From assembly GCA_024399195.1 (NCBI GenBank), contig JAKSHW010000004.1, positions 1 through 35,883 of the forward strand: DNA of 35,883 nt, in the 5' to 3' direction. Shown piece after piece: positions 1 to 35,883 of this stretch (the stretch's first letter is position 1; every line of letters starts with the position of its first letter). The position numbers were made by a program, and so were the translations under genes. Source of the DNA: an archaeon (GTDB taxonomy: Archaea > Thermoplasmatota > Thermoplasmata > Methanomassiliicoccales > Methanomethylophilaceae). Under the pieces are notes generated by a model that was not told the DNA's origin, made no database searches, and was given only the letters and a program-made list of their open reading frames with translations.

Positions 1-533
1 ATTCGGATAACCGTCGTTGACAAAATCAAACCTCGGATAACAGAAACTGTAGATTAAATTCTGACGAGGATTGTCCGTAGTGAAATTAGTGAAATTGTCC
101 GGGGGGAGGGTACTGTTACGAAAAATTGATTCTTCAGACCTTTCCTCAATGCATGAAACGATCGTCACTGCCCAACAGAAGTAATTGATACTGGTGCAAA
201 CACGATGTGTTTCCGATCATTCTCTGTAAATGACGATATACTATAGGGTATACCGTGTATCGGGCATACGGACATCCTTCAGGCATGATACGACCCATCG
301 GTCATGTTTTCACATATCGTCCGAACCCTGCCTTTTCCGACGGATCCTCCCGACGGATTCCGTCGATGATATGCTATTTCTGTTTGATGCGGAAAATCCA
401 AGGATTCATTGATTTTCCAATGATAAATTGCATATTCAAAAATCATGATTAAAATGAGAAAAACATCATTTAGACCCTAAATAGGTTGAAAATCATTGGA
501 TTTTAAAAATATACTACTGGACAATCCTAAAGG
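1..533. other. Gene-poor stretch at window start
   Basis: No convincing gene lies here. Open frames of 60-65 codons around 230-452 overlap one another in two frames, have no good ribosome binding site and encode no recognisable protein. The composition is AT-rich, with a small inverted repeat CGACGGA/TCCGTCG at 351-365 whose left arm is echoed at 338-344. The stretch may be the downstream flank of the tRNA-Arg gene, which reads leftward into it, or hold control DNA for a gene outside the window. Confidence 0.5.
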
Positions 534-607
534 CGATCCCGCCGGGATTCGAACCCGGGTCCGAGGCTCCGGAGGCCCCTGTGCTATCCAAGCTATACTA
601 CGGGATC
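534..607 (-). tRNA. tRNA-Arg (anticodon CCG)
   Basis: Read on the minus strand, a 74-nt cloverleaf closes with acceptor stem GATCCCG/CGGGATC. The anticodon stem GGGGC/GCCTC holds loop CTCCGGA, giving anticodon CCG. The T arm is CCGGG-TTCGAAT-CCCGG. The discriminator base is G and CCA is not fully encoded. No intron is seen. It lies about 100 bp downstream of rps27ae on the same strand, beyond a GC-rich hairpin and a T-rich tract. Confidence 0.95.
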
Positions 608-608
608 A

Positions 609-666
609 AAATAAAGAAAAGAAAAAATTGAATGATATGGGATGTGGCCGGGGGGCCAGCCCCGGC
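609..666 (-). terminator. Terminator of the rpo7-rps27ae operon
   Basis: A perfect 7-bp hairpin GCCGGGG/CCCCGGC (647-666, 6-nt loop) follows the stop of rps27ae. On the minus strand it leads into a T-rich tract at 609-630. Archaeal termination relies mainly on the T-rich tract. The same T/A-rich stretch may also hold the promoter of tRNA-Arg. Confidence 0.5.
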
Positions 667-709
667 ATATGGCCCCTATTGAGAGGGATGGAGCCTTGGA
701 GATTCCCAA

Positions 710-898
710 TCATTCTTTTTTGTTGAATTCGGTGTATCCACAGCATCCACAGGAGGTACGGTCCTTGTGGACTGCCATGAAGGTTCCGGGTCCGCACTTG
801 GGGCAGACGGGTTTGGTCCTGACGACTTTGTCGCCCTCGACCTTGTATGCATCTTTCTTTGCGATAACTTTCTTGACTGCGGGTTTCTTTGCTGCCAT
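710..898 (-). CDS. rps27ae: 30S ribosomal protein S27ae
   Basis: A 62-residue zinc-ribbon protein of the small ribosomal subunit, the archaeal counterpart of the ribosomal part of eukaryotic S27a. The zinc ligands are visible as CPKCG near residues 32-36 and CGCCG near residues 50-54. The lysine-rich N-terminus and family-typical length agree. The ATG at 898 is chosen over a GTG at 907 because GGAG sits about 9 nt upstream of it. The upstream overlap lies inside the end of rps24e, so the two are probably translationally coupled. It is the last protein gene of the operon. Confidence 0.93.
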   Translation of the reverse strand: MAAKKPAVKKVIAKKDAYKVEGDKVVRTKPVCPKCGPGTFMAVHKDRTSCGCCGYTEFNKKE

Positions 899-903
899 CG
901 AAA

Positions 904-1203
904 TCACTCCTCGGTCTCTGCGGGTTTGGTGGTGTTCCTCTTGATGAGGTACTCGCTCTCGTATTTCTTGGCGTCATCCATGTTGGCGTAGATCTTTGCG
1001 TAGCCCTTGGTCTTTCCGACTCCGTAAAGGGAGCTGAGATCGTCGACGATGACAAGGTCCCTCTTGGTGTTGAACTTCTTTGCGAGCTCCTCACCGACGG
1101 CGTGCCTTCCAGGAGTGCACTCCCTTGCGTGGTCGATCATGAATTTAACTTCGGTCCTTTTCTGAAGGACGTTCTCTCTCTGTTCCTGAATCTCCATTTT
1201 CAT
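904..1203 (-). CDS. rps24e: 30S ribosomal protein S24e
   Basis: A 99-residue archaeal/eukaryotic small-subunit protein. The N-terminal beta strand with repeated charged residues, the TPGR motif near residue 53 and the GVGKTKGYAKIY segment near residues 62-73 are S24e hallmarks. Its start overlaps the stop of the dephospho-CoA kinase gene by 4 bp (ATGA type). The ordering kinase - S24e - S27ae next to spt4 and rpo7 is a familiar archaeal arrangement. Confidence 0.95.
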   Translation of the reverse strand: MKMEIQEQRENVLQKRTEVKFMIDHARECTPGRHAVGEELAKKFNTKRDLVIVDDLSSLYGVGKTKGYAKIYANMDDAKKYESEYLIKRNTTKPAETEE

Positions 1204-1706
1204 ATAGACTCCTCCAACATATCGAACAGTTCTTCGATACGTGTTCTGTCAGGTCCGTCCGAATATACGGCTTTCATCCCTTTGCCAGGCCATCCGTATA
1301 TGACCACCGAATCGGCAGGTGCGAAAAGGACACACGGCAGAAGTGCCAGGTCCTCCTCTCCTTCGACACGGATTATCGTATCGGTACGGCCATCGAAAGC
1401 GTTTCTCACAGCATCGATCAGCTCGGAACTTATCGTCCCGGCAGGATTGACGACCACGGTCTCGTCCAGACCTTCTCTCTTGACAAGGTCGGCGAAATCA
1501 GTGATCTCACGTCTCTCTGTATATCCATCATAGATGGAGATACATGGTACGATACCATGCTTTCTCACTGTGAACGACACTACATCGCCCACGGTTATTA
1601 GTCTTTTGTTAGCGTTAAGTGAACCGAGGTCCTTCTCATCGAGATCGAACCCTATCGGTTTTTGGAACTCCGCCCTCTTTTCCGGGGGGAGAACCTTATA
1701 TGACAT
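1200..1706 (-). CDS. GTP-dependent dephospho-CoA kinase (DUF359)
   Basis: A 168-residue protein of the archaeal DUF359 family, which catalyses the last step of coenzyme A synthesis (dephospho-CoA to CoA) using GTP. The activity was shown for the Thermococcus kodakarensis homologue. Family signatures are TVGDVVS (38-44), VVNPAGTIS (85-93), RVEGEEDLALLP (113-124) and the C-terminal APADSVVIYGWPGKG (129-143). It has no P-loop, as expected for this family, which is unrelated to bacterial CoaE. It sits between spt4 and rps24e with 1-4 bp overlaps, so it is transcribed with the transcription/translation genes. Confidence 0.9.
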   Translation of the reverse strand: MSYKVLPPEKRAEFQKPIGFDLDEKDLGSLNANKRLITVGDVVSFTVRKHGIVPCISIYDGYTERREITDFADLVKREGLDETVVVNPAGTISSELIDAVRNAFDGRTDTIIRVEGEEDLALLPCVLFAPADSVVIYGWPGKGMKAVYSDGPDRTRIEELFDMLEESI

Positions 1707-1903
1707 CAGGCACGGACCTTCAGTGCGTAGGTTCCGTTCGCGGTGATGCCCATCTTTTTGGCGATCTCGGATTTCTCATAGTCCGCGATAGCGACCATTC
1801 CCTGCCATTCTTTGCTGGTCTCGGAACCGCAACGGGGACAGGTGGAGACCTCGGAGATGAACCTGCAGGATTTGCACGCCTTGAGCACTGCACGACCTGC
1901 CAT
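1706..1903 (-). CDS. spt4: Transcription elongation factor Spt4 (RNAP subunit E'')
   Basis: A 65-residue zinc-finger protein that pairs with Spt5 and raises RNA polymerase processivity. It shows CKSC near residues 10-13 and CPRCG near residues 22-26, and ends in the family-typical ANGTYALKVR. The ATG at 1903 overlaps the stop of rpo7 by one base (TGATG), which marks the start better than a codon 57 bp upstream. Its stop overlaps the kinase start in the same manner. Confidence 0.93.
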   Translation of the reverse strand: MAGRAVLKACKSCRFISEVSTCPRCGSETSKEWQGMVAIADYEKSEIAKKMGITANGTYALKVRA

Positions 1904-2481
1904 CACTCTTCCTCCTTCTTCTCGGCGCCTTTCTTCTTCCTTGCGTCCTCGTCGAGCCACTCGAGCTTTCCGAGTCCGGGCTGGCGCATGGTAAGTCCGA
2001 TCTTACTGTCCTGGGGGGATTTCTCGTTGAGGTCTACGCTGACGATCCTTGCCCTGACTTTGTCGCCCACTGCAAGGAACCTGCCGGTGTCCTTTCCGAT
2101 GAGCCTCTGGTTGACCTGGTCGATATCCACACGGTCGTCCATGATCTGACTGACATGGAGGAGACCGTCGATGGGACCGAACCTGACGAAGGCACCGAAC
2201 TGGAGAACCTCTACGACGGTTCCCTCGATGACCTCGTTGTCCTTGGGGTAGAACACGAGCTGCTTGAACTTGACAGTCTGGTAGACAGCCCCGTCACCGT
2301 GTACTATACGTCCTGGGCCGATGGCTTCTGCGTCGCCTATAAGAACGGCGATGGTTCCGTCTTCTCCAAGCTTACCCTCGAACTGTTCACTGGAAACAGA
2401 ACCGATGACATCGTGGATGTCCTCGCCGAGCTTGGAAGGAGGTATACGAACAATCCTCTCAGCTTCAGTTAACATGTACAT
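1903..2481 (-). CDS. rpo7: DNA-directed RNA polymerase subunit Rpo7 (E')
   Basis: A 192-residue stalk subunit of archaeal RNA polymerase that works with Rpo4 in initiation and transcript binding. An N-terminal RNP-like domain (about 1-80) is followed by an S1 RNA-binding domain (about 81-165, with VEVLQFGAFVRFGPIDGLLHVSQI). The tail after residue 175 is a charged Lys/Glu extension. ATG at 2481 is preferred because GAGGT lies about 8 nt upstream. A second ATG two codons on is possible. It leads a five-gene minus-strand operon. Confidence 0.95.
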   Translation of the reverse strand: MYMLTEAERIVRIPPSKLGEDIHDVIGSVSSEQFEGKLGEDGTIAVLIGDAEAIGPGRIVHGDGAVYQTVKFKQLVFYPKDNEVIEGTVVEVLQFGAFVRFGPIDGLLHVSQIMDDRVDIDQVNQRLIGKDTGRFLAVGDKVRARIVSVDLNEKSPQDSKIGLTMRQPGLGKLEWLDEDARKKKGAEKKEEE

Positions 2482-2518
2482 TGGTTAGACCTCTTAAGGA
2501 TAGACTGTAACCCTATCT

Positions 2519-2562
2519 CCTATAAAACAGTACGTCTTTCCTTTATATAATTATTATAAAAG
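2519..2562 (-). promoter_or_regulatory. Promoter region of the rpo7 operon
   Basis: The only strongly AT-rich block upstream of rpo7 lies here. On the minus strand it contains TATA-like TTTTATAATA and ATTATATAAAGG elements around 2540-2562 and a second AT run near 2519-2527. The exact TATA box and start site are inferred and cannot be fixed by eye. Confidence 0.4.
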
Positions 2563-2663
2563 AAGCCCTGTAAATCAATATGCGTTGAATAGGTTCCGAC
2601 GACCCAGGCACGGGACCATATCGGAACTGTAGTGAATAGGCCATTCATATGCCGTCCACCCCC

Positions 2664-2697
2664 GGCCTGTCCGACGTTCCGACGCACTGGACAGGGC
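2664..2697. promoter_or_regulatory. Inverted repeat upstream of the dys promoter
   Basis: GGCCTGTCC (2664-2672) and GGACAGGGCC (2689-2698) form an inverted repeat with 7 bp perfect pairing, extendable past one bulged G, around a 16-nt spacer. It lies just upstream of the AT-rich TATA region of the dys operon (2702-2720). It could be an operator or the remnant of a terminator; no regulator is identifiable. Confidence 0.3.
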
Positions 2698-2701
2698 CTT
2701 C

Positions 2702-2720
2702 ACATAAATTATATAATATG
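2702..2720 (+). promoter_or_regulatory. TATA-box promoter of the dys operon
   Basis: An AT-rich element, AAATTATATAATAT, lies about 38 nt upstream of the dys ATG at 2750. This predicts a start site near 2735-2740 and a very short leader. It is inferred from position and composition. Confidence 0.5.
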
Positions 2721-2749
2721 GGGTACGCTCAACGTGTCAGTGATTTGCA

Positions 2750-3742
2750 ATGGTTTCGAAGACAATCTCTGACGATAAGGAGAAAACAAGGCAGAAACTG
2801 AAGAAAGTAGCCGTCAAGGACATCAAGGTCACCCCCGGGATGACCGTCGACGAGATGCTTGTACAGATGGGACGTGCCGGTGGATTCACCGCCCAGAAAC
2901 TTGCCGATGCCACCGACATCGTAGAGAAGATGGTCACCAAAGAGGGTTGCCTCAAGATCCTCTCCTTCCCCGCATGCATCATGGCCACCGGAACCCGCGG
3001 AGTCATCGTGGACATGGTCAAGAACCACATGGTAGACGTGATCATCACCACCTGCGGAACCCTCGACCACGACCTTTCCAGGCTCTACGCCGCATACTAC
3101 AAGGGAGATTTCATGATGGACGACAAGATGCTCAGGGACAACGAGGTCTCCAGGCTCGGAAACGTCCTCGTCCCCGACGACTGCTACGGTGTCGTCCTCG
3201 AGGACAACCTCCTCCCCATGTTCGACGACATCTTCGCCGAGACCCAGTCCCTGTCCACCCACGAGATCATCGACAAGGTCGGAGAGAAGGTCGCCGACAT
3301 CAAGGGCCACGAGGACAGCCTCCTGTACTGGGCCCACGTCAACAAGGTCCCCATAGTCGTCCCCGGTATCACCGACGGTTCCTTCGGATGCCAGCTCTGG
3401 ATGTACTACCAGACCCACAGGAAGCTCAGGATCGACCTCTTCGGCGACGAGCAGATGCTCAGCGAGATGACCAACGAGGCCAAACAGACCGGAGCCGTCA
3501 TCATCGGAGGAGGTATCTCCAAACACCACGTCATCTGGTGGAACCAGTTCCGCGGAGGACTCGACTACTGCATCTACCTCACCACCGCCATGGAATACGA
3601 CGGATCCCTTTCCGGAGCACAGATCAGGGAGGCCGTTTCCTGGGGTAAGGTCAAGAACAATGCGAAGAAGATGACCGTCGAAGGCGATGCGACCATCACC
3701 CTCCCCCTCATCTACGCAGGGGTCGTCAACAGGCTTGCCTGA
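2750..3742 (+). CDS. dys: Deoxyhypusine synthase
   Basis: A 330-residue cytosolic enzyme that moves the aminobutyl group of spermidine to a lysine of translation factor aIF5A, the first step of hypusine formation. The active-site stretch IIGGGISKHHVIWWN (about 251-265) holds the lysine that forms the enzyme-imine intermediate. It is followed by GGLDYCIYLTTAMEYDGSLSG and VSWGK, matching the eukaryotic enzyme's DGSDSG and EAVSWGK motifs. N-terminal NAD-site motifs such as TCGTLDHDL are present and the length is typical. The stop overlaps the next gene by one base (TGATG), so the divergent dehydrogenase is probably co-translated. Confidence 0.95.
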   Translation: MVSKTISDDKEKTRQKLKKVAVKDIKVTPGMTVDEMLVQMGRAGGFTAQKLADATDIVEKMVTKEGCLKILSFPACIMATGTRGVIVDMVKNHMVDVIITTCGTLDHDLSRLYAAYYKGDFMMDDKMLRDNEVSRLGNVLVPDDCYGVVLEDNLLPMFDDIFAETQSLSTHEIIDKVGEKVADIKGHEDSLLYWAHVNKVPIVVPGITDGSFGCQLWMYYQTHRKLRIDLFGDEQMLSEMTNEAKQTGAVIIGGGISKHHVIWWNQFRGGLDYCIYLTTAMEYDGSLSGAQIREAVSWGKVKNNAKKMTVEGDATITLPLIYAGVVNRLA

Positions 3743-4737
3743 TGTCGAACAAAACCGTGCTGCTGCTTCCCGGAGACGGTCCCGGGAACGCGGCGATAAA
3801 ACACGTCTCCAAGACGATCAACGCCGTCGCCCCCGATGTCGAGGTGGTGTTCGGGGACATAGGGTTCTCCGCCTACTCCGTCAGGGGCGAGGCCCTTCCC
3901 GAAAGGACCTCCGACCTAATCGCGTCCTGCGACGGTGTCCTCTGCGGACACATCGAGGCCGAGAAGCTCGACCAACGCAACCCGTTGGACGACATCAGCA
4001 TCCAGTTCGGGCTCAGGACGAGGATCAGGGAATACTTCACCCTCCCCAACACCGGGGTCGGGAAGAACATGGACATGCTCCTCATCGGTTCCAACCCCGA
4101 CCACCTGGACGGTTCCGTCGAAAACGAGGAGCTGAGCGGCATCACCGCCACCTCCAACCTCAACGAGGAGAACATCAAGGACGTGGTCACGGACGCTGTC
4201 TTCCAGTCGGGTATGTTCGGACGTGACCGCATCTCGTTCATATCGGGATACGACGACCTTCCCGTGATGGACGAGTACGTCAGAAAGACCGTGTCCCCCA
4301 TGTTCGAAGGATGCGACATCGGCCATGAGATGCTGGGGAAGGAAGAGGCCATGTACAGGCTCGTCACCGATCCGGGATCGGTCAGATGCGCCGTATGCGG
4401 CCACGATTCCTTCAGCTATATCGAAGGTTTCGCGAAAGGGATGTGCGGCGGGTCCGGGCTCATGGCCGAGGCCATCGTCGGAAGCAAGCACAGCATCGTC
4501 ATGCCTTCGTACAGCGATGACGAGAACAGACTCAACAACCCCACCGCGGCCATGCTCTCCGCAGGTCTCCTCCTGATGGAGATCGGGGAGAGAAGGGGAT
4601 ACGAGATCATACGCGAGATCGTATCCGTCATGTACCGCGAGAAATGGTCCACCTCCGACGTCGGAGGATGCCTTACCCCCTCCCAGTTCTGGGAAGGGTC
4701 CACCAAACTCATCGAAGCGTACAACAGGTACGCCTGA
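3742..4737 (+). CDS. Divergent isocitrate/isopropylmalate dehydrogenase-family protein
   Basis: A 331-residue protein with the outline of the beta-decarboxylating dehydrogenase family. It has an N-terminal LLPGDGPGNAAI stretch like the family's GDGIGPE loop, and a C-terminal NNPTAAMLSAGLLLMEIG segment like the family's NP-A-ILSAAMML. Key parts are altered. The metal-binding region (family N-FGDILSD) reads HDSFSYIEGFAKGMCGG, losing both aspartates. The NAD(P)-binding HGSAPDIAGK loop is replaced by VMPSYSDDENRL. It may therefore have a different reaction or a non-catalytic role. It overlaps dys by one base and precedes a CoM methyltransferase-like gene by 31 bp. True leuB or icd is unlikely; substrate unknown. 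Confidence 0.7.
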   Translation: MSNKTVLLLPGDGPGNAAIKHVSKTINAVAPDVEVVFGDIGFSAYSVRGEALPERTSDLIASCDGVLCGHIEAEKLDQRNPLDDISIQFGLRTRIREYFTLPNTGVGKNMDMLLIGSNPDHLDGSVENEELSGITATSNLNEENIKDVVTDAVFQSGMFGRDRISFISGYDDLPVMDEYVRKTVSPMFEGCDIGHEMLGKEEAMYRLVTDPGSVRCAVCGHDSFSYIEGFAKGMCGGSGLMAEAIVGSKHSIVMPSYSDDENRLNNPTAAMLSAGLLLMEIGERRGYEIIREIVSVMYREKWSTSDVGGCLTPSQFWEGSTKLIEAYNRYA

Positions 4738-4768
4738 CCCAAAACACTGAACCATAGGAGAGACTACA

Positions 4769-5815
4769 ATGAAAGACGCCGGACACAGATCCGTTATCGA
4801 AGCCACATTGAACTTCGAGAAGACCGACAGGACCCCTGTCAACAACTTCGCACTTGTAACAGCGGCACGCAGTGCAGGTATACTGGTCAAAGACGCCAGA
4901 TACACCCCCGATGTGTCTGCGAAGGTGTCGGTGGACTACTCCATGAAGACCAAATCCGACTTCGTCAAACCGGTCGTGGATTCCCAGATACCCTTCCTCG
5001 ACATGGGTATGGACGTCCACTTCCCCGACGACGACTACGGTGCGGTGCACAACAGCCTCGTGAAGGAACCCGAGGACGTCGACAAGCTCGCGTTCTTCGA
5101 TCCCAGCAAGGCCTCCGAGTGCCCCCACTTCGACCTGTGCATCATACAGGCCCTCCGCAAGACCGCGGAGATCCTTCCCGAGGACCTTCACATCTGCGGA
5201 CTCTCCTGGGGACCCATCACCACCGCGGGATACCTCATGGGCGTGGAGGACATGATCTTCAACATGGCCATGGGCGAGGAGGAGCTCGTGTCCAAGCTCA
5301 TCATGAAGAGCGCGGACTTCGTGGCAGACCAGGAGAAGGCACAGATCGAGGCTGGAGCGAGCGTCATGTGGATGGCCGACCCCACCTCTTCGGAGGACCT
5401 CATCGACCCCACCATGTTCGATATTTCGGCGAAAGGGATCAAACAGACCATTTCGTCCGTCAAAAAGGAGTACGACGCCCCTGCGTTCCTCCACATCTGC
5501 GGAACCACCAACCATCTGATCAACAAGGTCAAGGCCACCGGTGCCGACTGTCTCAGCTTCGACCATGCCGTCGACCCCGCGGAGGCCAGGTCCCTTGCAG
5601 GAAAGGAGCTCGCCCTCATGGGTAACATCGACCCTGTCAAGTACATCCTTCAGAACACCCCCGAGGCCATCAAGAAGGAATGCTACCGCATCATCGACGA
5701 GTGTGGAAGGGACGGAGGATTCATCCTCGCACCCGGTTGCGAGACCCCTATCTCATCCCCCGACGAGAACGTCATCGCCATGGGCGACGCCGGGATCGAC
5801 TACTGGAAACAGTGA
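4769..5815 (+). CDS. MtaA/MtbA-like methylcobalamin:coenzyme M methyltransferase
   Basis: A 348-residue member of the uroporphyrinogen decarboxylase-like TIM-barrel family that includes MtaA and MtbA, which move methyl groups from methylated corrinoid proteins to coenzyme M. The zinc ligands expected for MtaA/MtbA are present: His242-X-Cys244 in LHICG and Cys324 in APGCETP. Length matches MtaA/MtbA (about 340). GGAG (GGAGAG) lies 8-12 nt before the ATG. Substrate preference (methanol, methylamine, methylthiol) cannot be read from the sequence, and no cognate MtaB/C or MtmB/C gene is nearby. An alternative is a related corrinoid methyltransferase with another acceptor. It is the last gene before a strong hairpin. 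Confidence 0.82.
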   Translation: MKDAGHRSVIEATLNFEKTDRTPVNNFALVTAARSAGILVKDARYTPDVSAKVSVDYSMKTKSDFVKPVVDSQIPFLDMGMDVHFPDDDYGAVHNSLVKEPEDVDKLAFFDPSKASECPHFDLCIIQALRKTAEILPEDLHICGLSWGPITTAGYLMGVEDMIFNMAMGEEELVSKLIMKSADFVADQEKAQIEAGASVMWMADPTSSEDLIDPTMFDISAKGIKQTISSVKKEYDAPAFLHICGTTNHLINKVKATGADCLSFDHAVDPAEARSLAGKELALMGNIDPVKYILQNTPEAIKKECYRIIDECGRDGGFILAPGCETPISSPDENVIAMGDAGIDYWKQ

Positions 5816-5825
5816 CGGTAAAAAC

Positions 5826-5855
5826 GGAGGTTCCGTGTTCTTCTGCGGAACCTCC
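5826..5855 (+). terminator. Hairpin terminator after the methyltransferase gene
   Basis: A perfect 9-bp stem GGAGGTTCC/GGAACCTCC with a 12-nt loop begins 10 bp after the stop codon and is followed by an AT-rich stretch. It lies between convergent genes, so it may stop both transcripts. Confidence 0.6.
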
Positions 5856-5872
5856 TATATTACATATTATAC

Positions 5873-6199
5873 TCAAAGAACAGGTTTTCCGGCGAAGGCC
5901 GCCATACACTCGTTGGCCGCATAGTCGGCGTATTTCGCTTCGAGGTATGCGGGGGACACCTTGTCGCTGAAGTGCCTTGCCTTGAAATCCTCGTTATTGA
6001 GGACACAGTCGATCAGGATGCCGATGTTTCCTCTGAGCTCCTTCGCGACGTACACCTTCACACCCACCTGTCTGCAGATACGTTCGCAGTCCTCGTCGGT
6101 GAGTTTGATATCCTCGAGGACGAGGCCGTATCTCTTGGCGTAGAACTCGAGTTTCTTCCTTGGCAACATGCCTGCCGTATGGCACTGGCAATATAACAT
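5873..6199 (-). CDS. Small hypothetical protein
   Basis: A 108-residue predicted soluble protein that I do not recognise. It is rich in charged residues and has scattered cysteines (CQC near the N-terminus, then single Cys in DCERICRQ, IDCVL and NECM). There is no membrane segment or signal. An internal ATG at 6169 would give a 98-residue protein starting MLPRKKLEF and is an equally plausible start, since neither has a clear ribosome binding site. It stands alone, convergent with the dys cluster and divergent from the ABC transporter operon. Confidence 0.6.
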   Translation of the reverse strand: MLYCQCHTAGMLPRKKLEFYAKRYGLVLEDIKLTDEDCERICRQVGVKVYVAKELRGNIGILIDCVLNNEDFKARHFSDKVSPAYLEAKYADYAANECMAAFAGKPVL

Positions 6200-6408
6200 T
6201 GTTATTCAATACAATACATCCAACTTGATAGCACCATTTCGGATATTATATCCCATTAGTAATACAATAATAAAATTTGTATGTGTAAATGTAATAATAA
6301 TTTCAAATAATGAAATAATTTAAACATAAAATTTTAAATAAATTCATAATAACAGTTTATCAATGAGTTGGATATTTATACCAATGGATTAATGTGCAAA
6401 CGCATAAT
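6200..6408. promoter_or_regulatory. AT-rich divergent promoter region
   Basis: A 209-bp, strongly AT-rich spacer between the small minus-strand gene and the ABC importer. On the plus strand ATTTATA at 6373-6379 lies about 33 nt before the binding-protein ATG, implying a nearly leaderless transcript. On the minus strand the GATATAATATCC complement near 6240-6252 could serve the small gene. I see no cobalamin or other riboswitch fold. Confidence 0.4.
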
Positions 6409-7869
6409 ATGAACAAAAACTACATTCTCGCTATTGTAGCAGTAGTCATCATTGTTGCCGCAGGAGCATCCTACGTCGTCCTCAGCGGAGGAAATGACAA
6501 CGATGAACCCCAGAAGGAGTTCAACCTTGTCACCGACCTCAAAGAGGCCAAGCTCGCAGTGCTCGGAAACGCAAATGGTGACACCGATATCGACAACGAC
6601 GATATCGCATACATCCAGAAAGTCATCAAGAACGGGGCCGTCTCCCTCCAATCCAACGAAGAGACCTACAACAAGGAGTTCCGCTGCGACGCGAACTTCG
6701 ACAAGGTCATCGACAGCAAGGATGTCGACTATGTCAAGAGCATGATGGACGGAACCTGCAAGGTCGTCTACTACGAGTCCGTCGACGTCGGTATCGCCGC
6801 GTTCAACGTCTCCGAGAAGATCTATCTCGTACCCATCCACCGTACCTGCGGAAGGCCTGCAGCCCTCCTCTCCAACGGTGTGGACAACACCATGGTCGTC
6901 GGCGGATCCACCGAGGTCGCCACCGAGGCCGAGTTCAAGGACGTCATCGACCAGAGCAAGATCGTCGATGTCGGAAAGTCCGGAGCATCCACCGTCAGCA
7001 CCGAGCTCGTCTCCCAGCTTTCCAGCAAATACTCCGACGGATCCGTCGTCATCATGTGCGGAAGGGGCAACTCCTACTGCCAGGACTACGAGGGCAAGGT
7101 CGGAAACGCACAGATCGCACGTCAGATCACCTGGGAAGGAAGCGCCCTCACCGGTGTCCTCACCTGGGGTTACCTCTTCGACGGTGTCGGAAACCCCGAC
7201 CACAAGGCAGGAACCTCCTGGGGACAGGCCAAGGCATACGAGGCCTTCTGGAACAAGTACGTAGGTGCCATCGAGAAGTACACCGACTCCCTCGCCGAGA
7301 AGGACAAGCCCAAAGTGCTCTGCTCCTACTACGACGGTACCATCAACGATGTCAAGATCCCCTACAACACCACCGCATCCACCAACACCTTCCGTGGACA
7401 GAACACCTCCGACTACCAGAACTCCGTCCTCGCCGGCGGAAACAACGTCGTGTCCAGGTTCCAGTCCGCAGAGACCGGATGGGGTAACATCAACTGGACC
7501 CTCGAGACCGTCGCACAGAACTGCAAGGACCTCGACGTCATCATCTTCGCCAACAGCCTCTACCTCGGCAGCTCCCCCTCACAGTTCGACGAGGTAGGAG
7601 AGGCCATCGCGGAAGGACTCACCGGATTCCTCCCCTCCACCACCAAGATCTACGTGAAGACCTACAACCTCACCGGAACCCCCGGTGTCCTCGACATAGT
7701 CATCTTCGCAAAGATCCTGTGTCCCGACAAATTCGGGAACTGGGACCTCGAGGAAGTGTGGAACGAGTACCTCGACATCTACGGAGCGGACAAGGTCAAC
7801 AGCAACCTTGCGTTCTCCAACGTCGGTATGTGCTGCACCCAGCCTTACTACACCACCACTTCCGCTTGA
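6409..7869 (+). CDS. ABC transporter substrate-binding protein with dockerin-like module
   Basis: A 486-residue surface protein anchored by one N-terminal membrane helix (about 4-25). Residues 49-115 hold two calcium-loop repeats, NANGDTDIDNDD (54-65) and DANFDKVIDSKD (94-105), each followed by a helix, as in type I dockerins. The rest resembles the class III periplasmic-binding proteins that deliver iron chelates, heme or cobalamin to FecCD-type importers. One example is the VPIHRTCGRPAALLSNGVD region near 141-159. ATG at 6409 is preferred to a GTG 15 bp upstream. Permease and ATPase genes follow directly. Ligand unknown; corrinoid or iron complex is the natural guess. Confidence 0.8.
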   Translation: MNKNYILAIVAVVIIVAAGASYVVLSGGNDNDEPQKEFNLVTDLKEAKLAVLGNANGDTDIDNDDIAYIQKVIKNGAVSLQSNEETYNKEFRCDANFDKVIDSKDVDYVKSMMDGTCKVVYYESVDVGIAAFNVSEKIYLVPIHRTCGRPAALLSNGVDNTMVVGGSTEVATEAEFKDVIDQSKIVDVGKSGASTVSTELVSQLSSKYSDGSVVIMCGRGNSYCQDYEGKVGNAQIARQITWEGSALTGVLTWGYLFDGVGNPDHKAGTSWGQAKAYEAFWNKYVGAIEKYTDSLAEKDKPKVLCSYYDGTINDVKIPYNTTASTNTFRGQNTSDYQNSVLAGGNNVVSRFQSAETGWGNINWTLETVAQNCKDLDVIIFANSLYLGSSPSQFDEVGEAIAEGLTGFLPSTTKIYVKTYNLTGTPGVLDIVIFAKILCPDKFGNWDLEEVWNEYLDIYGADKVNSNLAFSNVGMCCTQPYYTTTSA

Positions 7870-7879
7870 AACCATTCAG

Positions 7880-7896
7880 AGGGGGTAGATCCCCCT
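7880..7896 (+). promoter_or_regulatory. Intercistronic hairpin in the ABC operon
   Basis: AGGGGG-TAGAT-CCCCCT forms a 6-bp GC-rich stem 10 bp after the binding-protein stop and 17 bp before the permease start. In bacterial importers such hairpins protect or partly terminate the upstream message so that binding protein exceeds permease. A like role is inferred. Confidence 0.45.
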
Positions 7897-7913
7897 CCAT
7901 CCAGGTGTAATAT

Positions 7914-9020
7914 ATGAAAAAATACAGCATTTCCGTTTTTAAAGGAGATAAGCTGGACACCTCAGGTTCGGATGTCGACACGCTTGTGAAGACCTATCAG
8001 AACTTCAGGCTACGCAAACTGTTGTTCATCGTCATAGTTGCGGTCGCCCTTGTGATCCTATGCGGTATCAGCGTAGGTATGGGTCAGTACGAGATCTCCT
8101 TTGCAAAGGTATACGAATGTATCTGGAACGCGATCGTAGGTGGCTATGACACCAAGAACGTGGACATGAACGTCGTCGTCAACCAGCGTCTTCCCAGGCT
8201 CTGTGCGGCCATCATCGTCGGATTCGGTCTCGCCGCCGCCGGTGCCGCGATGCAGAGCATGCTCAAGAACCCCCTTGCCGACCCCTACACCACCGGTATC
8301 TCCTCCGGAGCATCCTTCGGTGCCACCGTCGCCATCGGATTCGGTATCGGATCCGCCATCTTCGGAAACTATTCCACCGTCGTGGCGGCGTTCGCATGCT
8401 CCCTCGTACCCGCAGCGGTCATCCTTCTTCTCGCAGCAATGAAGAAGTGCTCTCCCGCGATGATGATCCTCGCAGGTATCTCCATCATGTACATCTTCAA
8501 CGCCCTCACCTCGTACTTCATGCTCGTCATGGACGAACAGTCGATGGCCACCGCCTACGAGTGGACCCTCGGTACCCTTTCCAAGGCATCGTGGAGCAAC
8601 CTCCCCATCATGTTCGCCATCGCGGCCGCAGGTTCCATCGCCCTGATATACATGGCCAAATACCTCAACGCCATGAACGGTGGGGACGCCTTCGCGAAGA
8701 CCCTCGGTATCAACGTACAGACCATCAGGATCCTCACCCTGGTCATCGTATCCATCATCGCCGCAGGTATCGTCAGTTTCACCGGAGTCATCGGATTCAT
8801 CGGAATGGTCGCACCCCACATCTGCCGTATGTTCGTCGGGTCCGACAACAAGATGCTTATCCCCTCCGCAATGGCACTCGGTGCCGCGCTCACCGTGTTC
8901 TCCGATATCATCGCTAGAGTGGTCATCACCACCCAGGTCCCCATCGGAATCATCACCTCCATCATCGGAGGTCCCCTGTTCCTGTTCCTTGTCCTCAGGC
9001 AGTCCAAAGAGGTGTGGTGA
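7914..9020 (+). CDS. FecCD/BtuC-type ABC transporter permease
   Basis: A 368-residue integral membrane protein with about ten hydrophobic segments after a polar N-terminal stretch of about 38 residues. Family hallmarks are RLPRLCAAIIVGFGLAAAGAAMQ (about 88-110), NPLADPYTTGISSGASFGA (about 118-136) and the ATPase-coupling region near the end, GVIGFIGMVAPHICRMFVG. The ATPase gene starts at the base after its stop codon, so translation is probably coupled. It belongs to the iron-chelate/heme/cobalamin importer class; the ligand cannot be decided from the permease alone. Confidence 0.92.
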   Translation: MKKYSISVFKGDKLDTSGSDVDTLVKTYQNFRLRKLLFIVIVAVALVILCGISVGMGQYEISFAKVYECIWNAIVGGYDTKNVDMNVVVNQRLPRLCAAIIVGFGLAAAGAAMQSMLKNPLADPYTTGISSGASFGATVAIGFGIGSAIFGNYSTVVAAFACSLVPAAVILLLAAMKKCSPAMMILAGISIMYIFNALTSYFMLVMDEQSMATAYEWTLGTLSKASWSNLPIMFAIAAAGSIALIYMAKYLNAMNGGDAFAKTLGINVQTIRILTLVIVSIIAAGIVSFTGVIGFIGMVAPHICRMFVGSDNKMLIPSAMALGAALTVFSDIIARVVITTQVPIGIITSIIGGPLFLFLVLRQSKEVW

Positions 9021-9845
9021 ATGAAAATAGAAGTCAAAGACCTCCATTTCAGCTACGGTTCCAAAGAGATCCTCAAAGGTGTGAACTTCACCATCGACAA
9101 ACCCGGGCTCGTATGCGTCCTCGGACCCAACGGAGTGGGTAAGTCCACCACCGTGTTCTGCATAAACAAACTGTTGAAGGCCACCGGCGGATCCGTCGAG
9201 ATCGACGGGAAGAACGTGAACGACATCTCGTTCAAGGAGATGTCCAGGTTCCTCAGTTTCGTCCCCCACAACGAGGAGGATACCTTCTCCATGTCCGTCA
9301 TGGAGACCGTCCTCATGGGAAGACACCCCTACCTCGGAGAGACCGACAACAAGACCAACATGCGTATCGCCGCCGAGAACATCAAACTCCTCGGTATCGA
9401 AGACCTTGCTATGCAAGGCTTCAGCGAACTGTCCGCAGGTCAGCACCAGAAAGTGATGATCGCCAGGGGACTCACACAGGAACCCCAGATCCTCATCCTC
9501 GACGAACCCACCGCGAACCTCGATGTCAAGTACCAGATGCTTGTCATGAGGCTTCTCAGGGACCTCGCCCACATGAAGAACATCATCGTCATCGCCATCG
9601 TGCACGACCTGAACGTCACAGCACAGTATGCGGACCGCATCCTCATGCTGTACGGCGGACATGTCATGGCGGACGGTACCCCCGCCGAGTGCCTCACCCC
9701 CGAGAACATCCGTACCCTGTACGGTGTCGAGGTGGAGGTCAGCACCCTTCAGGGCAGACCCCATATCGCCCTTCTCGACTTCGACGGACTCGATTCCCAC
9801 ATCAAGGACATCATCTCCGATTTCAAGGTCGAAGAGAAGGACTGA
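9021..9845 (+). CDS. FecE/BtuD-type ABC transporter ATP-binding protein
   Basis: A 274-residue cytoplasmic ATPase. Walker A is GPNGVGKST (35-43), the signature is LSAGQ (137-141, a common variant of LSGGQ in this subfamily), Walker B is ILILDEP (157-163), and the switch histidine is in IVHDLNV near 199-205. Its start abuts the permease stop (TGAATG). It completes a binding protein-permease-ATPase importer. Confidence 0.93.
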   Translation: MKIEVKDLHFSYGSKEILKGVNFTIDKPGLVCVLGPNGVGKSTTVFCINKLLKATGGSVEIDGKNVNDISFKEMSRFLSFVPHNEEDTFSMSVMETVLMGRHPYLGETDNKTNMRIAAENIKLLGIEDLAMQGFSELSAGQHQKVMIARGLTQEPQILILDEPTANLDVKYQMLVMRLLRDLAHMKNIIVIAIVHDLNVTAQYADRILMLYGGHVMADGTPAECLTPENIRTLYGVEVEVSTLQGRPHIALLDFDGLDSHIKDIISDFKVEEKD

Positions 9846-9847
9846 AC

Positions 9848-9892
9848 AGGACGTACGTCCTGGACGAAACCCCTTACAAACCTTCGGGTTTG
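9848..9892 (+). terminator. Double hairpin terminator of the ABC operon
   Basis: A perfect 14-bp palindrome AGGACGTACGTCCT (9848-9861) follows the ATPase stop by 2 bp. After it comes the stable CAAACC-TTCG-GGTTTG hairpin (9877-9892) and a T-rich run GTCTTTTCC. The UUCG tetraloop hairpin plus T tract is the better terminator candidate. Confidence 0.55.
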
Positions 9893-9939
9893 GTCTTTTC
9901 CGATCCGTTCCCCTAGGGAAGTTCTGCGGACTGATAGGT

Positions 9940-9948
9940 TTATTATAT
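9940..9948 (+). promoter_or_regulatory. TATA box of the small membrane-protein gene
   Basis: TTATTATAT lies 21-29 nt upstream of the ATG at 9969, the spacing expected for a leaderless archaeal transcript. Confidence 0.5.
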
Positions 9949-9968
9949 CATCCCAGGGATTCACCGAC

Positions 9969-10463
9969 ATGGGCAAGGATATAACTGCCAACCGTAATTT
10001 TATGATGGCATTGGTCGTTGTTCTTCTGGCATTCTCCGTGGCGATCTCGGGATTCCTGATCATAAAGACCATAGACGGCATAACCGGAGGGGATCCCTTC
10101 GAAAAAGACCGTCACTACGCCGTGGAAGGCACCATGTCCGTAGACGGATCGGACATCCCCTGCACCGGATACAGCGATTCCCGGTATGTGTCGGAGACCG
10201 AAGCGTTCTCGGTGTTCACTTTCAAAACGTATTACGGAAACGGTTATTCGGGATATATCAAAAGCCAACTGATGTTCGACATCGACAGGATTCCTGTATC
10301 TTCCATCTACACCTACGTCGGTGAGGAGGACGGGAACCAGCTGTGGTGTTCCGAGAAAGACGGGATGAAGACCGTCTACGCCTTGGACAAGGACAAGGTC
10401 GTCGTATCTTTCCATATAACCTCCGACGAATGCGACCTTGTGGCTACCCTCGTGAAAGAATGA
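9969..10463 (+). CDS. Small membrane-anchored protein of unknown function
   Basis: A 164-residue protein with one N-terminal membrane helix (about 11-33, NFMMALVVVLLAFSVAISGFLII) and a hydrophilic remainder probably outside the cell. The outer part looks beta-rich, with many Tyr, Ser and Thr residues, and has Cys at about 61, 123 and 157. I recognise no family. It has its own TATA box and no close partner: the importer operon ends in a terminator upstream and a tRNA lies convergent downstream. The type is reminiscent of the many lineage-specific anchored proteins of gut methanogens. Confidence 0.7.
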   Translation: MGKDITANRNFMMALVVVLLAFSVAISGFLIIKTIDGITGGDPFEKDRHYAVEGTMSVDGSDIPCTGYSDSRYVSETEAFSVFTFKTYYGNGYSGYIKSQLMFDIDRIPVSSIYTYVGEEDGNQLWCSEKDGMKTVYALDKDKVVVSFHITSDECDLVATLVKE

Positions 10464-10567
10464 CCGATACGGACCTAAACCTCTTCCTTAAAACACTATC
10501 ATGCACAGAACGAGATTCGACAAAACGACTCGGAACTCAGAAACCAAGAAGAAGAATGGAGAAGAAT

Positions 10568-10654
10568 TGGTGCAAGGGACGAGATTTGAACTCGCGGACC
10601 GCTATGGACAAGGCCCTCAACCTTGCGTCGTTGGCCATGCTTGACTACCCTTGC
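10568..10654 (-). tRNA. tRNA-Leu (anticodon GAG)
   Basis: A class II tRNA on the minus strand, 87 nt with an encoded CCA (10568-10570). Acceptor stem GCAAGGG/CCCTTGC, anticodon stem CAAGG/CCTTG with loop TTGAGGG giving anticodon GAG, and a long variable arm with stem-like GCGGT..., then T arm around GTTCAAATC. No intron. An AT-rich TATA-like run lies just upstream on the minus strand (10680-10690). Confidence 0.93.
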
Positions 10655-10825
10655 AGTAAAACCCCTTAGAAAGAACTAGTTAATATAGTTTTTGCATGAT
10701 TTTATCGCAGTATGCAATAATAATACGATTGGATTGGTTTAAACCCTATGTTTTCCACATCATCGGTACAATCGGACGATCTCCAGAAAACGGAAGAATA
10801 TCCGTAGTCCACACAGTCCGACCGA

Positions 10826-10835
10826 ATAATATATA
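10826..10835 (+). promoter_or_regulatory. TATA box of the RNase P RNA gene
   Basis: ATAATATATA is centred about 28 nt upstream of the predicted 5' end at 10859, the canonical archaeal TATA-to-start distance. Confidence 0.65.
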
Positions 10836-10858
10836 CAGAACCTACCAATCGACGTCAT

Positions 10859-11160
10859 GTCAATAGAGAGAGGACAGCCGACGGTAGGACTCCGGTCCAG
10901 CTGAGGAAGTTCCCTCCTCCAAGGGTAAGATGAGCTAGGAAATCTAGCAAGGCGAGAGCTTTGGCAAGGGCCCAGAAACGACACAGTCCCGGTAGACAGG
11001 ATGAACGGTATGTCCGCGACGTTCCCGGGGATCTGGTGAAACGGCGACACCTCATCGGAGCAAGCTCATACAGTCGGGATGATCGACCCGAGACCGACGG
11101 GTAGAGTGCGTTAGTTGAATGCTGTCTGAAACAGAAGGGGGGCTACTACTCTGAATTGAC
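10859..11160 (+). ncRNA. rnpB: RNase P RNA (archaeal type)
   Basis: About 302 nt. The conserved 5' core GAGGAAGTTCCCTCC (near 10902-10916) and the 3' core ACAGAAGGGGGGCTAC (near 11131-11146) identify the RNA subunit of RNase P, the ribozyme that trims tRNA 5' leaders. The ends pair as helix P1: GTCAAT-AGAG at the start with CTCTGAATTGAC at the end. It has its own TATA box and hairpin terminator. The end coordinates come from the P1 pairing and could shift by a few bases. Confidence 0.92.
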
Positions 11161-11162
11161 AC

Positions 11163-11187
11163 TTCCGTCGGATCCGTTCCGACGGAA
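11163..11187 (+). terminator. Hairpin downstream of RNase P RNA
   Basis: A perfect 9-bp stem TTCCGTCGG/CCGACGGAA with a 7-nt loop starts 2 bp after the RNase P RNA. It is not part of the RNase P fold and sits between that RNA and the HAD gene, so it is most simply a terminator or processing signal. Confidence 0.55.
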
Positions 11188-11229
11188 ACTTCTGCACAAT
11201 GTTTTAGAACAGAACCCAGATACTCGTCC

Positions 11230-11907
11230 ATGGCATTGGACTCTTCGATCAAAGCGGTCGGATTCGATATGGACGGCACCATCATGGACACCGTCGTGGA
11301 TTATGATAAGCTAACCAACGTGGTCGCAGACGAGTTCATAAGCCTCGGTGTCCCGATGGAGGTCATCGGATTGGACGCCAAACACCAGTCGATGGACGAG
11401 AGCCTCAAATGGCTCAAGGCCAACAAACCCGAGACCCTCGCCGGATTCAGCAAACGTGTAGGCGACAGGGCCACCAGGATCGAGATGGCCAATGCGGACA
11501 TAGCAAAACCCTTCCCCGGTGCCATGGAGACCGTAAGGGCCCTGAAAGAGAAAGGATACAAGGTAGGTATCCTCACCAGGGGCGGACACGAATACGCCCA
11601 TTACATCCTCACCAAATGCGGCGTCATCGACGAGTTCTGCACCGTCATCGCCAGGGACGACTACCCCGACAACGAAGCTAAACCCAGTGCGAAATCCATA
11701 GAACACCTTGCCGAGAAGATGGATGTGAAACCCGAGGAGATCCTCTATGTAGGGGATGGGACCGTGGATTGGCTTACCAGCGTCAACAGCGGGTGCAGGT
11801 TCATAGGTGTCCTTACCGGTCATACCGATGAGAAGGCATGGAAGGAGAAGACCGACGGGAACGTGGAACTCCTCCCCTCGGTCGCAGAACTCAAAGACCT
11901 TATCTGA
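11230..11907 (+). CDS. HAD-family phosphatase (phosphoglycolate phosphatase-like)
   Basis: A 225-residue soluble hydrolase of the haloacid dehalogenase superfamily. Motif I is DMDGT (Asp13 nucleophile, Asp15 acid/base), motif II Thr117 in ILTRGG, motif III Lys151 in AKPSAKS, motif IV GDGTVDW (Asp176, Asp180). A helical cap lies at about 20-95. Family members dephosphorylate small metabolites such as phosphoglycolate or pyrophosphate; the substrate cannot be told. The gene stands alone between the RNase P RNA and the hydantoinase-like gene. Confidence 0.88.
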   Translation: MALDSSIKAVGFDMDGTIMDTVVDYDKLTNVVADEFISLGVPMEVIGLDAKHQSMDESLKWLKANKPETLAGFSKRVGDRATRIEMANADIAKPFPGAMETVRALKEKGYKVGILTRGGHEYAHYILTKCGVIDEFCTVIARDDYPDNEAKPSAKSIEHLAEKMDVKPEEILYVGDGTVDWLTSVNSGCRFIGVLTGHTDEKAWKEKTDGNVELLPSVAELKDLI

Positions 11908-12069
11908 AACTACAGGCGGGGCCTTCCCGCCACGACTTTTTCCTTTACGGTCGTCCGAGGGTTTCCATCCGCCCACCCCCGTATCGAAGTACCGGAGCCG
12001 TATTCCACCCCGTATCCTTGCGTTAATTGTATTTTCCCAATCCCCATATCCCGCTACGGAGCATACCAC

Positions 12070-14055
12070 ATGGCTATCGGACTCGGCATTGACACTGGTG
12101 GAACGTACACCGATGCGGTGATACTCGATATGGACGATGGAACGGTCTACGGACGTTCCAAGGCACGTACTACGCGTGAAGACCTCTCTATCGGGATAGA
12201 CAACGCTATACGGGCATTAGACGCGACGTTTCTGGAAAAGGTATCCTTGGTATCCCTGTCGTCCACATTGGCCACAAATGCCGTTGTAGAGGGCAAAGGC
12301 GGGCGCATAGGGCTCATCTGCATAGGGAAACGGTATGAAGGACCGGAGGAACCCGAGGCATACGTCTACATCGGTTCGAAATTCTCCATGTCGGGAAAGG
12401 AAGAGGTTCCTTTGGACATGGACGAGGTGGATTCCTCGATAAAGTGCTTCGAAGGGAAAGTGGATGCAGTGACGGTCTCGGGATACCTCAGTGTCAGATA
12501 TCCTGCACATGAGAAGACCGTATCCGACCGTGTGAAGGATATCCTGAACGTACCGGTGGTGTGTGCACGCGACCTGACATCGAAATTAGGTTTCGAACAA
12601 CGTACCACCACGGCGATCATGAACGCACGTCTGCTCCCGATAATCGACGATCTCCTTGAATCCGTCAAGACCTCACTGAGGAACCAAAGGATCACCGCCC
12701 CGTTGATGGTCGTGAAAGGGGACGGATCGGTGATCTCGGAGAACGTTGCGAGGGAAAGACCGATCGAGACCGTCCTTTCGGGCCCTGCATCGAGCCTTAC
12801 AGGGGCGAAGACCCTCACAGGCCTTGATAACGCGGTCATGATGGACATCGGAGGCACCACCACGGATATCGGGATACTCCGCAACGGATTCCCCCGTACC
12901 GATGTGGAAGGGGCTCTTATCGACGGAAGGAGGACCAGGGTCCTGGCCGCGGACATATCCACCTACGGGATAGGCGGTGACAGCCGCATTATAGTGAACG
13001 GTAAGGACACCGTGATCTCGCCCGTACGCATTATACCGTTATGCGTGGCAGCTACGAAATGGCCGAACATCCTGGAAAGACTGAAAGAACTGGAGGACGT
13101 GACCGACGACCGTTCCGCGGACATATGTCCCATACAGGAGATAGTTCAGGATACGGAGTTCTTCACCCCGGCCCATACCAAGGTCAAAGAGGAATTGAAC
13201 GACACCGACAGAAGGTTCCTCGAACTCATAAAGGAGAGACCGTTGTCATTGCATGAGGCTTCGGAGGCCTTGGAAGTACCCTATTACTCCATATCCGCGA
13301 CCAAGATGGAGTCCGAGGGGTTCATCACCAGGATAGGTGTGACACCGACCGATGTGCTCCATGCTAACGGGGAATACACCGATTATTCCACAGAAGCCTC
13401 CGGACTTGCCATAGGGTACCTTTCCAGAAAGGCCGGCGTTCCGTTCGACGGATATCTTTCACAATTGAAGGGACTGATAACGGACACCATCTGCAGAAGC
13501 CTCATGACCGATATCCTCCTGGAGGATTCCGGAAAGGACTCGTTGGACCAGATGGAACAGGCTATGGTCTCCAAGGTACTCGATCACAGTGAAAAGGACT
13601 ATAGGTTCGGGTTCAGACTGAACCTTCCGATCATCGGTATCGGTGCACCGGTCGGTTCATGGCTTCCTGCAGTGGCCGAAAGGTTCGGTACCGAACTGGT
13701 CCTCCCGGACAATTGGGATGTCGGAAACGCGATCGGGGCCATCACGGGTTCCGTCGTGGAACACGAATCCATCGAGATCAGGGCCGCCGACGACAGATAT
13801 CTAGACGATCCCGAATGTATTGTGTTCTCCAGAACAGGGCCCGTACACTTCCCCGATATAGCAGAGGCCATGGCCTTTGCGGAGAACGAGGTCAGAACAG
13901 CGGTATTGGAAAGATCCAGACTTTCCAATGCAAAGGAACCGATGGTCACCATCGATACAAAAACCGAACTTGCAGAACTCTCTGCCGATAAAAAGGTGTT
14001 CAGAACCGCAGTTATCACAGCAACTGCAGTCGGTAAACCTGATTTTTTGAAGTAA
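12070..14055 (+). CDS. Hydantoinase/oxoprolinase-family protein
   Basis: A 661-residue protein of the HyuA/oxoprolinase family, whose members open cyclic amides or carboxylate ketones with ATP using an actin-like fold. The N-terminal phosphate loop is GLGIDTGGTYTDAV (4-17). The central one is VMMDIGGTTTDIGIL (about 256-270), preceded by VLSGPASSLTGA. Residues about 376-422 (FLELIKERPLSLHEASEAL...) look like a winged-helix insertion. No HyuB partner is present, so the hydantoinase reaction is not assured. A short gap after the HAD gene and a terminator downstream suggest a single-gene unit. Confidence 0.8.
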   Translation: MAIGLGIDTGGTYTDAVILDMDDGTVYGRSKARTTREDLSIGIDNAIRALDATFLEKVSLVSLSSTLATNAVVEGKGGRIGLICIGKRYEGPEEPEAYVYIGSKFSMSGKEEVPLDMDEVDSSIKCFEGKVDAVTVSGYLSVRYPAHEKTVSDRVKDILNVPVVCARDLTSKLGFEQRTTTAIMNARLLPIIDDLLESVKTSLRNQRITAPLMVVKGDGSVISENVARERPIETVLSGPASSLTGAKTLTGLDNAVMMDIGGTTTDIGILRNGFPRTDVEGALIDGRRTRVLAADISTYGIGGDSRIIVNGKDTVISPVRIIPLCVAATKWPNILERLKELEDVTDDRSADICPIQEIVQDTEFFTPAHTKVKEELNDTDRRFLELIKERPLSLHEASEALEVPYYSISATKMESEGFITRIGVTPTDVLHANGEYTDYSTEASGLAIGYLSRKAGVPFDGYLSQLKGLITDTICRSLMTDILLEDSGKDSLDQMEQAMVSKVLDHSEKDYRFGFRLNLPIIGIGAPVGSWLPAVAERFGTELVLPDNWDVGNAIGAITGSVVEHESIEIRAADDRYLDDPECIVFSRTGPVHFPDIAEAMAFAENEVRTAVLERSRLSNAKEPMVTIDTKTELAELSADKKVFRTAVITATAVGKPDFLK

Positions 14056-14068
14056 ATTAATTACCTGA

Positions 14069-14095
14069 TACCCCGAGGGCCTGAACCCCCGGGGT
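14069..14095. terminator. Bidirectional terminator between convergent genes
   Basis: TACCCCG and CGGGGTA arms, with an inner GGG/CCC, form a strong hairpin 13 bp after the hydantoinase stop and about 28 bp from the GlcD stop on the other strand. Confidence 0.6.
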
Positions 14096-14123
14096 ACGGA
14101 AGATTAACAATTTGGTACGAAGA

Positions 14124-16805
14124 TCACTCGTAACCGCGTCCGAGGACGTGTTTCCTGTCCTCTGCCTTCTCCTCTTCGAGAGTGTTGTATCTGAACCTCT
14201 CGAGGTTGTTGGCGAAGGTCTTGTTCTGAGGCATGATCTTCTTCATGGTCTGCATGACAACGCTACCGAGGGACATGAGTCCGTGGGACATGTTGATGCC
14301 GAAGCTGGTCATACCGCAGACGACGTGTCCGGGGTTCATGACGTCGTGGGGGTCGACGAAGGTCTTGAAGGACCTCATGAGTGCGACGGTGTTGGCGTCG
14401 TGGATGTTGTCGAGGTTCCATGCGAAGAAGACTCCGAATCCGGTGGTCCTTCCTCCGACCTCCATTGCCCTGTCACCAAGGTAGAAGTTGAATGCGAAGG
14501 CGAGCATTCCGAGCAGGGACTCGTCATCCTTGAAGTAGTAAGGCATGAACAGAGCGGTGTTCCTGTCGACGATCTCTCCGATGATTCCACCGAGCTCGGA
14601 TTTCATTGCACCGAATGCCTGGTAGCTGGTCTCGATGAACTCTCCCCATACTTTGGTGGGGGTGATGACCTCTGCAGGGATCTCTCCGACTCCTGCTTTC
14701 CTGGCCCTGAACTCATAGCACCTCTCTTCCCACTCGTGCTCTCCGATCTCGTCAGCGACCCTTGCTCCACCGTTGGCGGACATGATCGCATCGGTCTCGG
14801 CGACATCCATCTCGACGAACTTCTCATCGCCCTGGTAGGTGACGAGGACGATGTTCCTTACGTCGGGTGCGTGGCATCCGGCCCTCTTCTGGTTTGCGAA
14901 GTGGTTGAAATCGGACCAGGAGATGTGCAGGGGTTTCAGGCTTGCGTGGTTGACGATGGCCTGGATGGCTACGTTTGCATCGGACAGTTTGTCCTTGAAC
15001 TCGTATGCGACGGGCTTGATGATTCCCATGGGGTAGATCCTGAGGGTGACGGTACCGAAGAGACAAAGGGTACCCTCGGAACCTGCGAAGAGCTGGTTGA
15101 GGTTGTATCCTGCCTTGTATGCTCCGATCTCGTTGTAACCGGTGTTGACAAGGGTTCCGTCGGGGAGGATGACCTCGATGTTCATGACGTTGTCCTTTGC
15201 GGATCCGTATTTGTAGGAACCGATACCCATACCGTTGGTGGCGAGCCATGCTCCGATGGTTGCCGCGGGGAAACTGGAGGGGTAGGAACCTACGATGAAG
15301 CCCTGCTCCATACATTTGTCGAGGACGGCCTTCCAGGTTGCTCCGGACTGTACCTTGACGACCATGTTCTCGGCGTCGACCTCGATCTTGTTGTAAACGG
15401 AGGAGAAGTCTACGACGATACCGCCGCAGGTGGGCATTGCTCCACCGAGACCCCAGGTGGAGTTACCGCGGGGAGTGATTGCGATTCCGTTCTTGTATGC
15501 GATCTTTGCGATCTCGACGAGCTCGGAGGTCTTCTTTACCCTGACGACTGCGTCGGGCATGTTGTCGAAGGCGAGTCCGGCCATCTTGGGGAGGGGTGCA
15601 AGGTCGTGGCAGTAGAGGAGCTTCTCCTCGTCGTTGACGTTGACGTTTGCCTCTCCGACGATGTCGATGAGCTCTTTGATGACTTTCTCGCTGACGTCGC
15701 GGGAGAGTTTGTCGGAATCAAGGGTGTTGAGTTTGCCGGTGGTGACGAAGTCCCTGAACTCGTTCATGAACTTGACGGCTGCTTCCTCACGGACTTCCTC
15801 GAGCTTTGCGGTTGCGGACCTTCCTCCGAGCTCTGCGGCTGCGGCGACGAGGTCTGCTCCGTTGGAGACGAAAAGGACGGTGTTGGCGTCGGCGACTGCT
15901 GCGCATGCGACGTCTGCTCCTGCGGCCTCCATGAACTTACCGAAGTTCTTGACGGGGACGAGGACCTCGGTCTTGGTGTCTGCGACTTCTACTTTGTCCT
16001 CGCATTTGGCTCCGCCGTTGGCCTCCATAAGGGCGTCTGCGGCCTCGATGCTGAAGTCGACGAATTTCTCCTCGCCCTGGAAGGTCATGGAGATGACGTT
16101 TCCTGCGAAGAGGAAGTCGAAGGGCTTCAGGCTTGCGTGGCGGACGACTGCCTGGATGGCTGCATCTGCTGCAGAGGCGTCTGCGAACTTGTAGGAGACT
16201 GCTTTGACAGCTCCGACAGGGTAGAGCTTGACGGTTGCGGAAACGATCTTTCCGAGGGTTCCCCTGGATCCTACGAAGGTCTGGAGGAGGTTGTAACCGG
16301 ACATGTATGCGCCGATGTTGTCGTAACCGAGGTCGACGACGGTTCCGTTGGGGAGGACGACCTCGAGGTTCATGACGTTGTCTTTGGCGGGTCCGTTCTT
16401 GAAGGAACCCCTTCCGATGCCGTTGGATCCGACCCAGGACTCGACGGATTTCTCTGCGTCGAAGGGGTAGGAACCGACCATAAGGCCTTTCTCGGCTGCG
16501 AGTGCGATGACATCGGACCATTTGGCGCCGGCCTGGACCTTTGCGACCATGTTCTCTGCATCGATCTCGATCTTGTTCATGGCGGAAATATCGATGACGA
16601 TGGCACCACTGCTGGGGCAGGACGATACTGCTGCACCTGCCTCGGTTGCGATCCTCATCACAGTGGCGACTTCCTCGGTGGTCTTGGCTTCGACAGAAAC
16701 TGAAGATTTGCCTTCATTCTGCTTCACTGCGGCCATGCCAAAAGCTTCCTGGAGCTTTTCGCATACCTCGGGAGTAACCTCGCGGGACAATTTAGTCGAA
16801 TTCAT
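14124..16805 (-). CDS. Tandem-duplicated GlcD-like FAD-linked oxidase
   Basis: An 893-residue protein with two related halves of the FAD-binding-4/GlcD (D-lactate or glycolate oxidase) type. The second half (about 361-893) is complete. It has PRGNSTWGLGGA (445-456), the FAD pyrophosphate loop, then KDNVMNIEVILPDGT, GYNLNQLFAGSEGTL and the C-terminal DPHDVMNPGH. The first half (1-360) lacks that loop (the site reads SSCPSSGAIVIDI, 61-73), reads GSRGTL for GSEGTL, and lacks the C-terminal part. GGAGGA lies 8-13 nt before the ATG at 16805. In this order GlcD-like proteins are discussed as HdrD partners; that role is inferred here. Confidence 0.88.
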   Translation of the reverse strand: MNSTKLSREVTPEVCEKLQEAFGMAAVKQNEGKSSVSVEAKTTEEVATVMRIATEAGAAVSSCPSSGAIVIDISAMNKIEIDAENMVAKVQAGAKWSDVIALAAEKGLMVGSYPFDAEKSVESWVGSNGIGRGSFKNGPAKDNVMNLEVVLPNGTVVDLGYDNIGAYMSGYNLLQTFVGSRGTLGKIVSATVKLYPVGAVKAVSYKFADASAADAAIQAVVRHASLKPFDFLFAGNVISMTFQGEEKFVDFSIEAADALMEANGGAKCEDKVEVADTKTEVLVPVKNFGKFMEAAGADVACAAVADANTVLFVSNGADLVAAAAELGGRSATAKLEEVREEAAVKFMNEFRDFVTTGKLNTLDSDKLSRDVSEKVIKELIDIVGEANVNVNDEEKLLYCHDLAPLPKMAGLAFDNMPDAVVRVKKTSELVEIAKIAYKNGIAITPRGNSTWGLGGAMPTCGGIVVDFSSVYNKIEVDAENMVVKVQSGATWKAVLDKCMEQGFIVGSYPSSFPAATIGAWLATNGMGIGSYKYGSAKDNVMNIEVILPDGTLVNTGYNEIGAYKAGYNLNQLFAGSEGTLCLFGTVTLRIYPMGIIKPVAYEFKDKLSDANVAIQAIVNHASLKPLHISWSDFNHFANQKRAGCHAPDVRNIVLVTYQGDEKFVEMDVAETDAIMSANGGARVADEIGEHEWEERCYEFRARKAGVGEIPAEVITPTKVWGEFIETSYQAFGAMKSELGGIIGEIVDRNTALFMPYYFKDDESLLGMLAFAFNFYLGDRAMEVGGRTTGFGVFFAWNLDNIHDANTVALMRSFKTFVDPHDVMNPGHVVCGMTSFGINMSHGLMSLGSVVMQTMKKIMPQNKTFANNLERFRYNTLEEEKAEDRKHVLGRGYE

Positions 16806-16891
16806 GTTAATCTTCCTCCACTGCAAGAAACAGCGTGGTTAATATGTCGGTGGGTAGCCCATCGCATATTATAAGGTTTACCACACCATTC

Positions 16892-17305
16892 TTATACTAG
16901 ATAAAAAGCCAAATGTGCTTTGGCAATAATATTCTGGATTACAGTTGGTTCTATCTTAAAAAGATGGGTGGAACAGTGGCAGTCGGAACATCCGAAACCT
17001 TTCATCTCGGGCACTCCGCCACACTCTTCGACGATCCTTCCGAGGGCGCATTCGGGTATCGCATCGGGATACGACTCCCATGCCTCGGAACTCTCGCAGA
17101 CGGTGGTGAGGTAGTCCACGTGCCACTTGAGCTTCTTCTCATGTGCCAGATGGCGTTTCAGACGTTGGTCCAGACCGGCCATGGCACTGCCCACGTAGCA
17201 GTACGTGCCGGCGGTGAAACGATGGGGACCTAGAGCCCCCACCGTCAGGTCCATGTCGGACCCGAGGGTGACGAAGAGCACGTATGTGCCCTTCCTCACG
17301 CTCAT
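16892..17305 (-). CDS. GIY-YIG-fold (DUF123) protein
   Basis: A 137-residue protein of the DUF123 subgroup of the GIY-YIG nuclease superfamily. GTYVL (6-10) and GTYCYVGSA (33-41) take the place of GIY and YIG. Arg48-X3-His52 follows, and the C-terminal GCSDCHCSTHLF is the subgroup's cysteine-rich signature. In other archaea the domain may be fused to endonuclease III, which suggests a DNA-repair-like role. Its ATG overlaps the mmp7 stop by 4 bp, so it is the last gene of the MCR-activation operon, an unexpected partner. Activity on MCR is not implied by its sequence. Confidence 0.85.
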   Translation of the reverse strand: MSVRKGTYVLFVTLGSDMDLTVGALGPHRFTAGTYCYVGSAMAGLDQRLKRHLAHEKKLKWHVDYLTTVCESSEAWESYPDAIPECALGRIVEECGGVPEMKGFGCSDCHCSTHLFKIEPTVIQNIIAKAHLAFYLV

Positions 17306-18240
17306 TGGGACGCCTTCAGGGAATCCTCGTAGGCGACCTGGGAACGGGTTTTGATACGGATCAGGACGCTGCTGTCGTTGATCTTGGAAGGGGTGATGAC
17401 GCAGACGTCTCCCAGACGGCGTCCGTAGACCTCCATGTTCTCGATATCCTCATGGCATTCGTCATAGGACACCTTCGCCCTGAGACCGTCGAGGTGCATG
17501 ACCAGGGGAGCGGGCCTGAGGCACATGTCGATGGGGGGATAGTTCTCCAACAGGGCCTTGATCTCGGAGGGGTGGACGAACGGCGGGTCCTCCTCTATGG
17601 CCTTCTTCTTGTCGGCTAGGACTTCTTCCACACGGGTTCCGACCTCGTCGAGCTTCTTCCTCTCCTCTACGCTCCTCATACGGGAGGCCTTCCTGCCGAT
17701 GCCGCTGACGATGGCGTCGCAGGTACCCTCCACACCTTCGGGCTCGGGTCCGCAGATGAGGACGGTGGGCACGGAGATCTTCGAAAGGAGAAGATCTGCC
17801 TTCGTCTCGACGCAGGCTTTGAAATTGCCGAGCATGAACACGCATGCATCGTACTCGTCGAGGATCGAGGTCTCCTCCAGACTTATCTGGGAGGTGTTCT
17901 TGCCTCTGCCTCTTGCAAGTCCCATGACGACGGTAACCGCACCGCATCTCCTGAGCTGTTCCGCGACATCGCAGATGGGATGGGGCATGTGGTGACGTCC
18001 GAGGGTGGGACCGACGACGGCGATCTCGGTACCTGCGAGAGGAACCTCCTTGACCTGTCCGCCGATGTCCTTGCAGAGGGCAACTACGACATCGCGGTCC
18101 TCCGAAGGGATGGACATTGTAACGGTGAGCATCTGGGCGCTGCGGGTCTTCTGAAGGACCACTCCGCCCACGTCCTCGATAAGCTCGTAGAGCTCGTCGG
18201 AACGGTAGACCCCTCCGTCGTACATTATGACCTCATACAT
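17302..18240 (-). CDS. mmp7: Methanogenesis marker protein 7
   Basis: A 312-residue methanogen-specific protein, known to be a component of the MCR activation complex in Methanococcus. Its central region VVGPTLGRHHMPHPICDVAEQL (about 75-96) and LGNFKACVETKADLLL (137-152) match the equivalent parts of McrC, so the two are paralogous. Cys90 and Cys163 line up with McrC Cys56 and Cys141 and are candidate cluster ligands. The C-terminal third (about 190-312) has no counterpart in McrC. The start lies 8 bp inside mmp17, implying coupled translation. Confidence 0.9.
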   Translation of the reverse strand: MYEVIMYDGGVYRSDELYELIEDVGGVVLQKTRSAQMLTVTMSIPSEDRDVVVALCKDIGGQVKEVPLAGTEIAVVGPTLGRHHMPHPICDVAEQLRRCGAVTVVMGLARGRGKNTSQISLEETSILDEYDACVFMLGNFKACVETKADLLLSKISVPTVLICGPEPEGVEGTCDAIVSGIGRKASRMRSVEERKKLDEVGTRVEEVLADKKKAIEEDPPFVHPSEIKALLENYPPIDMCLRPAPLVMHLDGLRAKVSYDECHEDIENMEVYGRRLGDVCVITPSKINDSSVLIRIKTRSQVAYEDSLKASQ

Positions 18241-18814
18241 TCAGGACACCTCCGTCGACCATGGATTCGTGGAGCGACCTTCCTTTCTCGATGTGTTCGG
18301 GACGCATGATCTCCTCGGTCGCGATGGCGGTGATGACGTCATCGGTGGTGAAGGTACGCCTGTTCCTGATCCCTTCGGGGAGGACCCTCCAGATCGCTCC
18401 GAGGATGTCCTGCACGGGATGGGAGGTGGATTCTACCTCGATGGCGTCGACGTCTGCGGACCTCTTGGCCCCTACGACGGTGATGTCGAGCCTGTCGGTC
18501 TGTTGCACGTTGTCCCTGCCGTACACGTTCCAGAGGGCGGTGAGGGTACCGGGTGCGTACATCTCGTCCGAGATGCTGACGTAGACGATGTCCCTCTCCA
18601 TCCTGGTGGAGGCGACGTCGCCGATCTTCTTCGCGGAAGGACGTGCCTTCATCCTGACGGACACGGCGAAGAAGGGGATCTCGGGTTCCAGCATTATGAG
18701 CGAACGGTCGATCGCCGCAAGCTTTCCGATGTCGGCAAGGATCTCCTCGTAGAGGGCCTTGTAGCGTTCGTTACCGTAGGGATCGGGTCCTATGACCTGT
18801 GTTTCCGATGCCAT
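18233..18814 (-). CDS. mmp17: Methanogenesis marker protein 17
   Basis: A 193-residue cytosolic protein found only with MCR and reported in the MCR activation complex with McrC, Mmp3, Mmp7 and A2. It has no cysteine, so it cannot itself bind an iron-sulfur cluster by thiolates and is likely structural. FFAVSVRMKARPSAKKIGDVAS (about 48-69) and the IWRVLPEGIRNRRTFTTDDV region are the recognisable segments. It starts 9 bp after mmp15. Confidence 0.85.
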   Translation of the reverse strand: MASETQVIGPDPYGNERYKALYEEILADIGKLAAIDRSLIMLEPEIPFFAVSVRMKARPSAKKIGDVASTRMERDIVYVSISDEMYAPGTLTALWNVYGRDNVQQTDRLDITVVGAKRSADVDAIEVESTSHPVQDILGAIWRVLPEGIRNRRTFTTDDVITAIATEEIMRPEHIEKGRSLHESMVDGGVLNV

Positions 18815-18823
18815 GGTGAGGCC

Positions 18824-20047
18824 TCACAGGAATCCTGAACTGAGGAGTGCTCCACCTACGGCTCCGATGTACTGGGAGTCGGCAGGCACTATAGGTTCGT
18901 CTCCGAGGACCTCGCCGATGGCCTTGACGAGACCCTTGTTGAGGGAGGTTCCACCGACCTGGATGATGGGGCGCCTTACGTCGACCTCCTGGAGCTGCTG
19001 CTCGTAGACCTGCTCTGCGACGGAGTGGCAGGCGGCCGCGGCGACATCCTCGAAGGTCTTTCCGGCACCGAGGGTGGTGACGAGGTCCTGGATACCGAAG
19101 ACTGAACAGTAGGAGTTCATCTTAGCGTTGACCCAGTTACCCTTGACGGCATAGTCCCCGAGCTGGTCTATGGGGACCTTCAGCCTTTTCGCGGTCATCT
19201 CGAGGAAACGTCCGGATGCACCGGCGCAGATTCCACCCATGGTGAAGTTGTCGGGGACACCGTCCCTTACGGTGATGGCCTTGTTGTCCATTCCACCGAT
19301 ATCGATGATGGTGGCCTCTCCCTTCTGCCTGTTGGCGAGCCATACCGCACCTTTGGAGTTGACGGTGAGCTCCTCCTGCACGAGCTTGGCCTTGAAGTGG
19401 TCTCCGAGGGTGAAACGTCCGTATCCGGTGGTTCCGAAGGCCTCGATCTGCTTGAGTTCGACGCCTGCCATCTCCATGGCCTCGTTGAGGACCTGGGTGG
19501 CGGACTGCACGACGTCTCCGGAGGTGGTCCATGCCTTACCGATGATCTTGTTGTTCTCCATGATCACGCATTTGGTGGTGGAGGAACCGGAATCGAGACC
19601 TGCGGTGAGACCGGTCTGCCTCTCCCTTGCAAGGAGCTCCTTCCTGGAGACGATGGTGACGAGGGCCTCCATCCTGGTGAGCAGCTGGGACGCCTTCAGC
19701 CTCTCGGTGAACGAGTAGGTGACGACGGGGAGACGGGTGTTCTCCTGGATGAACCTCCTGAGCTCGTTCCTGACGAGGGCGGCCTCGGCGCACCTGAAAC
19801 AGGTGGTGATGAAGACCGCGTCCGCATCGTACTTTCCGTCCGCGAGGGAGATGGCACGTGCGATCATCAGCTGGAGCTGGGGGGACTTGGGGGTGAAACC
19901 GAACCTGTCGAGGGCCTCCTTGACCTGGTCGTAGGAGACGTCGGGATAGACGATCTTGGCTCCGACGGACCTTGCCGCGGATTCGATCTCGAACTGTACA
20001 CCGCTGTATTCGGTACCGCATGAAAGCTCTGCGATCCTGATGGTCAT
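18824..20047 (-). CDS. mmp15: Methanogenesis marker protein 15 (BadF/HgdC-type activator ATPase)
   Basis: A 407-residue protein of the ASKHA ATPase family that includes HgdC and BcrA/D, iron-sulfur ATPases that fire low-potential electrons with ATP. The phosphate loop is [14 protein letters not shown] (about 146-159), the second is [12 protein letters not shown], and the cluster-type cysteine is in [13 protein letters not shown] (HgdC has GGICAGTGRF). A further Cys lies in YCSVFG. An N-terminal domain of about 140 residues with SCGTEYSG precedes the ATPase. The ATG at 20047 overlaps the mmp5 stop (ATGA); a start 87 bp upstream would run inside mmp5 and is rejected. It is a candidate ATP-driven electron donor for MCR activation. 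Confidence 0.9.
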
Positions 20048-20481
20048 TCGCCCAGACCTCCCAGGAAATCTTTGATCTGTCCTACCATGGTCTTCGCTTC
20101 CTCCTCGTTGCTGGGGTATTTTACTGTGAGACAAGGGATCTTACGCCTCTTGAGAAGATATTTCGCAAGCTCGTTGGAACGGTCGCATCCGACGCAACCG
20201 AAACTGAACGGAGGCTCGTCGATGATGATCGCGGCGTCGGCGGCCTCGATCATGGGGCCCCAGAGCGCCATCCTTCCCCTGACACCGGAAGGAACCTCCA
20301 CACCTGCGTATTTGAGTCCTTTGACGACGTCGTCCAAGGTGACGTTCATAGGCGGCATGTCCACTTCGATGTTGTCTACTTTCTCCTGGATAACGGCCAT
20401 GGTGCTAAGGGGTTCATGACCGAACCTCTCCACAAGGTCGAAGAGGATCATGCTGTTCGGGGGATCTATGAAAATCTTCAT
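20044..20481 (-). CDS. mmp5: Methanogenesis marker protein 5
   Basis: A 145-residue methanogen-specific protein. Family signatures are the N-terminal [24 protein letters not shown] region and [19 protein letters not shown] (about 94-112) with CVGC. It overlaps mmp6 and mmp15 by 4 bp each. Biochemical role unknown; co-occurrence with MCR and its operon place suggest a part in MCR maturation or activation. Confidence 0.85.
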
Positions 20482-20903
20482 CTGAAAGCCTCACTGATTT
20501 CTTTCATCTGTCTTACAGAAAGGGGTTTCTTCTCTTCGGGAACGGTGTATTCGGTGTTTCCCGCATCTATATCGTCCAATGCGGACTGGATAAGGGGCAG
20601 ACATTCCCATTCGGCCTCAAGCTGGGAGTAGCCGGGCCTGGTTCCGTGCTGTGCACGGCATCTGCGGGGATCCCCCATCGGGAATCCTCTGACTTTACTG
20701 AACACTTCGTTATGGTAGGTCTCACGAACGACCGCCATGACCTTGGACATGGTCTTTTCATCGGACTCGATAAGACATCCGTAACAGGTCTCCTTCACGC
20801 TCAGGCCGTCATCGATGGTGTGGACCTTACGGACCAGCTGGTCGGACGTCACAGAGGAGTCGGGGGAGATCATAAGGATCCTGGTGATCCTGGCTTCGCT
20901 CAT
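20478..20903 (-). CDS. mmp6: Methanogenesis marker protein 6
   Basis: A 141-residue methanogen-specific protein. The signature is KVRGFPMGDPRRCRAQHGTRPGYSQLE (about 70-96), with further cysteines in CYGCLIE (40-46) and ECLPLI. No known fold is evident. It overlaps mmp3 and mmp5 by 4 bp each. Function is unknown; a role with the MCR activation set is inferred from context. Confidence 0.85.
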   Translation of the reverse strand: MSEARITRILMISPDSSVTSDQLVRKVHTIDDGLSVKETCYGCLIESDEKTMSKVMAVVRETYHNEVFSKVRGFPMGDPRRCRAQHGTRPGYSQLEAEWECLPLIQSALDDIDAGNTEYTVPEEKKPLSVRQMKEISEAFR

Positions 20904-22411
20904 ATCTTGGCCTCCGTTATGTAAATGATCTGTTCGTCATCGAGGGAGTCCATGTTGGAAAGGTCTCCCAGGAACTTTCCCACGATGTTGGTACCGTACC
21001 CTTCCTCTCCGGTGGGTCCGTAGGTGTCGCTGTCCTGGAGACGGATACCTATGAGACCGTGCTGGGGCCTGGACTGGTTGGTGACACCTATGTCTCCCTT
21101 CTTGCACTTGGTGAAAGGGTTCTGGGGATAGAGGGACTGGGCCCTTGAGGTGTCTCCGAAGAAGGTGACCATCGCCATGCCGGGATACGAGAACTGTACC
21201 TTGAGCTGTCCGACCGGTTTGTGGCTGAGCCCTGTGACCTTCTTGAAGTACTGTACGGTCTTGGCGTCCTCCGCGGTTATGGAGATGCGGTAGACCTGGT
21301 CGCGGGGGACACCGAACGTCTCGATCTCGCCTGCGTTGAGGGCGACCATAGTGGATTCGGGGGTCTGTTCCACGATGATGGCATCGTCGGAAAGGTCTCC
21401 GGTACGCTTCTGCTTGAGACCGTAACCCTCCAGGAACGCCGCGCCTGCGGCCTGGGTCATTCCAACTGACATGATACGCCGGGGAACGGTATCCACGGTC
21501 ACCTTGCTTCCGGCCGTAGAACGTGCGACGAGGGCGGAACCGCGTATGACCTTACCTGCGATGTTGATCGAGGGGGAGAGCTGTCTCCTCTCCTTGTAGA
21601 TGAGAAGGTGTCCTTTTCCGGTACCGGTGTTCCTGATACCGACGGAACCGACCTCCCTGACGGAGGTGCGTTCCTCCTTCATATCGACATCCATGTCGTC
21701 ACGGCAGCCCATGAAGGTACCGGTCCCTTCGGATACGTTGAAATATCCTTTGGAACCGAGGACGAGGACCTGTTCCGCGGACATGGGGGACTCGCGGTCG
21801 AGCTCGATCAGGACGTTGGTGTTGACGGAGCAACCCTCGGTGAGCTTGTAGGAGAGGTCGTCGGTGACCACGACGTTATCCTGACTGGTCTCCGACACGA
21901 CGGGATGGATATCGGTGATGGCGTATCCTTCGGGAAGGACCTTGAGGAGATGCCTTCCGACAGTGATCTTTCCGATGACGCCGGAACCTGCTCCGAAGGC
22001 CTTCTTCTGGTTGACCTTGGAGATCATGACATAGGTGGTCTGGTTGTCGTTTCCTCCCAGGGAGAAGAAACACTCGAACCTCTTATAGGTCCCTTCCGAG
22101 GAGTCGCGGGGAATCTCGGTGGGGAACGAACCGAAGGCGACGATGTCCTTGGTGCTCCACCTTATGCGTACGCCCTTGATTGCCTCCACGTAGTTCCTGA
22201 AAAGCTTGGCCTCAGGGGTATCGTAGAGATGGAGGACCATGTCCCCCATGGGGGTGACCAATGCGAAGTCGTTGGTGACCTCGCGTACGGTCTCGGTGGA
22301 AAGATGTACCGCGATACATGCTCCGGGATGGTAGACCTCCCCTGCGACGGCCTGTTTGAGGGTGGACCCCTTCCTGAGCTTCTTCTCGACGCCGTTGACG
22401 GTTACGATCAT
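20900..22411 (-). CDS. mmp3: Methanogenesis marker protein 3 (UPF0288)
   Basis: A 503-residue cytosolic protein of the UPF0288 family, reported as part of the MCR activation complex. It begins with a small ubiquitin-like beta domain ([22 protein letters not shown]). Peptidyl-prolyl isomerase-like regions follow, including [27 protein letters not shown] (about 138-164) and the C-terminal [24 protein letters not shown]. The start overlaps the mcrC stop by 4 bp. Length is as usual for the family. Confidence 0.9.
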
Positions 22412-23028
22412 TCACGACCCTCCTTGGGCATGATCTTCTGGAGCTTGGACGCGATCTCGTCGAGCTTGTCCTGGGAACAGGTGACACCTCTGACGACGCC
22501 GGTGACGATCTCCTCGATGCTTCCGAGGGTGTTGATCTTGTCCTCGGGAGGCATGACGTCACGGGTCTTCACACCGATGGCCGCGAAATCCTCGAAATCG
22601 ACGGGACACTGAGTGACCACGATGGCGGGGATGTCGACGTTCCTGAGGATCAGTCTCGCTTTGTAGGTGATGTGGTTCCTCACGTTTCCGAGATGGATCA
22701 ACGCGACCTTGTACTCCCTGATCCTTTCGACCTCGATGGGATCGAGACCGAAACGGGAACCGGTGGTAACATCGGGTGCGTCGGTAGGTACTCCCGAACC
22801 GGAGTTCACGACAAGGACGGATGCGTTGATACCTACCTCACGCAGGGCGTAGGTGATCTCGCACACGGGCTTGGTGATGTGCCTCCTTCCGGGACCCATT
22901 GCAATTACACAGACATCTTTTCCGCTTTCAGAGATGGTGGCCCTCTGGGCAAGACCTCCTCCTGCCCCGAGACCCTGAGCATCCCTGCATTCAACGAAGC
23001 TCAGATGTCTTCCGATCTGCTGCTTCAT
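22408..23028 (-). CDS. mcrC: Methyl-coenzyme M reductase operon protein C (McrC)
   Basis: A 206-residue accessory protein of MCR, now known as the core of the ATP-driven activation complex that carries complex iron-sulfur clusters. Signatures are [16 protein letters not shown] (19-34), [21 protein letters not shown] (44-64), [18 protein letters not shown] (112-129) and [16 protein letters not shown] (141-156). Unlike the mcrBDCGA order of many methanogens it is not in the mcr operon but between A2 and mmp3, 4 bp overlapping the latter. Confidence 0.93.
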
Positions 23029-23037
23029 ATCTAGTCC

Positions 23038-24660
23038 TCACTCTTCTTGTTCGCCATTTTCCTCAGGGTGGTCCTCGTTCCCATGGAGATCGAAGTTCTC
23101 GATGAGCTCCGCAGGGGTACCGGTGGCGACCACCTTTCCTTTCTTCATGAACACGGCACGGTCGCAACAGTTCTGGATGAAGTCCATATCGTGGCTGACG
23201 ACGATGAAGGTCTCACCGAGGGTCTCCCTTGCACGGAGAACGGACTTTGCGACGATGACCTTGGTGATGGGGTCCATGGTTCCGGTAGGCTCATCGAGGA
23301 TGACGATACGGGGCTCCTTGATGAGGACCTGTGCGAATGCGATCCTCTGACACTCTCCGACGGAAAGGTTGTCGGGGTAGGAATCGAGGACCTTGTTGAC
23401 CTCTTTCTTGTCGAAACCGACACTGATGAGGACCTGGATGGCCTTCATCCTTGCAAGCTCGGCGGGGAGGGTCATTCCGATACTGGTGGAAAGGTTCTGG
23501 AGAACGGTATCAAAGGGATAGAGGGAATACTCCTGGTGGAGGATGCCGATGTAGGGGGTGGCACGTCCGCGTCCGTCGTATCCGCTCTTGGACATGTCGA
23601 TCCAATCGTCACCGATCCTGACTTCGACCTTTCCTTTGGTGGTGGTCGAAAGACCTGCGATGAGCCTGGAAGTGGTGGTCTTTCCGGCTCCGGAGAATCC
23701 GATAAGTGCGAAGATCTCCTTCTCCGCGATGTTGAAGGTGACACCATCGACCGCCTTGACGACTCCTCTGGATACAGAGAAATAGTGTTTCTCGGCGTTG
23801 TCGAGCTTTACTATGTCCCCTCCGGTCTCGACGGTCTCTCCTTTCTCGAAGACGTATCCTTCCATGAACTTGTCGGAAATGGACTTGGGGGCACCGGACA
23901 TCTTGACCTCTCCGCCTTCGAGCCAATATCCATCGTCCGCCATTTTCTCAAGGGCCTCGGGCCAATGGGATGCGAACACCATGCAGATGTTCTTCCTCTT
24001 GACATAGTCCACGAGCTTCTTGTGGACCTCTTCGGCGGTGAAGGGGTCGAGGGTACCGGTGGGTTCGTCGGCAAGGAAGAAGATGGGGTCCCTTGCGAGC
24101 TGCCTTGCGATGACGATCCTCTGTTTCTCTCCTCCGGACAGGTCCCTCGCCATGTGCATGGTCCTGTGGGTCATGTTGACGAATTCGAGGAGTTCGATCG
24201 CTTTCTCCACACGTTTGGGAACTTTCTCATCGATGGCGTTGAGGACGTTCTCGATGACGGTCAGGTCACCGAAAAGGGCGAAGGTCCTCTGGAGCATGAT
24301 AGCGATCCTGGATTTCACAGCAACCCTGAGGGGATCGTACTCGTCGAGAGACCAGTAATCCACAGACAAAGCCTCGTTGTCTCCTCCGCAGACCTTACAG
24401 TTTACACCCTCTACGGGAACGTCCAAATGACCGCACCTGGTGCAGCGGTTGACATGATACAATACACGTCCAGAATCGGGTTCGTATTCGGTGCTTCCCC
24501 TGAGCATGTGGAGAAGTACACTCTTTCCAGAACCGCTCTTACCTATCAATCCTGCGATCTCTCCAGACCTTATGGTTGCACTGAAATTATTTAGAACGAG
24601 CTTACCCGAGAATGATTTAGATACATTCTCAATGGTAATTAATTCAACCGATTCTGACAT
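23038..24660 (-). CDS. atwA: MCR activation component A2 (double ABC ATPase)
   Basis: A 540-residue soluble protein with two ABC ATPase domains, the ATP-using component that drives reductive activation of MCR. Domain 1: Walker A GKSGSGKS (40-47), signature LSGGEKQR, Walker B LADEPTGTLD. A zinc-ribbon-like insert has C73-X2-C76 and C88-X2-C91. Domain 2: Walker A GFSGAGKT, signature LSVGECQR, Walker B ILDEPTGTMD. The acidic tail is Glu-rich. ATG at 24660 is preferred over a TTG three codons upstream. It is the first gene of a nine-gene operon; a TATA-like TAAATATCTTAAAT lies about 20-30 nt upstream, so the message may be leaderless. Confidence 0.93.
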   Translation of the reverse strand: MSESVELITIENVSKSFSGKLVLNNFSATIRSGEIAGLIGKSGSGKSVLLHMLRGSTEYEPDSGRVLYHVNRCTRCGHLDVPVEGVNCKVCGGDNEALSVDYWSLDEYDPLRVAVKSRIAIMLQRTFALFGDLTVIENVLNAIDEKVPKRVEKAIELLEFVNMTHRTMHMARDLSGGEKQRIVIARQLARDPIFFLADEPTGTLDPFTAEEVHKKLVDYVKRKNICMVFASHWPEALEKMADDGYWLEGGEVKMSGAPKSISDKFMEGYVFEKGETVETGGDIVKLDNAEKHYFSVSRGVVKAVDGVTFNIAEKEIFALIGFSGAGKTTTSRLIAGLSTTTKGKVEVRIGDDWIDMSKSGYDGRGRATPYIGILHQEYSLYPFDTVLQNLSTSIGMTLPAELARMKAIQVLISVGFDKKEVNKVLDSYPDNLSVGECQRIAFAQVLIKEPRIVILDEPTGTMDPITKVIVAKSVLRARETLGETFIVVSHDMDFIQNCCDRAVFMKKGKVVATGTPAELIENFDLHGNEDHPEENGEQEE

Positions 24661-24675
24661 AACCGCCAATCAGAT

Positions 24676-24690
24676 TTAAGATATTTAGAA
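24676..24690 (-). promoter_or_regulatory. Probable promoter of the MCR-activation operon
   Basis: On the minus strand an AT-rich TATA-like element, CTAAATATCTTAAAT, lies about 25 nt upstream of the A2 ATG, directly downstream of the 33-bp tandem repeat. Strength and start site are inferred. Confidence 0.45.
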
Positions 24691-24693
24691 CTG

Positions 24694-24758
24694 TCCAGCA
24701 ATTTTACTAACATACGTTAACTTTTATCCAGTAATTTTACTAACATACGTTAACTTTT
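24694..24758. repeat. 33-bp tandem repeat upstream of A2
   Basis: Two adjacent copies of a 33-bp unit (24694-24725 and 24727-24758, 32 bp compared) differ at one base (CAGCAATTTT against CAGTAATTTT). Each contains ACATACGTTAAC with a GTTAAC palindrome. A third partial TTTTTTTAAC follows near 24755-24765. The repeat lies between the divergent A2 operon and the winged-helix regulator gene, next to the A2 promoter. This is the place and form of an operator for a dimeric or tandem-bound regulator. Confidence 0.85.
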
Positions 24759-24957
24759 TTTAACTGTAAATAAGATATTACTATTTTTTTAGAAAAAAGG
24801 CAATATACGAATACCAAAACAATACAACACAGGTATCTTTTCAGTGCAGATACTGTCAGGCAACCCCGTTATTTCTGTACATCATATGTACAAAATAGTC
24901 AAAACCCAAATCGGAAATTCACAAACGTATTAATGGTTGTAACTTCTATCCATCCAT

Positions 24958-25920
24958 ATGAGCATAACCGAAGGTCGTCCGCGCATGGGTGGACCGATAC
25001 CTAAATTCAAGGATTACCACATCTGGAAGACCTTGTTCTGTCTCAACAAGGAATCCCCGATAGGCCGTAAGAAACTGTCATCCCTGTTGAACATAGGAGA
25101 AGGCAGTACCAGGACCATCCTTTCCATACTGCAGGAAAGCGGCACCATCCTCATCAAGAAGAACGGTGTCTCGCTTACCCCCGAAGGTAAGAAGACCTGG
25201 AACGAGATCGCGATGGACATCGCCCCCATCGCCCTGGACAACCTCACCATCGGCAAGATAAACTGTGCCGTACGTGTCCCCAAGGCCGCACCCAAGATCA
25301 AATACGGATGCGAAGAAAGGGATAACGCCATCAGGTCGGGAGCCGTCGGAGCGACCACTCTGGTCTACCTCAACAACATTCTGATGTTCCCGGGTAACGA
25401 TTATCCCCTGAACTCCAAATCGGACAGGGCCATCCGTAATTCGTTCTCCCTGGCTAACGGTGATGCGATAATCATCGGGACCGCCGACACCTACGACCTC
25501 GCCGAAGAAGGTGCGGTCACCGCAGGCCTTGAACTTCTCGGAGGGATCAACATCCTCCACGAACCTGTAGAGACTCCTTCGACCATGGGTTCCATCAACG
25601 AGCTTATCGCCCTGTCGTTCATGGTACACGACCTTGTAGGAGGTCTTCCCGTCTGTGCCAAAAGCAAGGACAACCTCGGTATCAGGATAGAAGACGGCAA
25701 GGTCGTCGACAACGCATACACCGGAGCGGTACTGGAAGAGGTCCTCAAGATAGGTACTACGATCAGAAGGATCGCCACATCCGGACCGTACAAGGGAATA
25801 AGGGTCATTGTCACCCCCCTTGAGATGAACAACAACGTCATCGCCGCTATCGGTGTCGTGGATCTGCGTACCATGGCAGGCATCAACAATCCCATTCGTC
25901 TATACGAAGACGAGGATTGA
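24958..25920 (+). CDS. Winged-helix regulator with DUF4443/DUF2111-type domains
   Basis: A 320-residue probable transcription regulator. Residues about 20-75 form a winged helix (WKTLFCLNKESPIGRKKLSSLLNIGEGSTRTILSILQESG), as in DUF4443 proteins. Residues about 90-200 form a ligand-binding-like domain. The C-terminal part (about 212-320, ALSFMVHDLVGGLPVCAKSKDNLGIRIEDGKVVDNAYTGAVLEEV) resembles the methanogen family DUF2111. No gene-specific function is known to me. It is divergent from the MCR-activation operon and upstream of the mcr operon region, so it may control either or both. Confidence 0.78.
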   Translation: MSITEGRPRMGGPIPKFKDYHIWKTLFCLNKESPIGRKKLSSLLNIGEGSTRTILSILQESGTILIKKNGVSLTPEGKKTWNEIAMDIAPIALDNLTIGKINCAVRVPKAAPKIKYGCEERDNAIRSGAVGATTLVYLNNILMFPGNDYPLNSKSDRAIRNSFSLANGDAIIIGTADTYDLAEEGAVTAGLELLGGINILHEPVETPSTMGSINELIALSFMVHDLVGGLPVCAKSKDNLGIRIEDGKVVDNAYTGAVLEEVLKIGTTIRRIATSGPYKGIRVIVTPLEMNNNVIAAIGVVDLRTMAGINNPIRLYEDED

Positions 25921-25926
25921 ATTTTT

Positions 25927-25959
25927 TTGTCGGTTTGGATGATATGTCTAAACCGACAA
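25927..25959 (+). terminator. Hairpin terminator after the regulator gene
   Basis: A perfect 10-bp stem TTGTCGGTTT/AAACCGACAA with a 13-nt loop begins 6 bp after the stop, within a T-rich run on its 5' side. Confidence 0.6.
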
Positions 25960-25966
25960 AGAACCT

Positions 25967-25978
25967 AAATTTTATAAT
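25967..25978 (+). promoter_or_regulatory. TATA box of the CX5CX5C protein gene
   Basis: AATTTTATAAT lies about 40 nt before the ATG at 26016, so this gene is probably transcribed separately from the regulator, with a leader of roughly 15 nt that carries GAGGGTTAACA. Confidence 0.5.
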
Positions 25979-26015
25979 TCGACAGTTCATACATCCAAAT
26001 GATTGAGGGTTAACA

Positions 26016-26570
26016 ATGTCTGTCGACGGACCTGAAAAACCATTGGAAATCGTGAAGAACCTCAGAGGAGTCATTCACGCATTCTATCTCGGCAAAGATG
26101 TGCTCGACAAAATGAGAGACGAAGAAAACACCGTAAGGGCTGCAGGTGGAAACATCTCTGTAGATAACCAGGGTTTCAGTGAAGCTCTCAAACGTGACCA
26201 TGTCATTGCGATCATCAAAGATCCCAGGTTCAGGCCTCCGCCAGAGCCCACCGTCCTCCTGAAATCTGAAGACGGGACCATCCTCGGAACCGAAGTGTTC
26301 CCGTTCTCTGCAGATGAATACATGGAGAGGGACGATGTCGTATGGCTTTCCGACGCGTTTGTTCTTTTCCCCACTGTAAAAGGAAAAGGCGGAGAGACTT
26401 TCGTCATGCCCCCGGTCAGTTTCCCCGAACTGAACCCGTCGAACGGATGCAAAGACGTCGTTTCATGCAGTCCCGCACCCAGTTGCGACCTTATGATGAG
26501 ACAGGCCTACGAATATCCTGACGATTCCAGGCTTGCATCCGTCCTTATCGCATTCAACGATTGCAATTGA
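26016..26570 (+). CDS. Unknown protein with C-terminal CX5CX5C motif
   Basis: A 184-residue soluble protein that I do not recognise. The first 60 residues are helical and charged; the middle (about 61-140) looks beta-rich with a Pro-rich PRFRPPPEPT stretch. Near the end Cys145, Cys151 and Cys157 are spaced CX5CX5C, with another Cys183 two residues from the C-terminus. This pattern suggests a metal site or disulfides. It lies between the methanogen-type regulator and the mcr operon, has its own promoter and a GAGG ribosome binding site. A role linked to MCR is suggested only by location. Confidence 0.75.
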   Translation: MSVDGPEKPLEIVKNLRGVIHAFYLGKDVLDKMRDEENTVRAAGGNISVDNQGFSEALKRDHVIAIIKDPRFRPPPEPTVLLKSEDGTILGTEVFPFSADEYMERDDVVWLSDAFVLFPTVKGKGGETFVMPPVSFPELNPSNGCKDVVSCSPAPSCDLMMRQAYEYPDDSRLASVLIAFNDCN

Positions 26571-26579
26571 ATTTACCAA

Positions 26580-26595
26580 GGGGGTTCAAACCCCC
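26580..26595 (+). terminator. Hairpin after the CX5CX5C protein gene
   Basis: GGGGG-TTCAAA-CCCCC forms a 5-bp GC hairpin 10 bp after the stop codon. Confidence 0.5.
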
Positions 26596-26718
26596 ATCCC
26601 ACTTCTAGAGAAATTACAAACACGGAATATAACCGTTTTATTCAATCAAAATAAATTCAATTTTTTAATCATATTAATAATTTTTATTAAATAATCCGTA
26701 ATGGATTGAGTATTTTCT

Positions 26719-26763
26719 CACTTTCGGTCACTTTCGGTGACCTCCCCCGTTTAACATTATATA
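26719..26763 (+). promoter_or_regulatory. Operator-like repeat plus TATA box
   Basis: CACTTTCGGT occurs twice in tandem (26719-26728, 26729-26738). Overlapping it, GGTCAC and GTGACC (26726-26742) form a 6-bp inverted repeat with a 5-nt spacer. ATTATATA at 26756-26763 begins 13 bp further on. Predicted transcription would start near 26785-26790, where no obvious gene begins. Confidence 0.45.
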
Positions 26764-26885
26764 CCCCAGAAACATACAAAGTATTGTCAGATACAGACCA
26801 TGTGGGACCGAAAGACAAGACGTCTGTCTTTGGAAACATAGGTCGTAATGTATCGGAAACCATCAGTCCATCGGGATGTGGATAC

Positions 26886-26927
26886 GCCCGTCTGGGACCG
26901 AAGTTTATTGAAAAGTCCCAGACGGGC
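26886..26927. repeat. 13-bp perfect inverted repeat around a TATA-like core
   Basis: GCCCGTCTGGGAC (26886-26898) and GTCCCAGACGGGC (26915-26927) are exact inverse complements separated by 16 nt containing GTTTATTGAAAA. It ends 4 bp before a short open frame. It could be a DNA operator bracketing a promoter, or a strong RNA hairpin of a transcript started upstream. Confidence 0.85.
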
Positions 26928-26931
26928 ACCA

Positions 26932-27099
26932 ATGGTCAAAACCTGGTCATACGAAAAAGATCCCATCCAATGGGCGGGTGTTTCACGTCTCTATTTTCCG
27001 CCTTTGGTGAACAAAGCGTGTTTCAACACACAGAAGTCACACAAGGAATGTTCAAAACAAAAAATAACTAAAATACCCCTGCCCCAAAGGACAGGGTAA
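26932..27099 (+). CDS. Possible small protein (55 residues)
   Basis: An open frame begins 4 bp after the inverted repeat and about 25 nt after a TTTATTG element, the spacing of a leaderless gene. The product starts MVKTWSYEKDPIQW, contains Cys-X9-Cys with a nearby His (KACFNTQKSHKECSKQK) and is strongly basic toward the end. I recognise no family, and the frame could be chance in this AT-rich stretch. Confidence 0.3.
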   Translation: MVKTWSYEKDPIQWAGVSRLYFPPLVNKACFNTQKSHKECSKQKITKIPLPQRTG

Positions 27100-27125
27100 A
27101 TGGTTTACGGAACAAGGAAACTTGC

Positions 27126-27404
27126 TTATCCTCCGCCCGAGGGCATCATTTCGGTGATGTCTACTTCACGCTCCATCTTCTGGAGGTCATCAACGGAATC
27201 TCTGCCCTTGAACTCTTTGGACTCGCGTTCCTTGAATGAAGACGTCTTGTACTCACTGACATCGGCTGCAACGAGAGTGTCGGCGACATAGTAGAGATCG
27301 GTGCGGTCCAGCCTCATCCAGACCTTACCGTTCATCTCCTTGATATCGACAACCTTGCCTACGGTCGATGTTGGAGTGTATTTTACGACGTCTCCTACAT
27401 CCAT
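27126..27404 (-). CDS. DUF2098-like protein downstream of mcrA
   Basis: A 92-residue small beta protein. The first part (MDVGDVVKYTPTSTVGKVVDIKEMNGKVWMRLDRTDLYYVADTLV, shown in pieces elsewhere) resembles the methanogen DUF2098 family: VGDVVKY, TVGKVVDI and YYVADTL. The second half is charged and ends GGG. The ATG at 27404 lies 8 bp after the mcrA stop, so it is the last gene of the mcr operon. No function is established; the fold suggests a small binding or chaperone module. Confidence 0.72.
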   Translation of the reverse strand: MDVGDVVKYTPTSTVGKVVDIKEMNGKVWMRLDRTDLYYVADTLVAADVSEYKTSSFKERESKEFKGRDSVDDLQKMEREVDITEMMPSGGG

Positions 27405-27411
27405 GACTCGA

Positions 27412-29073
27412 TCATCCCTTGATGACTGCAGTCCTCTCTCCGGCAGGGACGAACTCCCTAAGTCCACCGCGTCCAATTTCCTTGGTGACGTTGGCGAAGT
27501 CGAAGACGAGGTCTTTGTCAGAGAAGGCAACCTTGATCAGGGGGCTTGCAACGAATGCATCGCCGCGGGCAAGGTGAGCTGCCTTGGGGATACCAGCGTA
27601 GCCGGACAGGTGTCCGACGTTCATGGCGTAGTTGGGGTAGTTGGGACCCCTAAGCTCCATGGGCAGACCCTCATCGGACCTGTATGCGTAGGAGTTAGCG
27701 GAACCGCACTGATCCTGAAGGTCGAATCCGTAGAATCCGAGCCTTCCGGTCCTCTCCTTGTGCTGGAGCATGGACTGGTACCAGGCGTTGAGACCGTTGT
27801 CGGCTACTCCGGTTGCCATTGCGACTGCAATACCGGTGGAAGCTGCGGTGACGGTGGCCCTCTGGGATCCTCCGAAGTGGGTCTCCATAACGGCGGGGTA
27901 TCTCTCGTACATCTCAAGGGCGTAGGAGGAAACCTGGTCAGCGAGTTTCATCTGTTTTGCGTAGTCGTCAGCTTTGACACCGCAGAATCCGCCGTATGCA
28001 TCTTTGATGAGGTCTACGGAGTGGTAGACGTAATCCTCAAGGATGTTGTCGGTGTAGGCAGCGGTAGCGTACTGGGTGAATCCGACACCACCAGACATGT
28101 ATCCACCGAGGTAGACCTGGTCGTAGATAGCTGCACCGAGAGCAACGGTCTCGAGGACAGCCCTTGCGGGGTCGTCGGGGTAGACACGGTCGGACTGGAC
28201 CATATCGTCGAGGAATCCGAAGGTGATTCCTCCGGGCTCGTTGGGTCCCCTGACACGCCTTGCGGGCATCATGGATCCCATGGTGATGGACTGGTGTTTT
28301 GCAGAGTATGCGAAGTCAGCGATGGCTGCCTCTCCTGCTGCGAGTTTGTAGGAGGAGATGAAAGCCATGGAGATCTGCATTGCAGCGTGCCTGGAGACGG
28401 TTGCTCCATCCATGAGCCTTCCGACCATGGTAGGTACGCGGACTGCCTGCATAAGGGTCTTTCCGATGGACTTCTTGAGTTTCTCGGCCTGCTCCTTGGG
28501 GAAGTTCTTGTTGATGTCGATGACGAACCTGGGGTCGATCTCATCAATAAGCTCATCGTCACCGGAGTAGACTTTGACGTAGGAGTCCTCTACGAGTGCA
28601 GGGTTGCACTCTGCCATGTGCTCCTGAACGACTGCTCCTCCAGGCATGGTGTGGTTGACGGTCTCGAGGTATGCGTTGATAGTCTCGGGGGTAACCTCTT
28701 TACCAAGCCTTTTCTGGATGGTCTGGTGAGGGGAGTCGAGTCCGACGAGGACGGTCCTCCTGATGTCATCCCATGCCTGCTGGATTGCAGGGTTGTTGAT
28801 GCAGTGAAGGTCATCGGCCTCAACGACGAGGTCAGTGTGGGAAAGCCTGTAGGGCATCCAGGACCTCTGTCCGAGGGGAACTCCGATATCCTCATTCATC
28901 ATGGGGAATCCACGTTTCTTGGCGATTTCGTCGGCTTTTGCCTGGAACTCGACTTTGCTCTTGGACTGTTTCCATCCGCCGTAGCAGTAGTACTTGGTCT
29001 CCATGCTGGTAGGTTCTTCCTTGAACTTTGCTTTGCATGCGTCAAGGAAAAGTTTCTCATCCTTTCCTGCCAT
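27412..29073 (-). CDS. mcrA: Methyl-coenzyme M reductase alpha subunit
   Basis: A 553-residue catalytic subunit of MCR, which joins methyl-CoM and coenzyme B to give methane and heterodisulfide with nickel cofactor F430. Visible sites: Gln150 in GGAVVQEHM (axial Ni ligand), His260 in AKHQS (methyl-histidine site), the [13 protein letters not shown] region with the methyl-arginine site, Tyr335 in [15 protein letters not shown], Gln404 in GGSQRA (methyl-glutamine site), and Gly449, Asp454, Cys456 in YGFDLQDQC (thioglycine, didehydroaspartate and methylcysteine sites in homologues). The ATG at 29073 with AGGTGAG upstream is preferred to a GTG 9 bp earlier. Confidence 0.98.
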
Positions 29074-29074
29074 T

Positions 29075-29851
29075 TCACTCACCTTTTACATCGAAGGGTC
29101 TGTATCCACCAAGGGTCCTGAGTTTGTGGATCCTTATGTAGAAGTCAACGACTTCTTTATCATCGTTCATGTCGTATCCGTCTGCCCTGAAGATGGTGGT
29201 CCTCTCTTTCAGGTCAGCCATGGGTGCGGGCTGTCCGACGTAGATCTTCTTGTCGAGGGGCAGTGCAACCTGGTCTTTGACGTACATGACTTCTTTCTTC
29301 TCGTCGTCCCAGAGGTACCTCTGCCATCCATCGAACATAAGTCCGTGCTCGTCGAGACGGCAAGAGTGTCCGTGAACGGTTGCTCCCCTGATACCGGTAA
29401 GTGCGGGATCAAAGGTCTCGTTGTCGAGAAGCTCTTTTGCGATCTGCTCGAGGTTCCTCTCACGGACCTCGATAATCTGCCTTCCAGAAAGGGTACCGGT
29501 GTCGATTCCTCTGTATCTGGAAAGGTACATCCATGCCCTCTGGTAGGGGGAGATGGGTGCGAAGTAAACGGAGTCGGCGAACTGGATGTACCTGATCCTG
29601 TCACCGGCTTTTGCTCCCTCAATGGGGACGACGAGTTTCCTGATGGGGCACTCGGGTTCGGTTGCCTCCTCGATGGGGGCGTGGATGGAACCGTATGCCT
29701 GACCGGGGGTCCTGTGTCCCATGAGCCTTACAACGTCATCCATGGGGATGTCGCGAAGTTTTTTAAGCTGAATCTTGGGGTCCAGGTATCTGCGCCTGTT
29801 CTGGGCAGGTTTGGACTCACCAGGGAAGAACTGTCTCTGATATTTTGCCAT
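29075..29851 (-). CDS. mcrG: Methyl-coenzyme M reductase gamma subunit
   Basis: A 258-residue subunit of the MCR hexamer that helps form the F430 and substrate channel. Typical segments are [13 protein letters not shown] at the start, [17 protein letters not shown] (about 44-60), [32 protein letters not shown] and [19 protein letters not shown]. Length is that of the family. The stop lies one base before the mcrA ATG. It follows mcrD by 2 bp, with no mcrC between. Confidence 0.97.
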
Positions 29852-29853
29852 AA

Positions 29854-30279
29854 TTAAGCACTCCTGTAATCATGAAGCGATGGTCTATACTTGGAATATC
29901 TGCCTACGTCAATGGTGTATCCGAAGGGGATGGTCTTGTCGCAAGCGGCTTTCAGCTCCTCTACAACTGCATTGAGCCCATCTTCGTCCTCTACGAGGAC
30001 CTCGATGTAGAATGCACCGACCAGACAATGAAGTTCGACCTCGCGTCCTGCGACGTGAATGATCTTACGTTCAGTGTGGTTGTTCATGTGTCCCTTTGCG
30101 GGACCGCTGTTGATCTTTGCGGGAAGGGATTCTCCCTGCATGTTGACCTGCCTGATGTGCTTGATACCCTCGATGGCGTTCAGAACGACTTCGGTGGTCT
30201 CGGCACTGAGCAACCTGTTGGTCATAATGCGGATTTCCGGAAGGGGAACGTTCGCATATTCTGCAGTAGGGGCGTACAT
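29854..30279 (-). CDS. mcrD: Methyl-coenzyme M reductase operon protein D
   Basis: A 141-residue accessory protein that associates with MCR and is thought to act as a chaperone in assembly or F430 loading. Signatures are PLPEIRIMTNRLLSAETTE (about 13-31), QVNMQGESLPAKINSGPAKG and a C-terminal ferredoxin-like half ending IPFGYTIDVGRYSKYRPSLHDY. It is 18 bp downstream of mcrB and 2 bp upstream of mcrG. Confidence 0.95.
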   Translation of the reverse strand: MYAPTAEYANVPLPEIRIMTNRLLSAETTEVVLNAIEGIKHIRQVNMQGESLPAKINSGPAKGHMNNHTERKIIHVAGREVELHCLVGAFYIEVLVEDEDGLNAVVEELKAACDKTIPFGYTIDVGRYSKYRPSLHDYRSA

Positions 30280-30297
30280 GTATAGACCTCTAACTCC

Positions 30298-31626
30298 TCA
30301 GACCTTAGTCTTGATCTTCTTAGCCTCAGCTCCGACGAACTGCATAGGCGTGTTGAACTCGGGCATTCCTCCGAAGACCTCTTTGAAGAGTCCGGAAGTG
30401 GCTTCTGCAGAGAAGAACTGGGTTCCACCGTCAAGGCAGTTTCCTGCGGTTACAGCGGGGATAAGGGTTCCTTTAGCATGCCTGGTAACGACGTGGTTTC
30501 CGTGGAACAGTCCAGGTCCTCCACCACCGTAGATGGAGTGGGAGAAGAAGGACATACCGACACCGACACCCTCCGCACGTCCGTAGTCGACTCCGGGGAG
30601 TCCAGACTCGTGCTCGAGAAGGTCGTTGTAGTAAAGAACAGTGGAGGGAACTCCCTGTGCTGCCCTTGCTGCACCGACGTTTACCATAACTGCGGCAACC
30701 TCTCCGGCTGCTGCGTATGCGTTCCAGAGGGGAAGGTCATCGGTGGTGTACACCTTGTATCCGGAGGGGAGAACCTCTTTGACACGGATGACTTTGTCCT
30801 CGATGGCGTGGGCCATAAGGGACTCGATAACAGTACCGACAGTACCGGTCTTACCGTTCTCTTTGACGAGAGTGTAGACGAGGTTGTTGGCGTTAAGTCC
30901 CTGGAATGCGAGGGACAGAAGGTGCTGTCTCTCGAAGGGTCCGACTGCATCTCCCATCTCGAATGCTGCACAGGTCTCGAAGATGGAGGAGAGTGCGGCA
31001 CCCTGCATTGCGTTCCTCTTGACGAGTGCAACGACGTGGTTGGACATGATGTTCCTAAGTGCAAATCCTGCTCCTTCGTTCATCTGGGGAACCTCAAGAA
31101 TGGTCTTGATGTTGGATCCGACGAAGTTGATGGTCTGGGGGTATTTACCCCATACAGCGGCTTTCACCATGTTGGCTTTGTACATGGGGATGTTGTAGAG
31201 GTCGATGATGGCCTCGGTGGTTGCAGCGGCGACGGCGGTGAATCCAGTGGTGTACTCGACTCCGGCGTCGGTCCTGGCCTCAGGAACGATAACGACAATG
31301 CTCTTGCCCTCGTTCATGATGGTGACGACGGTGTCGTCGTCCTCGGTAACCTGGACCATTTCTTTGATTTTTGCTGCAACTTTCTCTGCGTCAGCGACGA
31401 GAGGGACCTCGATCTCTTTACCCTGGATGATGCTTCCAGCGATTGCTCCGGTAGCCAGAGCTTTCTGGATGCCTGCAAGGCTAACTGCGATGGTCCTCTT
31501 GGTCAGAGAGGCAATTTTCTGGATTGCCTTGTTGCGCAAGGGACTGATGGCTTCGAGAGGCACATCTTTAGCGATGCGCTTTCCGTTGTCATCATACAGG
31601 TCTATTACGTCCTCGTATTTTGGCAT
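30298..31626 (-). CDS. mcrB: Methyl-coenzyme M reductase beta subunit
   Basis: A 442-residue subunit of the MCR hexamer. It starts MPKYEDVIDLYDDNGKRI, contains MSNHVVALVKRNAMQGAALSSIFE and, near 365-385, FFSHSIYGGGGPGLFHGNHVVTRH. That segment carries the conserved active-site tyrosine that faces the methyl-CoM pocket. A strong GGAGGT lies 8 nt before the ATG. It leads the operon mcrB-mcrD-mcrG-mcrA-DUF2098. Confidence 0.98.
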   Translation of the reverse strand: MPKYEDVIDLYDDNGKRIAKDVPLEAISPLRNKAIQKIASLTKRTIAVSLAGIQKALATGAIAGSIIQGKEIEVPLVADAEKVAAKIKEMVQVTEDDDTVVTIMNEGKSIVVIVPEARTDAGVEYTTGFTAVAAATTEAIIDLYNIPMYKANMVKAAVWGKYPQTINFVGSNIKTILEVPQMNEGAGFALRNIMSNHVVALVKRNAMQGAALSSIFETCAAFEMGDAVGPFERQHLLSLAFQGLNANNLVYTLVKENGKTGTVGTVIESLMAHAIEDKVIRVKEVLPSGYKVYTTDDLPLWNAYAAAGEVAAVMVNVGAARAAQGVPSTVLYYNDLLEHESGLPGVDYGRAEGVGVGMSFFSHSIYGGGGPGLFHGNHVVTRHAKGTLIPAVTAGNCLDGGTQFFSAEATSGLFKEVFGGMPEFNTPMQFVGAEAKKIKTKV

Positions 31627-31653
31627 ATTATACCTCCTTGTTCGATTCTAACA

Positions 31654-31675
31654 CGCGGAAAAAACAACTTCCGCG
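31654..31675 (-). promoter_or_regulatory. Hairpin in the mcr operon leader
   Basis: CGCGGAA and TTCCGCG arms with an 8-nt loop form a perfect 7-bp stem on the minus-strand transcript, about 20 nt upstream of the mcrB ribosome binding site. It may steady this highly expressed message or regulate translation. Confidence 0.5.
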
Positions 31676-31709
31676 CTCCTCTTGCAAGCCTCGTGAATGG
31701 TAATGCGCA

Positions 31710-31718
31710 ATATAAACC
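31710..31718 (-). promoter_or_regulatory. TATA box of the mcr operon
   Basis: GTTTATATT on the minus strand lies about 85-90 nt upstream of mcrB, predicting a start near 31685 and a leader of roughly 60 nt that contains the hairpin. A second TATA-like GTATATATAGG at 31823-31833 further upstream is an alternative promoter. Confidence 0.5.
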
Positions 31719-31902
31719 CATTGGGGAAAAGGCACAATCGGGACGAATAATCCTGATTTTTAACGGCGTTTGATTCCGATGGAAGATGCATCCATTCGAA
31801 AATTGTGATTCCGAATCGCCCTCCTATATATACCTTGTTTTTTTCGGAAGGTTTTTCCATAGGAGGACGACGGAATCAGGGGAATTGGGATTTTTCGGAG
31901 GA

Positions 31903-32616
31903 TCAGTCCCTTTTCGCCTTGGTCATGACCCCTTCGGAGTATCTGTCCAAGTGGGATACGTACTCCGGGATCCTGGCGTAGGGGATACCGATTGCCATCT
32001 CGTCGGCCTTCATATCGGTCTTCTTGCGGCATCCGAAGCATCCGATGGAGATGTTGGGTTTACCGGTGCATACGGGAACCGCACCGACATCCTCGCAGCA
32101 ACACTGGAAGGGAGATGTGGAGAACTGTACCCTTCCGCCTTCTGCAGCGGTCTCAAGGGGGACGATCCAATACACTTTTTCGGGGATGTCGACGATGTCC
32201 ACTATGTCGGGGACGAAATCGGCGTCCTTGAGGGGGCAGACGACCTCTCCGACCACTTTGAAGGGGACGATCATCCTCTCGGCTACCATCTTGGCGGCGG
32301 ATTCGGCAGAATCGTGCATTCCGACGCCTGCGTGGAACTGTCCGGTGGTGACCTTCTCGGGGGTCTCCATCATACCGAGGGCGGATGCACCGACATGGCA
32401 TGCCTGGTCCTCGAGGGAAAGGTACATGGAACTGCCGTTCTTGGCCGCGAACACCGCCTGACAGTGGCTGAGCTGTTTCTCGGGCCTGTTGTAACCTGCG
32501 GGGACCTCCTCCCCTTCCTTCAGGAGTTTGACGGCTACGGGTTCGTATCTGAGACCGATGACGGTCTTGATCTTGTCCGCGAACATGCGGTTGTCTTCCA
32601 ATACTTTGGAAACCAT
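31903..32616 (-). CDS. DUF169-family protein
   Basis: A 237-residue soluble protein of the DUF169 family, frequent in methanogens and other anaerobes but without known function. Signatures are YEPVAVKLLKEGEEVP (about 23-38), LSHCQAVFAAKNGSSMYLSLEDQACHVGASALGM (about 49-82) and the C-terminal IGCFGCRKKTDMKADEMAIGIP (about 190-211). It is cysteine-rich (CCCEDVG and CFGC), which hints at a metal or redox site. It is a single gene with a TATA-like element (AAATCATATATTAC) just upstream, on the same strand as mcr. Confidence 0.85.
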   Translation of the reverse strand: MVSKVLEDNRMFADKIKTVIGLRYEPVAVKLLKEGEEVPAGYNRPEKQLSHCQAVFAAKNGSSMYLSLEDQACHVGASALGMMETPEKVTTGQFHAGVGMHDSAESAAKMVAERMIVPFKVVGEVVCPLKDADFVPDIVDIVDIPEKVYWIVPLETAAEGGRVQFSTSPFQCCCEDVGAVPVCTGKPNISIGCFGCRKKTDMKADEMAIGIPYARIPEYVSHLDRYSEGVMTKAKRD

Positions 32617-32704
32617 GTCTGTTAATCTGTAATATATGATTTAAAACCGACCTTAACGATAGGTAAGGCCGTCAGGAGCCCTCTGGAAACGGTCTCCGAT
32701 AACG

Positions 32705-32713
32705 TTATTATTA
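32705..32713 (+). promoter_or_regulatory. TATA box of argF
   Basis: TTATTATTA lies 20-28 nt upstream of the argF ATG, the spacing of a leaderless transcript. Confidence 0.45.
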
Positions 32714-32732
32714 CATCTACCATGTTGCAACC

Positions 32733-33650
32733 ATGGGAAAAAGAAATCTGATATCAGTCCTTGATATGAAGGACGAGTGGCCCGCCCTTGTGGACCTCGC
32801 CATCAAACTCAAAGCAGAACGCGGTCACCACAACGACCCCCTCAAAGGCAAGACCCTCGCCATGATGTTCGAAAAACCCAGCACCAGGACCAGGACCTCT
32901 TTCGATATCGCCATCACCGAGCTCGGAGGACACGCCCTCTACCTCGATGTCACCAAGATGCAGATGGGCCACGGTGAGACCGTAGAGGATACCGCAAGGG
33001 TCCTCAGCCGCTTCGTACACGGTGTCATGTACCGTGCTTTCGACTACAAGATGATGGACAAGCTCGGAGAGTACACCACCGTCCCCGTCATCAGCGGTCT
33101 CGACGACCTCGAGCATCCCTGCCAGGCCCTCGCCGACATGGTCACCATCAAAGAGAAGTTCGACACCTTCAAGGGAAGGAAGCTCGTATACCTCGGAGAC
33201 GGAAACAACGTCTGCAACTCCCTTCTCTACGCATGCGCCATCATGGGTATCGACATGATCGCCTGCTGCCCTGCCACCAGGATGCCCAACGCGGAGATCA
33301 TGCTCGCGGCGGCCAAGATCGCAGAGGAGAACGGAAGCAAGATCATCGCATCCCACGACCCCAAAGAGGCGTGCGTCGGAGCCGACGTCCTCTACACCGA
33401 CACCTGGATCTCCATGGGAGACAACACCCCCGAGGAGCAGGCCATCAAGCTCTTCCAGGCGTACCAGATCAACGACGACCTCCTCTCCATCGCGAGCCCC
33501 GACTGCATCGTCATGCACTGCCTCCCCGCCCACAGGGAACAGGAGATCACCAACTCCGTCATCGAGGGCCCCCACAGCGTCGTCTTCGACCAGGCCGAGA
33601 ACAGGCTCCACGCACAGAAAGCGGTGCTTTACACCCTTCTCAAAGACTAA
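32733..33650 (+). CDS. argF: Ornithine carbamoyltransferase
   Basis: A 305-residue cytosolic enzyme that makes citrulline from ornithine and carbamoyl phosphate in arginine synthesis. Carbamoyl-phosphate motif STRTRTSFD (about 50-58), HPCQALADM (about 129-137), ornithine-binding SMGDNTPEEQ in place of SMG, and catalytic HCLPAHR (about 261-267). The SMG motif and lack of the aspartate-binding pattern favour ornithine over aspartate transcarbamylase. It is a single gene; its 3' end overlaps the convergent RecJ-like gene by 11 bp. Confidence 0.95.
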   Translation: MGKRNLISVLDMKDEWPALVDLAIKLKAERGHHNDPLKGKTLAMMFEKPSTRTRTSFDIAITELGGHALYLDVTKMQMGHGETVEDTARVLSRFVHGVMYRAFDYKMMDKLGEYTTVPVISGLDDLEHPCQALADMVTIKEKFDTFKGRKLVYLGDGNNVCNSLLYACAIMGIDMIACCPATRMPNAEIMLAAAKIAEENGSKIIASHDPKEACVGADVLYTDTWISMGDNTPEEQAIKLFQAYQINDDLLSIASPDCIVMHCLPAHREQEITNSVIEGPHSVVFDQAENRLHAQKAVLYTLLKD

Positions 33651-35061
33651 GCCCCGCAAGGGCCTCGTCCAAAACACGGAGGAACTCCTCCGTACTTCCT
33701 TCCGGGATGGTCGCCCCGGCCGCCACCGTGTGACCGCCGCCCATCCCACCTACCTTTTCAGAGACCTCCGCCATGAGGACGGACAGGTTCAGACCTTTGT
33801 CCACCATCTCTTTCGTAGCCCTTGCGGAGACCTTTATCCCGTCGTCCGCCTCCGCGAACGCTATCATCGGCTTATCGTGGTCGGCGTCCTCGGAGGCCAG
33901 AAGCATACCCGCCACGATACCGACCACCGTGTCCTTTATCTCCGAACCCGCATCGAAGAACTGCAGGTGCCCGCGTTTCTGGAGAAGTCCCTTGTCCTTG
34001 ATGTATTTCAGGGACACGGATATGTTCTTGCTGTGGGCCTTGCGGTTCTTCTCCGCCTCCTTCAACGCGGAGACGTCCCCAAGGCATATACGTGCCCCGA
34101 CGGGGGCGTTGTCGTAACGTCCGCAGGAGTTCAGGACCGTGGCGAACTCCTTCCCGTCCCTCAGTCCCGAATCCACAGGATAACGGAGGATGCTGTACAT
34201 CTCGCCGATGAGCGTACCGTGCTTCTCGGGAGGGACCGCCTCCATTATCGCGTCCATAAGGACCGCCTTCTCGCATTCGTCGAGGTCGGCCCAGGGGCGG
34301 TCCTTCCCCGATGGGCCCTTGTACGGTATCCCGAAACACGAAAGGAGGGACAGGCATGCCTGACGGTTCCCCGACACCCCCGGGATCGAGGGTTCGTCCG
34401 CGTACTGTAAATATTGTATTATAGAGCGGGAACACCTTCCGAAATAGCGGAGGTCCCAATCGATGGACACGTCGCCTTCCGATATTGCGTCCTGCAGGAT
34501 GATGCGGTTGTAGCTCACCAGCTTCGATTCCCTCGTGTCCTGGAAATCCCCCAGGGCACCTATGACGGCAAGATGGGCGAGGTCCCTGTTGGCGGGGTCC
34601 ACAGTTTTGGACAGAAGATAGGTCATCCCCGCACCGCACACCTCGAACGAACCTGATACCCCATACAGATGCGGATTAAGATGGTGGGGACTGCCCAGGT
34701 ACATATCGAGAAGGGTCTGACCGGAAGGTCTACGGACATCGGGTTCGTGATGGTCCGTGACTATGAGGCTTGTACGGGTGAAACTCGACATATATGCACT
34801 GCCGAGGTCGCATATCCACACGAGGTCGTACGGACTTTTGTTGACCCTGTCGATCACCTCGTCCGTGATCTTCTTCTCGAACGCGATCTCGTACCTCTTC
34901 CCGAGCCTTTTCAAGGTCTCGGATGCGATCGCGCCCGACGTTATCCCGTCCGCATCGATGTGTGTGACGACATAGACGGAATCCGCCTTTCTCAACGCAT
35001 CGGCCGCACATCTGCAGTCTTTCACAAGCTTCGGAGACAGTTCGTCGGGATATCCGTCCAT
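33640..35061 (-). CDS. RecJ-like DHH-family phosphoesterase
   Basis: A 473-residue protein of the archaeal RecJ/DHH family, metal-dependent nucleases or phosphoesterases; some archaeal members work with the GINS replication complex. Catalytic motifs: THIDADG (33-39), CDLGS (84-88) and DHH (103-105), with the DHHA1 motif GGMGGGHTVAAGATI near the C-terminus. ATG at 35061 is preferred over a TTG one codon earlier. A TATA-like ATATAT at 35084-35089 fits a leaderless transcript and lies just 3 bp from the 3' end of a group II intron. Confidence 0.88.
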   Translation of the reverse strand: MDGYPDELSPKLVKDCRCAADALRKADSVYVVTHIDADGITSGAIASETLKRLGKRYEIAFEKKITDEVIDRVNKSPYDLVWICDLGSAYMSSFTRTSLIVTDHHEPDVRRPSGQTLLDMYLGSPHHLNPHLYGVSGSFEVCGAGMTYLLSKTVDPANRDLAHLAVIGALGDFQDTRESKLVSYNRIILQDAISEGDVSIDWDLRYFGRCSRSIIQYLQYADEPSIPGVSGNRQACLSLLSCFGIPYKGPSGKDRPWADLDECEKAVLMDAIMEAVPPEKHGTLIGEMYSILRYPVDSGLRDGKEFATVLNSCGRYDNAPVGARICLGDVSALKEAEKNRKAHSKNISVSLKYIKDKGLLQKRGHLQFFDAGSEIKDTVVGIVAGMLLASEDADHDKPMIAFAEADDGIKVSARATKEMVDKGLNLSVLMAEVSEKVGGMGGGHTVAAGATIPEGSTEEFLRVLDEALAGLSL

Positions 35062-35083
35062 CAACGGCGGGTTATGGTTCGGT

Positions 35084-35090
35084 GATATAT
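35084..35090 (-). promoter_or_regulatory. TATA box of the RecJ-like gene
   Basis: CATATAT on the minus strand lies 23-29 nt upstream of the ATG. The intron 3' end at 35093 abuts it, so the region where a BRE would lie is intron DNA. Confidence 0.45.
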
Positions 35091-35133
35091 GAGTCTAATA
35101 AGAGGAAGGGATTACTCCCTCCCCCTCTTCTAG

Positions 35134-35167
35134 GAACCGTACGTGATAGTTTCCCATCATACGGCTC
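35134..35167 (-). ncRNA. Group II intron domain V
   Basis: The 34-nt catalytic hairpin: GAGCCGTATG... with GAAA tetraloop-like cap and ...CACGTACGGTTC, pairing GAGCCGTA with TACGGTTC. It is the most conserved part of group II introns and carries the metal-binding triad region. Domain VI follows directly. Confidence 0.92.
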
Positions 35168-35204
35168 GAGCCATCGATAACCATGTCCTTCATGGCGGTC
35201 CGGC

Positions 35205-35845
35205 TCAACTTGTGAAACTCCTGTCCCTGTATCCACGTTCGTATCTGTGCCGAGCTCTGCGCTCGGCATAATATCCGATATTGATGTAGGGGTTGGTGTT
35301 TGACCTCACCTTCACATGGCGTCTTATCCTGACGTCACACGGTCTTAGAAGACGGTTGTTCTCCGTGGAGAAATCGAACCTCTTGTCTTTGGTCCTGTGC
35401 CAATACCTGTCGAAGACCCAGTGCTTGGACTTGTTCCTGTGTCTGCGCAGTCCCCATCTGTACAAGGTGTCGAACAGATACGAATCGAGGTAATCGAAGG
35501 TCCTCGATGCCACCGATGAACGGTGGTAGTTGCACCAACCGCGTATCTTCGGATTGAGTATCTGTATCAACTGGTCCTGTGTCAGGGCCTTGCCCTGACC
35601 GAGTATGGCCGTATTCAAGGATTCCTTGATGGCTTCCAACGATCCCTTGGAAGGTTTTATCAGCATTTTGAGCTTCTTCTGAACCTCGTATTTCCTGAAA
35701 TTCCATCCGAGGAAATCGAATCCTTCACGGATATGGGTGACCTTGGTCTTTTCGGACGACAGTTCCAGACCACGTTCCGAGAGGAACGTGGATATGACCG
35801 ACCTGGCCTTTTCAGCATGGTCCTCGGTTCTGCAGATGACCACGA
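35205..35845 (-). CDS. Group II intron reverse transcriptase/maturase, interrupted 3' part
   Basis: About 213 residues of an intron-encoded protein. It begins right after the YADD catalytic motif: with the first codon completed by the missing exon it would read (F)VVICRTEDHAEKA, the usual sequence after YADD. RT motif 7 is GFDFLGWNFRK (about 41-51). The thumb follows. The maturase X domain has ILNPKIRGWCNYHR (about 95-108) and RRHRNKSKHWV. The C-terminus contains RIRRHVKV and NPY but no HNH endonuclease zinc ligands. The upstream part is separated by another intron (from 35846). An in-frame stop inside that intron prevents read-through unless it is spliced out. Confidence 0.85.
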
Positions 35846-35883
35846 GTCGAATAAGAGGAAGGGATTACTCCCTCCCCCTCTTC
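35846..35883 (-). mobile_element. Group II intron B, 3' terminus (partial)
   Basis: The last 38 bases of a second group II intron, domain VI and 3' end, cut by the window edge. Over 35844-35883 it matches 35091-35130 of intron A at 39 of 40 bases. It ends ...GAC, and the following TC GTG GTC ATC restores the reading frame of the reverse transcriptase of intron A. Its domain V and body must lie beyond the window. Confidence 0.8.

Follow-up and report, generated by a model that had tools for sequence, protein, structure and literature searches.

Does the window, the 35,883-nt stretch of DNA from a gut-type methanogenic archaeon analysed here, end inside one group II intron that is itself lodged in the reverse transcriptase (RT) gene of another? 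An initial annotation had proposed this, placing an inner intron (B) in the catalytic YADD region of the RT of an outer intron (A), within one codon and with the frame restored. Since the contig ends 38 nt inside B, nesting is not provable from the window alone. The genome is assembled in 322 contigs, among them the window (C257), and these were searched for RT domains. The nested-intron reading proved right: it is supported by contig C312 of the same genome, on which every element was complete.

On re-reading, the coordinates and letters previously given for the intron ends in the window were correct (Table 1). The domain VI and 3' end read at the edge of the contig were confirmed by the fold, a hairpin with a single bulged A 7 nt from the GAC 3' end (z -4.2). 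Over 38 nt each, this tail and that of outer intron A in the window differed by one base, and it was 100% identical to positions 7668-7705 of C312. The RT frame said to follow domain VI was indeed present: the open reading frame begins VVICRTEDHAEKA directly after TC, and it matched GIIM (PF08388, E 2.1e-22) as well as RVT_1, the latter over profile positions 157-205 only. The closing domains V and VI, ending at 35093, were likewise recovered by an RF00029 match on the minus strand (35169-35093; 52 bits, E 1.4e-7) and by the joint fold of both domains (z -5.6). A RecJ-family gene begins 28 nt past the 3' end of intron A, and the end of an ornithine carbamoyltransferase gene overlaps it by 11 nt. 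The latter gene belongs to a stretch (29854-33650) that also holds mcrD, mcrB and a 237-aa gene (31903-32616) for which no match was found among NCBIfam profiles. Elsewhere in the window are an archaeal RNase P RNA (10862-11157) and a tRNA gene (534-607). Together with a deltaN-type pyrrolysyl-tRNA synthetase in the genome, mcrB and mcrD point to Methanomassiliicoccales and hence to an order different from that of Methanosarcina, which supports the earlier suggestion. This synthetase was most like PDB entries 6jp2/6ezd, presumably from Methanomethylophilus.

Table 1. Features of the nested introns and their flank in the window and on contig C312
Feature	Contig	Position	Strand	Evidence or remark
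55-nt stretch identical to C312 7668-7722	Window	35829-35883	-	Sequence comparison
3' tail of inner intron B, with domain VI, the branch-point A and the GAC 3' splice site	Window	35846-35883	-	Fold; truncated by contig end
TC, second and third bases of the Phe codon interrupted by B	Window	35844-35845	-	Fused codon TTC, with the far-side T of C312
3' part of outer RT/maturase: RT motifs past YADD, then GIIM maturase domain, stop codon included	Window	35205-35843	-	Pfam domains; dN/dS versus C312
Domain V of outer intron A	Window	35134-35169	-	RF00029
Domain VI and 3' end of outer intron A	Window	35093-35133	-	RF00029 and fold
Archaeal RecJ-family nuclease gene (downstream flank, outside the element)	Window	33640-35064	-	NF053576, E 8.7e-147
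Outer intron; starts GTGCGAC, ends TTATTCGAC	C312	4182-8457		RF02012 and RF00029
Inner intron B	C312	5574-7705		RF02012 and RF00029

On C312, the RT domains were encountered in the order RT 1-157, complete RT, RT 156-205. RF02012 5' domains were located at 4237 and 5621, RF00029 3' ends were matched twice, one per intron, and both introns possessed the GTGCGAC 5' end and domain I, the corresponding part of the window being off the contig. The outer RT is cut inside a Phe codon, with GCC GAT GAC T upstream of B and TC GTG GTC ATC TGC downstream, and the joined flanks read FADDFVVICRAE (the fused outer RT is also given as LVRFADDFVVICRAE / RFADDFVVICRAE). A full inner intron was thus found within a full outer intron whose reading frame is restored upon its removal, as in a twintron. 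What had been predicted beyond position 35883, namely domain V and the body of B followed by an RT 5' half plus one base, was present on C312, the contig of the window itself ending at that point. The single T expected on the far side was there, so that TC does complete a Phe codon (TTC). Of the restored motif 5 announced as YADD-FVVICRT, the frame and the Phe were recovered, but the motif of C312 is FADDF and not YADDF. The inner RT and the fused outer RT both contained RVT_N, RVT_1 and GIIM, and the inner one matched TIGR04416 (338 bits); a Pfam search of the RT of B found no endonuclease domain. Its closest solved relative was 6me0 (E 7e-140), which we take to be TeI4h. The putative guide of B, EBS1 AGTCGT at position 292, pairs at 6/6 positions, including one G-U, with the target IBS1 ATGACT, a pairing of only 6 nt on C312.

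These elements compose, with high confidence, a group II twintron in which intron B would be a mobile retroelement homing into the RT genes of related introns, where it splits the Phe codon into T and TC. In the proposed course of events, EBS1 in domain I of B would pair with the ATGACT bases just 5' of the junction in the YADD-F codons; B would splice, and its RNP would reverse-splice into the YADD-F codons of the RT gene of another intron, a DNA copy of the inserted B being made by its own RT. Outer intron A would then carry B in its domain IV loop, and B would have to splice out before A could yield a working RT. Because the frame is exactly restored, A can retain a functional RT provided that B splices.

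The status of the copy in the window depends on why its contig breaks. Read on the minus strand, its first 55 nt are those of C312 and base 56 differs; an exact shared word of this length where a contig ends resembles a branching point of the assembly graph at k=55. Through this word, the RT of C312 and that of the window are each connected to the tail of B, as would be the case if another, almost identical B resided in a different outer intron. Neither the 5' half of the outer RT of the window nor the body of this other B was found in the assembly of the same genome, and nesting at this locus is therefore deduced from the 3' side. A Lokiarchaeal genome contained a complete nest (L044) and a second nest on two contigs (C138 and C105), which end 107 and 102 nt inside the inner intron; these ends are identical to those of L044 (107/107 and 102/102) while the outer introns have diverged. 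Nests of this kind would be hidden by short-read assemblies, which break at the repeated inner intron. In the RT tree, the outer RTs of the window and C312 were sisters (100/98), beside uninterrupted relatives of the same family (L020 and L116) in which the empty site reads FADDF with TTC. Between the 3' halves of the outer RTs of the window and C312, dN was 0.20 and dS 1.36, indicating that the outer RT protein is under purifying selection.

Two other histories could account for the pair. The B sequence of the window might be a leftover tail fragment or a misjoin with C312 instead of part of a complete nested intron, given that the contig contains only 38 nt of B and that they match C312 perfectly, as do the adjoining 17 nt of exon. 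This we regard as very improbable: the identity extends over exactly 55 nt and stops at the first difference, as where a k=55 graph branches at a genuine repeat, the two loci differ in their outer introns and 3' flanks, and the Lokiarchaeal genome displays the same pattern of broken contigs beside a complete nest. Alternatively, the twintron may have moved or been copied as a unit, A carrying B, as could be suspected from the identical junction in both nests and from the relatedness of the two outer RTs (68% aa identity). Such joint copying seems unlikely, since the visible end of B is identical at 55/55 positions, 17 nt of exon included, whereas the outer RTs are at a dS of about 1.36. The identical inner ends of the Lokiarchaeal pair within diverged outer introns argue in the same direction, and a like pattern in Thermosynechococcus elongatus has been interpreted as independent insertions (PMC2882425). 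We infer that B homed separately into two A introns. Two further group II sequences were noted: an orphan intron tail (L017:3252-3298, G000:C27), 89% identical to the domain VI end of B, with neither domain V nor RT alongside and likely a remnant, and a decayed intron (L018:528-1239, G000:C38) with a domain V/VI match of 58.8 bits and broken maturase frames.

The distribution of the junction was analysed by scanning 84,980 GTDB species for the pattern TWYGCNGAYGAYTGTGYGAC, which returned 33 loci, including four nests (L044, L053, L048 and L058). Candidate L032 was rejected because its RT is intact, and the other non-nest loci look like chance frames, as were all four matches of the same pattern in IMG/VR. 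Within the order of the window, the junction was restricted to its own genome (1 of 147), and a nucleotide search of relatives yielded no second nest. The same junction was found in Lokiarchaeota (L044, complete) and in Nitrospirota (L048, whose EBS1 has one mismatch to its target, and L058). Among Halobacteriota, 11 of 394 genomes carried the pattern, 10 of them in an RT context, the reversed-pattern control giving none; G101 was dismissed as a chance frame. Locus L021, which resembled a further inner intron, was discarded on account of a 5' flank that is not RT sequence. What is new is the presence of same-class introns at the YADD-F site in a Methanomassiliicoccales-like methanogen, Lokiarchaeota and Nitrospirota. 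Such nests occur widely among archaea and extend to at least one phylum of bacteria.

Several loci had peculiarities of their own. In Nitrospirota nest L058 (4583-5535), the 5' half of the outer RT carries a frameshift immediately ahead of the insertion site, due to an error or to decay. In L214 (G280:C41), the RT halves on either side of the inner intron (5' half VVRYADD, 3' half FIVTAESEETA) seem to belong to different RT families, which would suit recombination between nests via the inner intron that they share. An uninterrupted Lokiarchaeal RT (L161:3989-5425, G102:C269), in a genome that has a YADD-homing intron, reads YADDC (TGT for TTT/TTC) and is possibly a resistant site. Methanosarcina-type nests were observed elsewhere in the RT, in motif 3 (CF-D codons; L147:1082-5342, G348:C2) and in motif 4 (PQGGI; L146:1446-5720, G337:C15).

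The catalytic motif of the RT is among the most conserved codon strings in group II introns, and hence offers other introns an almost universal place to insert. An EBS1 of AGTCGT(T) was nearly identical in nearly all same-site inner introns, across four phyla and two intron classes. This near-identity would suit a single lineage spread by horizontal transfer, without any convergence, yet such a history appears unlikely in view of the RT tree: the inner RTs each clustered with other introns from their respective host groups, and a single clade of same-site inner RTs was rejected (p-AU 6e-68 without L044; 1.4e-8 with L044, a long branch whose placement is less sure and which makes a weaker case). 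Moreover, the Halobacteriota intron belongs to another class (RF01999), and similar EBS1 sequences are expected anyway when set by pairing with a conserved codon string. In our estimation, chances are even that separate lineages (Methanomassiliicoccales, Lokiarchaeota, Nitrospirota and, with the other class, Halobacteriota) independently evolved the same EBS1 for YADD-F and each recoded its own junction. This nest and its relatives suggest repeated exploitation of the catalytic motif, with exact frame restoration.

Recoding was considered from the residue that follows ADD, which gave FADDL in B, YADDY, YADDG and YADDG in other inner RTs and YADDS in M. acetivorans, against ADDF in 33 of the 36 RTs of non-targeting relatives in the set. 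Phe was absent from all four inner RTs versus 3/36 others (Fisher 4e-4, or 2e-3 counted as three lineages). Its loss may represent self-immunity through recoding, among few and partly related cases, and FADDL in B would then protect it from self-insertion. Recoding abolishes the pair at position -1 in most motif-5 cases; the IBS1 of L044 itself continues to pair, the change being limited to the +1 base. Ordinary drift without self-immunity is a serious competitor, to which we grant slightly less than an even chance: L021, L108 and L068 lack Phe although they do not target the site, the L044 change is confined to the +1 base, and a non-Phe residue may be the norm of class RF01999. Against drift stand the skewed counts and two inner introns aimed at other motifs, which are altered there and not at YADDF (ACYD for CFD in G348; PQGS for PQGG, motif 4, in M. 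acetivorans). Owing to the three Phe-less relatives and to L044, self-immunity was dropped as a strict rule and is stated as a hypothesis, though it held in the nests checked. It makes a testable prediction, namely that an intron has to alter, within its own gene, whichever motif it targets; if true, self-immunity among retroelements that parasitise other retroelements would follow a predictable rule.

Dai and Zimmerly (2003, RNA 9:14-19) reportedly described group II introns nested within one another in Methanosarcina acetivorans, and the parallel drawn with these in the initial annotation holds closely. In G489, which we take to be M. acetivorans C2A, introns interrupt at least three RT genes at the same phosphodiester, after YADD + T and before TY, so that the YADD-F junction is a known kind of target. 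As with B, the introns in question lie within RT genes of related introns (nesting in RT genes of this species is described in PMC1712230 and in a 2015 review, PMC4424553). However, they start with GTGCGCC, end with CTCACC, have an EBS1 of AGTCGTT and are of class RF01999 (D1D4-2), whereas B belongs to the CL-like RF02012 class, as does its host intron, and terminates in TTATTCGAC. The TeI3/TeI4 twintrons of T. elongatus resemble the present case in having identical inner introns (here, the visible ends) in diverged outer introns, but their inner intron is devoid of ORF and lies between the first two ATGs, while B occupies the catalytic motif (PMC2882425). In the mat1f twintrons of the Porphyridium plastid, as here, one inner intron is found in two different outer introns at the same domain IV site; their outer RT is a remnant, in contrast to the outer RT described here, whose frame is exactly restored by the predicted splicing of B (PMC4476101).
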